NCBI RefSeq assembly: GCF_031951985.1
Contig: NZ_JAVLVU010000001.1
Span: forward strand, 1 to 64,000
Direction: 5' to 3'
Origin: Mucilaginibacter terrae
GTDB lineage: Bacteria > Bacteroidota > Bacteroidia > Sphingobacteriales > Sphingobacteriaceae
DNA length: 64,000 bases
Shown: positions 1 to 64,000 of the stretch, piece after piece
Layout: each line of letters starts with the position of its first letter
How positions within the stretch are numbered: position 1 is the first letter of the stretch
Program-made: the position numbers and the translations under genes
Notes under the pieces: model-generated
Told to the model about the DNA's origin: nothing
Database searches by the model: none
The model's input: the letters and a program-made list of their open reading frames with translations, nothing else

Positions 1-249
1 GCAGGATATATAATCATAATCGGGGCTTAACCCTGAGTTAATGCTTGCGCGTTACCTTCGTTATAACAAAACACCGGGACGCCATGAAAGCATTACAATT
101 GATTAAACACCTGCTACTTAATTTAAAAGAGCTGCTGGTATTAAGGAGCTTAAAATCTTCTTTCATACATTAATACTTAATGCGAATTTTATTTACTGAT
201 ATCCGTTTTATTTGAACAATTTGGCCCCGGCTTAGTTGGGCATATATAA

Positions 250-1605
250 ATGGATATTAACGATACTGCACAAGCTTTTAATAAGCATTTTTTTGGCCCC
301 AATTTTAACTGGGGCGTTTCTACTGCTGCTTTCCAAACAGAGGGTTCCTGCGATACTGATGGCAAAAGTGCATCCATCTGGGATATATTCACGCAAAAAA
401 AAGGCAAGGTTCATGGCAATCAAAATGCCTTTACTGCCTGCGATTTTTATAACCGCTACGAGCAGGATATTGACCTTATCAAGCAGCTTAATATTCCTTG
501 CTTCCGTTTTTCTATTGCCTGGACTCGCATTTTACCTAACGGTACCGGCGAAGTAAACCAGGCTGGAATTGACTATTACAACCGCGTTATTGATTATTGC
601 CTAAAAGTAGGCGTTGAGCCTTGGCTTACCCTTTACCATTGGGATTTACCGCAAACACTGGAAACCCAGGGCGGCTGGACCAACCGCGACAGTATACAGT
701 GGTTTACCAACTTTGTAAGCGTATGCGCCAATGCATTTGGCGACCGTGTTAAAAACTGGATGGTAATGAACGAGCCTGCCGTGTTTACCGGGGCTGGTTA
801 CTTTTTAGGTTTGCATGCACCGGGCCGTACAGGACTAAAAAACTTTTTACCCGCTGTACATCATGTTACACTAAGTATAGCAGCCGGAGCACGTATACTG
901 CGTGATGCATTTCCCCATGCTATTATTGGAAACACCTTTTCTTGTTCTCATATTGAACCTGTTAGCACTAAAGCTAATGACGTTGCTGCTGCTAAACGAG
1001 CCGATGTTTTAATTAACCGCCTTTACGTGGAGCCGTTGATTGGCTTGGGTTATCCCATTGCCGATTTGCCTGTGCTGCAACGCATAGAAAAATATATGAA
1101 GGATGGCGATGAGCAGCAACTGTCATTCGATTTTGACTTTATTGGCCTGCAAAATTACACGCGCGAAATTGTAAAGTATTCGTTATTTACCCCCTACATA
1201 AGCGCTAAGCTGGTAGAAGCCAAAAAACGAAATGTGCCTTTAACCGAAATGGGCTGGGAAGTTTATCCGCAGGCCATGTACGAGGTGGTTAAAAAATTCA
1301 GCGCCTACCCGCAAATCAAGAATATTAAAATTACCGAAAACGGTTCAGCATTCCCTGATACGTTAAAAGATGGCCGGATCGATGATGTTTTACGCACGCA
1401 GTATCTGCATGATAATCTTCAGCAACTGCTGAAAGCCAAAGAGGAGGGATGCCCTGTAACCGGTTATTTTGTGTGGACACTAACCGATAACTTTGAATGG
1501 GCCGAAGGCTACCGCCCGCGTTTTGGGTTGATACACATCAATTTTGAAACCCAGGAGCGTATCATCAAAAATTCGGGCCACTGGTACGCCGATTTTTTAA
1601 AGTAG
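250..1605 (+). CDS. GH1 beta-glucosidase
   Basis: Glycoside hydrolase family 1 enzyme of 451 residues, the usual length for the family, with no signal peptide, so probably cytoplasmic. It would hydrolyse beta-linked glucosides or related disaccharides by a retaining mechanism. Visible motifs are the N-terminal FNWGVSTAAFQTEGS, the acid/base motif MNEP with Glu175, the nucleophile motif ITENGSAF with Glu363, and the C-terminal NFEWAEGYRPRFGL that lines the sugar site. The ATG at 250 starts just before the conserved FGPNFNWG region. It stands alone, followed by a repeat element. The sugar specificity (glucoside, galactoside or other) cannot be read from sequence alone. Confidence 0.93.
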   Translation: MDINDTAQAFNKHFFGPNFNWGVSTAAFQTEGSCDTDGKSASIWDIFTQKKGKVHGNQNAFTACDFYNRYEQDIDLIKQLNIPCFRFSIAWTRILPNGTGEVNQAGIDYYNRVIDYCLKVGVEPWLTLYHWDLPQTLETQGGWTNRDSIQWFTNFVSVCANAFGDRVKNWMVMNEPAVFTGAGYFLGLHAPGRTGLKNFLPAVHHVTLSIAAGARILRDAFPHAIIGNTFSCSHIEPVSTKANDVAAAKRADVLINRLYVEPLIGLGYPIADLPVLQRIEKYMKDGDEQQLSFDFDFIGLQNYTREIVKYSLFTPYISAKLVEAKKRNVPLTEMGWEVYPQAMYEVVKKFSAYPQIKNIKITENGSAFPDTLKDGRIDDVLRTQYLHDNLQQLLKAKEEGCPVTGYFVWTLTDNFEWAEGYRPRFGLIHINFETQERIIKNSGHWYADFLK

Positions 1606-1668
1606 CATTATTTACCGTACTTAGGGGCTTAGAAATTGCTTTAACAAGTGCTCCGGAATTGTGCGATT

Positions 1669-1763
1669 CCCCTCTTGAGAGGGGTGGAGGGGTGTGTCAT
1701 TTGGATATGCAAAGTTTGCGAATAACACACACCTGCTAACGCTTATTCCTGCCCTCAAGAGGG
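1669..1763. repeat. Dispersed palindromic repeat, CCCCTCTTGAGAGGGG type
   Basis: Imperfect inverted repeat of about 95 bases between the beta-glucosidase and folB. The left end carries CCCCTCTTGAGAGGGG followed by a G-rich stretch ending in GTGTGT. The right end carries ACACAC and finishes with CCCTCAAGAGGG, complementary to the left end. Similar elements recur between genes in Bacteroidota genomes. Only one copy is visible here, so the family assignment rests on recognition. Confidence 0.6.
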
Positions 1764-1817
1764 ACGCAAATTATTTAAGGCTATTTCTAAAACTAAAAAA
1801 AACACACATCTGCATTT

Positions 1818-2177
1818 ATGATTAAAGTTGGACTTTACAGCGCCGAGTTTTTTGCGCGGCACGGCTATTATAAAGAAGAACAAATTTTAGGGAACCGTTT
1901 TTTGGTTACTATCGAAGCTACCTTCAATCCGCAGCACCCGGCCATAAACGATGATCTGGAAAAAACGCTCAATTATGAGGCCTTGTGCGAGGTTGCGCAT
2001 GAAAACATGAAGTACCCGCAAAAACTACTCGAAACCGTGGCGCAGGGCATGGCCGATGCTATTATGCAGCAATTTCCATACATTAATCATTTACAGGTGG
2101 AAGTAAAGAAACTTAACCCGCCCTTGAAAGGGCAGGTGGCAGCATCAGGCGTTACCGTTTATGTTGATAATAATTAG
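1818..2177 (+). CDS. folB: Dihydroneopterin aldolase
   Basis: FolB-family enzyme of 119 residues, the normal size. It converts 7,8-dihydroneopterin to 6-hydroxymethyl-7,8-dihydropterin and glycolaldehyde in folate synthesis. The sequence shows the typical start (IKVGLYSAEFFARHGYYKEE), the central LNYEALCEVAHENM segment and the C-terminal VEVKKLNPPLKG motif with the conserved Lys and Pro. Its TAG stop overlaps the TAA stop of the convergent thioesterase gene by a few bases, so the two messages are complementary at their 3' ends. Confidence 0.93.
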   Translation: MIKVGLYSAEFFARHGYYKEEQILGNRFLVTIEATFNPQHPAINDDLEKTLNYEALCEVAHENMKYPQKLLETVAQGMADAIMQQFPYINHLQVEVKKLNPPLKGQVAASGVTVYVDNN

Positions 2178-2623
2178 TTGGTATTGGTAATCAATCCCGG
2201 CTCGTCATAATCAATCATGCGTTGGCGCTCGCGTGCGGGTATAGGCACTGATTTAAGGTTCGGGTAATCATAAGTAATGCAAACCGATTTGCCCGTTGTG
2301 CAAATTTCCTCTTCGCCGTTAGCATTAATTTTCACCAGTACATAGGTTACATCAAAACTACTGTTGCCAATGCGTGATGTGCGCAGGTAGCAGGCAATCT
2401 GATCGTCAACCTTAATTGGTTTAAGGTAGTTTATTTCCGATCGGCCTAAAATAACACCGCAATTGTTCCAGTCCCACTCCGCAACTTCTTTCCAATAACT
2501 CAGGCGGGCAATCTCAAAGTAAGTAAGATATATAGTGTTACTTACGTTTCCGTAAGCATCTATATCCGAAAAACGGATAGGAACGGGAGCTTTGAATTTA
2601 TAATTAGCTAAATTTTCAGTCAT
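2174..2623 (-). CDS. Acyl-CoA thioesterase, 4HBT hotdog family
   Basis: Protein of 149 residues with the hotdog-fold thioesterase pattern. The N-terminal VPIRFSDIDAYGNVSNTIYLTYFEIARL is the 4HBT active-site helix, with Asp in the DxDxxGxVxN motif. It is followed by the EINYLKPIKVDDQIACYLRTSRIG strand region. It probably hydrolyses an acyl- or aryl-CoA; the substrate is unknown. The ATG at 2623 is 147 bases from the divergent small heat-shock gene. Confidence 0.85.
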   Translation of the reverse strand: MTENLANYKFKAPVPIRFSDIDAYGNVSNTIYLTYFEIARLSYWKEVAEWDWNNCGVILGRSEINYLKPIKVDDQIACYLRTSRIGNSSFDVTYVLVKINANGEEEICTTGKSVCITYDYPNLKSVPIPARERQRMIDYDEPGLITNTN

Positions 2624-2769
2624 TTCGTGTCAACTTGTCTTGTGAAAAATATAATAGCCGACAAAAAGTCATTTAAAATATTGTTCTGGTAGCGTTTTAA
2701 GCGGTTGGTACACCACTTGTATATATCACCACGAAAATAATTAAAAAGAAACTTTTGGAGGATATAAAA

Positions 2770-3210
2770 ATGACTTTAGTAAAATTTAACAACGGACACA
2801 GAAAACCAGTAGCTGCACCTCGTTTTATCGATGTATTTGATTCCATATTTAACGATCAGTTTTTAAACGCTGCACCACAAAGCAAAGTTCCGGCTGTAAA
2901 CGTAGCCGAAAACGAAACTGCATTTGATATTGAACTGGCAGTACCGGGTTTAAAGAAAGAAGATTTTAAGATTAACGTTGAAAAAGACCTATTAACCATA
3001 AGTGCCGAAGTTAAACAGGAAGAAGCAACCGAAGGTAAAAAGTATACTAAAAAAGAGTTTGGCTACCAATCATTCAGCCGCTCATTTACCTTACCCGAAA
3101 CTGTTGATCAAAACAACATCGAAGCTTCGTACACCGATGGTATATTGAAATTAACCATCGCCAAAAAAGAAGAAGCTAAAATTCAACCGCGCGAAATTGC
3201 GGTGAAATAA
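2770..3210 (+). CDS. Small heat-shock protein, Hsp20/alpha-crystallin family
   Basis: ATP-independent chaperone of 146 residues that holds unfolding proteins in a refoldable state. The alpha-crystallin domain covers about residues 40-140, with AFDIELAVPGLKKEDFKINVE, the KEFGYQSFSRSFTLPETV strand and the A-x-x-x-DGILKLTI motif. The ATG at 2770 is preferred to an in-frame TTG at 2755 because a clear GGAGGA ribosome site (2757-2762) lies between them, and ATG then gives MTLVKFNNG. A strong terminator follows directly, so the gene is monocistronic. Confidence 0.93.
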   Translation: MTLVKFNNGHRKPVAAPRFIDVFDSIFNDQFLNAAPQSKVPAVNVAENETAFDIELAVPGLKKEDFKINVEKDLLTISAEVKQEEATEGKKYTKKEFGYQSFSRSFTLPETVDQNNIEASYTDGILKLTIAKKEEAKIQPREIAVK

Positions 3211-3258
3211 TATTAAAAAGTGTTTTTATAAGTTAAGTGTTGGTTTAGTTTAGATTGA

Positions 3259-3288
3259 AGCCGTCTCTGTAAAGGAGACGGCTTTTTT
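3259..3288 (+). terminator. Rho-independent terminator of hsp20
   Basis: Nine-base stem AGCCGTCTC / GAGACGGCT with a 7-base loop followed by six T residues, 48 bases after the hsp20 stop. Confidence 0.88.
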
Positions 3289-3292
3289 GTGT

Positions 3293-3390
3293 ATGAACCT
3301 GAATTTTAAGAATTTGTTGAATTTTCAGAATTCTTTAATAAGTGACTGGAAATTCTGTCAATTAGAGAAATTCTTAAAATTCCGGTTCAG
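3293..3390. repeat. Dispersed palindromic repeat, GAATTTTAAGAATT type
   Basis: AT-rich inverted repeat filling the gap between the hsp20 terminator and the convergent yajQ stop. The arms at 3295-3315 and 3368-3388 are 21 bases long and match with one mismatch. A second inner pair, CAGAATT and AATTCTG, extends the fold. It lies at a 3'-3' junction and contains no convincing gene. Confidence 0.55.
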
Positions 3391-3391
3391 A

Positions 3392-3883
3392 TTAATTTCT
3401 CATATTAATAAACTGCAGCGGCTGGCCAAAATCTTCGCCGCGGCAAAGGCTGATAACCGCTTGCAGGTCGTCGAGTTTTTTGCCTTGCACGCGTACCTGG
3501 TCGTCCATTATAGAGGCCTGCACTTTAAGGCCGCTGTCTTTTATTTTTTTAACTATTTTTTTGGCAACTTCCTTATCAACACCTTCTTTAATGTTTATTT
3601 CTTTACGAACCATGTTGCCCGAGGCATACTCTTCCTTGCCAAAATCAAGCGCTTTAGGGTCGAGGCCCTGTTTAACCATACGGCTAATGATCGAATCCTG
3701 GATGGCTTTCAAGCGCATATCATTTTCAGTTACCACCGTAATCTGATTTGTTTTTTTATCGTGGTCTACCGTACTTTTCGAATCGTTAAAATCATAACGG
3801 TTCAAAATTTCCTTTTTAGCGTTATTAATAGCATTATCAAAGGTTTGTGCGTCTATTTTACTTACAATATCAAATGATGGCAT
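3392..3883 (-). CDS. YajQ-family nucleotide-binding protein
   Basis: Protein of 163 residues matching the YajQ/UPF0234 family in length and along its whole sequence: N-terminal MPSFDIVSKIDAQTFDNAINNAKKEI, central IVKKIKDSGLKVQASI, C-terminal PLQFINMRN. Family members bind cyclic di-GMP in some Proteobacteria; other members bind nucleotides or nucleic acid. The ligand in this organism is unknown. It is a single gene with its own promoter element 28 bases upstream. Confidence 0.9.
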   Translation of the reverse strand: MPSFDIVSKIDAQTFDNAINNAKKEILNRYDFNDSKSTVDHDKKTNQITVVTENDMRLKAIQDSIISRMVKQGLDPKALDFGKEEYASGNMVRKEINIKEGVDKEVAKKIVKKIKDSGLKVQASIMDDQVRVQGKKLDDLQAVISLCRGEDFGQPLQFINMRN

Positions 3884-3910
3884 AAGGCGATGTTATATAA
3901 ATGAAAGGTG

Positions 3911-3918
3911 CAAATGTA
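3911..3918 (-). promoter_or_regulatory. Promoter -7 element of the yajQ gene
   Basis: Read on the minus strand this is TACATTTG, a full match to the Bacteroidota TAnnTTTG element, ending 28 bases before the yajQ ATG. No clear -33 box was identified. Confidence 0.5.
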
Positions 3919-4036
3919 GGCTTGAATTATACTATAAACAAAAACACATTTAAAAAGATTGAAGTTAATATTATATTAACATAGAAATAAGCAGTTTTGC
4001 ATACGCACATGCAAAGCCTTGCTGTGCTTACCTTAT

Positions 4037-6085
4037 ATGGCTACTAAAAACATCCCTTTAATTAATCGCGAGATTAGCTGGTTATACTTTAACGACCGTG
4101 TACTGCAGGAAGCGGCCGATATAACCGTTCCCCTAATTGACCGGATTAAGTTTTTAGCCATATTTTCGTCCAACCTTGATGAATTTTACCGGGTACGTGT
4201 AGCCACGCTATCAAGATTAACAAACCTGAACGAAAAATCGAAAGCCTTATTAGGATATAACCCTAAAAAGGTACTTAATCAAATTAAAAGCATAGTAGTT
4301 AAGCAGGAAAAGAAGTTTCATAACCTGTACGAGAACATCATTATTAAGCAACTGGCCGAAGAAAAGATATTTCTTCTAAACGAAAAGCAACTAAACGTAG
4401 CCCGTGGTGCTTTTGTTAAAAAACACTTTAGGGAAAAATTGCTTTCAACCCTGGTGCCCATTATGCTGGAGGATGAAAAGGCTATCCCGATGCTGCATGA
4501 CCGTGCTATTTACTTTTTTGTAAAGCTTACCAAAGGACGTAAATCACGATTGGCGCTAATTGAGCTTCCTGCTAATATATCGCGTTTTCTCATACTACCC
4601 GAAACCAATCAGTTAAAGTTTATCATCCTCATTGATGATATTATCAGGTATAGCCTCGAAGATATCTTCTTTATTTTTGAGTATGATAGCATGGAGGCTT
4701 ACTCCATACAGCTTACCCGCGATGCCGAGCTTGATCTGGATAAGGAACTGAGTGAAAAGTTTATCGATGCCCTTTCTAAAAGTTTGCAAAAGCGTAAAAA
4801 AGGCCGCCCCATGCGTATGCTGTATGATGCTGAGATGCCCGAAGATATGGTGGCCTATCTTAAACGCAAATTGGGGCTAAATACCGAAAATATGATACCC
4901 GGCAACAGGTATCAGAACTTTAAGGATTTTATTGCTTTCCCTAACGTAGGCGGCCCCGAACTGGAATATAACCGAACCAAGGCTTTGCCGGTGGATGGCC
5001 TTTCGTTTGGTAAAAGTTTAATGAGTTATGTGGCTAATAAAGATTATTTGATAAGTACGCCATACCAGAGTTATGATTATGTAATTCACTTTTTACGCGA
5101 GGCCGCTATTGACCCTAAAGTTACCGAAATCAATATATCCGTATATCGCCTGGCCAAAGATTCGCGCATTATGCATGCATTGGTTAATGCTGCGCAAAAT
5201 GGTAAAAAGGTGAACTGTTTGATCGAGCTTCGTGCTCGTTTTGATGAACAGAACAACATCCAATGGACACGTCGTTTAGAAGATGAGGGGATTAAAGTAA
5301 TACATGGCGTTCCTGGCTATAAAGTGCATGCTAAAATATGTTTGGTGGTGCGTATGGAGAAAGGTAAGCCCGCATATTACGGCTGTTTATCAACCGGCAA
5401 CTTTAACGAAAAAACAGCCGCTATTTACGCCGACCATACCCTGCTTACCGCCAATAAAAAAATAACCGGCGATATGCTGAATGTGTTTCGCGCAATAAAT
5501 AAGGGGCAGTTGGCTAAGGATATCAAGCACCTTGTCGTGTCGCCCATTGATTCGCGGCCGGCTATTTACCGTAATATAGATAATGAAATAGCTAATGCCA
5601 AGGCAGGCAAGCCGGCTTATATGATATTGAAGATGAATAGCCTTGCCGATGAACAGCTGATTGAAAAATTGTACGAAGCCAGCAATGCCGGGGTTAAAAT
5701 ACAAATGATAATTAGGGGCATGTGCTGTTTAGTGCCCGGAGTAGAGGGCTTTAGTAAGAATATAAAAGTTTATAGTATAGTTGATAAATACCTGGAACAT
5801 GCGCGTGTACACGTATTTGCAAACGGTGGTAAAGAACTGGTTTACCTTACCTCGGCCGATTTTATGAGCCGTAACATTGACAATAGGGTAGAAGTTGGTT
5901 TCCCCATTTATGATGAAGATATTAAACAGGAAATAAGAGATATACTGGATATCCAACTGCGTGATAATACCAAATCGCGCGAGATCAATAAGAGCAATAC
6001 TAACAGATACCATCGTACCAAAACCGATGTAAACCACCGGTCGCAGGTAGAGATATACGATTATTTAAAACAAATAAACACCTAA
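4037..6085 (+). CDS. ppk1: Polyphosphate kinase 1
   Basis: Reversibly makes long-chain inorganic polyphosphate from ATP. It is 682 residues from the ATG at 4037 (an in-frame TTG at 4019 exists, but MATKNIPLINREISWLYFN matches the family start). Domains run in the usual order: N domain, head domain and two C-terminal phospholipase-D-like domains. His431 in GYKVHAKICLV is the expected phosphorylated histidine, and His588 in YLEHARVHVF is the second catalytic histidine. It lies four bases before ppx, forming a synthesis/degradation pair. Confidence 0.96.
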   Translation: MATKNIPLINREISWLYFNDRVLQEAADITVPLIDRIKFLAIFSSNLDEFYRVRVATLSRLTNLNEKSKALLGYNPKKVLNQIKSIVVKQEKKFHNLYENIIIKQLAEEKIFLLNEKQLNVARGAFVKKHFREKLLSTLVPIMLEDEKAIPMLHDRAIYFFVKLTKGRKSRLALIELPANISRFLILPETNQLKFIILIDDIIRYSLEDIFFIFEYDSMEAYSIQLTRDAELDLDKELSEKFIDALSKSLQKRKKGRPMRMLYDAEMPEDMVAYLKRKLGLNTENMIPGNRYQNFKDFIAFPNVGGPELEYNRTKALPVDGLSFGKSLMSYVANKDYLISTPYQSYDYVIHFLREAAIDPKVTEINISVYRLAKDSRIMHALVNAAQNGKKVNCLIELRARFDEQNNIQWTRRLEDEGIKVIHGVPGYKVHAKICLVVRMEKGKPAYYGCLSTGNFNEKTAAIYADHTLLTANKKITGDMLNVFRAINKGQLAKDIKHLVVSPIDSRPAIYRNIDNEIANAKAGKPAYMILKMNSLADEQLIEKLYEASNAGVKIQMIIRGMCCLVPGVEGFSKNIKVYSIVDKYLEHARVHVFANGGKELVYLTSADFMSRNIDNRVEVGFPIYDEDIKQEIRDILDIQLRDNTKSREINKSNTNRYHRTKTDVNHRSQVEIYDYLKQINT

Positions 6086-6089
6086 TAAC

Positions 6090-6977
6090 TTGAGATACGC
6101 AGCCATAGACACCGGATCGAACGCAGTTCGCCTGCTTATAGCCGATATTATACAGAATGACGGGAACATTACGTTCAAAAAAAACACCCTCGTGCGCGTA
6201 CCCCTGCGCCTGGGTGACGATGCCTTTTTAGATAAGCATATATCAGACAAAAAAGCCGATGACTTGGTAAAAACCATGGCTGCCTTCAAAAACCTAATGG
6301 ATGTGTATAAGGTGAGCGATTATATGGCCTGTGCAACATCGGCTATGCGCGAGGCTAAAAATGGCCCGGAGCTTATTAAGCGTATTAAACAAGAGGCAAA
6401 TCTCGATCTGGAGATTATTCATGGAGAGGTTGAGGCCGGTATTATTTATGCCAGTCATATTGGTGTTGATTTAGATGAAAGCAAAACCTATCTATACATT
6501 GACGTAGGCGGCGGCAGCACCGAACTGTCGTTGTTTGCCAATGGCGAACAAATTGCTTCACAATCATTTAACATTGGTACTATTCGTATACTCGATAATC
6601 AGGACAAAGATGAAACCTGGCGCGAAATGCAGGACTTTGTTCGTAAACATACCAAGCCATATAAAATTATTTATGGCGTGGGTACAGGCGGTAATATTAA
6701 CAAATTATTTAAGCTGAGCGATGAGAAAGACGGCGAGCCTCTAAGTTATATCAAGCTCAAATCACTATACAATTACCTGTCGTCGTACTCGCTTAAAGAC
6801 CGCATCAACGTATTGAAACTCAACCAGGACAGGGCTGATGTTATTATTCCTGCATGTGAGATTTACACCACGGTAATGAAATGGGCTAACATCAAATCAA
6901 TATATGTACCGAGTGTTGGAATGGCTGATGGCATCATCCAAACATTAATTGAAAAGAATTTATTGAAAAAAAATTAA
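6090..6977 (+). CDS. Ppx/GppA exopolyphosphatase
   Basis: Actin-fold phosphatase of 295 residues that removes terminal phosphate from polyphosphate, or pppGpp. Visible motifs are the N-terminal YAAIDTGSNAVRLLIAD phosphate-binding loop, ATSAMREAKN, EVEAGIIYASH and YIDVGGGSTELSLF. It corresponds to the short, two-domain form without the C-terminal HD extension of E. coli Ppx. The start is TTG at 6090, directly before the conserved strand, with no ATG nearby. It is translationally close to ppk1 (4-base gap), as expected for polyphosphate turnover. Confidence 0.92.
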   Translation: MRYAAIDTGSNAVRLLIADIIQNDGNITFKKNTLVRVPLRLGDDAFLDKHISDKKADDLVKTMAAFKNLMDVYKVSDYMACATSAMREAKNGPELIKRIKQEANLDLEIIHGEVEAGIIYASHIGVDLDESKTYLYIDVGGGSTELSLFANGEQIASQSFNIGTIRILDNQDKDETWREMQDFVRKHTKPYKIIYGVGTGGNINKLFKLSDEKDGEPLSYIKLKSLYNYLSSYSLKDRINVLKLNQDRADVIIPACEIYTTVMKWANIKSIYVPSVGMADGIIQTLIEKNLLKKN

Positions 6978-7006
6978 TTTAATTTTAATAATTAAAAAAT
7001 ACTTGT

Positions 7007-7014
7007 TACTTTTG
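7007..7014 (+). promoter_or_regulatory. Promoter -7 element ahead of a small transcript
   Basis: TACTTTTG, a full TAnnTTTG match, 30 bases after the ppx stop and about 40 bases before a strong terminator. It cannot serve ubiX without reading through that terminator. Confidence 0.45.
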
Positions 7015-7019
7015 TAATG

Positions 7020-7086
7020 CCCTCTCATAGGGCATGTTTTTCATAGGTAGATGTAGGGTCGAGTAGTAATATTCGACCCTTTTTTT
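7020..7086 (+). ncRNA. Candidate small RNA of about 65 nt
   Basis: Between ppx and ubiX lie, in order, a TAnnTTTG promoter element, a 5-base-pair hairpin (GCCCT/AGGGC, 7019-7033), an unpaired linker and an 8-base-pair terminator hairpin with seven T residues. ubiX has its own promoter element downstream. Together this looks like an independent short non-coding transcript. I do not recognise a known RNA family. The alternative is a ppx terminator next to a chance promoter match. Confidence 0.4.
7055..7086 (+). terminator. Rho-independent terminator
   Basis: Stem AGGGTCGA / TCGACCCT with a 10-base loop and a run of seven T. It ends the ppk1-ppx message and the candidate small RNA. Confidence 0.85.
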
Positions 7087-7102
7087 ATGCTATCAACTTT
7101 CC

Positions 7103-7110
7103 TACCTTTG
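7103..7110 (+). promoter_or_regulatory. Promoter -7 element of ubiX
   Basis: TACCTTTG, a full TAnnTTTG match, placed only 17 bases before the first ubiX ATG. The message would have a very short leader. Confidence 0.6.
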
Positions 7111-7127
7111 CTTTGTTGTTAAACCAA

Positions 7128-7694
7128 ATGATGAAGAAAAAGATCGTAGTTGCTATTACCGGAGCCAGTGGCGCTATATACGCCAAATTATTATTAGATA
7201 AATTACAGCAGCTAAATGATCAAATTGCCGATGTTGGCATCATCATGTCAACCAACGCCAAACAGGTTTGGGAAACCGAACTCGACAATACCGATTACCA
7301 GCAAATGCCCTTCAAGTTTTACGATAAGCACGACTTTATGGCCCCATTTGCATCAGGCTCGGCACGCTATGATACCATGGTGGTTATCCCATGCTCAATG
7401 GGCACACTGGGCCGCATTGCATCGGGCGTATCTGATGATCTGGTAACCCGTGCTGCCGATGTTATATTAAAAGAGCGGCGCAAACTCATTTTAGTAGCCC
7501 GCGATACGCCATTGAACCTCATCCACATCCGCAATATGGCAACCGTTACCGAAGCCGGCGGCATTATTTGTCCTGCTGTTCCCTCATTTTACAGTAAGCC
7601 TCAAACCATTGAAGAAGTAGCCATGACGGTGGTAAACCGGGTTATTGATTTGATAGGGCTGGAGAATGAGAGTTATAGGTGGAGTGAGGAGTAG
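7128..7694 (+). CDS. ubiX: Flavin prenyltransferase UbiX
   Basis: Makes prenylated FMN, the cofactor of UbiD-type decarboxylases, from FMN and dimethylallyl phosphate. The protein is about 188 residues. It shows the N-terminal KIVVAITGASGAIYAKLLLDKL Rossmann-like flavin loop, PCSMGTLGRIASGVSDDLVTRAADV and the RDTPLNLIHIRNM motif typical of UbiX/Pad1. Two adjacent ATG codons (7128 and 7131) are both possible starts; an upstream TTG at 7113 lies too close to the promoter. No ubiD is in this window. Confidence 0.93.
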   Translation: MMKKKIVVAITGASGAIYAKLLLDKLQQLNDQIADVGIIMSTNAKQVWETELDNTDYQQMPFKFYDKHDFMAPFASGSARYDTMVVIPCSMGTLGRIASGVSDDLVTRAADVILKERRKLILVARDTPLNLIHIRNMATVTEAGGIICPAVPSFYSKPQTIEEVAMTVVNRVIDLIGLENESYRWSEE

Positions 7695-7718
7695 ATAAGA
7701 CTACGCATACAAAAAACG

Positions 7719-7859
7719 CGTCATTGCGAGGAAGAGGGCGGCCAAGCATGGCCTCCGAAGCAATCCGGGGGGGCCTTCGCACTAACTCAAGTCTCTGCAC
7801 AAAACCCGGAGATTGCTTCGACGACTGCCCCGCAATCCCAACGCTGTCTCGCAATGACG
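7719..7859. repeat. Dispersed palindromic repeat, CGTCATTGCGAGG type, copy 1
   Basis: Inverted repeat with CGTCATTGCGAG at the left end and CTCGCAATGACG at the right. An inner pair, CGAAGCAATC and GATTGCTTCG, lies further in. The centre is GC-rich and less symmetric than copy 2 at 18708-18795. The element occupies most of the 308-base gap between ubiX and thrS. No gene is credible inside it. Confidence 0.85.
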
Positions 7860-7919
7860 TAAAGTTTAAAGTATCGGTGAAATCATTCCCAATAATCGGT
7901 GCAATCATAATAAATATTC

Positions 7920-7927
7920 TAACTTTG
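7920..7927 (+). promoter_or_regulatory. Promoter -7 element of the thrS operon
   Basis: TAACTTTG, a full TAnnTTTG match, 75 bases before the thrS ATG. It predicts a leader of roughly 65-70 bases, much longer than other leaders in this window. Confidence 0.55.
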
Positions 7928-7940
7928 CCGCCTAATAAAT

Positions 7941-7960
7941 GATCACTCTCGTAGGTGATC
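7941..7960 (+). promoter_or_regulatory. Hairpin in the thrS leader
   Basis: GATCAC and GTGATC form a 6-base-pair stem with an 8-base loop near the predicted 5' end of the thrS message. ThrS in E. coli represses its own translation by binding leader hairpins that resemble tRNA-Thr. Whether this short stem has such a role is only a guess. Confidence 0.3.
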
Positions 7961-8002
7961 TACTAAAACATATTTTTACAGAACAATAAATCATAGTTGT
8001 AG

Positions 8003-9928
8003 ATGATTAACATTACACTTCCTGATGGTTCCGTTCGTCAGTACGACAAAGGAATCACTTCCATGCAAATTGCACAGTCAATTTCTGAAGGTTTGGCCCG
8101 TAACGTTTTAGCCGCCGAGGTTGATGGTATGGTTTGGGATGCAAGTCGCCCCATTGAGCAAGATGCCAGCGTTAAACTGTTAACCTGGACAAACGATGAA
8201 GGTAAAGCCACATTCTGGCACTCATCGGCCCACTTAATGGCCGAGGCGTTAGAAGCCCTTTATCCGGGTACCAAGTTTGGTATTGGCCCGGCTATCGAAA
8301 CCGGCTTTTACTACGATGTTGACTTTGGCGATCGCACATTTTCGCAGGAAGATTTCAAGCAAATTGAAGACAAAATGCTCGAGCTGGCTAAAACCAAGGC
8401 CGAGTATATACGCAAACCGGTAAGTAAAGACGAGGCCATTGCCTACTTTACCGATAAGGGCGACGAGTACAAACTCGACCTGATCAAAGACCTGCCCGAT
8501 GGTTCGATAACCTTTTACTCGCAAGGTAACTTTACCGACTTGTGCCGTGGTCCGCATATCCCAAACACCGGCTTTATTAAGGCTGTAAAGCTGATGAACG
8601 TGGCTGGCGCTTACTGGCGTGGCGATGAAAGCCGCAAGCAGTTAACCCGTATTTACGCGGTAACTTTCCCTAAAGCGGGTGAGTTGACCGAGTATTTGCA
8701 CATGCTTGAGGAAGCCAAAAAGCGCGACCATCGTAAACTGGGTAAGGAGTTGGAACTATTTGCCTTTTCTGAAAAAGTGGGCATGGGTTTACCGTTATGG
8801 TTACCTAAAGGCACCGCTTTGCGCGAACGTTTGGTTAATTTTTTACAGCGTGCACAGGTTTCTGCAGGATATGAGCAGGTAATTACCCCGCACATTGGCC
8901 ATAAAAACTTGTACGTAACTTCGGGCCACTACGAAAAGTATGGTAAGGATAGCTTTCAGCCTATACAAACCCCGCAAGAAGGCGAGGAATTCTTCCTTAA
9001 ACCGATGAACTGCCCGCACCACTGCGAGATATATAAAACCAAACCACGTTCGTACAAGGATTTGCCTGTACGTTTTGCCGAGTTTGGTACCGTTTACCGT
9101 TACGAGCAAAGCGGTGAATTGCACGGCTTAACCCGCGTACGAGGCTTTACTCAGGATGATGCCCACTTGTTTTGCCGCCCCGATCAGGTGAAGGAAGAGT
9201 TTAAAAAGGTGATCGACCTGGTATTATATGTATTTAATGCTTTGGGTTTTGAAGATTATACTGCACAGGTATCTCTTCGCGACCCTGAAAATAAAGCCAA
9301 ATACATTGGCACCGATGAAAACTGGCAACTGGCCGAAAGCGCTATCATTGAAGCTGCCGACGAAAAAGGCCTGCGCACCGTAGTTGAATTAGGCGAAGCG
9401 GCATTTTATGGCCCTAAGCTCGATTTTATGGTGAAGGATGCCTTAGGCCGTAAATGGCAGTTAGGAACCATACAGGTTGATTATAACCTACCTGAGCGCT
9501 TTGAACTGGAGTACACCGGCAGCGATAACCAAAAGCACCGCCCGGTAATGATTCACCGTGCACCGTTTGGTTCGTTAGAACGTTTTGTGGCTGTTTTAAT
9601 TGAACATTGTGCCGGTAATTTCCCGTTGTGGTTATCGCCCGAGCAGTATGTTATTTTGCCTATCTCCGAAAAATATGAAGATTATGCAAAAAAACTTTCA
9701 CAAATGTTAAATAATTCCGATATTCGCGGGCTAATTGACTTTAGAGATGAAAAAATCGGTCGCAAAATACGCGACGCTGAAGTCAAAAAAATCCCATATA
9801 TGCTGATCGTGGGCGAAAAAGAGGCTGCTGAAGGCACGTTGTCGGTTCGTAAACATGGCACAGGCGATTTGGGAAGCATGAGTATTGAAGATTTTAAACA
9901 ACAATTAATTAAAGAAATAACCATATAA
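8003..9928 (+). CDS. thrS: Threonyl-tRNA synthetase
   Basis: Class II synthetase of 641 residues that charges tRNA-Thr. It has an N-terminal TGS domain ([17 protein letters not shown]), the editing domain with [11 protein letters not shown] and its conserved His pair, the catalytic core with motif 2 ([36 protein letters not shown]), a Cys in [14 protein letters not shown] for the active-site zinc, motif 3 ([18 protein letters not shown]), and a C-terminal anticodon-binding domain. It is first in the operon thrS-infC-rpmI-rplT, with one base between its stop and the infC start. Confidence 0.97.
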
Positions 9929-9929
9929 C

Positions 9930-10496
9930 TTGGCTTTAAATAAACCGAATTTCAGAGGTCCGCGTCCTCCTTTCAAGAAAAAGGAAGCAGAACACAATAT
10001 TAATAATTTCATTAAGGCTCCAGAGGTGCGTTTAGTGGGCGATAACGTAGAGCAGGGGATTTTCTCTACCCGCGATGCGCTGGCCATAGCACAAGAACAA
10101 GAGCTGGATCTGGTTGAAATATCTCCTAATGCTGTTCCTCCTGTTTGCCGTGTAATTGACTATAACAAGTTCATCTACGAGCAAAAGAAGAAGATGAAGG
10201 AGATTAAAAGCAATGCCAAGCAAACGATTATTAAGGAGATCCGTTTCGGACCGAACACCGATGACCATGACTTTAACTTTAAGCTAAAGCATGCTATGGG
10301 TTTCCTGGAATCGGGCGAAAAGGTGAGAGCTTATGTTCACTTTAAAGGTCGTGCTATTGTTTATAAGGAGCAAGGAGAGATCCTTTTACTTAAATTTGCA
10401 CAGGCTTTAGAAGATGTGGGCAAGGTAGAGCAGTTGCCAAAGCTTGAGGGAAAGCGTATGTTTTTAATTATGGGCCCTAAGGCTGCTAAAAAATAA
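9930..10496 (+). CDS. infC: Translation initiation factor IF-3
   Basis: IF-3 binds the 30S subunit, blocks early 50S joining and proofreads the start codon. The protein is 188 residues with an N-terminal extension, the N domain ([32 protein letters not shown]), the linker ([10 protein letters not shown]) and the C domain ([22 protein letters not shown]). The start is TTG at 9930. No ATG occurs before the conserved domain, and the thrS stop lies one base upstream. A rare start codon is typical of infC, where IF-3 discriminates against its own message. Confidence 0.95.
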
Positions 10497-10502
10497 TTTT
10501 TT

Positions 10503-10632
10503 GATGTGCAAATGTGCGAATGTGCAAATGTGCAGGTAAAGAATAGATAAATAGTTTTTTAATCCGCGGATGATAAGATTAATGAAGAAAGCAGTTCATC
10601 TGCACATTTAAAAATCTGCACATCTGCACATC
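10503..10632. repeat. Inverted repeat of ATGTGC units between infC and rpmI
   Basis: The left arm (10503-10535) has four closely spaced TGTGC units; the right arm (10600-10632) has three complementary TGCACAT units. The centre of about 65 bases is AT-rich. The arms could pair into a long imperfect hairpin in the operon message. It fills the infC-rpmI gap, which in E. coli carries the ribosomal protein L20 translational operator. Confidence 0.65.
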
Positions 10633-10648
10633 CAAATAAATAAGTGTT

Positions 10649-10849
10649 ATGCCAAAAATGAAAACCAATTCCAGTGCCAAAAAGCGCTTTAAGCTTACTG
10701 GAACCGGTAAAATTGCAAGAAAAAACGCATACAAAAGCCACATCTTAACCAAGATGTCAACCAAACGTAAGCGTGCCTTAGGTCAGACCAGCTTAGTGTC
10801 TGATGCCGACATGGGTAACGTTAAACGTATGCTTTGTATCGGAAAGTAA
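10649..10849 (+). CDS. rpmI: 50S ribosomal protein L35
   Basis: Small basic ribosomal protein of 66 residues, full length. It begins [22 protein letters not shown] and ends with the typical short tail after VKRMLC. It sits between infC and rplT, the standard order for this operon. Confidence 0.96.
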
Positions 10850-10927
10850 TTCATTAATTTTTTAACCAGGTATTCGAGTCCGCAAAGTTTCTTTAATTAG
10901 AACACTCACTACCAAAAAAGCAAAAAA

Positions 10928-11272
10928 ATGCCACGTTCAGTTAACGCAGTCGCGTCGAGAAGACGCAGGAAAAAAATCATGAACCTTGCAAAAGGTTACT
11001 ATGGTTCACGCAGCAAGGTTTACACCATTGCTAAAAACACAGTTGAAAAAGGTTTACAGTACGCTTACCGCGACCGTAAAACCAAAAAAAGAGAGTTCCG
11101 TGCTTTATGGATACAACGTATTAACGCTGGTACCCGTCAATTCGGCATTTCTTACTCGCAATTTATGGGTAAGTTAAACAAAAGCGAAATTGGCTTAAAC
11201 CGTAAAGTATTAGCCGATTTAGCCATGAATCACCCAGAGGCTTTCAAAGCTGTGGTTGACGCTGTTAAATAA
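10928..11272 (+). CDS. rplT: 50S ribosomal protein L20
   Basis: L20, 114 residues, needed for early 50S assembly and in many bacteria the translational repressor of the infC-rpmI-rplT message. It starts [30 protein letters not shown] and contains the conserved globular part ([19 protein letters not shown]). It is the last gene of the operon, with a terminator 28 bases after its stop. Confidence 0.97.
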
Positions 11273-11300
11273 GCTTCTCTTACATACAAGCAAACAAAAA

Positions 11301-11331
11301 ACGCCTGCTCATTTTGAGCGGGCGTTTTTTT
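11301..11331 (+). terminator. Rho-independent terminator of the thrS-infC-rpmI-rplT operon
   Basis: GC-rich stem ACGCCTGCTC / GAGCGGGCGT (G-T pairs allowed) with a short ATTTT loop and a run of seven T. Confidence 0.9.
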
Positions 11332-11419
11332 GTATATGAAATTTTAGCTTCAAATCAGGCAAATTTAACTTTAAATAACAAAACTATTCGTGATATTAGG
11401 GCAACTAACATAAACCATT

Positions 11420-12232
11420 ATGAACCTTAAAATCTTTATCACAATTGTTGCGGTGCTTAAATGCTTTTGCGCCGTAGCCCAAACCCATCCGCAGGAATTT
11501 TTCGACGGACTAAATAATCTTACCAAAGATGAGCCGTTAGCTAAAAAGCAATTGCTTATTGCCGCTTCAAAAGAGCCCGATTTTTATGGTACTTATCATT
11601 TTTTAGGCGTTATCAGCCAAAATAATAACCAGCTCGATTCGGCCATTTACTATTATAAAAAATCTGTCGACCTTAATACTGAAAATGTTAATCATACCCG
11701 TGAGATGGCTTACTCGAGGTTGATCATAGCACTACTTTACAAACACGATATAAAAAATGCGTTCGATGCAGCTTGGGAAGCCTGTAAAGCATATCCCGAA
11801 AGTAAAGGTTTGGAGAAAAATTTAGGAGACGTTTGCCTCTGGGCTTATTACACTAAGCACAACGGACTAAATCTTGATTATCTGGCTCCAGCTATTAAAG
11901 TTGAATACGTGGTTAACTCCATACCCGAAGAGTATTTGATAGTACGATACCTAAAACTAAATAATGAGCCATTGAATGTTGCAGGGCAAAGTCTGGTGCA
12001 TAAAGGTAGTGGTAGTTATGATGTGCTGAAATGCGTAACCGCAAGCAAGGCAGAGGCAACTGTTAATTGCAAAATAAACTGGGATATGGGCAAAGAATTT
12101 GGAGGAAAGACCGGCCCTGTAGCTAAAGTTTTGGCCGATAAAAGCTTGCCGGTTTATGAGCGTGCCGGTGCCGTATTAGTAAATAATGCCAAAGCAGATA
12201 TTAAAAAGGAAGTACAGAGCATGCTCAATTAA
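11420..12232 (+). CDS. Exported tetratricopeptide-type protein of unknown function
   Basis: Protein of 270 residues with an N-terminal signal peptide (MNLKIFITIVAVLKCFCAVAQ) and two to three TPR-like helices around residues 45-130, for example GTYHFLGVISQNNNQLDSAIYYYKKS. The C-terminal half is not recognised. It is probably periplasmic and may act as a protein-binding scaffold. It stands alone between the ribosomal operon terminator and an MFS gene on the same strand. Confidence 0.75.
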   Translation: MNLKIFITIVAVLKCFCAVAQTHPQEFFDGLNNLTKDEPLAKKQLLIAASKEPDFYGTYHFLGVISQNNNQLDSAIYYYKKSVDLNTENVNHTREMAYSRLIIALLYKHDIKNAFDAAWEACKAYPESKGLEKNLGDVCLWAYYTKHNGLNLDYLAPAIKVEYVVNSIPEEYLIVRYLKLNNEPLNVAGQSLVHKGSGSYDVLKCVTASKAEATVNCKINWDMGKEFGGKTGPVAKVLADKSLPVYERAGAVLVNNAKADIKKEVQSMLN

Positions 12233-12281
12233 GCGGATGGGCTTAATCATCGCGGTTTATTTTATACTTTAGCTTTCCATA

Positions 12282-13604
12282 ATGGAAACCAAAAACGATC
12301 CTAAAACCATACGCGCCTGGGCCATGTTCGATTGGGCAAACTCGGCGTACAACCTGGTTATCACCTCAACTATTTTCCCGGCATATTATGCAGAGATAAC
12401 AACTTCTGATAAGCACGCTGATAGAATCATGTTTCTCGGGCGGGAATTTATCAATACTGCTTTATTAGATTATGTTCTATCTGCAGCATACATGATTGTG
12501 GTTTTGTTGCTACCCATTCTTACATCAATTGCCGATTATCGTGGTAATAAAAAAAGCTATATGCAGTTTTTTACCTGGATGGGGGCTTTGGCTTGTTGTG
12601 GTTTGTTTTTTTTTAAAGCCGATACATTAGAAGTAAGCTTATTATTTTGTGCCTTAGCTGCAATTGGCTATTGTAGTGGTACAGTATTTTACAATTCCTA
12701 TTTGCCGCAAATTGCAACGCTGGAGGAGCAGGATAGAGTTAGTGCAAAAGGTTTTACTTATGGTTATATAGGCAGTGTACTACTTCAAATCATTTGTTTT
12801 GTTTTTATATTTAAGCCTGAGTGGTTTGGTATACCTGATAAAGCATTCGCTGCCCGACTTTCATTCTTATTAGTTGGTGCCTGGTGGTTGGCATTTGCTC
12901 AAATACCATTCCTTAAATTACCCAAAGGGCAGCCTAATAATACTAATAAATATCAAAATGTACTAACTGGAGGTTTTATCGAGTTAAGACACGTGTGGAA
13001 TAAAATCAAAAATATGCCGGTTCTAAAACGTTACCTGTCGGCTTTCTTTTTCTACTCAATGGGAGTACAAACAATAATGTTGGTTGCTACAGGTTTCGCT
13101 GCAAAAGAACTTAAATTACCTAAAGAAAGCCTCATAATTACCATCTTAATTATACAATTAGTAGCCATTGCAGGTGCTGCTTTAATGTCAAAGTTATCAT
13201 CCGTATACGGTAATATAAAAGTATTGATGGGCGTGGTTATGATATGGATAGGCGTATGCTTTGCTGCTTATTTTACTCAAAATCAAACCCAGTTTTATTT
13301 GCTGGCCGTGGTGGTGGGTTTAGTAATGGGCGGTATACAATCGTTGTCGCGCTCAACATATTCTAAGTTTTTACCGCAAAATATTACCGATACGGCATCG
13401 TTCTTCAGTTTTTATGATGTTACCGAAAAACTGGCTATTGTTATCGGATTGTTTACATTTGGCTTTGTGGAGTCTCTTACGGGTAGTATGCGTAACTCTA
13501 CTTTGGTACTGAGTGTGTTTTTTATTGCAGGGTTACTGCTGCTGTTTTTGCTGTTATGCACACAAAAACGCGAGATAGAAAACATTACGCCCGGCACCGT
13601 GTAA
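12282..13604 (+). CDS. MFS transporter, Atg22-like (UMF1) family
   Basis: Membrane protein of 440 residues with about twelve hydrophobic segments. The opening KTIRAWAMFDWANSAYNLVITSTIFPAYY is the signature of the UMF1/Atg22-like group, also seen in DWANSAY. FFSFYDVTEKLAIVIG near the end is typical too. Family members are predicted effluxers, but the bacterial substrate is unknown. Fifteen bases separate it from the downstream CCG-domain gene, so the two are probably co-transcribed. Confidence 0.88.
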   Translation: METKNDPKTIRAWAMFDWANSAYNLVITSTIFPAYYAEITTSDKHADRIMFLGREFINTALLDYVLSAAYMIVVLLLPILTSIADYRGNKKSYMQFFTWMGALACCGLFFFKADTLEVSLLFCALAAIGYCSGTVFYNSYLPQIATLEEQDRVSAKGFTYGYIGSVLLQIICFVFIFKPEWFGIPDKAFAARLSFLLVGAWWLAFAQIPFLKLPKGQPNNTNKYQNVLTGGFIELRHVWNKIKNMPVLKRYLSAFFFYSMGVQTIMLVATGFAAKELKLPKESLIITILIIQLVAIAGAALMSKLSSVYGNIKVLMGVVMIWIGVCFAAYFTQNQTQFYLLAVVVGLVMGGIQSLSRSTYSKFLPQNITDTASFFSFYDVTEKLAIVIGLFTFGFVESLTGSMRNSTLVLSVFFIAGLLLLFLLLCTQKREIENITPGTV

Positions 13605-13619
13605 ATGTTAAGGTAAAAA

Positions 13620-14348
13620 ATGAAAGTTGAGTTATTTGTACCGTGTTTTGTTGATCAGTTGTTCCCCGACACGGCTTTTAATACCGTAAAGGTGCTGCAA
13701 AAGGCAGGCTGCGAGGTTAATTTTAACCCCGAGCAAACCTGTTGCGGTCAGCCGGCCTTTAATGGTGGTTTTTGGGACGATGCCAAGGAAGTTGGCGCCA
13801 AGTTTTTGAATACATTCAGAGATGATGATGTGATTGTAACGCCGTCGGCCTCATGTACCGGTATGGTGCGCAATTATTATAATGATCTTTTCACTAATAC
13901 TACCTCTCATAACAAATGCCGCTCGGTGCAGGGTAATATTTATGAACTATCTGATTTTCTAATAAATATCCTGCAATTTGATGCTTTTGGGGCTGAGCTC
14001 GACGGTCGTGCCGTTTTTCATGACAGTTGTGCCGGTTTGCGCGAGTGCAAAATAAAGGAAGAGCCTCGAAGGCTGCTATCCAAAGTTTACGGCTTGGAAC
14101 TGGTAGATTTACCTGCCGGTGAAACCTGTTGTGGTTTCGGTGGCACTTTTGCAGTAAAGTTCGATGCTGTATCGAGTGCTATGGCACAACAAAAAGTAGA
14201 ACATGCCTTATCGGTTGAAGCTGATTATATAATTTCTACTGATGCCTCGTGTCTGCTGCATTTGCAAGGATATATTGATAAGAATAACTTGCCTATAAAA
14301 ACCTATCACCTTGCCGATGTACTGGCCAACGGGTGGGGGAATATATAA
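13620..14348 (+). CDS. CCG-domain (Fe-S) oxidoreductase, LutA/YkgE-like
   Basis: Protein of 242 residues with two CCG domains (DUF3390/CCG type), each with clustered cysteines: TCCGQPAFNGG and later HDSCAGLREC with ETCCGFGGTF. It matches LutA/YkgE, the subunit of the L-lactate or glycolate oxidase iron-sulfur complex that binds non-cubane clusters or haem-like cofactors via CCG motifs. LutB and LutC partners are not adjacent here, which leaves its electron partner open. It probably forms an operon with the upstream MFS gene. Confidence 0.85.
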   Translation: MKVELFVPCFVDQLFPDTAFNTVKVLQKAGCEVNFNPEQTCCGQPAFNGGFWDDAKEVGAKFLNTFRDDDVIVTPSASCTGMVRNYYNDLFTNTTSHNKCRSVQGNIYELSDFLINILQFDAFGAELDGRAVFHDSCAGLRECKIKEEPRRLLSKVYGLELVDLPAGETCCGFGGTFAVKFDAVSSAMAQQKVEHALSVEADYIISTDASCLLHLQGYIDKNNLPIKTYHLADVLANGWGNI

Positions 14349-14361
14349 CTCCGATCCACTT

Positions 14362-14856
14362 ATGAAAAAATCACAACCACTCATTATCATCTTCCTGCTC
14401 ACATTCAGTTTATCAGCGTTAGCTCAGGCACCCAAAGCCACGGTAAAAGACCTTGCCTTTATGGCCGGGACCTGGACACTTAAACACCAATGGGGCGACA
14501 TGGAAGAATATTGGGGACCGCCCATGGGCGATAATATGGTAAGCAGCTACCGTTGTGTAAAAGATGGCAAAGTAGTTTTTTATGAGTTTGTGGTAATTGA
14601 ACAAACCAACGGCACACCAGTAATGAAAATGCGCCACTTCAATCCCGGCAATATAGCCTGGGAAGAAAAAGATAAACCCCACACCTATAAGCTTATTGCC
14701 CTTACCAAATCAAAAGCTGTATTTGAAGATGATGCGAAAGCTGTAAAACTCATCTACGAGCGCATATCGCCCACAAAGCTAAATTGCATTTTAGAAGAGA
14801 AAGACAAGCAAGGTAAACTGCAAAAAGATGTTTTTGCCTACACGCTAAAGCCATAA
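14362..14856 (+). CDS. Exported DUF6265-type protein
   Basis: Protein of 164 residues from the ATG at 14362, which gives a good signal peptide (MKKSQPLIIIFLLTFSLSALAQ). The longer frame from 14311 overlaps the upstream gene and has no signal, so it is not preferred. The mature part has the DUF6265 pattern DLAFMAGTWTLKHQWGDMEEYWGPPMG, then GKVVFYEFVVIEQ. The function is unknown; a lipocalin-like beta barrel is plausible for this group. It follows the CCG protein by 13 bases. Confidence 0.78.
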   Translation: MKKSQPLIIIFLLTFSLSALAQAPKATVKDLAFMAGTWTLKHQWGDMEEYWGPPMGDNMVSSYRCVKDGKVVFYEFVVIEQTNGTPVMKMRHFNPGNIAWEEKDKPHTYKLIALTKSKAVFEDDAKAVKLIYERISPTKLNCILEEKDKQGKLQKDVFAYTLKP

Positions 14857-14924
14857 ATTGGTCAAAAACACCGCAGTAGCATAAACCAATCAACCACTCA
14901 CTTCTAACTACTCACTAAATTAGT

Positions 14925-14932
14925 TATCTTTG
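14925..14932 (+). promoter_or_regulatory. Promoter -7 element of mtaB
   Basis: TATCTTTG, a full TAnnTTTG match, ending 10 bases before the mtaB ATG. The predicted leader is only a few bases. Confidence 0.65.
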
Positions 14933-14942
14933 CGGCTTTATA

Positions 14943-16262
14943 ATGAACAAGAAAGTCGCTTTTTACACGCTGGGTTGCAAGCTTAATTATTCCGAAACGT
15001 CAACGTTGGGCAGGCTGCTCAATAATGCTGGTTTCGAAACGGTTGAGTTTACCCAAACGCCTGATGTTTTTGTAATTAATACCTGCTCGGTAACCGAAAA
15101 CGCCGACAAGAAATGCAAGAAGATCGTTAAGGAAGCACTTAAAATTTCGCCCAATGCACACGTAACTATCGTGGGCTGCTACGCGCAACTAAAACCACAA
15201 GATATAGCCGAAATTCCGGGTGTTGATTTGGTGTTGGGTGCTGCCGAAAAATTTCAACTGGTTGATCATTTAACTGATCTCACTAAAAAAGAAAAAACTG
15301 AAGTTTTTAATCAGCCGGTATCTGAAGCTAATCAATTCGTATCATCCTATTCATACGGCGATCGTACCCGTACTTTTTTGAAAGTGCAGGATGGTTGCGA
15401 TTACTCATGTACGTTTTGTACCATACCTATGGCTCGCGGAGCCAGCCGTAGCGATACCATTGAAAGTGCCGTTGCACAGGCCTATGAAATTGCCGCATCG
15501 GGCGTAAAAGAAATTGTACTGACCGGTGTTAACCTGGGCGATTTTGGCATACGCAATGGCGAACGTCATGATAAGTTTTTTGACTTGGTGAAAGCATTGG
15601 ATGAGGTTGAAGGCATTGACCGTATTCGTATCTCTTCCATCGAACCTAATTTGCTTACCGACGAGATCATCGAGTTTGTGGCTACGTCAAAACGTTTTGT
15701 TCCACATTTCCATATTCCGCTGCAATCGGGCTCTAACAAAATACTCGGCTTAATGCGCCGTCGTTACCGTCGCGAATTATACGTGGATAGGGTAGCGAAG
15801 ATTAAAGAGCTGATGCCCGACTGCTGTATTGGCGTCGATGTTATTGTTGGCTTCCCCGGCGAAACCCGAGAGGATTTTATCGATACTTACAATTTCCTGA
15901 ACGAGCTTAATGTGTCGTACCTACACGTATTCACTTATTCAGAGCGCGAAAACACCATGGCAGCCGAAATGAGTGGCATTGTACCCGGTTCAACCCGTGC
16001 CGAGCGGAGCAAGATGCTGCACATTCTTTCCGACAAAAAGCGTCGTGCTTTTTACGAGTCTCAATTGAATAAAAGCGACGAAGTACTGTTTGAAGGCGAT
16101 AATAAAGAGGGGTATATGCACGGTTTTACCCGTAACTATGTGAAGGTAAAAGCCAAGTTTGACCCCATATTGGTTAACGAATTAAAGACCGTAAAACTAA
16201 CCGCCATAAGCGCCGACGGCGATGTGGAAATAACCGAAAGCGAAGAAATATTGGTTCATTAA
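14943..16262 (+). CDS. mtaB: tRNA t6A37 methylthiotransferase MtaB
   Basis: Radical-SAM enzyme of 439 residues that adds a methylthio group to N6-threonylcarbamoyladenosine at position 37 of tRNA. It has the UPF0004 N-terminal domain with its own cluster cysteines ([30 protein letters not shown]) and the radical-SAM motif CDYSCTFC with Cys152, Cys156 and Cys159. [17 protein letters not shown] and a C-terminal TRAM domain follow. The N-terminal GCKLNYSE wording distinguishes MtaB from MiaB and RimO. It is likely co-transcribed with lgt (28-base gap). Confidence 0.95.
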
Positions 16263-16290
16263 CCTTATATTCGCTTCAAATTACTACCTC

Positions 16291-17463
16291 ATGTTCCCAT
16301 CTATTTCCGACCTGATCAATTATCTTACCGGTTGGCATTTACCAACATTACCCATTCAAACCTTTGGTTTTTTTGTGGCAATGGCCTTTATGGCTGCATA
16401 TTGGGCTTTTGTACAGGAGTTTAAACGTAAAGAAGCGTTGGGCTATGTACTACCCATGCAAAAAACAATTACCGTTGGCGAACCGGCTTCGGTAGGGGAG
16501 TTAGTGGGCAATGCCATTTTTGGTTTTATAATTGGTTACAAACTGCTTGATGTAATACTCAACTATAAATTAATGGTTGAAGATACCCAAGGCTTTTTGC
16601 TATCGGGCCGTGGAAATTTATTGGGCGGAATTATTGGTGCAGCAAGCATTGCTTACTGGGCTTATTACGAAAAGAAGAAAGAACAACTGGCCGAGCCTGT
16701 TACCAAGCAAGTTTTGGTACATGCCCACGAATTGATGGGTAATATATTGGTTTGGGCTGCTGTTTTTGGCTTTGCCGGAGCTAAGTTATTTAATGCGCTT
16801 GAAAATTGGGATGAGTTTATGGCAGACCCTGTGGGTATGCTTATTGGTTTTAGCGGCTTAACTTTTTACGGCGGATTAATTTGCGGTGGTGCTGCTGTGC
16901 TTTACATAGCTCAAAAAAATGGTGTAAAGCCTTTTACCATGTTAGATATTGGCGGCCCCGGCATGATGCTGGCTTACGGTGTTGGTCGTATTGGTTGCCA
17001 AATGGCCGGCGATGGTGATTGGGGCATACCTAATACTGCGCCCAAACCGGGCTGGTTTAGCTGGGCTCCTGATTGGATGTGGTCTTTTAAATATCCGCAT
17101 AACGTTAACATGGCCGATCATGATAACCGCATTGCCGATTGCGTGGGCAGATATTGTTATGAGTTAAAATTGCCGGTTTATCCTACACCATTTTATGAGT
17201 GTGTAGCGTGTATTCTGCTCTTCTTGGTGCTATGGAGTATTCGCAGCCGTATAAAAGCGCCGGGTGTTATGTTTGGCATTTATTTGATATTGGCCGGTGT
17301 GGAGCGTTTCTTTGTAGAGTTAATTCGTGTAAATACCAAATATCACCTGTTCGGTATATCATTTACCCAGGCCGAAATGATTTCGTTATTTATGGTTATT
17401 GGTGGTGTTGCCTTAATAATTACAGGCAGGTCTAAATACAAAACACAGTTTGCCAATGGCTGA
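16291..17463 (+). CDS. lgt: Prolipoprotein diacylglyceryl transferase
   Basis: Inner-membrane enzyme that transfers diacylglycerol to the lipobox cysteine of prolipoproteins. It is 390 residues, longer than the E. coli enzyme because of loop insertions, as is common in Bacteroidota. The Lgt signature appears in [17 protein letters not shown] (GRxGNFxNxE region), with an extended PYPTPFYEC segment and C-terminal [18 protein letters not shown]. The gene overlaps the GtrA-like gene by eight bases. Confidence 0.93.
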
Positions 17464-17929
17464 TGTGCCTTTTTTTAAACGCATAAGTCAAAATAAGTTT
17501 GCAAGGTTCCTGCTTTCGGCAGGTAGTGGTTTTTTGATAGATGTGCTGGCCTTTCGAATACTTGAAGGGTATGTTTTTACCAATAAAGTTTATGTGTTGC
17601 TTGGACACCGTACCAGCAATATTGCGCTAACGCTCATCATCTCATTTACATTAGGCGTAATGGTTAATTTTTTAGTTACCCGTTACCTGGTTTTTAACGA
17701 ATCGAAGTTGCCTTTTTTACAGCAATTTGTGAGGTTTGGTTTAGTGGCCTTTGTAGGTTATTTTGCCAATCTTGAAGTACTCAAGCTCTTTATCAGGTAC
17801 TTGCATTTCGACCCAACCATTGCACGTATTACAGCGGCGTTGAGTCTTTTCTTCGCCAGTTTTTTTATTCATAAAGTATTTTCATTCAACATATCCAGCC
17901 GCAAAAAAAATGCTGAATCAAATAACTAA
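17456..17929 (+). CDS. GtrA-like membrane protein
   Basis: Small membrane protein of 157 residues with four hydrophobic segments. [22 protein letters not shown] and [12 protein letters not shown] are the GtrA/DPMS features. Members are thought to help move lipid-linked sugars across the inner membrane. ATG at 17456 is chosen over an upstream TTG at 17450. It overlaps lgt and, by 20 bases, suhB, so the three are one translationally coupled operon. Confidence 0.85.
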
Positions 17930-18698
17930 CCAGGTAACCGAGGTGGCCCGCGAGGCCGGTGATTTTATTCGTCAGGAACGTAAGAATTTCAGCGCCGACC
18001 GTATTGAGTTTAAGGGATTGAACGACCTGGTATCGTACGTTGATAAAACTGCCGAACAAAAAATAGTTTCCTCACTTAAAAAAATACTGCCTGAGGCCGG
18101 TTTCATTACCGAAGAAAAAACCACCACCATAGTTGGCGAACGCTATAACTGGATAATTGATCCGTTAGATGGTACAACTAACTTTATTCATGGTTTACCG
18201 GTGTTTTCGGTGAGTATTGCCTTACAGGAATATGGAGAACTGGTTGCCGGAGTAGTTTATGAGGTAAACCAGGACGAATGCTTTTATGCCAGCGCCGATA
18301 GTCCGGCTTACCTCAACGGCCAGGAAATTAAAGTGAGCCCGGCTCCAACCATTGCCGATAGTTTGATAGCCACCGGTTTCCCATATTACGATTTTACTAA
18401 GCAAGCCCAATATATCAACCTCTTTACCGAACTGATGAAAGGTTGCCACGGCATCCGTCGTATGGGTTCGGCTGCGGTAGATTTGGTTTATACTGCTTGT
18501 GGGCGTTTTGAGGCATTTTATGAGTACAATCTCAACGCCTGGGATGTGGCAGCCGGAATTGTAATTGTAAAACAGGCCGGAGGAGATGTAGTAAATTTTT
18601 CGGGAGGTAATGAAGTGATCAATACCCGTGAGCTATTGGCTACCAATGGTAAGATAACGGCAGAGATGCTGGAGATGATTAATAAATATTTCAAGTAA
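17910..18698 (+). CDS. suhB: Inositol monophosphatase family protein
   Basis: Mg-dependent phosphatase of 262 residues, about the length of E. coli SuhB. The metal-binding motifs are intact: GFITEEKT, then WIIDPLDGTTNFIHGLPVFSVSIAL, and the C-terminal NAWDVAAGIVIVKQAGG. It would dephosphorylate inositol phosphate or a related sugar phosphate; the true substrate in Bacteroidota is uncertain. It is the last gene of the lgt-gtrA-suhB operon and is followed by a repeat element and a shared terminator. Confidence 0.92.
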   Translation: MLNQITNQVTEVAREAGDFIRQERKNFSADRIEFKGLNDLVSYVDKTAEQKIVSSLKKILPEAGFITEEKTTTIVGERYNWIIDPLDGTTNFIHGLPVFSVSIALQEYGELVAGVVYEVNQDECFYASADSPAYLNGQEIKVSPAPTIADSLIATGFPYYDFTKQAQYINLFTELMKGCHGIRRMGSAAVDLVYTACGRFEAFYEYNLNAWDVAAGIVIVKQAGGDVVNFSGGNEVINTRELLATNGKITAEMLEMINKYFK

Positions 18699-18707
18699 AA
18701 AATATCC

Positions 18708-18795
18708 CGTCATTGCGAGGTACGAAGCAATCTCTGCGTAGGACAAGCAAGTAGACCTGTATAGTTCAGAGATTGCTTCGTACCTCGCAATGACG
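18708..18795. repeat. Dispersed palindromic repeat, CGTCATTGCGAGG type, copy 2
   Basis: Perfect 29-base terminal inverted repeats (18708-18736 and 18767-18795) around a 30-base centre, giving an 88-base stem-loop element. The outer arm starts CGTCATTGCGAGGTACGAAG. The outer 12 bases and the GAAGCAATC core match copy 1 at 7719-7859. It sits ten bases after the suhB stop. It has the form of a non-autonomous REP- or MITE-like element, with no transposase present. Confidence 0.9.
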
Positions 18796-18806
18796 TATAT
18801 AAAAGT

Positions 18807-18843
18807 AGAAAGGCCGATTAGTATTTTGCTAACCGGCCTTTCT
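18807..18843. terminator. Bidirectional terminator between suhB and the nifU-like gene
   Basis: Long stem AGAAAGGCCGATTAG / CTAACCGGCCTTTCT with one or two mismatches and a short TATTTTG loop. It is flanked by A-rich and T-rich sequence, so it can serve both converging genes. Confidence 0.75.
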
Positions 18844-18878
18844 ATATACCTAATAATCGGTGAAATCACCAAAAAGAA

Positions 18879-19431
18879 TTATAATGCTTCCGAAACCACT
18901 TCCTGTACCTCTGGTACCATGCGTTTCAACAGGTTTTCGATGCCCGATTTTAGAGTGATGGTTGATGATGGGCAACCGCTGCAAGAGCCGCGAAGCTCTA
19001 CCGGTAACCACACCTTCGTTAAATGATTTATAGCTGATAGCGCCGCCATCCTGCTCAACAGCCGGGCGAACGTAGTCATGCAATATTTGCTGAATTTTAA
19101 CTTCAGCATCAGTTCCTTCAAAGTTAGGGGTTTCGTCTTGTGCAACTTCCTGTATGGTGAGTTCCGATTCAACGGCACCTTTTACAAACTCTTTTAATAT
19201 AGCCTCAATGTCGGCCCAGTTGCTGTCTTCGGTTTTAGTGACGGTAACAAAGTTGCTGGCGAAAAATACACCGTTAACAAAAGAGAATTTAAATAACTCT
19301 TTGGCAAAGGTCGATTTCTCAGCACTTTCTTTAGTGGCGTAATCTACACTTCCGTTAATCAACAACTTGTTCACAATGAACTTCATGGTTGCCGGGTTAG
19401 GGGTAGATTCGGTATATACGTTGATATTCAT
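18879..19431 (-). pseudogene. NifU-like Fe-S scaffold protein, single-base frameshift
   Basis: The first part reads as an Nfu N-terminal domain (MNINVYTESTPNPATMKFIV) followed by the start of the NifU C-terminal domain ([23 protein letters not shown]). The frame then breaks near 19001-19004. In the next frame the expected continuation appears: [14 protein letters not shown] with the cluster-binding CxxC, ending at the stop at 18879. Removing one base from the CCGG at 19001-19004 restores a protein of about 183 residues, normal for the family. As written, translation runs on to 18850 through the terminator and loses the cysteines. Sequencing error is at least as likely as real loss. Confidence 0.8.
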
Positions 19432-19515
19432 GACTATGCAATTTTGAATGAGAACAAATTTAATCAGCTTTTTGATTTAACAATACGTTGCTCTTGTATT
19501 TGACCTCAACATGAC

Positions 19516-20859
19516 TTATACACCTGTGTAGTTCTGTGGTGTAATTTGTTTTAATTCGGCTTTTACTTCGGCACTAATATCCAATTTCTCCACAAATTCA
19601 GCAATGCTCTGTGCATTTATGCCCTGATTTGTTCTGGTTAAATCTTTCAAAGCCTCGTAAGGATTAGGGAAATTTTCGCGGCGTAAGATAGTTTGAATAG
19701 CCTCGGCCACTACCGCCCAGTTATCTTCCAGATCCTGGTTAATGGCAGCCTCGTTAAGCAGCAATTTGTTTAAACCACGAATGGTAGATTTTATAGCAAT
19801 TAAAGTATGCGCTACCGGCACGCCAATGTTACGTAACACGGTGGAATCCGTCAAATCGCGTTGCAGACGTGATACAGGTAGTTTAGCAGCTAAATGCTCA
19901 AATAAGGCATTGGCTAAGCCAATATTGCCCTCCGAGTTCTCAAAATCAATAGGGTTAACCTTATGCGGCATAGCCGATGAACCTACCTCTCCGGCCTTTA
20001 TTTTTTGCTTAAAGTAGTTCATGGAAATGTAGGTCCACATATCGCGGTCTAAATCCATAATGATATTGTTGATGCGTTTCAGGGCATCGCAATGGGCGGC
20101 AAAGTTGTCGTAATGCTCAATTTGCGTGGTGCGCTGCGAACGGCTTAAGCCCAATACATTGTTTACTAAATTATTCCCAAAATCTACCCAGTTAATAGCA
20201 GGGTAGGCCACATTATGGGCGTTAAAGTTACCGGTAGCACCGCCAAACTTAGCCGAAAACGGGATAGTTTTAGCCTGTTGTAACTGACCTTCAATACGCT
20301 CAATAAATACTTCAACCTCCTTACCTAAACGGGTAGGCGAGGCGGGTTGACCATGTGTGTGTGCCAGTAAGGGCACGGATTTCCAGTCTTCGGCATAGCC
20401 TTTTAATACTGCTAACAAATCATCAATAGCAGGGTAATATACTTCTTGCAAGGCCAGTTTAAAAGAGTACGGAATAGCCGTGTTATTAATATCCTGCGAG
20501 GTTAAGCCAAAGTGTATAAACTCCTTGTATACTTGCAGGTTAAGTGAGTCGAATTTTTGTTTGATGAAATATTCAACAGCCTTAACATCATGGTTAGTGG
20601 TCTTTTCAATGTCTTTAATGCTTTGCGCATCAGCTTCTGTAAACTGCTCGTAAATACTACGCAGGCTGCCGTAAACCGATTTATTAAAGCCGGCCAGTTG
20701 CGGTAGCGGATGTTCACACAGGGCTATAAAGTATTCAACCTCAACATAAACACGGTATTTAATTAAAGCGTACTCTGAAAAATAAGCCGACAACGAAGCG
20801 GTAGCATTATGATAACGGCCATCAACAGGAGATATGGCCATGAGCGGGGTAAGCGACAT
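19516..20859 (-). CDS. purB: Adenylosuccinate lyase
   Basis: Purine-synthesis enzyme of 447 residues that cleaves SAICAR and adenylosuccinate, releasing fumarate. It belongs to the E. coli-like branch: MAISPVDGRYHNATASLSAYFSEYALIKYRV at the start, FIHFGLTSQDINNTAIPYSFK, LAHTHGQPASPTRLGKE with the catalytic His, and the signature loop GSSAMPHKVNPIDFENSEGN. It is a single gene with its own promoter, convergent with nothing and separated by 84 bases from the nifU-like start. Confidence 0.96.
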   Translation of the reverse strand: MSLTPLMAISPVDGRYHNATASLSAYFSEYALIKYRVYVEVEYFIALCEHPLPQLAGFNKSVYGSLRSIYEQFTEADAQSIKDIEKTTNHDVKAVEYFIKQKFDSLNLQVYKEFIHFGLTSQDINNTAIPYSFKLALQEVYYPAIDDLLAVLKGYAEDWKSVPLLAHTHGQPASPTRLGKEVEVFIERIEGQLQQAKTIPFSAKFGGATGNFNAHNVAYPAINWVDFGNNLVNNVLGLSRSQRTTQIEHYDNFAAHCDALKRINNIIMDLDRDMWTYISMNYFKQKIKAGEVGSSAMPHKVNPIDFENSEGNIGLANALFEHLAAKLPVSRLQRDLTDSTVLRNIGVPVAHTLIAIKSTIRGLNKLLLNEAAINQDLEDNWAVVAEAIQTILRRENFPNPYEALKDLTRTNQGINAQSIAEFVEKLDISAEVKAELKQITPQNYTGV

Positions 20860-20876
20860 AGAAACAGTTTTTTGCG

Positions 20877-20884
20877 CAAAGTTA
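20877..20884 (-). promoter_or_regulatory. Promoter -7 element of purB
   Basis: Reads TAACTTTG on the minus strand, a full TAnnTTTG match, ending 18 bases before the purB ATG. Confidence 0.6.
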
Positions 20885-21083
20885 ATAAAGTAGCCCGAAT
20901 TTGGGACAGATTGCTCAATTTGAACTCATTGAATACCATATTAAAATTAGCAAGGGCAGGATAATGCAGGATAGTTGATAATAGCATTGAAAAAACGAAA
21001 AGTATACATTTGGTTACCATTATAATCTTCGGTTAGTGCATTGCCGAAAACAACACCTTACATATCATAAGTTGAAAAATTTG

Positions 21084-24051
21084 ATGACTAAAAATCTACG
21101 CGCACTTGTAATTATAATAACCTTTTTGTTACCGGCGTTTGTTTACGCAGCGGGCTCGCCGCGCATTAAATACAATTTTAATCTTTCATGGAAATTAAAT
21201 GTAGGCGATGCTCCCGGTGCCGACCAACCCGGCTATGACGATTCGGGCTGGAAAGCGGTAACATTACCACATGCCTGGAATGAGGATTCGGCCTTTAAAG
21301 TATCCATCGATCAGCACCCAACCGGTATTGCCTGGTACCGTAAACACTTTAAACTGCCCGCAACCGATGCCGGAAAGAAAGTGTTTATTGAGTTTGAAGG
21401 CGTGCGCCAGGCCGCCGAGATATACATCAACGGCCAAGGTATTGGTATGCATGAAAACGGTGTTATGGCTTTCGGGTTTGATATCACTACATTATTAAAG
21501 CCCGGCGCCGATAACGTAATTGCCGTAAAAACCGATAACTCATGGGAGTACCGCGAAAAAGCTACCAACACTAAATTTCAATGGAGCGATAAAAACTTTA
21601 ATGCCAATTACGGTGGCCTCTCTAAAAACGTGTGGCTGCACGTAACCGATAAGTTGTACCAAACCCTGCCATTGTACGCTTTCCTGAAAACTTCGGGTGT
21701 TTATATTTATGCCAATAACTTTGATATTACAGGAGGGAAAGCCACTATCAATGCCCAATCAGAAGTGAAGAATGATGCTGATGCTGTTAAAATGTTCCAG
21801 TATGAGGTGGAGATCAAAGACCTCGACGGTAAAATAGTAAAGACCTTTGCAGGGGAAGCAACTATGCTTAAACCCGGCGAAAGTAAAACGGTTAAGGCAA
21901 TGGCCGAGGTAACAGGGCTTAAGTTTTGGAGTTGGGGGTATGGCTATTTATATACAGTTACTACCCGCTTAAAAGTAAATGGTGCGGTAGTAGATGAAGT
22001 GCCCACTATAACAGGTTTCCGTAAGGTTGAATACAAAGATGGTATGGTATACCTGAATAATCGCGTGCTCATGATGCATGGATATGCGCAGCGCTCGAGT
22101 AACGAGTGGCCGGCCATTGGTCTTTCGGTACCGGCCTGGCTGAGCGATTACAGTAATGGTTTAGCTGTTGAAAGCGGTGGCAACCTGGTGCGTTGGATGC
22201 ATATTACACCATGGAAACAGGATATTGAATCGTGCGATCGGGTCGGATTGATTGAAGCTATGCCTGCCGGCGATGCCGAGAAAGATGTAGAAGGTACCCG
22301 CTGGACACAGCGTACCCAGGTAATGCGAGATGCCATCATTTATAACCGTAACAACCCGAGCATATTTTTTTACGAGTGCGGTAACGAATCGATAAGTGAG
22401 CCGCATATGGCCGAAATGAAGGCCATCAAGTACCAATACGATCCATACGGAGGTCGTGCCATTGGCTCGCGCGAGATGCTGGACAGCAAGGAGGCTGAAT
22501 ACGGCGGCGAGATGCTCTACATAAACAAAAGCGCTCATATACCCATGTGGGCCATGGAGTATTCGCGTGATGAAGGTTTGCGTAAGTACTGGGACGAGTT
22601 TTCGCCGCCTTACCATAAAGATGGAGATGGACCGCTGTATCGTAACGCTCCGGCAACTGATTATAACCGCAACCAGGATTCGCACGCCATAGAAGATGTA
22701 AAACGCTGGTACGAATATTACAAAGAACGCCCGGGTACCGGTAAACGCGTAAGTTCGGGTGGGGTAAACATTATCTGGTCTGATAGCAATACCCACTTTC
22801 GTGGTTCCGAAAATTACCGCAGGAGCGGGGAGGTGGATGCCCTGCGTATTGCCAAGGATGGTTTTTATGCCCACCAGGTTATGTGGGACGGCTGGGTTGA
22901 TGTTGAGAAACCGCGTGTACACATCATTGGTCATTGGAATTATAAAGCCGGCACTACTAAAAATATATACGTAGTTGCATCCGGTGAAAAAGTTGAACTT
23001 TGGGTAAACAATAAATCATTAGGCTTTGGCCAACGTTCAAACGGATTTCTGTTCACTTTCGACAATGTAAAATGGGAGCCGGGTACTATCAAAGCGGTAT
23101 CATACAACGCAGCCGGAAAACAACTGGCGCAGGACGAGATTAAAACAGCTGGCGAACCGGCAGCCATCAAACTCATTTCTATGCAATCGCCCACTGGTTT
23201 CAAGGCCGATGGTGCCGATTTAGCATTGGTACAATTTGAAGTAGTTGATGCTCAAGGAAACCGTTGCCCAACAGCCATGAACATGGTGAATTTTAAGCTT
23301 AACGGCGAAGCCGAATGGCGTGGCGGACTGGCGCAAGGGCCTGATAATTACATACTGGCTAAATTATTACCTGCCGAAAATGGTGTAAACCGTGTGCTGA
23401 TACGTTCAACCACAAAAGCCGGCAAAATTGTGTTAACTGCAAGTGCCGATGGATTAAAAAGTGCAAGCCTGACATTGAATACCTTACCGGTAACTGTGAT
23501 GGAATGGTTTGGCTTTAACCGCTCCGGCTACTGGTTTAAAGCCTGAGCTAAAACGTGGTCCAACTCCGCAAACACCATCGTTCAAACCAAGCCGCAAAGC
23601 ACTCGAAATTGTGAGTGCAACCGCAGGTGCAAACGCCGATAAAGCCATTGCCAGTTACGATGATAATGAATTATCAGATTGGGTTAATGACGGCAAGCAA
23701 TCAACTGCCTGGATAAAATATACACTTAAGGAAGCCGAGACTGTAAACGAAGTAACGCTGAAATTAAACAATTTCAGAAGCCGGGTTTATCCTATCCGTA
23801 TTTTGGTAGACGATAAAGAGGTATTTAACGGCAATACCGAAAAGAGCCTGGGATACTTTACAGCAATATGTAAAGCTGCTAAAGGTAAAACCGTTACCAT
23901 ATTACTTACCGGTGCTGCAACCACTAAAGACAATGCCAGCATAGGTACGGAAGTAGCCGGGCAAAAGCTTGACGATGGTGTTGCCCGGGATGATGCCAAA
24001 GCAAAAGGCTCACTCAGCATAATTGAGGCCGAGATTTATAAAACATTGTAA
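21084..24051 (+). pseudogene. GH2 beta-galactosidase-like enzyme with discoidin-like tail, single-base frameshift
   Basis: Exported glycoside hydrolase family 2 enzyme. ATG at 21084 gives a signal peptide (MTKNLRALVIIITFLLPAFVYA). The jelly-roll domain (PGYDDSGWKAVTLPHAWNED) leads to the barrel with acid/base Glu435 in YECGNE and the likely nucleophile Glu492 in WAMEYSRD. Ig-like domains follow. The frame breaks near 23501: one extra G in GATGGAATGG ends translation at 23546 after 836 codons of the long frame. In the next frame the protein continues (ALTAPATGLKPELKRGPTP) into a C-terminal F5/8-type carbohydrate-binding-like domain to 24051. Corrected length is about 988 residues. The catalytic part remains whole, so the truncated form could still be active. 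Confidence 0.82.
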
Positions 24052-24159
24052 AAAATTATAAATCAGTTTAAAGTCCATAGATATACCTTGAAAAAAATTA
24101 TTACATATATGGCTTTTTTCCAGAATATATTCAGCCCGTATTTCAAGCGAATAAAGATT

Positions 24160-24175
24160 ATGCAATCGTTTGCAT
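24160..24175. promoter_or_regulatory. LacI-type operator candidate upstream of uxuA
   Basis: ATGCAATCGTTTGCAT: six-base perfect arms around a central CG, the form of LacI/GalR-family operators. It ends 18 bases before a near-consensus -7 element (TAAACTTG, 24193-24200, one mismatch), so a bound repressor would cover the -33 region. The regulator gene is not in the window. Confidence 0.5.
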
Positions 24176-24241
24176 TAATCAATTCTTTAGGCTAAACTTG
24201 GCTGCAAATTTTAAAATGAGTGTTGTTATTATAAACACAAT

Positions 24242-25447
24242 ATGATACCTAATTTAGAGCAAACTTTCAGATGGTTTGGCCCAACCGACCCGGTAACCCT
24301 GCAAGCCATAAAACAAACCGGAGCTACCGGCATCGTATCGGCATTGCACCACATACCCTGTGGCGATGTATGGAGCATTGATGAAATACAGGCACGTAAA
24401 AATATAATTGAACAGGCCGGTTTTAACTGGGCCGTAGTAGAGAGCGTAAACATACACGAAAGCATTAAAATGGGCACGCCCGAACGCGATGCTTATATTG
24501 AAAGATATAAACAAACCCTAAAAAACCTATCGGCCTGTGGCATTGGCGTTGTATGTTACAACTTTATGCCCGTGCTCGACTGGACACGCACGCATTTGGA
24601 TTACCGCCTGGATAACGGCGCATCGGCCTTACGGTACCACGCCCCGGCGCTGGCCGCTTTTGATTTATACATCTTAAAACGCGAAGGTGCTTTAAATGAT
24701 TTTACTGTTGAAGAACAACAGGCGGCCAAAGTCTATCTGGATAGCCTGAACGAAGAAGAGATACAGTTATTAAGCAATACCATTTTGGCCGGATTACCTG
24801 GTACCGATGAGGTTTTTAGCATTGAAGAGTTCAAAGTATACCTGCAAAAATATGCTCAAGTAAATCAGGAGGTATTGAAAGCTAACTTAGCTTATTTTCT
24901 GCAAAATATAATTCCAACAGCCGAAGAGGCTGGCATTAAAATGTGCATTCACCCCGATGACCCGCCGTTCCCTGTGTTGGGCTTGCCACGGGTGGTTTCT
25001 AACGAGCAGGATTTAACCGATGTGGTGAACGCCTGCCCTTCATCATCAAACGGAATTACGCTTTGTACCGGCTCGTTGGGCGCTAACCCGGCTAATGATA
25101 TTCCACGTATAATTGAGCGGTTGGGCGAAAATATACACTTTCTGCACCTGCGTAATGTGCGTCGCGAGGCAGATGGTAGCTTTTATGAGGATGAACACCT
25201 GGCCGGTACAACTAATATGTATGCAGTTATGAAAGCGGTTGTGGAGGAACAACTGAAAAGAGAAAATGCTGGTCGTGCCGATGCAGCCATCCCCATGCGC
25301 CCAGATCATGGACATAAAATACTCGACGATTATAATTACAACACCTATCCAGGTTATTCGGTTATTGGCAGGCTGAAAGGGCTGGCCGAACTGCGTGGTT
25401 TAGAAATGGGTATCAAATTATCTGTAGAAGTGGCATCAGCAAAATAA
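24242..25447 (+). CDS. uxuA: Mannonate dehydratase
   Basis: Converts D-mannonate to 2-keto-3-deoxygluconate in glucuronate breakdown. It is 401 residues, the family length. MIPNLEQTFRWFGPTDPVTLQAIKQTGATGIVSALHHIPCG is the characteristic start. The metal and substrate residues appear in MCIHPDDPPFPVLGLPRVV, NGITLCTGSLGANPAND, IHFLHLRNVRRE and MRPDHGHKILDD. It stands as a single gene after the GH2 enzyme, which suggests use of glucuronate released from plant polysaccharides. A LacI-type operator lies upstream. Confidence 0.95.
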   Translation: MIPNLEQTFRWFGPTDPVTLQAIKQTGATGIVSALHHIPCGDVWSIDEIQARKNIIEQAGFNWAVVESVNIHESIKMGTPERDAYIERYKQTLKNLSACGIGVVCYNFMPVLDWTRTHLDYRLDNGASALRYHAPALAAFDLYILKREGALNDFTVEEQQAAKVYLDSLNEEEIQLLSNTILAGLPGTDEVFSIEEFKVYLQKYAQVNQEVLKANLAYFLQNIIPTAEEAGIKMCIHPDDPPFPVLGLPRVVSNEQDLTDVVNACPSSSNGITLCTGSLGANPANDIPRIIERLGENIHFLHLRNVRREADGSFYEDEHLAGTTNMYAVMKAVVEEQLKRENAGRADAAIPMRPDHGHKILDDYNYNTYPGYSVIGRLKGLAELRGLEMGIKLSVEVASAK

Positions 25448-25448
25448 T

Positions 25449-25456
25449 TACTTTTG
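25449..25456 (+). promoter_or_regulatory. Promoter -7 element of the helicase gene
   Basis: TACTTTTG, a full TAnnTTTG match, ending 8 bases before the ATG of the helicase gene. A start about 7 bases downstream would give an almost leaderless message. Confidence 0.6.
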
Positions 25457-25464
25457 CGGCCTGA

Positions 25465-27288
25465 ATGAGTGATTATTTTAAAAACCTTGCTGCCCTGCTC
25501 GATGTGGAACGCCAGGCCGACGAAACTTCTTTTGCCAGTCTTACAAACGGGGTTGGCACTGCGCAACGCCGCGAACTGGGTTTGTGCTGGTACCCGATAG
25601 CCATTCGTAATACCGAACCGGTGCGTGGCGATTACATCAACGTTGAAGTTGAACGCACTACGCATAAAGAACTGTCTCACCAAATCCGTTTTGGTAGTTC
25701 GGTAGCATTATTCTCCAACCATAACCCCCAAGATAGGGTAAGGGGCACGGTAACCTATTTAGGTTCCGACCGGATGAAAGTAACCCTGCTTACCGAAGAA
25801 CTACCCGATTGGGCCAGCGACGGTAAGCTGGGCATAGACCTGCTGTTTGATGCTTACAGCTACGACGAGATGAAGCAGGCCTTAAAAACTGCAGAAAAGC
25901 TCGATTCGCACCTAATTAAGGTACTTACCGGGCAGGAAAGCCCAGTAACTGCGAATGTGCCTTATCTTAATGCTGCGCTGAATGCATCACAAAATAATGC
26001 TGTTGCCCATATTTTAGGTTCTCAGGATTTAGCCATAGTACATGGCCCGCCCGGAACGGGTAAAACCACTACGCTGGTGGCCGCAATAAAAGCAGTTGTT
26101 GAGCGCAATGATGAACAAGTGCTGGTGGTAGCACCCAGCAACACTGCCGTTGATTTGCTGAGTGAAAAACTTACTGATGCCGGTTTGAATGTACTGCGCA
26201 TAGGCAACCCGGTAAGGGTAAGCGAACGCCTGCAACAACTCACGCTTGATAATAAAGTTGCTGCGCACATACAAAGCAAAGAAATAAAGAAACTGCGTAA
26301 ACAGGCTGCCGAGTACAAAAACATGGCGCACAAATACAAACGTAGTTTTGGCAAAGCCGAGCGCGATCAGCGCAAAGCCCTCTTTAACGAGGCGCATCGT
26401 ATCATGAAAGACGTAACTCAAATTGAAGAGTACATTGCCGGCGATGTGATCAGCAAAACGCAGGTAATTACGGCTACCTTGGTAGGAGCCAATCATTACA
26501 GCATTAGTAAACTCAACTTTAAAACGGTTTTTATTGACGAAGCAGGTCAGGCCCTTGAACCAGCTACCTGGATACCGATACTAAAAGCCCAGCGTGTTAT
26601 TTTAGCGGGCGACCACCTGCAATTGCCCCCAACCGTAAAATCGAGCCAAAGTGCATTAACCATTACCCTGCTCCAAAAATGCGTTGCCCTGCATCCCGAA
26701 GCTGTTACGCTGTTACAAGAACAGTACCGGATGAATAGCCAGATCATGAATTTTTCGTCGCGCAGGTTTTATGAAAATAGGCTCATAGCGCACCCATCGG
26801 TTGCCAACCGAATGTTATGGGAGGGCGATAAACCGTTTACCTTTATTGATACCGCCGGAGCAGGGTATGATGAAAACGCCGATGGCACCAGCACGGTAAA
26901 CCCCGAGGAAGCAGCATTTGTAGTACGGCATATAGCTGCCCAAAACTATATTGGCCGTAGCGTTGCTGTAATAGCGCCGTACAAACAGCAGGTTGTATTA
27001 TTAGCCGAATTGCTGGCCGGTACCGGCATCGAGGTAAATACGGTCGACGGTTTTCAGGGGCAGGAGCGTGATGTGGTTTATATATCGCTAACCCGGAGTA
27101 ACAGCGATGGAACAATAGGCTTCCTGGTTGATTATCGCCGGATGAACGTAGCCATAACGCGTGCCCGTATGAAACTTATTATTATTGGCGACAGCGCCAC
27201 TTTAGGGCAAGACCCTTTTTATAAAGAATTGTTAGCCTATGCCGAAGAAGTTGGCGGTTACAAAAGCGTGTGGGAATATCAAGATTGA
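25465..27288 (+). CDS. SF1 helicase of the UPF1/IGHMBP2-like family
   Basis: Superfamily 1B nucleic-acid helicase of 607 residues. The N-terminal part (to about 150) is a family-specific OB-like domain. The helicase core has Walker A GPPGTGKTTT (motif I), VVAPSNTAVDLL (Ia), FIDEAGQALEPA (motif II), LAGDHLQLPPT (III), LQEQYRMN (IV), VNTVDGFQGQERDVV (V) and RRMNVAITRAR (VI). The target (RNA or DNA) is unknown in bacteria. The gene runs into a convergent GNAT gene with a 10-base overlap of the 3' ends. Confidence 0.92.
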   Translation: MSDYFKNLAALLDVERQADETSFASLTNGVGTAQRRELGLCWYPIAIRNTEPVRGDYINVEVERTTHKELSHQIRFGSSVALFSNHNPQDRVRGTVTYLGSDRMKVTLLTEELPDWASDGKLGIDLLFDAYSYDEMKQALKTAEKLDSHLIKVLTGQESPVTANVPYLNAALNASQNNAVAHILGSQDLAIVHGPPGTGKTTTLVAAIKAVVERNDEQVLVVAPSNTAVDLLSEKLTDAGLNVLRIGNPVRVSERLQQLTLDNKVAAHIQSKEIKKLRKQAAEYKNMAHKYKRSFGKAERDQRKALFNEAHRIMKDVTQIEEYIAGDVISKTQVITATLVGANHYSISKLNFKTVFIDEAGQALEPATWIPILKAQRVILAGDHLQLPPTVKSSQSALTITLLQKCVALHPEAVTLLQEQYRMNSQIMNFSSRRFYENRLIAHPSVANRMLWEGDKPFTFIDTAGAGYDENADGTSTVNPEEAAFVVRHIAAQNYIGRSVAVIAPYKQQVVLLAELLAGTGIEVNTVDGFQGQERDVVYISLTRSNSDGTIGFLVDYRRMNVAITRARMKLIIIGDSATLGQDPFYKELLAYAEEVGGYKSVWEYQD

Positions 27289-27848
27289 GTTTTGGGGAAG
27301 TTATATTGCATGTGCCAGTTATCGGTTCCCAGCAGCTTTTTCTCACCCTTAATTTTAAACCCAAGCGAAGTATACAGCTTTTGAGCCTGATGATTGGTTT
27401 TAACAACCAACAAACCAATGGCCGGCCAGTTATTGGTGCGTCCTTGTTCAATCAACCCTTTTATTAGCTGCTTGCCAATACCTTTGCCGCGCATAGTTGG
27501 TTTTACACCAATGCAGTCAACATAATACTCGCCTTCTTTTGTTTCATCTTCGGGGATACCGTTGAACCCATATTGCTGCTGAATATAAACTAAAAAAGGC
27601 TGGCGAAGCTGGTTAAGTTTTGCGCCGTTGTAAGCGCAAATCATTCCTTTTACACCTTCATGGTCACTATAAACCAAGCAGTTTTGGAAACTATATTGGT
27701 TGCCCGGAATGGCGGCAAAACGTTCGAACAATAGCAGAGCTTCATGCTGCCCACGGCCGTTTACAAATGAGTTGGCCAGCGTACCCATAGCCATTATTAT
27801 AAACGTGGCAAGTTCAGGGGCATCATTTGGTGTTGCAGGGTGTATCAT
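27279..27848 (-). CDS. GNAT-family N-acetyltransferase
   Basis: Protein of 189 residues with a GNAT fold. The acetyl-CoA-binding motif is GVKPTMRGKGIGKQLIKGLIEQG (R/Q-x-x-G-x-G), preceded by the YVDCIGV strand and followed by LVVKTNHQAQKLYTSLGFK. The substrate is unknown. It overlaps the convergent helicase gene at its 3' end by ten bases. Confidence 0.88.
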   Translation of the reverse strand: MIHPATPNDAPELATFIIMAMGTLANSFVNGRGQHEALLLFERFAAIPGNQYSFQNCLVYSDHEGVKGMICAYNGAKLNQLRQPFLVYIQQQYGFNGIPEDETKEGEYYVDCIGVKPTMRGKGIGKQLIKGLIEQGRTNNWPAIGLLVVKTNHQAQKLYTSLGFKIKGEKKLLGTDNWHMQYNFPKTQS

Positions 27849-27936
27849 TTGTTCAATATATTATTTTTAACATATATTGTGCTGTTCTTCTCAGTAAATT
27901 CTAATTCAAAACACCCGTTTGTAACGTTAAAGTTAC

Positions 27937-27966
27937 TTTGTTGAAATGCTGTTTTAGGTAGCTTTG
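27937..27966 (+). promoter_or_regulatory. Complete -33/-7 promoter of the 88-residue gene
   Basis: TTTG at 27937-27940 and TAGCTTTG at 27959-27966, spaced by 18 bases. This is the best full match to the Bacteroidota -33/-7 promoter in the window. Confidence 0.65.
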
Positions 27967-27990
27967 ACGTAACCAATTATATATATCATT

Positions 27991-28257
27991 ATGGCAGCAT
28001 TCGAACTTCAGAACGCCATTATTGAGTTGTTAAAACGTGAGCTTGGCAGTGCACATACTGTTTCATTACTTCGCGATCAGATACTCATTCAAATAAGTAC
28101 AGCCGATTTTGAACACCGGTTGGGTAATTTTCTTCAACAAATTTATAGCGTAATTGATCACCATGGGCCAAAACGCAATGAGCATATTTCACTCATCATC
28201 AGAGATGTAAACCAGCGTTACGAAAACGTTTTTAAAATATGGAAGTCGGTGTTTTAG
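27991..28257 (+). CDS. Small conserved-looking protein of unknown function
   Basis: Protein of 88 residues, not recognised. It is predicted mostly helical (FELQNAIIELLKRELG and later FLQQIYSVIDHHG), with no signal peptide or membrane segment. It has its own well-formed promoter 24 bases upstream and lies between divergent/convergent neighbours, so it is expressed alone. Expression evidence makes it credible despite the lack of a known family. Confidence 0.7.
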   Translation: MAAFELQNAIIELLKRELGSAHTVSLLRDQILIQISTADFEHRLGNFLQQIYSVIDHHGPKRNEHISLIIRDVNQRYENVFKIWKSVF

Positions 28258-28281
28258 GAAGTTATTTAAGGGAATGATAAA

Positions 28282-28968
28282 TTATGCTATCCTACGATTT
28301 GATATAGCCGTTACCCACTCTTCATTTCCGCATCTTTTACATTTGCCGGCGGCAACTTTTTCTTCGGTAGCGGCACATATACCACAAGCGTAAATGTCTT
28401 TTTGTGCAATGTTTTTTTTTGAGCGTTGGTTATATGGTTTAGGAAGTACCGGTAAACCAAACTTTACTTCATTATCTTCATAAAAAAAGAAACTTACCTG
28501 TCCGTTAGTTTCCAGCAGTGCTGTACGTACCTGGCCAACATGCTCAATGCTTTGAGCTCGCATTTCGGCAAAAAACTCATCTTTGGCAAAGGTGTTATCG
28601 CTTTCTTCTTGCAAGGTAAACATGCCATTTTCAATAATGTACATCGGCTCACCCTCCAGTATACTTTCAAAACGTTCACTCTTGGCAGCAAAATAAGTAA
28701 GTAACCTGTAAAAAATAAGTATTACCGCAAATACCAGGAGCGATGGCAGCAAAGCAGCTTCTTTGCTAAACATGGGATCGCCTGCGGCCGAACCCAATGC
28801 AATAATAATGGCTACTTCAAATATGCTTAATTGCCGTACCCCTTTCTTGCCCGATAAGCGCAGCAGGATAAGTATAAAAGCAAACATAACCAAGGTGCGC
28901 AATACAATTTCAAAAGCAAAGCTCAAATCTAAATCGCTCAATAAAAGGTTATGCCAGTCGAGTTTCAT
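28282..28968 (-). CDS. DUF421/YetF-like membrane protein with C-terminal zinc ribbon
   Basis: Protein of 228 residues from the ATG at 28968 (a TTG at 28983 is also in frame). Three hydrophobic segments occupy about residues 20-95, with the DUF421 motif RLSGKKGVRQLSIFEVAIIIALGSAAGDPM. A soluble DUF421 domain follows. The C-terminus adds CGICAATEEKVAAGKCKRCG, two CxxC pairs that should form a zinc ribbon. The function of the family is unknown; YetF-type proteins affect spore germination in Bacillus. Confidence 0.86.
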   Translation of the reverse strand: MKLDWHNLLLSDLDLSFAFEIVLRTLVMFAFILILLRLSGKKGVRQLSIFEVAIIIALGSAAGDPMFSKEAALLPSLLVFAVILIFYRLLTYFAAKSERFESILEGEPMYIIENGMFTLQEESDNTFAKDEFFAEMRAQSIEHVGQVRTALLETNGQVSFFFYEDNEVKFGLPVLPKPYNQRSKKNIAQKDIYACGICAATEEKVAAGKCKRCGNEEWVTAISNRRIA

Positions 28969-29075
28969 TGTACTAATGGTCAATAATTTACAACAGCCAT
29001 AGTACTTAAATGTTTATTATTAAAGGAATGCTAACGGGTTTTTAGGAAGACTAATTACAACGGCAGCACTTTAAA

Positions 29076-29110
29076 TTAAAAACGCCACTTAAATTTTTTA
29101 AGAGGCGTTT
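29076..29110 (-). terminator. Rho-independent terminator of the TPR kinase gene
   Basis: On the minus strand a stem of 14 base pairs with one mismatch (AAACGCCTCTTAAA / TTTAAGTGGCGTTT) is followed by a short T run, 28 bases past the stop of the kinase gene. Confidence 0.7.
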
Positions 29111-29137
29111 CTGTTATGCTTTTTTTATAGGAATATC

Positions 29138-31732
29138 TCAAACCGGCAAACTCACAATAAATGTAGTTTGCTCGCCAGGTATGCTATCAACAGCTATTTT
29201 GCCGCCGTGTACTTTCACCACAACATCATAACTCAGCGAAAGACCTAAGCCGGTACCTTGTCCGGTAGGTTTGGTGGTAAAAAACGGTTGCATAATTTTG
29301 TCTTTAATATCATCAGGTATACCGGTACCATTATCTTTTACGATGATTTGTAATAGATTATTATTTAAAGTTGTACTTACTTCTACCACGGGCTTGTAAT
29401 TGCCACCAATATTTTTTTGCTTTTGGTGTACGGCGTAAAAAGCATTATTGAACAGATTGAGCATCACCCGGCCCATTTCCTGCGGTATCATATTGGCCAT
29501 GGGCAGGTCATCAGCAAAATTTGTAATGAGGTCGGCGTTAAAGGTTTTATCTTTTGCCCGCAATCCATGATAAGCCAAACGCAGGTACTCATCGGTCAGT
29601 TTATTAATGTCGGTAGGTTCTTTCTGTCCGTTTGAGGCGCGGCTGTGTTCAAGCATGCCCTTTACAATGCTGTCGGCACGTTTACCGTGATAATTTATTT
29701 TTTCTAATGCTTCTTTTAATTCTGTAGCCAGGTATTGAGCTTCGGCTATGTCACCTTTCACCAACTCGTCATTTAGTTCGGTCAACATTTCGGTACTTAC
29801 TTCCGAAAAGTTATTTACAAAGTTGAGAGGGTTTTGAATTTCGTGGGCAATACCGGCGGTAAGTTCACCCAATGAAGCCATTTTCTCTGACTGCACAAGC
29901 TGGGTTTGTGCTGCCTTAAGCTCGGTAATTGCTTCGGCCAACTGGTCGCGCTGGGCGGTAATTTCTTCCTGTTTGTTGTTTAAGTCAGCATTCGCCTGGT
30001 TTATTAAAACATTTGCTTTACGCTGATTATAGTAGTTTAACCCAATAAAGCCCGATAGAACCACCAAAGTGGCCAAACCTCCCATGTAAAAATAGCTCTG
30101 ATACTTTTTTGATTTAATTTCGGCTTTTTGCAACTTCATTTGCTCGTTAAGGCGTTGCGTAGCCAAGCGTTGAACGTATTTTAATGAGTCTTCACGTTTT
30201 TCGTATTCAAACCGGGCAATTTTTTGTTTAGTATCAGTTTTTTTCGTGATGTTATCTAAACTATCGGCCATATCGCGATACCGCTTATAGTGAGTAAATG
30301 CAGCCCGGTAATCATGTAACTTCTCATAAGCCAAACTTAACTCCCGATGAGCATTCTCCATGGAACTGGCATTGCCCGATTCAAAACTTTCATTCCAACC
30401 AATGTTTAAATACTTGATCATTAGCATATCACGTTCGCCTGGCTTTATCCCAGCAGCTAATAATGTTTTATCCGGGGCATCCCGAATGATAGTTCCCATG
30501 GTGCCATAAATTCCAGTAATTTTTAGTTTGTTATCAGTTTCGAGCCTGGCTGCCTCTTTAATATTGATGAGGGCTTGCTCGTAATTTTTTGCTTTATAAT
30601 AAGTCCATGCAAGTGCGTTGAGGGTATTAATTTTAGTTGGCATATCAAGCGCATCAGTAACCGCTTGTTTACTGTAAGCCACCGCCTGATCATATTGCTC
30701 CACTTCGATAAGATTTTGCGCAATGGTAGCATTTAAACCGCTCAGATACGCCGCCGAAACCTGTTTGATTTTTTTTGCAGCTGTTAATGCGTGTTTATAA
30801 TTTGTAGCAGCTTTTTCATAATCTTTTAGTTTAGCATAAATACCTGCAAGGTTCATGTAAGCCTGCATCAGCTCGGCCTGGTTACTTTTTGCTATGCCAA
30901 TTTTAACTATCAGCAATCCGTCCTCAATTGCCTTATTGTAGTTACCTGTTGCCTGATTGGCCATTGCCCGTATAGCCAAAAAATGTGTGTATTGAGGCCA
31001 CGTTTCATAGCCTTTCAGCATTTTTTCGGTTTGGCTGCAAATCAACAATGCTTTCTGGTAATTTTTGCTCATTACATAAGCCTCGGCAATATTAAGATGG
31101 ATGGCAAATATTACCGGTAAATTTTTGGCCGCTTTGGCATAACCAAGGGCTTGGTTAAGATATTTAATAGCCTCGCTATATTGGGCTTTTTTTACATAAA
31201 TACCGCCTTTAAGCAAAAGGTCGTTAGCCAGAATTTTGTTATTTCGGGTTTTTCTCAAATAAGGCTCGTTGGCTTCAATACGTTTAAGCGCTTCATCATA
31301 TTTGCCTGTGCCTATAAAGCAAGAAGCTATATAGCTATTAATAAGATGTTTTTGAGTTTCAAGATGCAAAGTGTCGGCAAGTGCACCAACCTGCTCAAAC
31401 CGTGCAATAGCAACGCTGATATTTGCTGCGTAATAATTGGCTACAGCCGATGCATAGAGCCATTTAAACTTACCTTTTTTCCAGTTAAGGCGTTTACTGA
31501 GCGCCTCGGCCTCGTTCACATATTTCATGGCCAGCGTAACCTGTCCTGCCGGCGAGTAGGCATTAGCAATATTGCATAATAAATTTAAGCGGGTGCTATC
31601 TTCGCGTGCTTTAACCAATTCGTTTTTAAGCGAATCAATTTCGGCCTGTCCACGTTTTTGAGCAAACGTTTGTGGGAGTGAAAAAACTATTAAAGAAAAT
31701 AGTACTGATAGGGCAGGTACGGTTAGTTTCAT
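29138..31732 (-). CDS. TPR-containing sensor histidine kinase
   Basis: Kinase of about 864 residues. ATG at 31732 gives a signal peptide ([24 protein letters not shown]); a longer start at 31756 is less likely. The periplasmic part is an array of about ten tetratricopeptide repeats (residues 40-470). A membrane helix near 545-565 and a coiled coil follow. The H box is [20 protein letters not shown], the N box [11 protein letters not shown], and the G boxes [16 protein letters not shown] and GTGLGLSLS. No receiver domain or adjacent regulator gene, so its partner is unknown. Confidence 0.92.
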
Positions 31733-31974
31733 ATTGTAAAAAACTAAAGTACGCATTATCAGATTATTTATCCATAGTTAAAAATAGCTAACCAGCCGGG
31801 TTTCATCTGCTATTGTGACTTTTGTTTGAGTATTGGTTCCTGCGCAAAAATAGATTTTGGCAGTAATAATGAGCCTGCGCCAAACAGCGCAGTACTCTTT
31901 AAAATCTTTATGTGTGCTCATTCGGAGTATTATTGATACTGACTCTTAGGTTATATTATTTTGTGTAGGAATTT

Positions 31975-32769
31975 TTATAAGATTCCCTTTAATAATCCAC
32001 CTTCGGCCCTAATTGCGGCACCGTTGGTAGCAGAGGCCAGTGGGCTTACTAAGTAAGCAACCATGTTGGCTACTTCACCAGTACTTAAAAATCGCTGTAT
32101 GATAGAGGTAGGCCGAATCATTTTAAAGAAATCTGCCTCAACCTGGTTCGTTGTTTTATTTTGGTCTTTAGCCAGGTTTTCAATAATGCCGCCAACGCCT
32201 TCAGATAAGGTGGGTCCGGGCAATAGGGAGTTTACGGTAACGGCAGTACCTTTGGTCAGTTCGGCAAGTCCGCGGGCTACGGCCAGCTGCGCAGTTTTGG
32301 TTACGCCGTAGTGAATCATTTCTTCGGGGATCTGTACGGCCGACTCGCTTGATATAAAAATAATTCGCCCCCAGTTATTATTCAGCATTTTACCGAAGTA
32401 AGCACGGGATAAACGAATGCCGCTCATTACGTTTATTTCGTAAAAGCGCGCCCAATCCTCATCTTTAATATCCAAAAATGCTTTCGGCTCAAAAACAGCT
32501 ACGTTATTGATCAGGATGTCGACCATAGGTATATGATTAACCAGGCTTTTTATTTCTTCGGCATTGGTTAAATCGGCAGTATACCCGCTAACGCTGTTAT
32601 TGCCGCTTTCCAATTTGATTTCAGCTACCGCTTTCTCTACCCGTTCGGTAGTGCGGCCATTGATGATAACTTCGGCACCTTCTTTGGCTAATTGCAGAGC
32701 GATGGCATAACCTATACCGGCAGTAGAGCCACTGATCAATGCCTTTTTGTTTTTTAATTGTAAGTCCAT
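31975..32769 (-). CDS. SDR-family oxidoreductase
   Basis: Short-chain dehydrogenase of 264 residues. The NAD(P)-binding motif is SGSTAGIGYAIALQLAKEG, NNVAVFEP replaces the usual NNAG, and the active site is SSESAVQ with YGVTK (Tyr-x-x-x-Lys). The substrate is unknown. It is the last gene of the minus-strand group starting at 38228, although a 164-base gap upstream may hold its own promoter. Confidence 0.9.
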   Translation of the reverse strand: MDLQLKNKKALISGSTAGIGYAIALQLAKEGAEVIINGRTTERVEKAVAEIKLESGNNSVSGYTADLTNAEEIKSLVNHIPMVDILINNVAVFEPKAFLDIKDEDWARFYEINVMSGIRLSRAYFGKMLNNNWGRIIFISSESAVQIPEEMIHYGVTKTAQLAVARGLAELTKGTAVTVNSLLPGPTLSEGVGGIIENLAKDQNKTTNQVEADFFKMIRPTSIIQRFLSTGEVANMVAYLVSPLASATNGAAIRAEGGLLKGIL

Positions 32770-32933
32770 AGTATGTTTAAGTTTGTATGTGATTTGTTAA
32801 ATAATTTGTGTTTGGTAGGGGAGGTATGTTATTTAATGAGATGGATTAAGACGGCTAAGCATTGTATACAGCAAAGCATTCTGCACACTTAATGCAGAAT
32901 GCCGCCGAAAGTAATTAAGGGGGTTAGGCAGAG

Positions 32934-33863
32934 TTATTTAAGCAAGAATGCCAGCAAGTCCTTTTTAACTTGTGGTGTGTTTTCTTGTACCACCCAGTGC
33001 CCCGAATCTTTTATTACAGATTCCTGCACATTGGTTGCCACCAATTTTGTATGTGTAGCCAGGAAAGGACCCGCAAAGTGATCAGACCCCATAGTCAGCA
33101 CGGGCATTTTTATTTTTTGCTTAGCAAATTCTATATTATCCTTAGCGTCCTGGTTAAAGTAACCAAACCAGTGAAAAGCACCCGTGGTAGCACCAGGAAC
33201 GGAATAGGCACGTATAAATTCAGCACGTTCAGCCGCAGTGAAGGCTTTTTTTTGAAAACCCACTACCGGCCAAAAATCTGTCAGGAATAGCCCTACTTTA
33301 CCTGAAACCAGTTCGCCTGCATGCGGCTGGGCAAAAAAACCAAACCACCAGGCCTGTGCTTTTACCTGGCTCCAAACCGGCTCTATACCGGGTAGTAAAG
33401 CATCCAGTAAGGCAAGTTTTTTAACATCATCCGGAAACTGGGCAGCATAGGCGTAGGCTACCATTAAACCAATATCATGGCCTACAACATTAACCTGCTT
33501 GTAACCTAATTTCTGTGTTAGCTCATGCATATCTACAGCCATATTCTTTTTGTCATAACCTCCGGCTGGTTTTCCCGACTCACCAACGCCGCGCAGATCT
33601 GGCGCTATAACCGTGAAGTGTTTTGACAATTCGGGCAGTAGCCTGTTCCACATATACCAGTTTTGCCCAAAGCCGTGTATGAGCAGCAATGGCTCGCCTT
33701 TACCGCCAATTACATAATGAATTTTGACCTTGTTTACAGTGGCATATTGATGCTTGAAATTTGATGGAGGATTAGCTGCGCTAACTGCTGCCAGTACATT
33801 ACCCACTAATGCTGTTAAGAGCAGGGTAACTAATACATGTTTGATTTGAGTTATTGTTTTCAT
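32934..33863 (-). CDS. Exported alpha/beta hydrolase
   Basis: Protein of 309 residues with a signal peptide (MKTITQIKHVLVTLLLTALVGNVLA), so periplasmic. The hydrolase fold shows LLLIHGFGQNWYMWN with the oxyanion region, DLRGVGESGKP, and VNVVGHDIGLMVAY, where Asp replaces Ser as nucleophile (GHDIG), as in epoxide hydrolases and haloalkane dehalogenases. DSGHWVVQE supplies the catalytic His. It is likely to open an epoxide or remove a halide rather than cleave an ester. Confidence 0.9.
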   Translation of the reverse strand: MKTITQIKHVLVTLLLTALVGNVLAAVSAANPPSNFKHQYATVNKVKIHYVIGGKGEPLLLIHGFGQNWYMWNRLLPELSKHFTVIAPDLRGVGESGKPAGGYDKKNMAVDMHELTQKLGYKQVNVVGHDIGLMVAYAYAAQFPDDVKKLALLDALLPGIEPVWSQVKAQAWWFGFFAQPHAGELVSGKVGLFLTDFWPVVGFQKKAFTAAERAEFIRAYSVPGATTGAFHWFGYFNQDAKDNIEFAKQKIKMPVLTMGSDHFAGPFLATHTKLVATNVQESVIKDSGHWVVQENTPQVKKDLLAFLLK

Positions 33864-33896
33864 ATTTGTGATTTGTTGTATTTTATAAATCGGTGG

Positions 33897-34892
33897 TTAT
33901 TTTTTTTGGCTGGTGCTGATGTCTTTGTAGGCGTTAGGCAGGTTAAAATTGTAATGCAGCCAATTGAAGAGCATATAGCCTTTATCAAAGGACTTCATGG
34001 TGACGGCCGTTTTGGTTTGTTCCAGGCTCAGTCCTTTGTTTACGGCTGCTTCCACCTCTTTCTTTAATTCTTCCACATAATCAATGGTGTTTTTGATGCC
34101 TGCTTTATTAGTAATGCGGCCATGACCGGGAATGACAATGGCATCATCGGGCAAAAAATCATATACTTTTTTCAGGTTGACCACTGGCTCTAAAAACACA
34201 CCGTCGAACAACCAGGGAATAGCCGGACTTTCGGCAATGAAGGGATTAGCGGCCCAAAACACTTTTTGATCAGGCATCCAGACGAACAGATCGGCCTCCG
34301 ATTGCGCCGGGCTTATGTTCAGCATTTCCACGATCTTGCCCCCGCCCATATCTACCTTGAGGTTACTGTTCTTTGGTATTACGATATCTGCCGGACGGAA
34401 AACCGTGTTTTCTATCCCTCTGCCTTTGCCAAATAAACCAACCATAAAAGTTTTAATACCCTCATAGTTTTTTGACAGGTTTTCCTTAGCAAATTCGTTT
34501 TGAATGATCATGGTAGAGGACGGTAAGAGGTAGTTACCGAAGCAATGATCTCCGTGGTCGCTGGTGTTAACTGCATAAATAATGGGCTTATCCGTTACCG
34601 ACCTTATTAGTTTTATTTCCTGGTCATACAAGCGTTTGGTTAGCATCACCTCAATGAGCATTACCCCTTTTTCGCCAACTATAAAACCGCCTGTAGTAGC
34701 CTGGGGTATACCTTTGCTGGTTTCCGCTTCTGCAGTAGTTGGTATAATGGCGTATATATCCTTTGCCACCTTATGCAGTCCCAGTGTTACGGTATTGGCA
34801 TCCCATATAGGAATTGTGGGTGGCATTTGTGCATACGCACTGCTGCTTAGCAGCAAACTTGCTGCTATTAGTTTTAAAATTATTTTTATCAT
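33897..34892 (-). CDS. Exported metallo-beta-lactamase-fold protein with altered metal ligands
   Basis: Protein of 331 residues with a signal peptide (MIKIILKLIAASLLLSSSAYAQ). The fold is recognisable from GGFIVGEKGVMLIE, NTSDHGDHCFGN, ISPAQSEADLFVW and VIPGHGR. By eye, several zinc ligands differ: the first His of HxHxDH is Ser111, the middle His is replaced by Gln197 and the bridging Asp by Asn216. His113, Asp115, His116 and His257 remain. The activity may therefore be unusual or lost. It follows the amidohydrolase gene by 17 bases in the same operon. Confidence 0.85.
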   Translation of the reverse strand: MIKIILKLIAASLLLSSSAYAQMPPTIPIWDANTVTLGLHKVAKDIYAIIPTTAEAETSKGIPQATTGGFIVGEKGVMLIEVMLTKRLYDQEIKLIRSVTDKPIIYAVNTSDHGDHCFGNYLLPSSTMIIQNEFAKENLSKNYEGIKTFMVGLFGKGRGIENTVFRPADIVIPKNSNLKVDMGGGKIVEMLNISPAQSEADLFVWMPDQKVFWAANPFIAESPAIPWLFDGVFLEPVVNLKKVYDFLPDDAIVIPGHGRITNKAGIKNTIDYVEELKKEVEAAVNKGLSLEQTKTAVTMKSFDKGYMLFNWLHYNFNLPNAYKDISTSQKK

Positions 34893-34909
34893 GATGATGG
34901 GTTGAGTGT

Positions 34910-36673
34910 TTATTTTTGATAGCCGCCATAGTAATTAACCGGCGACCAATTAGGCATAGCTTTGTTTAAGGGAGGGCACAGGTTTTTATAAGGGCCAGCG
35001 GCGTAAACCACCTTACCATTAACTACGGTCATTAAAGAGGTAATGTGTTTTACCTTATCAGGATTGGCAGAAAAATAATCATCAGAAAGGATAACCATAT
35101 CGGCATACATGCCTTTGATCAATTTGCCTTTTACATCCTGCTCGCCTGAGCACCAGGCACTGCCAGCGGTGTATAGCTTTAATGCTGTAAACTTATCCAG
35201 CACCTGATCTTTTGGCCAAAATTGCAGTGCGCCGATGGTTTTACCGGTCAGTAACCAATGCAGGGCCATCCACGGGTTATAAGTAGAAATGCGGGGGGCA
35301 TCGGTGCCCATACCTACCGGGATGCCCATGGCCAGCATTTTTTTGATGGGCGGCAATTGCGTTTTAGGCAGGCCGTACATTTTGGTATAAAGTTCGCCCT
35401 GGTAGTACATGCGAAACTGCACGGCCACTCCACCACCCAATGCTTTAACACGCGCCAGCTCAGCATCGGTTATCGTTTCTGCGTGATCGAAGAACCACCT
35501 TAAACCGTTAAATGGTATTTCTTTATTAACTTTTTCAAATACATTTAACATACGGTCTATAGATTCTCCGTAGGTTGCATGCAGGCGAAACGGCCAGCGG
35601 TTTTTAACCAACAGGCGAATTACCGGCTCCAGGTCGCTTTCCATTTCCGGCGAAAGTTCGATGCGGGGTTCCAAAAAGTTTTCAAAATCTGCACCGGAGG
35701 CGATAAGGTTTTCACCAGCACCTTCCATCGCATAGCCGTTGGCCATCAGGATATGATCATTCTGCTTAGGATGAGTTTGTTTGATCCATTTTTCATAGTC
35801 AGCTAACTCTTGTCCCTTTTGCTGGGCAAATAAATAGTATGCCGTACGAACGGTTAGTTTACCCGCCTTGGCCAGTGCCAATGAAGCCTGGTAATCGGCA
35901 TCATAATTTTGCGCTCCTCCTGCGGCATCCACCACACTGGTTATACCAAAGCTGTTTATCTCCCTGTAAAAGTGTTCAGAACTGTTGATCCGCTCTTCAG
36001 GGGTAAGTTTGCTGGTAAGCGCCAAAGTACGGTAGATGGCCATCGGCGTTTCTTTTGCATACAGTAAGCCGGTTGGATTGCCATCCTTATCCAATTCAAC
36101 TAAACTACCGGGGTAGTTGGTGTTTTTATCATAGCCCAATACCTCGATGCCTTTCTTATTCAAAAAAGCTTTACCATACAGGTAAGTAATAAATACCGGT
36201 TTATCTGGTACGGCGGCGTTGATCTCCTCTATAGTCGGTTGTCTCTTCTCGGCAAATTGAAATTCATTCCAGCCGCCTACAACCTTAATCCAGGCACCAT
36301 CAGGCGTTCTTGCGGCTTGTTCTTTCAGCATCTCCATGGCGCGTTTCAACGTCTTTACCCCGTCCCAGCGCAACTCCATATTAAAATTTAAGCCTTCGCG
36401 AATGGCATGCATATGGCTGTCATTTAAACCGGGTATTACTGTTTTTCCGGCTGCATTAATTAGTTTGGTTGCTTTATTTTTGTAGGATTTTATAATATGC
36501 CCGGTACTTCCTGTGCCGATGATCAGACCATCTTTTACCGCTATAGCCTGTTTATACTCGCCGGGTTTAGCCATCGTTGCGATCTTGCCATTGTAAATAA
36601 TAAGGTCGGCTTTTTGCTGGGCTGAAGCCGTTAGCATGATGGCCAGAAATGATAAGGTCAGTAATTTTTTCAT
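34910..36673 (-). CDS. Exported YtcJ-like amidohydrolase
   Basis: Metal-dependent amidohydrolase of 587 residues with a signal peptide (MKKLLTLSFLAIMLTASAQQ). The family pattern is VIPGLNDSHMHAIREG (HxH metal ligands), FHA/DHAETI in the middle and GMGTDAPRISTYNPW with the last Asp. The YtcJ group hydrolyses amides of largely unknown identity. It sits in the middle of the six-gene operon, ten bases after the alpha/beta hydrolase gene. Confidence 0.9.
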   Translation of the reverse strand: MKKLLTLSFLAIMLTASAQQKADLIIYNGKIATMAKPGEYKQAIAVKDGLIIGTGSTGHIIKSYKNKATKLINAAGKTVIPGLNDSHMHAIREGLNFNMELRWDGVKTLKRAMEMLKEQAARTPDGAWIKVVGGWNEFQFAEKRQPTIEEINAAVPDKPVFITYLYGKAFLNKKGIEVLGYDKNTNYPGSLVELDKDGNPTGLLYAKETPMAIYRTLALTSKLTPEERINSSEHFYREINSFGITSVVDAAGGAQNYDADYQASLALAKAGKLTVRTAYYLFAQQKGQELADYEKWIKQTHPKQNDHILMANGYAMEGAGENLIASGADFENFLEPRIELSPEMESDLEPVIRLLVKNRWPFRLHATYGESIDRMLNVFEKVNKEIPFNGLRWFFDHAETITDAELARVKALGGGVAVQFRMYYQGELYTKMYGLPKTQLPPIKKMLAMGIPVGMGTDAPRISTYNPWMALHWLLTGKTIGALQFWPKDQVLDKFTALKLYTAGSAWCSGEQDVKGKLIKGMYADMVILSDDYFSANPDKVKHITSLMTVVNGKVVYAAGPYKNLCPPLNKAMPNWSPVNYYGGYQK

Positions 36674-36683
36674 GGTTTTGAAT

Positions 36684-37460
36684 TTAATTTAGCCAGTTGA
36701 TGATGTAATCAGCGATCTCCTGCCAGCCAGGTTGACCAAGCACAAAATGGTTTCGGTCAGCAAATTCTTTGTAATCGGTCACCGAAGTGGAATCGTTGTA
36801 TTTGCGATAATTAGTACGATTCAGCGATGGCGGGATAAAACGATCATCGCTGCCAGCTACAAACAATAGGGGGGCATGTGGCTGTGAAAAATCTATTTTA
36901 GCAGCATCGGTTGTAGCATCGCGAATGAGCAACTTGGACTCAGGAACAAGCAAATTATAGTAGGCCTCCTTTTGAGCCTCGAATGGCATTCCATTGGTAA
37001 ATGCGTACTGCCATTCGGGGAAGGACATCAGATAGGTTTTACCGGTATTGGTAAAGAAGCCCAGCGCTGGCCAACCTGCTTTGTAAAAGGAGTATTTAAA
37101 TGTAAATACTCCTTTTGGCTGGAGGGAATGTATTGCTATCCCCGCCGCTGCCAATCCATCCTGAATTAACAATTGTGTAATAAGACCGCCCATTGAATGC
37201 CCGATCAGGATCGGTTTTTCGGGCAGGGATCTTACAATATTTCTAAAATAAGCTGTTAGTTTATCAAGGCGCTGGCCGGCTACATCTGCATCAGGATGGC
37301 GCTGGCGCAATGTACAGGCAGGGGCATCTTTAAATGGCCATGCCGGGGCTAAGGTTTGATAGCCGCGCTGTTCAAAATAGCTTTTCCATTCGGTCCAGCA
37401 ATCGCTGCTCACAAAAGCGCCGGTAATAAAAACAATGATTTTTGAATTGATATTTTTCAT
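36684..37460 (-). CDS. Alpha/beta hydrolase
   Basis: Serine hydrolase of 258 residues. It has FITGAFVSSDCWTEWKSYFEQRGY at the start, the nucleophile elbow ILIGHSMGGLITQLL, Asp in FVAGSDDRFIPP and His in FADRNHFVLGQPGW. Unlike its neighbour at 32934, the nucleophile is Ser. No clear signal peptide is seen, so it is probably cytoplasmic. The gene starts 15 bases after the upstream SDR stop. A perfect 14-base inverted repeat lies in its coding sequence at 37085-37116. Confidence 0.88.
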   Translation of the reverse strand: MKNINSKIIVFITGAFVSSDCWTEWKSYFEQRGYQTLAPAWPFKDAPACTLRQRHPDADVAGQRLDKLTAYFRNIVRSLPEKPILIGHSMGGLITQLLIQDGLAAAGIAIHSLQPKGVFTFKYSFYKAGWPALGFFTNTGKTYLMSFPEWQYAFTNGMPFEAQKEAYYNLLVPESKLLIRDATTDAAKIDFSQPHAPLLFVAGSDDRFIPPSLNRTNYRKYNDSTSVTDYKEFADRNHFVLGQPGWQEIADYIINWLN

Positions 37461-37475
37461 GGTGGTCGGCTTTAA

Positions 37476-38228
37476 TTAAACCACCGGGTTTACGATCAGT
37501 CCTCCGTCGATCACCATCTCGGTGCCGGTAATGAAAGAGGAATCATCTGAGCCCAGGAAAGCTGCCAGTTGTGCTATTTCCTGTGATTGGCCAAACCGCT
37601 TTAACAAGATCTTGTCACTAAGTACTTTACTAAAGCCTGCAATTTCTTCTGCATTTAAACCTAATTTTTCATATACCGGGGTTTCGACCGGGCCTGGAGA
37701 TATACAATTGACGCGGATTTTCCTGGACGATAATTCTGTTGCAAGCACACGGCTCAGGGCAATTAGCGCTGCTTTACTTGCCGAATAAACACCTGAATTG
37801 GGCATGCCCACACTGGCATTCACTGAGGTATTAAAAATGACCGAGCCACCATTGTTTAACAAAGGCAGTAATTTCTGAAGCGTAAAGAAAACGCCTTTTA
37901 CGTTGATGTTGATGATCTCATCAAAATGCCCTTCGCTGGATTGCTCAAAAGGCGCAAAATTGGCTATACCGGCGTTTAAAAAAATAATGTCGATCGTACC
38001 GAAGTCAGCTTTTACCACCTCTGCCAACTTATCAATTGCCAAAATATCTCCCTGGTCTGAAATATAGCCGGTAACCCCTAATTCAGAGGCTGCGTCGTTA
38101 ACCGCACCCGCATTTCTGCCTGTAATTATAACGTTTGCGCCTTTTGATTTAAATAATTTTGCTGTAGCATATCCAATGCCGCTGTTTCCGCCGGTAATGA
38201 TCGCTGTCTTTTGATCTAATGTGTTCAT
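37476..38228 (-). CDS. SDR-family oxidoreductase, first gene of the operon
   Basis: Short-chain dehydrogenase of 250 residues. ATG at 38228 gives MNTLDQKTAIITGGNSGIGYATAKLFKSKG; a longer frame from 38351 has no family match. The NNAG-type motif is FLNAGIANF, and the catalytic residues are in NTSVNASVGMPNSGVYSASKAAL (Ser, Tyr, Lys). CISPGPVETPVYEKLG and the C-terminal FITGTEMVIDGG are typical of the classical type. It opens the six-gene minus-strand operon. Confidence 0.92.
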   Translation of the reverse strand: MNTLDQKTAIITGGNSGIGYATAKLFKSKGANVIITGRNAGAVNDAASELGVTGYISDQGDILAIDKLAEVVKADFGTIDIIFLNAGIANFAPFEQSSEGHFDEIININVKGVFFTLQKLLPLLNNGGSVIFNTSVNASVGMPNSGVYSASKAALIALSRVLATELSSRKIRVNCISPGPVETPVYEKLGLNAEEIAGFSKVLSDKILLKRFGQSQEIAQLAAFLGSDDSSFITGTEMVIDGGLIVNPVV

Positions 38229-38762
38229 GTGAAGAATATTTATGTTGAACACATTGATACAAGCCCAAAGCCATTTATGTAAATATTTGAAAATGAGTAA
38301 TTTGAAAGTTATTGGTGTTTGCTCATTGGCTATATCTCGTAATTCGGGCAAAAAAGCAACGAAATACGGTTAGGATGCTACTAACAACAATCGTTAACTG
38401 TGCAGCCGCACCTACACACCTTATATGATTTTTATCAACTATGCCATGATATATATAGTATTTACGGCACTGATAATTGTTGATCACCTTTTATTGATAC
38501 AGGTACTGCGGACAACGTTATTTCGTAGTAAAGCCGTTTAAAACCCCGAAATAAAGCCATCGTATAAGAATATATAGAATTTAATGTTCTGTTATTCAGT
38601 AAGTTGAATTGCGGGCATTACTCTTGGCTGTATTCAGAAAATGCATAACTAAAATTACAACACTTATTCCACCGTTACAGCCTGGTTGTAGTTATGATAT
38701 AGGCATTTAGTAAGCATACCACTTTTACGCCGTTGATCAAATAATTCTATATACCTATCCTT
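38229..38762. other. Intergenic region between two divergent genes
   Basis: AT-rich 534-base region between the SDR operon (minus) and the porin gene (plus). It must contain both promoters, but no full TAnnTTTG element was found at the expected distances. A 38-codon reading frame (38425-38541) encodes a hydrophobic peptide but has no visible ribosome site. No other gene is supported. Confidence 0.5.
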
Positions 38763-40136
38763 ATGAAAACGATCGCTTTCTCATTATTTTTCTATTTTAC
38801 TTGCTGCGCTTGTTGGGCGCAGGATGTGCCTTTCAAACCGTTACGGTACGACGAAAATTATACTTACCTGAAAAAGGATACCTCCACCAATTGGTACCAT
38901 CAGTTAAAGTTCAATCCGCTATCAAGGGACAAAGCCGTATATTTAAGTTTTGGCGGAGAGGTTCGCTACCAATACTTTTACTTTCATAACCAGGATTGGG
39001 GCGAAGCACCGGCGGATAAGAACGGTTTTATTTTAAACCGTTATTTGGGGCATGTCGATTTTCATGCAGGCAAGCATTTTCGCACATTCATTCAGTTACA
39101 AAGCAGCATGGCCAGTGGTCAGGTAGATACCCCATCACCTGTAGATCAAAACCTGCTTGATCTGCACCAGGCTTTTATTGATTACTCAATTCCCTCGGGT
39201 GCAAATAGTTTTCTAACATTAAGAGCAGGCAGGCAGGAATTATCCTATGGTTCGCAACGGTTGGTTGCCGTACGCGAAGCGCCCAACAACCGGCAAGCTT
39301 TTGATGCGGCTAAACTGATGTACGGCCACAACAACCTCAAAATCGACCTATTTTACTCTTATTATGTGCCGGCAAGGCCTGACATTTTTGATGACCGTTT
39401 AAATAAGGGAACCAAATTTTGGGGTGCTTATGGGGCATTTACTAAAATACCGGTAGTTCAAAATTTTGACCTTTATTATTTGGGCATTTATAAAAACGCA
39501 ACTTCTTTTGATGATGGCGACGGTGTGGAGACCCGTCACACCATCGGCACTCGTTTATGGGAAAACACACCTTCCTGGCAATACGACTTGGAAGGTGCTT
39601 ATCAGTTCGGCGATCTTTCAAAAGGCCGCATCTCTGCCTGGACCATGTCGGCAAATATTGCCTATACGCTCCACCGTACTAAATTTAAACCGCAGATCGG
39701 ATTGAAGACCGAAGTGATCAGCGGTGATAAAAATCATGGTGATGGCAAGCTGAATACTTTCAATCCACTATTTCCAAAAGGAGCATATTTTGGCCTTGCG
39801 GCATTGATCGGTCCTTATAATTTACTGGATGTACATCCGTACATCCAGTTTAATTTGACCAAACGGTTGGTATTTGCAGAGGACTACGATATGTTTTGGC
39901 GAATGGACCGCAATGACGGGCTCTACGCGGTTAACGGCAAATTACTTTACAGCGGCAAGTCCGGCAATTCAAAAAAGATAGGCCGCCAATTAGGCAGCGA
40001 GTTGCAATATACCTTCAACAAATTTCTTTCCTTTAAGCAGGAGCTGACCTGGTTTCATGCTGGTGATTTTTTAAAAGAGGCCGGACTGGGGGAGGACATT
40101 TTTATGGTTGGCAGTACCCTCACGCTGAAATTTTAA
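38763..40136 (+). CDS. Outer-membrane beta-barrel protein, alginate-export-like
   Basis: Protein of 457 residues with a signal peptide (MKTIAFSLFFYFTCCACWA). The mature sequence alternates hydrophobic and polar residues with many aromatic turns (YLSFGGEVRYQYFYFH, RAGRQELSYGSQRLVAVREAPNNRQ, QIGLKTEVISGDKN) and ends in a beta strand with terminal Phe (MVGSTLTLKF). This fits the alginate-export porin group, which forms 18-stranded barrels for anionic or aromatic compounds. The divergent operon of exported hydrolases suggests it imports their substrate. Confidence 0.82.
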   Translation: MKTIAFSLFFYFTCCACWAQDVPFKPLRYDENYTYLKKDTSTNWYHQLKFNPLSRDKAVYLSFGGEVRYQYFYFHNQDWGEAPADKNGFILNRYLGHVDFHAGKHFRTFIQLQSSMASGQVDTPSPVDQNLLDLHQAFIDYSIPSGANSFLTLRAGRQELSYGSQRLVAVREAPNNRQAFDAAKLMYGHNNLKIDLFYSYYVPARPDIFDDRLNKGTKFWGAYGAFTKIPVVQNFDLYYLGIYKNATSFDDGDGVETRHTIGTRLWENTPSWQYDLEGAYQFGDLSKGRISAWTMSANIAYTLHRTKFKPQIGLKTEVISGDKNHGDGKLNTFNPLFPKGAYFGLAALIGPYNLLDVHPYIQFNLTKRLVFAEDYDMFWRMDRNDGLYAVNGKLLYSGKSGNSKKIGRQLGSELQYTFNKFLSFKQELTWFHAGDFLKEAGLGEDIFMVGSTLTLKF

Positions 40137-40179
40137 AGATGATTATTCTATAAGCTTTCAAAAAACGAATATTTTAACG

Positions 40180-42158
40180 CTACACACCAAAATCTTTACG
40201 GATGCCCAGCTTTTTCATTTTTGAATTAAGCGTAGTAGGCGGCAGGTTTAATAAATGAGCCGCACCGCCTTCGCCCCAAATTTTGCCATTACACTTTTTT
40301 AATGCCGCCATAATGTGTGCACGTTCTCCGTCACTCATTGTTGTGGCTACGGGTTCAGGAGGGGCAGCGGCCGGGTGTTGCTCTAATTGCGTAGGCAGTA
40401 CCATGCTGGTGATCATGTCGTCCCGGGTAAGCAAAACGTTCCTTTCAATCAGGTTTTCCAGCTCCCGGATATTTCCCGGCCAATGATATTGTTTCATGCT
40501 TTCTCCAGTACCTGTGGGGTAATTGCACGCACGGTTTTGCCTATCTTACGGGAATAAATGTTTAAAAAGTGATTTGCCAGATCTGCCAGATCTTCTTTCC
40601 TTTCCCTTAGTGGCGGCATTACTATTGGAAAAACGTTGATGCGGTAAAAAAGATCGAGCCTGAACCGTCCCTCCGCCACTTCTTTGGTCAGGTCGCGGTT
40701 GGTTGCGGCAATAATGCGCACATCTGTTTTGATGGTGGTGCGGCCACCTATACGTTCGATCTCTTTTTCCTGAAGAACCCTGAGAAGTTTGGATTGCGAT
40801 TCGAGTGGCAGTTCACCGATCTCATCTAAAAAAATAGTTCCGGTATGCGCTTGCTCAAACTTGCCTATCTTGCGCTCATGTGCGCCGGTGAAAGCCCCTT
40901 TTTCATGGCCGAAGAGTTCTGAATCGATCAGCGAGGTTGGCAATGCAGCACAATTGATCCTGATGAAAGGCTTATCTTTCCGGAGAGACAATGAGTGTAT
41001 ACGTTCAGCTATCTTTTCCTTTCCGGTACCGCTTTCGCCCAGTATAAGCACGGAAGTGTCTGCCCGAGCTACCTGCATTACCTGATCAAATACGGTTAGC
41101 AAAAGATGGCTATTGCCAATGATACCCTGAAAAGGGCTGACCCCATCTGCTCGTTGCGAATGATTTTTGATAGAATAATTCCTTGTTTCTGACACCAGCG
41201 GGCTATCCGGAAGGCGATAGACCTTTTCTACAAAACTGTTTAAAACAGGCTGGAACTTTTCACATAATAATAAATGATCGGCCTGGTAGGCATCTGACCG
41301 GCGACTGTAAAAATTAAAATAAACCAGCTTTTCGTCACCAGCCGCTATTGGCCAGCATAAATGAGAATGTAAATGGTATGTGTCAGTTATAATGCGTTTT
41401 AACGATGGCGTGCGCAGTAACTCATCCAATTCATTTCCATCATACCAGGTCGTCATATCACTGTTAGGATCATTTAGTTTTAAACCCGCCAATTCAAGCT
41501 GCTTGTGCCTGGTTATAACCATTAACTCATTAACACCAATAACCTGGTATTCATCAAATCCAACCCTGTTAAAACCCAGTTCATAAAAAGCATTCGTTTC
41601 TTCTTGCTTTAAACCGATGGATAAATACTCAAAGGGTAGGAGAGGCTGCAGTACTTTGGCAATTTGCAGCATTTTAAGTTCCCAACTTTGCCCCTTAGCA
41701 AGTATTTCAGCTGCTTTCTTTTGTAACTGCGCCGTTTTCGTTGAGCCGTTTTCCAACAGTTGACCGTGACGATAAACCGCAATATCGAGAGCGGTCAAAA
41801 CATCCTTATCACGAAAAGGCTTGATCACAAAGCCATATGGATTGGTCGTTTTTGCAGCATCGAGTACTTTTTGATTTGAATTGGCGGATATGTATATAAA
41901 TGGAATGTTCATTTCCGAAAGCCTATGTGCCAGATCGATTCCCGTAAGCTTGCCTTTCAGATAAATGTCTAACAGGACAAATTCCGGCTTAAATTCCGTA
42001 ATAAGTTCGAGTGCCTCCTTAACGCTGTCGGCAATACCGCAAACATAGTGCCCCGAAGATCTTAAAATATTAGCCAGCACATCGGCAATGATGAATTCGT
42101 CTTCGACAATAAGTATCCGTTTATTATCCACGTTCTTCGGTTTTACTAAAAAGTTCAA
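40180..42158 (-). pseudogene. Sigma-54-dependent response regulator, split by a frameshift
   Basis: Receiver domain first (RILIVEDEFIIADVLANIL, phospho-Asp in LLDIYLKGKLTGIDL, Lys in KPFRDKD), a GAF-like region, then an AAA+ domain with Walker A GESGTGKE, the sigma-54 contact loop GAFTGA and Walker B IFLDEIGEL. The frame breaks at 40494-40503; the second frame begins MKQYHWPGNIRELENLIERN, the sensor-2 part, followed by a Fis-type helix-turn-helix (NLPPTTLNSKMKKLGI). The TGA and ATG overlap. One missing base would rejoin LEKAMKQYHWPGN. The true start is uncertain: TTG at 42158 or GTG at 42131. A broken AAA+ domain could not activate sigma-54. Confidence 0.85.
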
Positions 42159-42422
42159 TTATAAAGTTAATATTAATTGTACAGCCTTGTTAATTGCTGA
42201 TGGCCAAACTGTTTAAACAATAATATAACCATCACCGTGTTCAGAAATCTTGCCATAAAGCCCATTGGTAGCGGTTTAAGTTATGATGACGAGATAAAGC
42301 TGTAGTTTTATGATAGGTAAGAAAAATTTATAACAGAATTTAGATGAAATTGATTAGTTAAACAACGATATTCCGTTGCTGTGCAACGATATGTCGTTAC
42401 TTGCTACATGTATTTATGAGCG

Positions 42423-44621
42423 CTATGACAAATGGAACGACGTTTTAAGCACCACACCATTTTGGTTACTTATATCTAATTTGCCCCCTATCTGTTTACA
42501 CAGACCACGGATCAAATTGAAGCCCATAGAATTTGCCTGATCCAAATCAAACCCAGGCGGAAGCCCCTCGCCGTTATCAGCTATTTGCAGGAGATAATCA
42601 TTTTCACCGGTTTGTTTCAGGATGAGATGAATACCACATTGCTGTTGATGGCCAAAAGCATATTTGATGGCATTGGTGATCGCCTCATTTAATATCAATC
42701 CAATAGGTACAGCTACGCTCACCCCGAAGTTAAGCTCATCGATTTGTTTTTCAAATGTTATCCGGTTTCCCAAGTCAAAGCTTTCCTTCAGGTAATCCAC
42801 CAGTTCGTTAATATAATCCACCATATTAACCACCATATAGCTTTCAGACTGATATAGCTTTTGGTGTATGAGCGCAATAGAATGCATCCGGTGTTCGCTG
42901 TCGCGTATAGCGGCTAATGCCTGCTCATTATCTATAAATGAAGATTGCCGCTGTAGTAAACCCATCACTATTTGCAAGTTGTTTTTTACCCGGTGGTGTA
43001 CTTCTTTCAAAAGCCATTCTTTTTCTGTGATCAACTGGTTGAGTGTTTGGTTCTTCCTGCTTATTACCAGGTTGTTACGTTTATTTAAGCGATAGTTATG
43101 ATAAAGCACCAGCACAAAAAGCAGTAGTATAACAACGCAAATTATCACCAGGTTCTTTATCTTATCAGCTTGGTTCACCCGATCGCGCTGCAACTGGGTT
43201 TCTTTTTTTAAAGCCGAGATGTTCTTTAATTGCTGTTCTGTTTCATATTTAATATTCAATTCTTCAATTTGCTTATTCTTAGTTGCATTGAAAATAGAAT
43301 CGTTCATTACCTGAAACCTAAGCAGATGTTTGACGGCAGAGTGGTAATTATGTTGTGCCGAATCGACCTTGTATAGCAACAACTGAAGATCTTTTACTCT
43401 TTCTACATTACCGGTGTCGGTAGTAGTTTTTGATAAGTATGTGGCCGCCTTGTCATAGTCTTTTTTGGCAACTAAGAACTTGCAGAAATCAAACAGCGCT
43501 ATATAATATATCTCCGCATCCTTATTTGAATAAAAATCTACTACTTCTTTGTAGTACTTTTCAGCAAGTTTATATTGTTTCAAAGCGTCAAAGCAATAAG
43601 CTTTTGCCTGGGCAATATTAATCCGGGCAGCATCACCCACAGGGCCATAATCAAGTTCCAGTTTTTTAAGATAAGCCAGTCCTTCAGCTTGTTTATTTTT
43701 TTTAATTAATTGTTGTATTAAAAAGCCTGCGGTTCTGAATATATAGTCTTGCCGCATTAATAGCTTGTTTCTTAGCTCTAAGGTCTTTTTATAATAAACT
43801 ATGCTTTTGTCTGTTTGCCCCAGCGCTTGGTATATTTGTGCAAATTCACCGTAAACAGAATGTAACTCCTTAATGTCGCCTCCCGTTTTTAGTGTCCAGT
43901 TCTCACTTTCAAAGGCATAATAAAGTGCTTTGTTAAAATTAGCCTTATACCGGTAATACTTGGCCATGGCCCTGTAGGCTAACCCAATGGCTTTATGTTT
44001 GGAATTTTGATGATCATTGATCAACCTTTCACATAAGATCTTAACCGAATCGCTATTACTCAGCATTAAGTAGGTCATGGCAAACTTTACTTGTGCATCA
44101 AGTTTCTTTTCAATATTGTTTGCTTTGGTAAAGTAATACTGAGCGTTCTTCCAATAACGGAAACTTTCTGTTGGCCTTCCAATCAGTGCCGTGTTATAGG
44201 CAAGTTTTGCATAGGTATCACCGGCTTTTTCGTAATCATGGGTAAGTGTATAAAAATCAACCGCCTTTTTATAATATGCAGATCCCTGTGCATCCTTGTG
44301 CTGTAAATAAGCGATATCACCCAGCCTGCAGAGGATGCTGTGTGAATTATAATTTTTGGTTAGCTTCAACTTCTCGCTTAAAGTCAGGGCCTGGTTAAAA
44401 TAATCAATTGCCCGGTTGAATTGATTGATGTTTTCTGTAGGCTCAGTTTTAATGAAATAATACTCACCTAAATTGTAAAGCAACCTAACTCGGGTAGAAT
44501 CGTTATGGCTTGCTGAAAGCTCTTTTTTAAGCTGTTTTGCGTAGGGCGGGCCATACATTTGCGCATATCCGGCACGAGACAGGGCCAGGAGTAAGATTAA
44601 TTGCAAAAGTTTATTAGGCAT
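42423..44621 (-). CDS. TPR-containing sensor histidine kinase, HisKA_2 type
   Basis: Protein of 732 residues with a signal peptide (MPNKLLQLILLLALSRAGYA), a long TPR array (residues 60-440), one membrane helix near 500 and a cytoplasmic kinase. The phospho-acceptor motif EKEWLLKEVHHRVKNNLQIVMGLLQ is HisKA_2/HWE-like, with HATPase boxes NEAITNAIKYAFG and IADNGEGLPPGF. It lies 264 bases upstream (in transcription order) of the sigma-54 regulator, which makes that regulator a likely partner. Confidence 0.92.
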   Translation of the reverse strand: MPNKLLQLILLLALSRAGYAQMYGPPYAKQLKKELSASHNDSTRVRLLYNLGEYYFIKTEPTENINQFNRAIDYFNQALTLSEKLKLTKNYNSHSILCRLGDIAYLQHKDAQGSAYYKKAVDFYTLTHDYEKAGDTYAKLAYNTALIGRPTESFRYWKNAQYYFTKANNIEKKLDAQVKFAMTYLMLSNSDSVKILCERLINDHQNSKHKAIGLAYRAMAKYYRYKANFNKALYYAFESENWTLKTGGDIKELHSVYGEFAQIYQALGQTDKSIVYYKKTLELRNKLLMRQDYIFRTAGFLIQQLIKKNKQAEGLAYLKKLELDYGPVGDAARINIAQAKAYCFDALKQYKLAEKYYKEVVDFYSNKDAEIYYIALFDFCKFLVAKKDYDKAATYLSKTTTDTGNVERVKDLQLLLYKVDSAQHNYHSAVKHLLRFQVMNDSIFNATKNKQIEELNIKYETEQQLKNISALKKETQLQRDRVNQADKIKNLVIICVVILLLFVLVLYHNYRLNKRNNLVISRKNQTLNQLITEKEWLLKEVHHRVKNNLQIVMGLLQRQSSFIDNEQALAAIRDSEHRMHSIALIHQKLYQSESYMVVNMVDYINELVDYLKESFDLGNRITFEKQIDELNFGVSVAVPIGLILNEAITNAIKYAFGHQQQCGIHLILKQTGENDYLLQIADNGEGLPPGFDLDQANSMGFNLIRGLCKQIGGKLDISNQNGVVLKTSFHLS

Positions 44622-44988
44622 TTATTGATAAGCTGATGTGAGTATTTTGAAATTTAAATTGAATTGGCTAAACACGCCCTTCATCACCAATCTTTATCTT
44701 CCAAAACTACGAGGCTGCCATTACTTGAAATATCGATGCAATATATTGATTCTGGAAATTAATTTAAATTATCGAAGTTGGGTGGATCAAAGTATTGAGA
44801 AGCTGATATTGCTTATCAAAAGTATTTAAAATCACGAAAATATTTATAACGTATTTAAAACGGGAAATAACAGCTTACCAATCCGTATATCTACCAATTC
44901 ATTCAATGGAATTCAATCAATAAACCTGCTTCGGGTCAACTGTCACGTTTCGTTTGTAAAATTAACTTCTGCATTCACAGATGCCTTA
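44622..44988. other. Gene-free region
   Basis: AT-rich 367 bases upstream of the TPR kinase gene and downstream of the VIT1 gene. Two minus-strand TAnnTTTG matches (44702-44709 and 44817-44824) are candidate promoters for the kinase. No convincing gene is seen. Confidence 0.4.
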
Positions 44989-45711
44989 TTAAACCTTTAC
45001 ACCAAACAGATAGCCCACCAAAGCTGATAAACCCATAGCCAGCGTTCCCCAAATAACAATACGAACGATAGCTTTTTTTATGCTCGAGCCGCCCGTGAGT
45101 GCAGCTATGGTACCTAAAATGACGAGGAAAATGATCGTAAAGCCATAAAGAAAGTACTCCAGATTTTTGACGGGGGCCATCAAAATGACTAAAAGTGGCA
45201 ATACGCCGCCTGCTGTGAAAGATGCTCCGGAAGCTAATGCAGCCTGTACCGGCTTAGCCTGGCTAATATCATTGATGCCCAATTCATCCCTAACATGTGC
45301 GCCCAAGGCATCTACGTCCATTAATTCGGTAGCTACTTGTAAGGCAGTTTCTCTTTTTAGTCCCCGTTTTTCATAGATCTGAGCCAAAATCTCTAACTCT
45401 TCCTCGGGCATATCGGCAAGCTCCTGTTGCTCACGGGCAATATCGGCCTGCTCGGTATCGGTTTGTGAACTTACAGATACATATTCGCCGGCAGCCATAG
45501 ATAGTGCACCAGCCACCAAGCCCGCCACCGTTGCCAGTACAATAGGTTCTCGCACGTTGCTTGCAGCCGCAACACCAATGGCCAGGCTCGATATAGAAAT
45601 GATGCCGTCGTTAGCACCCAGCACTGCTGCCCTGAGCCAATTACTCCGGTGAATGTAGTGCTGGTTGAGATAATTGTCGATGGTGATCTTATCATTTTTG
45701 TTTGCATTCAT
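44989..45711 (-). CDS. VIT1/CCC1-family metal transporter
   Basis: Membrane protein of 240 residues, the plant VIT1 and yeast CCC1 family that moves Fe2+ or Mn2+. NWLRAAVLGANDGIISISSLAIGVAAA is the signature first helix with the metal-site Asp. AAGEYVSVSSQTDTEQADI and the metal-binding-domain-like Glu-rich helix (EELEILAQIYEKRGL) follow, then three more helices. It acts as a proton-coupled metal exporter in the inner membrane, probably against iron or manganese stress. A single gene. Confidence 0.92.
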   Translation of the reverse strand: MNANKNDKITIDNYLNQHYIHRSNWLRAAVLGANDGIISISSLAIGVAAASNVREPIVLATVAGLVAGALSMAAGEYVSVSSQTDTEQADIAREQQELADMPEEELEILAQIYEKRGLKRETALQVATELMDVDALGAHVRDELGINDISQAKPVQAALASGASFTAGGVLPLLVILMAPVKNLEYFLYGFTIIFLVILGTIAALTGGSSIKKAIVRIVIWGTLAMGLSALVGYLFGVKV

Positions 45712-45786
45712 AACCTAAGAATTATATTCTATTAATAATGATCCAATCTAAATTACCCACTTCGTTACAAACGGATATTATCCTGT

Positions 45787-47037
45787 TTAACTAAATTTCA
45801 CTTCAAAACAGTGAAAAAATGGCCGGTATGTGTACTGCAAAGAAAACCCCTGCTTAATACATATCTGCTTCAGTATAGACAGGCCCAGGCCAACACCGTC
45901 AGACTGTGGGTCCTTATAAAATCTTTCAAAGATCTGGCCTTGGGGCAATTCTCCTTTGCTGCCTGTGTTTTCAAAACGGAGTTCGCCTTCTTTAAGCTCA
46001 ATGCGTATCTCGCCGCCATTAATATTGTGCCTTATAGCATTGCTGAATAAATTGCTCAGTAAAATGTCGAATTGATATTTGTTCCCCAATATAGTGGTAT
46101 CATCAGTTAAGCAGGTTATTTTAATATGACGCTCATCAATAAGCTCTTTAAAATTATCCTTTTTTTGTTCAATAAGTTCTGCAGGTTTAAGAAGCACTTT
46201 TTCTCCAAGCAATTCATGATCGATCTTTACCAGTAACAACAGCGATTGATTGATCTTATTGAGCCGGTTAGTTGCCTTGTACAGGTCAAGTAGCGCATTA
46301 CTGTCGTTTTCGGCAAGGGTTCCTGATTGTAGCAGGGTGTCCAATTTTGAATTAATGATGGCTATGGGGGTCATCATTTCATGCGAGGCATTTTCTGTAA
46401 ATAATTTGATCTCCCTGAAATCATCCTCTATTTGCCCGGTCATTTGTTGTAAAGCTTCGTCTAACTGTTGAAATTCCGATATGTTAGTTTTTAAAGCCTT
46501 GTAACTGGCTTTCATAATATTGAAGCTTTTAATTTGATTTAATATATCGTAAAAAGGCAACCATAACTTCATTAGCAAATAGCGGTTGAATATTGCCAGT
46601 AAACCAAATAATATTACAACAGGAATAATGATGGCCCAAAATACGATCTGCACCTGACGGGACTGCGCCGCCTTAGAATTTAGGATGATAACGTGAAAGG
46701 GACTTTTTCCGAATATAATATCAGCCTTGAGATAACGTGCAAATTCGGTTTGCTTTTTCCTCGGATTGTAAAATGTGGTATCTCCTGAATATTGCTTCCT
46801 GGAGACTTTGAGAGCAGGCTTGTACTCGATGACCAGGTCAACATCCTCCGGCGGTGCAGGAAAAATATTTTTTACATGCTGGTAGTCCATGGCCTCTATC
46901 AACTCCTCCCGTAAATTTTCGTCGATCTTGCTGTTCAGCGTGTAGTTAAGGGCGTTGTAAAATAAAAAACCAATGGAAAGCAATCCAACCAGTAAAACAG
47001 CTAATAATAACCTGTTATATTTGGTAAATAAATTCAT
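45787..47037 (-). CDS. Two-component sensor histidine kinase
   Basis: Membrane kinase of 416 residues with two transmembrane helices (about residues 8-28 and 125-150) around a periplasmic sensor loop of about 95 residues. The H box is FTENASHEMMTPIAIINSKLD, the N box LLSNLFSNAIRHN and the G2 region GVGLGLSILKQI. Its ATG overlaps the stop of the response regulator gene (ATGA), so the two are translationally coupled. The stimulus is unknown; the divergent redox cluster downstream is a candidate target. Confidence 0.93.
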   Translation of the reverse strand: MNLFTKYNRLLLAVLLVGLLSIGFLFYNALNYTLNSKIDENLREELIEAMDYQHVKNIFPAPPEDVDLVIEYKPALKVSRKQYSGDTTFYNPRKKQTEFARYLKADIIFGKSPFHVIILNSKAAQSRQVQIVFWAIIIPVVILFGLLAIFNRYLLMKLWLPFYDILNQIKSFNIMKASYKALKTNISEFQQLDEALQQMTGQIEDDFREIKLFTENASHEMMTPIAIINSKLDTLLQSGTLAENDSNALLDLYKATNRLNKINQSLLLLVKIDHELLGEKVLLKPAELIEQKKDNFKELIDERHIKITCLTDDTTILGNKYQFDILLSNLFSNAIRHNINGGEIRIELKEGELRFENTGSKGELPQGQIFERFYKDPQSDGVGLGLSILKQICIKQGFSLQYTYRPFFHCFEVKFS

Positions 47038-47711
47038 ATGTCGGCAAATCGGTAACCTACGCCGTATACAGAATGGAAATAATCTTGCGCGCCGGCATCT
47101 GACAGTTTTTTGCGTACATTTTTGATATGCGTATATATAAAGTCAAAGCTGTCGGCCATGTCGGCATCATCACCCCATAAATGTTCGGCAGCGGCGCTTT
47201 TAGATATAGCCTTGCCTTTATTGTATATAAAATAAAGCAAGAGGTCATACTCCTTGCGGGTAAAATGAACTTCCTGTTCGTTCACGGTTATCATCTTGGC
47301 ATCCAGGTTAATACTTATTTCATTAAAGTTAAGCACATTTGAATACAGGTTGTTTTTACGCCTGATAATAGCAGCTATGCGCGCATTCAATTCAGAAAGA
47401 TGGAACGGCTTGATCAAATAATCATCGGCCCCCAGGTTTAAACCTGTAATGCGATCATCAAGGGCATTACGCGCAGAAATGATAATGACACCTTCTGCCT
47501 TTTTTAACGATTTAAGGTGTTGTAAAAGTTTAAAACCATTTCCATCAGGCAGCATCAGGTCAAGCAATATGCAGTCATAAGTATAAAGCGAGATCTTTTG
47601 ATAAGCCGTTTCGTAAGTTAAAGCTGTTTCGCACAAATTGCCCTCTGTAGTAAGGTAATCCTTTATAGCTGAGGATAGGCCGGGCTCGTCTTCAATGATC
47701 AGGATCTTCAT
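47034..47711 (-). CDS. OmpR-family response regulator
   Basis: Regulator of 225 residues: receiver domain (KILIIEDEPGLSSAIKDYL, phospho-Asp in DCILLDLMLPDGNG, Lys in LIKPFHL) and an OmpR-type winged helix (VHFTRKEYDLLLYFIYNKG, then SVYGVGYRFADI). It is first in an operon with the sensor kinase. It lies divergent, by 107 bases, to the cytochrome b561 gene, so it may control the redox cluster at 47819-51515. Confidence 0.95.
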   Translation of the reverse strand: MKILIIEDEPGLSSAIKDYLTTEGNLCETALTYETAYQKISLYTYDCILLDLMLPDGNGFKLLQHLKSLKKAEGVIIISARNALDDRITGLNLGADDYLIKPFHLSELNARIAAIIRRKNNLYSNVLNFNEISINLDAKMITVNEQEVHFTRKEYDLLLYFIYNKGKAISKSAAAEHLWGDDADMADSFDFIYTHIKNVRKKLSDAGAQDYFHSVYGVGYRFADI

Positions 47712-47818
47712 TGAGGAAAGTTAATCAGAAATATTGAAGATAATCTGTAGTGCTTCTTCAAAATCCCTCCAAAGTCTAATTATACTTTTATTGAATTAAA
47801 ATGGCATAACCTATTATC

Positions 47819-48493
47819 ATGGCTATTATAGAACCGGTAAAACAAGATCCGAATCAACCATCTATTACACGCAAGTACCCGATACATATTCGGTTGTGGC
47901 ACTGGTTGAATACGCTCGTGATCATGGGGTCATTGGTCACCGTTCTGATCAATAGTACCTTAATGGATAATAAAGCTACCGGAGCTATTATGACCGAACA
48001 AGCTTTAAAAGCGGGCCAGCAGTTAACCCCGGAACTCTCAAAACAGATCGCGCATGAACTGGAAGATAATGTTTGGAACGTGCATGCCTACATAGGCTTG
48101 GTATTGGTAGCGTTACTGCTTTGGCGTATCATTTACGAGATCATTTCCCCGGTGTCACAGTCGCTTTTTCGTAAGGTAAGTATTGCTCGAATAGCTTTAA
48201 AAAGTGGTGGTCATGAAGCTTACCTGGCCCGTCATGAATTAGTTGTTAAAGCGCTTTATATCGGATTTTATTTGGTGCTAATGCTAATGAGTGTTACCGG
48301 CGTGTTGTTGTTGTTTTTTAAACACGAATTGGGGCTACAAAAACCACTGGCTCATCAAATGCAGGAGTTTCATGGCTTTTGTATGTACCTGGTACTTTTA
48401 TTTATAGGAGTACACATTGTGGGTGTAATACTTGCCGAGCGTAAAAAGAGTCCCGGTATTGTATCTGATATGATCAATGGCGGCGGTAAATAG
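47819..48493 (+). CDS. Cytochrome b561-type membrane protein
   Basis: Di-haem membrane protein of 224 residues with four helices. The likely haem ligands are His28 (or His23) in PIHIRLWHWLN, His89 in VWNVHAYIG, His185 in MQEFHGFC and His199 in IGVHIVG. It would pass electrons between quinones and periplasmic or membrane partners. It is the first gene of the redox cluster (thioredoxin-like, ApbE, DUF4266, DUF3570). Confidence 0.88.
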   Translation: MAIIEPVKQDPNQPSITRKYPIHIRLWHWLNTLVIMGSLVTVLINSTLMDNKATGAIMTEQALKAGQQLTPELSKQIAHELEDNVWNVHAYIGLVLVALLLWRIIYEIISPVSQSLFRKVSIARIALKSGGHEAYLARHELVVKALYIGFYLVLMLMSVTGVLLLFFKHELGLQKPLAHQMQEFHGFCMYLVLLFIGVHIVGVILAERKKSPGIVSDMINGGGK

Positions 48494-48651
48494 CGGGGGA
48501 GGGTAGAATGATCAATGCTACAGAATATCTCCAGAATTGGATTTTATAATTACTCAAATTTTCGGGCAAACTGCGCTGATAATATAATGCGATAAGGCCT
48601 TATACCTTAACGCAGTTGAGTTTAAATAGTGGTGGTTGAATAAAGAAATTG

Positions 48652-49083
48652 ATGATGAAAGTATTAATGCTCAGTATATTTTTAATAGCTCAGGTTGCAT
48701 GGTTGGGCAACTTTAATGAGGCGCAGCAGCAAGCTAAACAAACGCATAAAATGATACTCGTTAACTTTTCGGGGTCTGACTGGTGCGGTCCTTGCATCCG
48801 CCTGCGTAAAGAAATTCTGGAGACAACCGAATTTGATAGCTATGCACAAGATCACCTGGTATTGGTGCGGGCCGACTTTCCTCGCCAGAAAAAAAATCAA
48901 TTAAGCAAAGAGCAGGTATAAAGGAATGAGACCCTGGCAGACAAGTATAATGCCGAGGGGAAATTTCCATTCACACTGCTGCTTGATGAAGATGGTAAAG
49001 TTTTAAAAACCTGGGACGGCTATCCTAATGTTACTACCGCTCAGTTTGTAGCACAAATTAAAACGTTTGAGCATGCAAAGTAG
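48652..49083 (+). pseudogene. Thioredoxin-like protein with an in-frame stop
   Basis: The ATG at 48652 opens a protein with a hydrophobic export segment (MMKVLMLSIFLIAQVAW) and the active site FSGSDWCGPCIRL. A TAA at 48919-48921 stops it after 89 codons. Beyond the stop, in the same frame, the expected thioredoxin C-terminal half continues (NETLADKYNAEGKFPFTLLL with the cis-Pro, then KTWDGYPN) to a stop at 49081. A single base (a Lys or Gln codon to TAA) explains it. As written, the product lacks the second half of the fold and should be inactive. The cluster position argues that it was recently functional. Confidence 0.82.
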
Positions 49084-50029
49084 TGAGCTAACCACTACTT
49101 TGCCCGCTGTATTTAAGCGTGGCTTGCGCTTAATGGGTAACCATTTTGAAATAAGCGTGGTATGCGATGATGAGCGTGTAGCGCAAAACTGTATTGACGA
49201 AGCAGTTACCGAGATACAACGAATAGAAGCCTTGCTAACCACCTACAAAGATAGCAGCCAAACCAATTATATTAATAATAACGCCGGCATTGCTCCTGTA
49301 AAGGTAGACCAGGAGGTATTTGACCTGATCGAACGCTCGCTTAAAATATCGCACCTTACACAGGGTGCGTTTGATATAACCTATGGTTCGATAGACAAAA
49401 GCCTGTGGAACTTTGATGTGAATATGAAGCAGTTGCCTGATACGGAAATTGCCATGCAATCGGTGCGACTTATCAATTACCACAACGTTGTATTAGATAG
49501 ACAAAACCTAACAGTATTTTTAAAAGAGCATGGCATGCGCATTGGCTTTGGCGGCATAGGCAAAGGCTACGCGGCAGACAGGGCCAAAATGTTACTCCGG
49601 CAAGCCGGCATACAAAGTGGCATCGTAAACGCAGCCGGCGATCTGGCTACCTGGGGCACCCAGCCCGACGGCAAACCCTGGACGGTAGCCATTGCCGACC
49701 CTAATGGCAAGGTGCCCTACATTTCAAAACTAAACATCAGCAACACAGCTATTGCCACCTCGGGTAATTACGAAAAATATGCCACCATTAATGGCAAAAG
49801 ATACTCGCACACCATTGATCCAAAAACAGGGCTGCCCGTAGCAGGCATTAAAAGTGTAAGTATTATTTGCCCCAGTGCCGAACTGGCCGATGCCCTTGCA
49901 ACGCCCGTTATGGTAATGGGGGTAAAGGTAGGGCTCGACCTGATTAACCAGCTTAAAGGAGTGGCATGCATTATTGTAGATGATCACGATCAACTGTACA
50001 CCTCTCAAAACATTAATCTACACTATTAA
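49073..50029 (+). CDS. apbE: ApbE-family FAD:protein FMN transferase
   Basis: Enzyme of 318 residues that attaches FMN covalently to Ser/Thr of target proteins. Signature motifs are present: IGFGGIGKGYAADRAKMLL, VNAAGDLATWG, NTAIATSGNYEKYA and KRYSHTIDPKTGLP (metal and FAD site), with Asp and Thr residues near 270-285. Unusually for ApbE, no signal peptide or lipobox is visible, so it may act in the cytoplasm or be exported another way. ATG at 49073 overlaps the end of the thioredoxin-like gene by eleven bases. Confidence 0.9.
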   Translation: MQSSELTTTLPAVFKRGLRLMGNHFEISVVCDDERVAQNCIDEAVTEIQRIEALLTTYKDSSQTNYINNNAGIAPVKVDQEVFDLIERSLKISHLTQGAFDITYGSIDKSLWNFDVNMKQLPDTEIAMQSVRLINYHNVVLDRQNLTVFLKEHGMRIGFGGIGKGYAADRAKMLLRQAGIQSGIVNAAGDLATWGTQPDGKPWTVAIADPNGKVPYISKLNISNTAIATSGNYEKYATINGKRYSHTIDPKTGLPVAGIKSVSIICPSAELADALATPVMVMGVKVGLDLINQLKGVACIIVDDHDQLYTSQNINLHY

Positions 50030-50033
50030 ATCC

Positions 50034-50264
50034 ATGAACAAAAAATATCAGCTATATGTCCTGCTGGCCTTAGTGGCCTTTAGTTGCAGCGGGCTTGCAT
50101 CATGTGTTTCGGTAAAGCCTTATCAAAAAAACAGGCTCAATGATGCCGAGATGGAGCTTAGGGCTCGCACGGCTCAAAAGTTTGAGCAAAGTTTCCAGCT
50201 TTATCGCGAAGGTGGATCGGGTGCTAATGGCGGTAAAAGTGGTGGCGGCTGCGGTTGTAATTAA
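50034..50264 (+). CDS. DUF4266 lipoprotein
   Basis: Small lipoprotein of 76 residues. The lipobox is LASC with Cys24 after a hydrophobic signal. The mature part has the DUF4266 pattern VKPYQKNRLNDAEM with the ELRARTAQKFEQSFQLYREG helix, then a Gly/Ser-rich tail ending in GGGCGCN. The function is unknown. It follows apbE by five bases and precedes the DUF3570 gene by 15, which is the usual order in Bacteroidota and Proteobacteria. The terminal cysteines could bind metal or a cofactor. Confidence 0.88.
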   Translation: MNKKYQLYVLLALVAFSCSGLASCVSVKPYQKNRLNDAEMELRARTAQKFEQSFQLYREGGSGANGGKSGGGCGCN

Positions 50265-50279
50265 TTGATGGAAGCCTAA

Positions 50280-51515
50280 ATGAAAAAACTATATTTAAAC
50301 GTCGCCCTGTTTTATATGGGCATCTTAGCATCGCATGCTCAGATAGTTTCCCCTGTTCCTGCTAAAGCAGATACGGCAAATGCTGCCTATCACTCTAAAA
50401 AGCTTACGGTCGACGAGGTTAACTTCGTTTCGGCATATTACCATCAGGATGGTAACCATTCGGCAGTAACCGGTGGTATTGGTACCGAATTGCTCACAGA
50501 TTTTGCCAATACTATTGACGTACAGTTATCTAACTATAACAAGCGCGGTCGTAAGAATACCTTTTTGTTCGAATTAGGCATCGATCATTATTCGTCGGCC
50601 TCGTCTGATAAAATAGACCCGTCAACCATATCTTCTGCATCAAAGTCTGATAACCGTATTTACCCATCGCTCAACTGGACCCGTACCAACGAGCAAACGG
50701 GCAATGCTTATGGTTTTACAGGCTCTTATTCGCACGAATATGATTACCAGTCGTTCGGCGCTGCCTTTAATCTTACCCGCTTGTCTAAAAATAAGAATAC
50801 GCAGTTTGATATGCGGCTGCAGGCATTTTTGGATAAGTGGAAAGTGATCTTGCCGGTAGAGCTACGACCGGGTTATGCGCCTGGCAAAAACTATGAACAC
50901 GATCACAGTGCGGATGGCTCGGCACCACGTAATTCGTTCAGCGCATCGTTTTCTTTATCGCAGGTAATTAATCCGCGGTTACAGGTACTGATTATAGTAG
51001 AACCTGCATATCAGCATGGATTGCTTTCTACACGTTACCAGCGCGACTATTTTACCGATGGATCGCTACGGGCCGAGAACCTGCCTGGTAAGCGTTATAA
51101 ACTGCCTGTAGCGGCCCGCTTTAATTACTTTTTAGACGATCATTTTATCATCCGCACCTATTACCGTTACTACATGGATAATTGGGGCATAAGAGCCCAT
51201 ACCGCAGAAGTGGAAGTTCCGGTAAAACTAACTTCATTCGTATCGGTCAGTCCGTTTTACCGATATAACTCGCAGCAGGGAACCCGGTATTTTGCACCAT
51301 ATGGCCAGCACAACCCCAATGCCGCTTACTACACCAGTGATTGTGATCTGGCCGATTTGCACAGCAGTTTTGTTGGGGCAGGGTTACGCCTTAGTCCGCC
51401 AAAAGGAGTTTTTGGCTGGCAGCGCCTCAATATGCTTGAATTGCGTTACGGTCATTACATGCGTTCAACTAACCTGACATCGAACGTTATAACATTGAAT
51501 ATGAGGTTCAAGTAA
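50280..51515 (+). CDS. DUF3570 outer-membrane beta-barrel protein
   Basis: Protein of 411 residues with a signal peptide (MKKLYLNVALFYMGILASHA). The mature sequence is a barrel of alternating strands, with DEVNFVSAYYHQDGNHSAVTGGIGTELLTD at the start and NMLELRYGHYMRSTNLTSNVITLNMRFK at the end, ending in Phe-Arg-Lys. DUF3570 is always next to DUF4266 and ApbE, so this is probably the outer-membrane channel or anchor of the system. Function unknown. Confidence 0.85.
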   Translation: MKKLYLNVALFYMGILASHAQIVSPVPAKADTANAAYHSKKLTVDEVNFVSAYYHQDGNHSAVTGGIGTELLTDFANTIDVQLSNYNKRGRKNTFLFELGIDHYSSASSDKIDPSTISSASKSDNRIYPSLNWTRTNEQTGNAYGFTGSYSHEYDYQSFGAAFNLTRLSKNKNTQFDMRLQAFLDKWKVILPVELRPGYAPGKNYEHDHSADGSAPRNSFSASFSLSQVINPRLQVLIIVEPAYQHGLLSTRYQRDYFTDGSLRAENLPGKRYKLPVAARFNYFLDDHFIIRTYYRYYMDNWGIRAHTAEVEVPVKLTSFVSVSPFYRYNSQQGTRYFAPYGQHNPNAAYYTSDCDLADLHSSFVGAGLRLSPPKGVFGWQRLNMLELRYGHYMRSTNLTSNVITLNMRFK

Positions 51516-51836
51516 AAGCTATTTGGTTTGATCTACATTTCATTTACCTAAGCTGGCCGAAATGGAACAAGTCGTTTTGTATTCTAAAAAACGGCTTGGG
51601 TAGAAAAATTGAAAGTTCGATTGATTTAGTATTATGTCTACCTTAAATTCACCGGCTCATCGGTCAGGCTGTAGCCGTTCTGAATTGTAAATGATATTTG
51701 AAATTACCAGATAGGTGGGACTTTACGGAACCGTGATTTTGTGGGCATTCCTTTCTATATGTCAATATATTAAAAGTTACAGGCGAAATTAAGATATACC
51801 GAAAATTTATATTTTCACCATAAAAATACAGATCTA
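51516..51836. other. Gene-free region with a terminator-like hairpin
   Basis: 321 bases after the DUF3570 gene. A hairpin at 51568-51598 (CAAGTCGTTTT / AAAACGGCTTG) may end the redox operon although its T run is poor. The rest shows no gene. Confidence 0.35.
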
Positions 51837-52259
51837 ATGGCATCGTTTGTACATCCAGAGTCTGAAGACATTGAAATAATCAGGCAGTTTTATTCAGGCA
51901 TAAATCGCAATGATATTGAGTTTGTATTGACACTAATGGATGTCGATGTCAGTCGTATTGAACCTGAAGAATTTTCGGCAGCCGGTATCTATCAGGGGCA
52001 CTCCGATTTGCGAAAGCATCTAACAGCGGGAAGAAGCACTTGGGCAGAGGGCACATGCGAACCGGTCGATTTTTTTTCTAACGGAAATAAGATAGTTGCT
52101 ACTGTCCATATCAAAGTTCGGCTTAATAATCAATCAGAATGGATTGACGCAAGAATAGCAGATGGGTTCATGATTAAAGATGGCCTGGTGATGGAATTTA
52201 ATTCATTTGCGAACATCCAGAATGCTTTTGCATGGGCTAACATTGCAGCCAACAGTTAA
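51837..52259 (+). CDS. SnoaL/NTF2-like protein
   Basis: Protein of 140 residues with the SnoaL-like nuclear-transport-factor-2 fold. The pattern EIIRQFYSGINRNDIEFVLTLMDVDVSR, then GIYQGHSDLRKHLTAGRSTWAEG and WIDARIADGFMIKDGLVMEFNSF are family features. These small cone-shaped domains bind or isomerise hydrophobic ligands; the ligand is unknown. It is not clearly in an operon. Confidence 0.8.
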   Translation: MASFVHPESEDIEIIRQFYSGINRNDIEFVLTLMDVDVSRIEPEEFSAAGIYQGHSDLRKHLTAGRSTWAEGTCEPVDFFSNGNKIVATVHIKVRLNNQSEWIDARIADGFMIKDGLVMEFNSFANIQNAFAWANIAANS

Positions 52260-52355
52260 ACTGTTTTTTTTCTAAAAAACACCACTTGCCGCAAATGTTC
52301 TTGTTAGAGTTTGAAATTGCCCGGTCTGAATAATCTGGATGCCATAATAAGGTTA

Positions 52356-52949
52356 TTAATTAGTAGCCTTAGTGGTAATTGCCTTAATGATCAAATCCAG
52401 CTCTCTGGCACTACGTTCCAGCATTTGCGTTAATTTTAATATTTCAGTTTGATCTTCCTCATGAGCAATTATGTCAGCGATACCAAGAATGTTGGCTAAG
52501 GGTTTACGAACTCCATGAGACTGTATAAAACTAATTTCATCCAGTTGAATTTCTGCATGATTGAGCCTTTCTTTTGCCTCCATAAATTCTGTTATGTTAT
52601 AACCAATGCAAAAAATTCCCTCCGGTATACCTTCTGCGTTTAACATGGCTTGCATTTCCCACTGCGTAACAACAAAGCCTCCTTTTCCATCATGTTTTCG
52701 CAATGTTACCGGGAACAATTGCCCCGGAGCCTCAAAACACTTTGGGCCGGTTTCTTCACAAATTTTAATATCCTCCGGATGAAGCGTAACCGAAAAGTGT
52801 TTTCCTTTCAACGTTTTTTCACCCATTGCAAAATTTCGGTCATAATTTTTGCTTACAAATGAATACCGGCTATCCAGCCCAATAGAAATGGTATAAAAGA
52901 ATGAGGAATCCCTGAGGAAATTATTTATTGGGGCGTAGCTATTTATCAA
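52356..52949 (-). CDS. PAS-domain protein with a histidine-kinase-like H box and no ATPase domain
   Basis: Protein of 197 residues. A PAS domain fills residues 15-120 (GMFxL-type hairpin SIGLDSRYSFVSKNYDR). The C-terminal helix contains FIQSHGVRKPLANILGIADII, a HisKA-like H box, but the chain ends about 50 residues later without any HATPase boxes. It may be an orphan PAS-dimerisation protein that a separate kinase phosphorylates, or a degenerate kinase. Its start appears to be TTG at 52949. It is divergent to the hybrid kinase. Confidence 0.75.
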   Translation of the reverse strand: MINSYAPINNFLRDSSFFYTISIGLDSRYSFVSKNYDRNFAMGEKTLKGKHFSVTLHPEDIKICEETGPKCFEAPGQLFPVTLRKHDGKGGFVVTQWEMQAMLNAEGIPEGIFCIGYNITEFMEAKERLNHAEIQLDEISFIQSHGVRKPLANILGIADIIAHEEDQTEILKLTQMLERSARELDLIIKAITTKATN

Positions 52950-53112
52950 TGTTATTTTGTTTAAGCAGTTTAAAACAGTGACGTGAAATTAGTGCATAAT
53001 TTATTTCGTTCTAATTTATATACGAAATTGCAAATTAAAAGTTAACATGCGCTGCTAAATGAGATCAAAAAGTTGCCAGAATAAATCAATTGACGATAGT
53101 TTACTTATCAAC

Positions 53113-53134
53113 TTGAAGTGCCCTGGCACTTCAA
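53113..53134. promoter_or_regulatory. 22-base palindrome upstream of the hybrid kinase
   Basis: TTGAAGTGCC, a 2-base centre and GGCACTTCAA: perfect 10-base arms. It lies in the divergent region between the PAS gene and the hybrid kinase, 33 bases (centre to centre) from the second palindrome. Confidence 0.6.
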
Positions 53135-53143
53135 TCATCAATG

Positions 53144-53169
53144 TTATTAAGCGTTTTAACGCTTAATAA
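53144..53169. promoter_or_regulatory. 26-base palindrome upstream of the hybrid kinase
   Basis: TTATTAAGCGTT, a TT centre and AACGCTTAATAA: perfect 12-base arms. It ends 20 bases before the kinase -7 element, a suitable place for an activator or repressor. Sequence differs from the neighbouring palindrome. Confidence 0.6.
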
Positions 53170-53189
53170 TTCTTAAAGCTATTATTATT

Positions 53190-53197
53190 TACCTTTG
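53190..53197 (+). promoter_or_regulatory. Promoter -7 element of the hybrid kinase gene
   Basis: TACCTTTG, a full TAnnTTTG match, ending 20 bases before the ATG at 53218. Confidence 0.6.
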
Positions 53198-53217
53198 AAG
53201 TTTGTTAAGTAACATCA

Positions 53218-54954
53218 ATGAAGATTCAGCAGGCAGCTCAATACATCAATAAGTGGTCAGGAAGTGAAACACTTTTAAACGCACAGCTGAAGCTGTTCAC
53301 TCTGATGCTCTCTGCCAATGTACTTAAAGGTGGGATATACCTTTATGATGCCATTTATCGTCACGGCGGCGAAGGTAGCGGCAGGGCGGTCCGCCTGATG
53401 GTTACGTCAGTAGTTATCATTTTTGTATTACGGAAATTTCCTAAGATTATTCAATGGGGTATCCATTACGCAGTACTGGCTACTATTGCCCATGTTTACT
53501 ACCGGGCATTTAATAAATCGGTTGGCTTGGATGCGGTTACAATGCAAGCCATTATTATGGTCATTATTTCGGCCTTTTATGGACTCGGAAAAAAGTGGGG
53601 TACCGTTTACACGCTTATTGCAGCTGCCTCAACTTTACTGATACATTACATAAAGTTTCGTTTTACGGGATTAATTCCTTTGCCACAGCATCTTAACGAC
53701 ATTTACATAGCTGTAAATTGGGTGGTGATCCTGATTTCTCATTTATACTTTCATGGTGTGCTGTATGGCAACCTGAAGGCCAGCAAAATCCTGAGTTTAC
53801 AATTGGCAGAAGCTGCACAGGCAAAAACTAATTTTTTGTCGACCATGTCACATGAACTGCGTACACCACTAAACTCCGTTATCGGCATTGCCGGGTTATT
53901 AATCAGCGATGATGCCAATTCCAAACAGAAAGAACAACTTGATGTACTCAAATTTTCGGCCGAAGGATTATTAACGCTCATCAATGATATTCTGGATATA
54001 AATAAACTGGATGCCGGAAAGCTTGAACTGGAATCAACTCCGTTCTCACTCACCTTACTTTTAAACGGTATAGGTAGGGGAATGGAATTCAAAGCGCATG
54101 AACAGGGCCTTAAGTTCAAATTTTTTATGGATGAAAAGTTGAAGGATAAGAGCTTTCAGGGAGATCCTTCACGGCTTAGCCAGGTGCTTTACAACCTGAT
54201 AGGTAATGCGGTCAAATTTACTGAACAAGGGGAGGTAAGCTTAATTACGGAAGTGATGAACCAGGATGGTTCTAACTACATAATCAGATTTAAAGTAACA
54301 GACACAGGTATAGGTATTTCGGAAGAGCAACAAAAGCTGGTATTTGATCCGTTTCAGCAAGCTACGGCCAGCACTACACGTAAATTTGGTGGTACAGGTT
54401 TAGGTTTGGCTATCGTTAAACAACTCGTAGAAATGTTTGGTAGCGAAATTAAGCTGAAAAGTAAGATTGGTGACGGAACATGCTTTTATTTTGATTTATC
54501 CATGCAGCAGGTAGAGCAGAAGGTTGGCGATGAATTAAGCGAAACACGTGATCAGGGAGAAAAGAACTTGAGCAGCCTACGTATTTTGCTTGCCGAAGAT
54601 AATATGATGAACATCTATTTCATGAAGCAATTGTTCAAGCGCTGGAATATTTCTGCCGATATTGCCGAAAACGGTACAGAGGTTTTGGAAATGCTTAAGG
54701 ATGCTGATTATGACCTGATATTAATGGATATGCACATGCCGGTGATGGATGGTATGCAGGCAACTGAACAGATCAGGAAGTTGGCTGATCCGTCAAAAGC
54801 AGGTGTACATATCATTGCCTTAACAGCTTCGGTATCTGATCAGATACAAAAACGTGTTATCAGTTGTGGCATGAATGATTATTTGCATAAACCTTTTCAG
54901 TTAGATGAGCTTAGGGCGAAACTGGAAGCGCGGTTATATTCGAACGCGTATTGA
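53218..54954 (+). CDS. Hybrid sensor histidine kinase/response regulator
   Basis: Protein of 578 residues. The N-terminal 180 residues hold about six hydrophobic segments and no periplasmic loop, so it senses within or near the membrane. The kinase has H box FLSTMSHELRTPLNSVIGIAG, N box NLIGNAVKFTEQGEV, G boxes VTDTGIGISEEQ and GTGLGLAIVKQL. The C-terminal receiver domain has LLAEDNMMNIYFM and phospho-Asp in LILMDMHMPVMDG, with Lys in HKPF. No DNA-binding output domain follows, so it signals through phosphotransfer. It lies upstream of the biosynthetic cluster, on the same strand. Confidence 0.94.
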   Translation: MKIQQAAQYINKWSGSETLLNAQLKLFTLMLSANVLKGGIYLYDAIYRHGGEGSGRAVRLMVTSVVIIFVLRKFPKIIQWGIHYAVLATIAHVYYRAFNKSVGLDAVTMQAIIMVIISAFYGLGKKWGTVYTLIAAASTLLIHYIKFRFTGLIPLPQHLNDIYIAVNWVVILISHLYFHGVLYGNLKASKILSLQLAEAAQAKTNFLSTMSHELRTPLNSVIGIAGLLISDDANSKQKEQLDVLKFSAEGLLTLINDILDINKLDAGKLELESTPFSLTLLLNGIGRGMEFKAHEQGLKFKFFMDEKLKDKSFQGDPSRLSQVLYNLIGNAVKFTEQGEVSLITEVMNQDGSNYIIRFKVTDTGIGISEEQQKLVFDPFQQATASTTRKFGGTGLGLAIVKQLVEMFGSEIKLKSKIGDGTCFYFDLSMQQVEQKVGDELSETRDQGEKNLSSLRILLAEDNMMNIYFMKQLFKRWNISADIAENGTEVLEMLKDADYDLILMDMHMPVMDGMQATEQIRKLADPSKAGVHIIALTASVSDQIQKRVISCGMNDYLHKPFQLDELRAKLEARLYSNAY

Positions 54955-55121
54955 CGCTCTTAGTTGATTTGATTTTTATGAGAATCTCATTTTTGTAAAA
55001 AAATCAAACGATAATTTGCATTACATTTTGTTCATACCCTTTTGAAATGCTTGTATATAGTGAGTGGCTTTTTGAGATTTAACAGTTCATTAATAATTTC
55101 GATCACAATATTGCTTCACCT

Positions 55122-55788
55122 ATGGACGAATTTGACAAAATCCAGTTTACCGGTATTACCCCGTTTATTTCCCGGTACTTTACACATAAATTTATGGGTG
55201 TGGATTGTTTGTCATCTGCCGAACGAAACATCATACAAGGATCTGCCGAAAAACGCCGTATTGATTTTAGTACCGGGCGTTATTGCGCGCGCCAGGCGCT
55301 GGGCATGCTCATTAACAGTAAACCGGCCATTATGCAGGGCGAGGGGCGTGAGCCCTTATGGCCCAATGGCGTTGTAGGCTCTATCAGTCATTCGGGTAAA
55401 CTGGCAGGAGCGGTGGCAGCACTACAAAGCAATATAATGGCCATTGGTGTTGATATAGAGACAGTAGGAGAGGTAAAGCCAGAGATATGGGATTTGATTT
55501 TTAAATGATGATGAGCAAATACTTATACGCAGCAAACAGGGTGATACTGCGCTTTGGGCAACCTTACTTTTTTCTCTTAAAGAAGCGTTTTATAAGCTTC
55601 AATATCCAATTACCAGGCAGTTTGTTGATTTTAAAGATATTACCATTTCGCAAAACGAAAAACTATTAAAGTTCGAAAGCGCTAACCCCAATATAAATCT
55701 TTCACCTGTTTTACTTAGCCAGGTTGAAACGCACTGGATTAAGGCTCAAGATCAATTGATATCAATTTGTTACATTTCAGTGAAGTAA
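55122..55788 (+). pseudogene. Sfp-type 4'-phosphopantetheinyl transferase, single-base frameshift
   Basis: Transfers 4'-phosphopantetheine from CoA to the Ser of carrier domains. The first part (128 codons) includes the RYCARQALGML region, GVVGSISHSGKLAGAVAAL and the Mg-binding motif IGVDIET. A run of five T (55498-55502) then shifts the frame; with one T removed, the protein continues DLILNDDEQILI and contains LLFSLKEAFYK, the WxxKEA-type motif, ending at 55786-55788. Corrected length is about 221 residues. It lies 258 bases before the NRPS/PKS gene on the same strand, so it is the obvious activator of that enzyme's two carrier domains. Confidence 0.85.
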
Positions 55789-55968
55789 CATAATCATGCT
55801 CTAATAAGGCTTAAAGGCACATTTATATCCTCCATCAATCACAATATTGATAAGTATAACTATCAGGTTGTGCACAGAATTTATTATCATTGCCATACCC
55901 CTAAGCTAATTTATCTGTTAAGTGCCTAAGCAACGGCGCTTATTAATTTTTATGATAACTAAAATGCA

Positions 55969-56011
55969 GCTTGCGGTTAAATGTTGAAACACTTAACGAT
56001 TCGCTGCAAGC
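55969..56011. promoter_or_regulatory. Imperfect inverted repeat upstream of the NRPS/PKS gene
   Basis: Core GTTAAATGT / ACACTTAAC (55976-55997, one mismatch, 4-base loop), flanked by GCTTGC at 55969 and GCAAGC at 56006. It ends 35 bases before the megasynthase ATG, a position suited to an operator or a hairpin in the leader. No -7 element was identified. Confidence 0.35.
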
Positions 56012-56046
56012 GGTCGTTGTGGTAAAACGTAAGTTCACACGCGCAC

Positions 56047-59000
56047 ATGATCAAGGCAGATACGGTACTCGATATTCTTTCATTTCAGGTTAGTACAACA
56101 CCCGGAAGTTTAGCATTAAAATTTGGTGAAACTGAGCTAAGCTACAAGCAGTTTGATGAATGTTCCAATCAGGTAGCCAACGCATTGATCTCGAAAGGTG
56201 TAACGCCGGGGATGCTTGTTCCTGTCTCCTTACATAATCCAGCCGATATGGTTATTGGCATTTGGGGTATCCTCAAAACCGGTGCTGCTTATGTACCTAT
56301 CGACCCAGATTTCCCGGCCGACCGCATTAGCTATATGCTTGCCGATACAGGTGCAGGTGTTGTTTTATCTGACAGTGCCTCAACAATATTCATTAAAGCT
56401 GCTCAAGATAAGGTTATTGTAACTGCTGATGATAATTGGGCTGCGATACAGGATTTTCCTGCTGCTTATCCGGCTGTAAAAGTAGCTGACGACCAGTTAG
56501 CCTATGTGATCTACACTTCTGGTTCTACAGGTCAACCTAAAGGGGTGTTAATAGAGCATAGGTCTCTTCTTAATTATCTTACTGGTTTAACTACCCGCCT
56601 GCCTTATCATACTTTAACCACGTTTGCGCTGGTAGGTACCCTTGCCGCCGATATAATTATCACCAACCTTTTTGGCTCCTTTATGGTAGGAGGCGCATTG
56701 CATCTTTTTAACAAAGATAATCTTAACGATATTGAATACATACACCGGTACTTTAATGAACACAGTATCGATTGTATCAAGATAACGCCCTCACATTGGC
56801 AGTCGCTTACCTTTAAAGGGAAAGAATTACTGCCCCGTAAGCTTTTGATGTTTGGCGGCGAAGCCTTGTATACATCGGTGATCAGGGAGGTAATGGCTGA
56901 TCCAGCACGGACCTGTATGCTGGTTAATCATTATGGACCTACCGAAACCACGGTGGGTCAGTTGTTGCACGTGGTGGACAAAAATGATCATTACGATCAT
57001 ATCATCCCTTTGGGTAAGCCATTTACCGGTGCCAGTGTTTACATATTTGATAAAACAGGAAATAAAGTTAAAAACGGACAAACCGGCGAGATATACATTG
57101 GCGGCAACTGCGTGGCTCGCGGGTATTTAAACCGGCTCGACTTAACCGAACAACGGTTTATAAAAGATAGCTTTAATACCGATAACAACGATCGCTTTTA
57201 CCGCACCGGTGACCTGGCGCGCCAATTACAAAACGGCGATATTGAATATGCAGGCCGCATAGACGACCAGGTTAAAATAAGGGGTTACCGTATTGAATTA
57301 GGTGAGATAGAAAGTGTATTGCAAAAAGCACCCGGCGTTAAACAAGGTGTGGTACTTGCAAAAGAGAACAGCAACGGCGATAAGCGGTTGGTAGCTTATG
57401 TGGTTAGTACAAATGGATATGATAAGTGGGCCATCGTCAACTTTTTAGAACAGAAATTACCCGCCTACATGGTGCCCCAAATACTGGTGTCACTTGCCGA
57501 ATTGCCTTTTTTGCGTAATGGCAAGGTAGATAAAAAAGCATTGCCTGATCCCGATGTATCAACACTACTTACCAATGCTTACCGGGCACCTGCAAATCAT
57601 ACAGAGACACTGATCGCTAACATCTGGAAAGATCTGTTGGCGGTAGCAAAGGTAGGCACCCATGATAACTTTTTTGAGTTGGGTGGCAATTCGTTGTTAG
57701 CGCTAAGATTCATTGCGTTATTAAGAGATAAGTATGGGTTGAAATTACCTGTGCCCAAGCTTTATCAATACCCACGTATAAAAGATATAGTAGCTTTTTT
57801 AGAAGGCAAGGCAGTTACAATACCCGTAAGGAGAAGTGTAAAACACGCTGATGCCGACATAGCCATCATTGGAATGGCTGGGCGGTTCCCGGGTGCCGAT
57901 GATATAAGCAGTTTTTGGGAGAATTTAAAGGCGGGTAAAGAAACTACGCGCTTCTTTGAAGACCACGAATTAGATGCCACGGTATCAGCGTCGCAAAAAA
58001 ACAACCCGGCTTATGTAAAGGCACGAGGTGTGCTTACTAATGTAAAAGGTTTTGATGCTGCGTTCTTTGGCATTACCCCCGTTTCGGCCCAATTGATGGA
58101 CCCGCAGCAGCGTATATTTTTAGAAATCGCATGGGAGGCATTAGAAAATTCGGGATATGCATCGCAACAAGCACTACGGGTGACTGGGGTATTTGCCGGG
58201 GTGCGCTCTAATACTTATTACGCTAACAATGTTGTAAGTAATACTGAATTGGTAGAAAAGGCAGGCACTTTCCAGGTAATGACCTTGAACGATAAAGACT
58301 ATGTAGCATCGCGCACCGCTTATGCACTCGATTTAAAAGGTCCGGCGGTAAATGTACAATCGGCTTGTTCAACTTCATTACTGGCCATAGCGCAAGCCGT
58401 GCAAAGCATTCGTAGCGGACAATGCGATATGGCTTTGGCTGGCGGGGCAACGATTAACGCCCCGGTAAACATTGGTCATTTATACGAAGAAGGCGCCATG
58501 CTGAGCAGTGATGGGCATTGCCGGCCCTTTGATGCCGATGCCACCGGTACCGTATTTAGTGATGGGGCAGGTGTAGTAGTATTAAAAAATAAAGAACAAG
58601 CGTTAAGGGATGGAGATACGATTTATGCCGTTATTAAAGGCATTGGCTTGAGTAACGATGGCGGCGGAAAGGGAAGCTTTACCGCACCAAGTGCCGAAGG
58701 CCAGGCGGCAGCTATTGCCATGGCCATAGACGATGCAGGGGTTAGTGCGGGTGATATAGCTTATGTTGAAGCGCACGGCACTGCTACACCCTTAGGAGAC
58801 CCCATCGAAATTTCAGGGCTCAAAATGGCTTTCGGTGAGCACGGAAAAAAACAGTATTGCGCTATTGGTTCAGTAAAAAGCAATTTCGGCCATTTGACTG
58901 CCGCATCGGGCGTGGCCGGTTTAATAAAGGCCTGTTTAGCACTTTATCACAAGCAAATACCGCCAACTATTAACTATTTTAAACCCAACCCGCATCTTGA

Positions 59001-62000
59001 TCTTGAAGACAGTCCGTTCTTTATAAATACCCAAACAATCAATTGGCCCAAAAACGCTAAGCACATTGCCGGTGTAAGTTCTTTTGGCGTTGGCGGCACC
59101 AATGTGCATGTGATATTAGAGAGCGGCAATGATGCACTTATAGCAGAAACCACGACATCCCGACCGGTGCAGCTCCTGTGCTGGAGTGCCAAGTCAACGC
59201 AAAGTTTGAATGCTTACGGTGACAGGTTAGCAAGCTATTTAAAAGGTGCTAATGATGCACACCTGGCCAATACAGCATATACGCTGCAAACTACACGAAA
59301 GAACTTCAACAACCGTCGCTTTATAATTGTACAGAATGCGAATGAATTTGTAGAAAAGCAAGATCATAGTTCGTTTAGCACCGGGTTAGTAAAAGATAGT
59401 GCCGGCAACATCGTGTTTATGTTCCCGGGGCAGGGAGCGCAGTTTTTAAATATGGGTAAAGGCTTGTACCAAACCGAACCCGTATTTAGAGCGGCAATGG
59501 ATGAATGTGCTGCCATATTGATGGACATATTGAAATTAGATCTGCTGGATATTATTTATCCGGAAGTTGAAGATGAAGCCGCTGAAAAACTGTTAATCCA
59601 AACGGCACATAGTCAGCCTGCTTTATTTTCCATAGGCTATGCGCTTGGCAAATTATACATGAGCTGGGGAATATTCCCGGCGGCTTTTATAGGCCATAGT
59701 GTGGGCGAATTTGTATCAGCCTATTTTGCCGGAGTATTCAGTTTGGCCGATGGCCTGAAACTGGTAACCAGCCGCGGACAAATAATGGGCTCCGTAGCGC
59801 CAGGCAGTATGCTATCGGTTCGCTGCAGCGTTGATGAAATACAGCCGTACTTGTCAGATGAAATTGCTTTGGCGGCAGTAAACAGTCCTAAACTATGTGT
59901 TATTGCCGGTGAGGTTGAAGCTGTGGTTAAACTAAATAACACGCTCACATCTAACGGCCTGCTTACCCGCCTGTTGCCAACAAGCCACGCTTTCCACTCA
60001 CATATGATGGATGCCGTTGTACCATCTTTTGAAGAGGTGGTAAAAACAATTGAGCTTAGTTCACCACTCATACCAGTAGCCTCTACCGTTACCGGTGAAT
60101 TTCTTACAGCCGATGAGGCAATATCACCAAACTATTGGGCTTCACACCTGCGCGCAACCGTACAGTATAGCAAAGCGGTGCAGCGCTTATTGGATGATGA
60201 GTATACGTTATTCCTCGAACTCGGACCAGGCAGTTCATCCTCAACGCTAACACGTCAGCAAGCAGCAGGAAAGGTGGAGGTAATCGCCATTTCAACACTC
60301 GAAAAAGCAGATGAAGAGCAATCGTGCAAGTTGGCCATAAATGCCTTGGGGCAACTTTGGTTACATGGTGCAGATGTTGATTGGGCTTCTTTTTACAAGA
60401 ACGAAACCCGCCTGAAGCTAACCGATGTGCCTACTTACGCTTTTAATAAACAAGATTATTGGGTAGAACCGGTGAGGTTGAATACAACTTTGACGAATAT
60501 TAACACAGCAGTACAACCCACTTATACAGAAAAACAAAGCAATACTACGCCGGTAATGAGAAAGCAGGAACTGATAACACGGCTTAAACTAACATTGGAG
60601 AATGCATCGGGCATTGAGATGCATGCCGCCACGCCAGAAATGAGCTTTATTGAACTGGGACTGGATTCGCTTATTCTCACCCAAGTGGCGATGATTATCA
60701 AAAAAGAGTTTGCGTTGCCGGTTACCTTCAGGCAGTTGAATGAAGAGTTGGGTACCTTGGATTTGCTTGCAGCTTATTTGGATGCTCATATGCCGGTAAA
60801 TGCCTATCCACAACAGGCAGCTATGCATAATAGTTCATCGCAGGCTTCGGCAGTAAATGCGCTAACCAGTAATGGAGATGCCCTTACCATCATCAGCCAG
60901 CAGTTACAGCAATTGGCTGCGCAGGTAGCACAGTTACAGGGGCAACCATATCAGGCTGCTACGCCCAGGCATTATGCAAATAATACTACTGTATTGTTGC
61001 CATCGGCGCAGTCACCAACTGCACAGCCCGAACTCACCGCAGAAGAAGCAGTTGAGATCAAAAAGCCATTTGGTGCCATAGCCCGCATCGAAAAACGGTC
61101 CGAAGCTTTAAATGAAGATCAACAGCAATACCTGGCTGATCTGGTCAAACGCTATAACGAAAAAACCAAGTCGAGCAAAGCCTATACCCAGCAGCACCGC
61201 GCCCGCATGGCCGATCCGCGGGTGGTATCGGGCTTTAAGCCGGCCACTAAAGAGTTGGTTTACTCCGTGGTCATTAAAAGATCGAAAGGCAGCCGCTTAT
61301 GGGATTTGGACGGCAACGAATACATAGATGCCCTGAACGGTTTTGGTTCGAGTATGTTGGGCTACCAGCCCGATGTGGTCAAGAATGCATTACTCGAGCA
61401 AGTTGAACTTGGTTATGAGATAGGTCCGCAGCATGAATTGGCAGGCGAGGTATGTGACTTGGTTTGCGAATTTACAGGCTTTGACCGCGCCGGGTTGTGC
61501 AACACCGGGTCAGAAGCCGTGGTTGGCGCTATGCGCATAGCGCGTACGGTAACGGGCAGGTCTGTTATTGTAGCCTTTGCTGGCTCATATCACGGTATTA
61601 ATGATGAAGTTATTGTGCGGGGCAGCAAAAAGCTAAAAACTTATCCCGCAGCGCCGGGTATTATGCCCGAGGCCGTGCAAAATATGCTTATTCTGGATTA
61701 TGGTACCGATGAGGCATTAAAAATAATTGAAGAACGTTCGCATGAAATTGCCGCAGTGTTGGTAGAGCCTGTGCAAAGCAGGCGTGCCGATTTTCAGCCT
61801 GTCGATTTCCTGAGAAAGCTCCGCAAGCTTACAGAAGATACCGAAACCATCCTGATATTTGATGAGGTTATCTCAGGTTTCAGGTTTCATCCGGCAGGAG
61901 TGCAGGGTATGTTCGGTATTAAAGCCGATATAGGCACATATGGCAAGGTAGCAGGTGGCGGCCTTTCTATAGGCATAATTGCTGGTCATAAACGATTTTT

Positions 62001-62604
62001 GGATGCGCTGGACGGCGGTTTTTGGCAATACGGCGATGACTCTATACCCGAAGTGGGCGTTACCTATTTTGCCGGTACGTTTGTAAGACATCCGCTGGCC
62101 TTGGCCACTACCAAGGCATCGCTCAATTATATGAAAGCAATGGGGCCGCAGCTACAAGAAAACCTCAATGCCAATACACGCTACCTGGCCGACAGCATAA
62201 ACACCATTTGCCAAAGGTTAAAGGTGCCTATATTCATCGCTCAATTTGGCTCGCTTTGGCGCATCCGTTTCCTGGCCGAATACCCATACCAGGAATTGTT
62301 TTTTACCCTAATGCGCTACAAAGGTATTCACATACTCGAGGGCTTTCCTTGTTATATGACCACCGCCCACAGCAAAGCCGATATAGAGAAGATCATCAGC
62401 TGTTTTGAAGAAAGCCTTACAGAATTGATCGGCTATAATTTTATTCCTTCATACGATCATCCGGCACCTGATAAAATTAAAGTATTGAACCAGCCACCTA
62501 TACCCGGTGCAAGGCTTGGTAAAGACAAAGATGGAAACCCGGCCTGGTTCACCATCGATGAAGCAAACCCCGGTAAATACTTAATGATAAATCAATCTCA
62601 CTAA
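56047..62604 (+). CDS. Hybrid NRPS/PKS/aminotransferase megasynthase (A-T-KS-AT-T-AMT)
   Basis: Protein of 2185 residues. Domains in order: adenylation (residues 1-505, YTSGSTGQPKG near 155, NHYGPTETT near 294), carrier T1 (Ser549 in FFELGGNSLL), ketosynthase (600-1030, Cys774 in SACSTS, His in EAHGTATPLGD and KSNFGHLTA), acyltransferase (1120-1420, Ser1218 in GHSVGEF, HAFH at 1314-1317, indicating malonyl-CoA), carrier T2 (Ser1541 in ELGLDSL), a Gln-rich linker, and a class III PLP aminotransferase (1690-2150, Lys1967 in YGKVAGGG). There is no N-terminal condensation domain, so it initiates a chain. No ketoreductase is present. The last two domains resemble the KS-AT-ACP-AMT arrangement of mycosubtilin/iturin synthase. 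The condensation protein follows after five bases. Confidence 0.95.
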   Translation: MIKADTVLDILSFQVSTTPGSLALKFGETELSYKQFDECSNQVANALISKGVTPGMLVPVSLHNPADMVIGIWGILKTGAAYVPIDPDFPADRISYMLADTGAGVVLSDSASTIFIKAAQDKVIVTADDNWAAIQDFPAAYPAVKVADDQLAYVIYTSGSTGQPKGVLIEHRSLLNYLTGLTTRLPYHTLTTFALVGTLAADIIITNLFGSFMVGGALHLFNKDNLNDIEYIHRYFNEHSIDCIKITPSHWQSLTFKGKELLPRKLLMFGGEALYTSVIREVMADPARTCMLVNHYGPTETTVGQLLHVVDKNDHYDHIIPLGKPFTGASVYIFDKTGNKVKNGQTGEIYIGGNCVARGYLNRLDLTEQRFIKDSFNTDNNDRFYRTGDLARQLQNGDIEYAGRIDDQVKIRGYRIELGEIESVLQKAPGVKQGVVLAKENSNGDKRLVAYVVSTNGYDKWAIVNFLEQKLPAYMVPQILVSLAELPFLRNGKVDKKALPDPDVSTLLTNAYRAPANHTETLIANIWKDLLAVAKVGTHDNFFELGGNSLLALRFIALLRDKYGLKLPVPKLYQYPRIKDIVAFLEGKAVTIPVRRSVKHADADIAIIGMAGRFPGADDISSFWENLKAGKETTRFFEDHELDATVSASQKNNPAYVKARGVLTNVKGFDAAFFGITPVSAQLMDPQQRIFLEIAWEALENSGYASQQALRVTGVFAGVRSNTYYANNVVSNTELVEKAGTFQVMTLNDKDYVASRTAYALDLKGPAVNVQSACSTSLLAIAQAVQSIRSGQCDMALAGGATINAPVNIGHLYEEGAMLSSDGHCRPFDADATGTVFSDGAGVVVLKNKEQALRDGDTIYAVIKGIGLSNDGGGKGSFTAPSAEGQAAAIAMAIDDAGVSAGDIAYVEAHGTATPLGDPIEISGLKMAFGEHGKKQYCAIGSVKSNFGHLTAASGVAGLIKACLALYHKQIPPTINYFKPNPHLDLEDSPFFINTQTINWPKNAKHIAGVSSFGVGGTNVHVILESGNDALIAETTTSRPVQLLCWSAKSTQSLNAYGDRLASYLKGANDAHLANTAYTLQTTRKNFNNRRFIIVQNANEFVEKQDHSSFSTGLVKDSAGNIVFMFPGQGAQFLNMGKGLYQTEPVFRAAMDECAAILMDILKLDLLDIIYPEVEDEAAEKLLIQTAHSQPALFSIGYALGKLYMSWGIFPAAFIGHSVGEFVSAYFAGVFSLADGLKLVTSRGQIMGSVAPGSMLSVRCSVDEIQPYLSDEIALAAVNSPKLCVIAGEVEAVVKLNNTLTSNGLLTRLLPTSHAFHSHMMDAVVPSFEEVVKTIELSSPLIPVASTVTGEFLTADEAISPNYWASHLRATVQYSKAVQRLLDDEYTLFLELGPGSSSSTLTRQQAAGKVEVIAISTLEKADEEQSCKLAINALGQLWLHGADVDWASFYKNETRLKLTDVPTYAFNKQDYWVEPVRLNTTLTNINTAVQPTYTEKQSNTTPVMRKQELITRLKLTLENASGIEMHAATPEMSFIELGLDSLILTQVAMIIKKEFALPVTFRQLNEELGTLDLLAAYLDAHMPVNAYPQQAAMHNSSSQASAVNALTSNGDALTIISQQLQQLAAQVAQLQGQPYQAATPRHYANNTTVLLPSAQSPTAQPELTAEEAVEIKKPFGAIARIEKRSEALNEDQQQYLADLVKRYNEKTKSSKAYTQQHRARMADPRVVSGFKPATKELVYSVVIKRSKGSRLWDLDGNEYIDALNGFGSSMLGYQPDVVKNALLEQVELGYEIGPQHELAGEVCDLVCEFTGFDRAGLCNTGSEAVVGAMRIARTVTGRSVIVAFAGSYHGINDEVIVRGSKKLKTYPAAPGIMPEAVQNMLILDYGTDEALKIIEERSHEIAAVLVEPVQSRRADFQPVDFLRKLRKLTEDTETILIFDEVISGFRFHPAGVQGMFGIKADIGTYGKVAGGGLSIGIIAGHKRFLDALDGGFWQYGDDSIPEVGVTYFAGTFVRHPLALATTKASLNYMKAMGPQLQENLNANTRYLADSINTICQRLKVPIFIAQFGSLWRIRFLAEYPYQELFFTLMRYKGIHILEGFPCYMTTAHSKADIEKIISCFEESLTELIGYNFIPSYDHPAPDKIKVLNQPPIPGARLGKDKDGNPAWFTIDEANPGKYLMINQSH

Positions 62605-62609
62605 TTTTA

Positions 62610-64000
62610 ATGCACACTTTTACGCCTGTTGATTTCGATCCTTTTGCTGATGAACAAGAGATAGAGAAAATTATTTATACCAATGAGCCGCAAAAAGAAA
62701 TGTGGCTTTCCTGTATGATCGGTGGCCAGGAGGCTAATTTATCCTATAACGAATCGGTCTCTTTAGAATTGAAGGGTAATCTTAATTTTAATGCGTTTGA
62801 GCAAGCAGTACAAAGCTTGGTTCAGCGGCATGAGGCTTTGCGATCTACCGTTAGTCCTAATGGCGAAACACTTATCATATACAAAAACTTCCCGCTAAAT
62901 CTATTACTGACAGATATTTCCAACATTTCCGAGATTGAGCAAAATATCGAAATAGAATCGTTTTTACGCCGCGAGATCGGCATACCGCTCGACTTGCATA
63001 AAGGGGCCGCTTTTTCGTGCATTTGTTCATGAAATCTCTGAGAAAAAATTGCTTTTTACCATCATTAAACATCATATCATTGGTGATGGCTGGTCTACCG
63101 GGGTAATGCTCGAAGACCTGGCGAAATTTTACAATGCTTATAACCAAAACCACAGTGCTTATTTAGCTACACCCACTCAACTCAGTGATTATGCCTCATG
63201 GCAAGCAGCTTTTAAACAAAGTGCAGTGTACCATGAAACAGTAGCTTTTTGGCTTAACGAGTACAAAAATGGCGCACCGGTACTTAATCTACCTACTGAT
63301 AGGCCCCGCCAACCAACAAGGACTTATAAAGGGCACCGCATCGACGTGCCATTATCGCCTAATTTAGCCTCGAAAGTTAAAGCTATGGGAGCTAAGGCCG
63401 GTGCGAGTTTGGTGACCACCTTGCTTACGGCATTCGAGATACTGTTATACCAAAAAACGCAGCAAACTGATGTTGTAGTAGGGCTTCCCGCTGCTGGGCA
63501 GGCAGCATCAGGTCTTACGGGCGTAGTGGGACATTGTGTAAACCTGTTACCGCTGCTAAGTCATATAGCACCCGCTTCATCGTTTATCGACTATTTAAAG
63601 AAGCGTAAAAAAGAGGTATTAGACGCCTATGATCATCAAAACATCACCTTTGGCGAACTGATTCGTAAACTTTACATCCCCCGCGATGCCTCGCGTATAC
63701 CGTTGGTGCCGGTTATTTTTAATATTGATATGGGTATGGATAACGCAGTAGCGTTTGATGGGCTTGAGCTTAAGTTGATCAGTAACCCGCGATCATACGA
63801 GAATTTTGAACTGTACCTGAACGTAACCCGTTCTAAAGAGGACATAGTTTTGGAGTGGTCCTACAATACCGATATTTTTGATGCCCAAACCATTGAAGGC
63901 TATAATAGTAGTTATGTTGATATACTACAGGCAATGGCAGATACTCCGGATGCAAATATTGCACAAATTGCCGGAGTACAGCAAGAACCGGTTAACTTAA
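62610..64000 (+). pseudogene. NRPS condensation-domain protein, 5' part, single-base frameshift, runs off the window
   Basis: Starts MHTFTPVDFDPFADEQEIEK and then the condensation domain. C1-C2 motifs (EMWLSCMIG, NESVSLEL, RHEALRSTV) are in the first frame. A run of four G (63003-63006) shifts the frame after PLDLHKG; with one G removed it reads HKGPLFRAFVHE and continues with HHIIGDGW, the catalytic HHxxxDG motif, then NLPTDRPRQP, TDVVVGLPAAG and VGHCVNLLPL. This second frame is open to base 64000. As written, translation would stop at 63032. The protein should accept the product of the megasynthase. Its downstream modules lie outside the window. Confidence 0.88.

Follow-up and report, generated by a model that had tools for sequence, protein, structure and literature searches.

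A two-protein assembly line of Mucilaginibacter with relatives across Bacteroidota and a possible beta,gamma-diamino acid product

Results

Organization of the locus

The window analyzed here is a 64,000-nucleotide stretch of a 5.49 Mb Mucilaginibacter genome. It ends in a long synthase gene (protein 1) followed by a second synthetase gene (protein 2), and a phosphopantetheinyl transferase (PPTase) gene lies upstream. The features, including the adenylation (A), carrier (T), ketosynthase (KS), acyltransferase (AT), aminotransferase (AMT) and condensation (C) domains, are as follows:

55122..55508, + strand: PPTase gene, N-terminal part (4PPT_N, PF17837; Pfam E 8.6e-23); the frame ends at 55508
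55498..55788, + strand: apparent C-terminal part of the PPTase in another frame (three-frame translation, by eye), with FSLKEAFYK, which we take to be a PPTase motif
56047..62604, + strand: A-T-KS-AT-T-AMT synthase gene, a single intact open frame of 2185 aa
56086..57525, + strand: adenylation domain, code DITKMGHVG plus the Lys of NGKVD, aspartate-like by the code statements in passages of PMC12283262
57613..57801, + strand: first carrier domain (Pfam), with GGNS
57856..59328, + strand: ketosynthase (Pfam), with the Cys in QSACSTS, HGTAT and NFGH
59413..60237, + strand: acyltransferase (Pfam), with GHSVG and HAFH
60574..60816 (bounds approximate), + strand: second carrier domain, with LGLDSL, the second PP-binding match
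61117..62604, + strand: class III aminotransferase domain, MycA-like, with the Lys in TYGK
61606..61608, + strand: codon of Glu1854, Glu in 76 of 77 family rows
62610..63032, + strand: start of the second synthetase gene, N-terminal part of the condensation domain (Condensation 3-119 of 456, E 9e-16)
63049..64000, + strand: remainder of the second gene in another frame, with the rest of C (HHIIGDG), then, past the end of the window, A, T and thioesterase (TE)

In protein 1, Pfam placed AMP-binding at residues 14-361, its C-terminal domain at 420-493, PP-binding at 523-585, ketoacyl synthase with its extension at 604-1094, acyl transferase at 1123-1397 and class III aminotransferase at 1739-2099. 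PP-binding was matched twice, and the LGLDSL of the second carrier lies at residue 1537. The five main domains share one frame with E-values of 2e-24 to 3e-73, which places the string beyond chance. The single chain read in an earlier note on this DNA is thus borne out, as is its malonyl-type AT, read from GHSVG and HAFH.

Catalytic residues and absence of reductive domains

A family alignment of 77 KS-to-AMT rows, window included, was used to examine the active sites. The KS Cys, both KS His, the KS Lys, the AT Ser, the AT HAFH and the second-carrier Ser are identical in all 77 rows. The PLP Lys of the AMT and its Asp partner occur in 76 rows, the remaining row having a gap. The window keeps the KS, AT, second-carrier and AMT residues, as the earlier note had stated.

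That note had also seen no KR, DH or ER, and the 11 Pfam families that hit the synthase include none of these models. The stretch from LWLHGADVDW (window residue 1437, just past the AT) to the second-carrier LGLDSL is only 84-127 residues long in all 77 rows, too little to house a reductive loop. No trans-acting KR was seen among the translated genes around the cluster (read by eye). KR was likewise absent from the Pfam matches of ten conserved neighbour proteins of relatives, which comprised a PPTase, glycosyltransferases, one flippase-type protein, an ABC transporter, a cupin, a DegT aminotransferase and a methyltransferase, with one protein unmatched.

Specificity of the loader

The first A domain is of the amino-acid type, as previously proposed: it scores 395.5 bits against TIGR01733 (cut-off 317.4) and carries Asp235, present in 76 of 76 loader codes read. 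Asp235 is described as conserved in alpha-amino-acid-activating domains in the code passages of PMC12283262; its presence here disfavours a fatty-acid starter. The window code DITKMGHVG resembles aspartate codes. Among 13 sister loci of the same tree clade, ten have xTKxGHxG codes; the other three read DFTKMALVA (twice) and DAEHIAKIS.

The aminotransferase domain

The AMT was described earlier as MycA-like, and sequence and fold agree in placing it nearest to the AMT of mycosubtilin MycA. It is 44% identical to the MycA domain (196/441 aligned) and matches it at E 4e-119, against 1.3e-45 for the best glutamate-1-semialdehyde (GSA) aminomutase. The closest AMTs in the PDB are the MycA entries 6kfm and 6kfu (Foldseek E 3.4e-45; next non-MycA entry PctV, E 3.2e-32), and Z is 46.0 to MycA versus 42.0 to GSA aminomutase. 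The domain belongs to the GSA aminomutase superfamily and falls below the curated cut-offs of the GSA aminomutase models TIGR00713 (226.6 bits vs 527.3) and PRK00062 (241.8 vs 398).

Glu1854 is absent from MycA, which has Gly there, and from five AMTs with no close amino-acid loader upstream. It may be diagnostic for the AMTs of this family and may recognise the gamma-ammonium group; the position was picked post hoc, and the comparators are few and mutually related. Glu1791 was rejected as a marker: within the family it is Glu in 76 rows and Asp in one, and outside it the position is Glu in L138 and in L139, the latter having no close loader, and Gly in L141, which does have one.

The second protein and the length of the line

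Protein 2 runs on past the window, with its A, T and TE domains, to genome position 66,621 (L003:8049-11621). All four domains of a C-A-T-TE protein are present, C being split over two frames. The line comprises two modules and ends near genome position 66,621. Beyond protein 1 the genome has a single additional module with a thioesterase, which does not support reading protein 1 as the start of a long chain, and no other condensation domain (PF00668) was matched elsewhere in the 5.49 Mb; on these two grounds a long multimodular cluster was rejected.

The second A domain has the code DILQLGMVW, resembling glycine codes, and the near-identical DILQLGMIW occurs in 12 of 12 readable sister second genes; DILQLGMIWK is given for glycine in passages of PMC12283262. 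All 12 sister genes carry an insert in this A domain, identified by Pfam as a methyltransferase in the two scanned (L005 and L011); the window lacks it. Of 82 A domains following a C domain whose codes were read (that of the window among them), 38 have DILQ codes, and outside the window's clade the second residue is often one other than glycine.

Distribution and neighbours

The same A-T-KS-AT-T-AMT string was found in 73 of 80 relatives examined. It is present in dozens of Bacteroidota genomes, with four loci from other phyla (three Pseudomonadota, one Verrucomicrobiota). A C domain comes next after the AMT in 62 of the 73 full-string loci and a TE lies downstream in 59. We define these loci as a Bacteroidota A-T-KS-AT-T-AMT // C-A-T-TE family, of which the window has the full first protein with an Asp235 loader; in the tree its copy falls among those of Chitinophagaceae and Pedobacter. 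Loader codes across the family are Pro-, Asp-, Asn-, Thr-, Ser-, Gly- and Val-like, with Pro-like Val236/Gln239 in 33 of 76.

A PPTase gene is commonly, not universally, the first downstream neighbour (39 of 62 scanned). The window departs from this pattern: its split PPTase lies upstream, and the downstream position is taken by a gene that by eye looks ECF sigma-like. GT2 (6/65) and Polysacc_synt (5/65) were among the first upstream neighbours, and Pedobacter loci share a glycosyltransferase block after the operon. A tie to polysaccharide loci was dropped because no such block was seen beside the window cluster and because Pedobacter synteny may explain much of the pattern.

Discussion

Proposed pathway

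From the genes, domains, active-site residues and their conservation we infer substrates, order, product and release mode as follows. The first A domain would charge the first carrier with an alpha-amino acid, L-aspartate being the likeliest. The KS would join this aminoacyl group to AT-supplied malonate, giving a 4-amino-3-oxo-hexanedioyl thioester on the second carrier, whose 3-keto group the MycA-type AMT would replace by an amine taken from an external donor, yielding 3,4-diaminoadipoyl-T2. Read straightforwardly, protein 1 would thus make a beta,gamma-diamino thioester. Protein 2 would then condense 3,4-diaminoadipoyl with glycine, and its thioesterase would release either the free acid (C8H15N3O5, calculated mass 233.10) or, with one water lost, a lactam or ring (215.09). 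We consider this compact hybrid line from aspartate and malonate to a glycine conjugate to be, on balance, the probable one. Points against this line are the deviating loader codes of three sister loci, the splitting of both the second gene and the PPTase, the lack in the window of the A-domain insert of its sisters, the frequent non-glycine second residue outside the clade, and the chance that the free gamma-amine closes on the thioester to a 4-amino-pyrrolidinone ahead of the C domain.

Alternative readings

The loader could instead take asparagine or another residue, changing the diamino acid accordingly, which we regard as unlikely. Codes of the DLTKxGEVGK type, with Glu322, denote asparagine, and the window has His322. 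Passages of PMC12283262 give DLTKVGHVGK, from which I236 and M299 of the window depart, for Asp as well as for Asn, the majority of sequences in the group preferring Asp, and link DLTKIGEVGK to a related residue. It is similarly improbable that the same diamino thioester leaves the line early, by attack of the gamma-amine on the T2 thioester or of the beta-amine on the aspartate side-chain carboxylate, as a 4-amino-pyrrolidinone or bis-lactam, leaving the second module little or nothing to act on, or that the TE makes the ring. Chemically, five-membered closure is favoured, and the gamma-amine would be free, as protein 1 has no N-acylating domain ahead of its A domain. Against this stands the retention of the C domain and TE in most full-string loci, from which the chain is probably passed on to a second amino acid as a rule. 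Very improbable is an AMT that acts as an intramolecular aminomutase, shifting the amino group from C4 to C3 by way of a 3,4-diamino intermediate to give a 3-amino-4-oxo acid. GSA aminomutase does handle substrates of the alpha-aminoketone type, as here, and shares the superfamily of the AMT. The 2013 survey PMC3870968 classed the Pedobacter heparinus AMT with GSA aminomutases. The window domain is, however, clearly closer to the MycA transaminase by sequence and slightly closer by fold, and with the Pro-like loaders the gamma-nitrogen would sit in a ring as a secondary amine, making transposition by such a route impossible.

A different question is whether the line runs at all in this strain. 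If the split in the second gene is genuine and no sequencing error, it may not; either the line has died in this genome or the assembly may be faulty. A recently inactivated relic, with protein 1 intact, protein 2 and the PPTase broken and nothing made, has a sizeable minority chance in our view. The C domain (near 63,000-63,050) and the PPTase (near 55,500) are each broken between frames, and all 12 sister loci have the second gene in a single open frame. Breaks are not special to the cluster, however, and may be assembly errors, since a sigma-54 regulator (40180-42158) is split as well, a stop interrupts a thioredoxin-like gene near 48,920, and 5 of 56 SusC-type genes scored (from 134 candidates) fall short of full length in a single frame. 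Intact frames were seen for rpoC and for three long aminoacyl-tRNA synthetases. Broken second genes also occur in a few loci elsewhere, such as L049.

Relation to known systems

MycA, and also iturin ItuA, have the KS-AT-T-AMT order, which the window shares in one chain. MycA starts from a fatty acid; the window lacks a fatty-acyl start through an acyl ligase and has an amino-acid A domain instead, so that the beta-amine would stand beside a gamma-amine, and it has Glu1854 where MycA has Gly. Statine-type and detoxinine-type modules likewise extend an aminoacyl group with malonate; they use a KR and reduce the keto group, whereas here the keto group would be aminated with no KR present. Glutamate-1-semialdehyde 2,1-aminomutase, which passes through a vicinal diamine by intramolecular transfer on a free metabolite, resembles the AMT in superfamily and fold, and is a weaker match than MycA in sequence and slightly weaker in fold. 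The MycA AMT acts at the PKS/NRPS interface on a beta-keto thioester (PMC3870968), a placement shared by the window's AMT, for which it is the nearest relative.

The earlier note had not recognised the combination from a described pathway. It is in fact recorded: Table 2 of a 2013 survey of PLP domains lists P. heparinus C6XWU5 as A-CP-KS-AT-CP-PLP1, with no known product (PMC3870968). The likeness to the window lies in the listed string. Its AMT is of GSA type by B6db, and the survey section gives a predicted monomer string, Nrp-Mal-Gly-Pk, with no isolated product. In the open-licence papers searched, we found neither a described product of the A-T-KS-AT-T-AMT family nor a beta,gamma-diamino acid product class. 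Taken as a whole, the earlier reading stands for the domain string, AT type, lack of reductive domains, AMT and loader, and is not supported as to a long chain or an unrecorded combination.

Conclusions

The variety of Pro-, Asp-, Asn-, Thr-, Ser- and Gly-like loaders makes the family look like a chassis for beta,gamma-diamino acids. We propose tentatively, as a reading nearly as likely to hold as to fail, that this Bacteroidota-wide family with its four loci in other phyla makes such acids on a fixed KS-AT-T-AMT core with interchangeable loader and side chain, the acid often being passed to glycine, with a methyltransferase in some glycine modules and a small dipeptide-like product, and that Glu1854 of the AMT may recognise the gamma-ammonium. 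These two-protein assembly lines are widespread and chemically unexplored, and appear to turn an ordinary amino acid into an unusual one with two neighbouring amino groups, which is then joined to glycine. If true, two genes and a PPTase would provide a genetically simple route to vicinal diamino acids, building blocks in demand, and the products of the family would be predictable from one specificity code. The line would further be a test of how far KS and AMT domains tolerate a free alpha-aminoacyl chain that lacks N-protection, and many environmental bacteria would gain a predicted metabolite class with exact masses.

Domain architecture and predicted product

The A-T-KS-AT-T-AMT synthase of the window (protein 1) is unbroken across 2185 codons, and Pfam orders its domains as A, carrier, KS, AT, carrier and class III aminotransferase. 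The gene directly after it codes for a C-A-T-TE synthetase (protein 2) that ends at genome position 66,621 (L003:11621, L003 being the genome stretch that holds the cluster); the genome is a single contig of 5,485,925 bases, of which the window is the beginning.

Features of the two synthetase genes
56047-62604, +: protein 1 gene, open frame, 2185 residues
Residues 14-493: A domain (Pfam); NGKVD at 491
Residues 523-585: first carrier domain (Pfam); GGNS at 546
Residues 604-1094: KS (Pfam); QSACSTS, HGTAT at 910, NFGH at 946
Residues 1123-1397: AT (Pfam); GHSVG at 1216, HAFH at 1314
Between AT and aminotransferase: second carrier (presence from Pfam, position from LGLDSL at 1537)
Residues 1739-2099: class III aminotransferase, AMT (Pfam); TYGK at 1964
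62667-63014: protein 2, Condensation positions 3-119 (Condensation model search)
63001-63978, other frame: protein 2, Condensation positions 115-447 (same search)

HAFH in the AT is a malonyl mark. With an amino-acid loader (the A domain of protein 1), an AMT and no intervening reductive step, a vicinal diamine would result, and on this ground the beta,gamma-diamino chemistry proposed in the earlier note is sound as an inference. In the proposed pathway, the loader would supply Asp, which would be extended to 4-amino-3-oxoadipoyl and converted to 3,4-diaminoadipoyl; diaminoadipoyl-Gly would then be formed and released.

Specificity codes

To obtain specificity codes, A domains were aligned with the pair found in the window, and the code positions were located through the core motifs. 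The window's codes read DITKMGHVG for the loader and DILQLGMVW for the A domain of protein 2 (A2). Extracts of PMC12283262 assign DLTKVGHVGK to both Asp and Asn, most sequences favouring Asp, and DILQLGMIWK to Gly; they also list DFWNIGMVHK among Thr codes, give Val236 and Gln239 as frequent in Pro codes, and describe Asp235 as conserved where A domains activate alpha-amino acids. Asp235 is the first position in 76/76 loader codes, Val236/Gln239 occur in 33/76, and DVQFMAQVV is the most frequent code (16/76). Judged by sequence, further loader codes look Asp-, Asn-, Thr-, Ser-, Gly- or Val-like, and many others could not be assigned. The Ser-like DVWHLSLID is near DVWHLSLVDK in the extracts of PMC12283262.

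Among the 13 sisters (other loci in the window's 14-row tree clade), ten loaders read xTKxGHxG, two DFTKMALVA and one DAEHIAKIS; L055, outside the clade, likewise has an Asp-like loader code. DILQLGMIW is present in 12/12 readable sister second genes. Over all loci together, a DILQ code is present in 38 of the 82 A domains that are preceded by C, so Gly is common as second residue without being a rule. A2 in the 12 sister genes carries an insert of about 400-450 residues, visible as spacing in ten loci (L005-L009, L013, L014, L020, L050, L065) and, for L011 and L069, as an interruption of the A match. Two sisters (L005, L011) were scanned with Pfam, which identifies the insert as a methyltransferase in both. 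The window's A2 lacks this insert.

Aminotransferase domain

The top solved match of the window AMT by sequence is the MycA AMT (6kfm, E 4e-119; 196/441 aligned positions identical), followed by GSA aminomutase (3bs8, E 1.3e-45). An AlphaFold2 model (49 sequences, mean pLDDT 82.3, pTM 0.81) also ranks 6kfm first (Foldseek E 3.4e-45, TM 0.84 by query; Z 46.0, rmsd 2.3, 437 aligned). GSA aminomutases come next at Z 42.0 and below, so fold separates the two little; sequence sets them well apart.

Glu1854 (protein 1 numbering) is Glu in 76/77 rows of the KS-to-AMT alignment, the exception being Pro in L083, a locus that yielded no A domain; MycA has Gly. Among further AMTs, Glu occurs in L141 and L143, both with A and T upstream. 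L115 (repeated as L145), L116 and L139 have Gly, L140 Pro and L142 Ile; none of these five has a close A domain upstream, the A queries giving either nothing there or matches of just 21-25%. L138, with an ambiguous loader, has Gln. Glu1854 lies within a low-confidence stretch of the model (residues 161-186), which may be linked to the GSA aminomutase gating loop. Glu1791, tried as a second marker, failed to split A-loaded AMTs from those without a close A.

Distribution of relatives

Scanning genome contigs turned up 250 confirmed relatives. The best 80 of these were fetched, and their domain strings were read by using the domains of the window itself as queries. The full string occurs in 73 of these 80, a sharing that is partly by construction since loci were picked by similarity. 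Strings in L049, L063 and L080 are incomplete, cut at the contig start; these queries found no A domain in L053 or L083 and no T in L071, and L081 has an additional T. In 62/73 full-string loci, the AMT is followed by C no more than 700 bases on, and 59/73 have a TE downstream. Among the 11 without C next, the contig ends 1.5 kb or less from the AMT in six (L010, L036, L040, L056, L073, L078) but not in the other five (L027, L028, L037, L045, L064).

In an evenly drawn sample of 392 Bacteroidota genomes, which gives a lower bound on frequency, at least 14, the window's included, match in a single alignment from residue 23 or earlier to 2134 or later, and 21 in all match at E <= 1e-290. In a genus-weighted set, 29/60 genomes match at E <= 1e-100, many of them partially. 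The same string was listed in 2013 (extract of PMC3870968); with that and the family so widespread, the novelty claimed in the earlier note weakens.

Loci of Flavobacterium micromati (L068) and Parapedobacter soli (L064) carry the A-T-KS-AT-T core twice with different loader codes, and in L068 one copy's ORF lacks the AMT. Remoter versions were seen in Amylibacter (L071), another Rhodobacterales (L075), a gammaproteobacterial MAG (L081) and Verrucomicrobiaceae (L083). AMT and C-A-T-TE are fused in a single protein in L071, L075 and L083, as in the Bacteroidota loci L052, L072 and L077.

A neighbour family is common to ten loci (L012, L016, L018, L019, L020, L022, L039, L049, L052, L081); its L012 member is a Cupin_8/JmjC-type protein, possibly a hydroxylase tailoring the product. 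In 7/65 loci scanned, the gene immediately upstream encodes a Cupin_8 protein. In eight Pedobacter loci of varying loader type (L007, L013, L014, L020, L023, L038, L048, L054), a conserved block abuts the operon downstream. It comprises glycosyltransferases, a DegT aminotransferase and a protein judged by eye to be WxcM-like, and it reflects either a common place on the chromosome or a functional tie to polysaccharide.

Origin and integrity of the window's copy

A quick, midpoint-rooted FastTree tree built from 77 KS-to-AMT rows puts the window in a 14-row clade (support 100) whose other members are Pedobacter, Chitinophagaceae/Flavipsychrobacter and two unplaced Bacteroidetes MAGs. Outside this clade fall the five Mucilaginibacter loci (L030, L040, L051, L078, L079). 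Best segments of Chitinophagaceae copies reach 65% identity to the window, those of four Pedobacter copies 60-61% and of a fifth (L065) 55%; full-length Mucilaginibacter copies are at 50-53%. The L095 copy, from a congener of the window genome (G027), is 100% identical to that of Mucilaginibacter oryzae (L079), which places the window genome in Mucilaginibacter under the GTDB grouping. Lateral transfer is the simpler reading, and the window's copy may instead be an old paralogue with losses.

Two breaks lie at the cluster: a split PPTase, located 5' of protein 1 with a hybrid histidine kinase, and the C domain of protein 2, divided between two frames and the sole match of the Condensation model in the whole window genome. 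These may reflect decay or sequencing error. The rpoC frame (1432 aa) and those of three long aminoacyl-tRNA synthetase matches (930, 990 and 1136 aa) are intact. Breaks do occur outside the cluster in this assembly, given a response-regulator/sigma-54 activator (40180-42158, -) in two frames, split near 40495 with its AAA lid domain divided across two ORFs; a thioredoxin-like gene (48649-49080, +; named by eye) with an in-frame stop near 48,920, after which a fitting reading resumes; and SusC-type genes, 5 of 56 scored (134 candidates) not being full length in a single frame, some perhaps short by nature. The cluster's two breaks inside about 11 kb are more than would be expected from this rate. 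Beyond protein 2, ECF sigma-like, FecR-like and SusC/SusD-like genes (named from translations by eye) look unrelated to the cluster.

Added here are the family's size, its completeness with two genes and the exchange of loaders on an unchanged core, together with an Asp/Gly prediction that carries testable masses.
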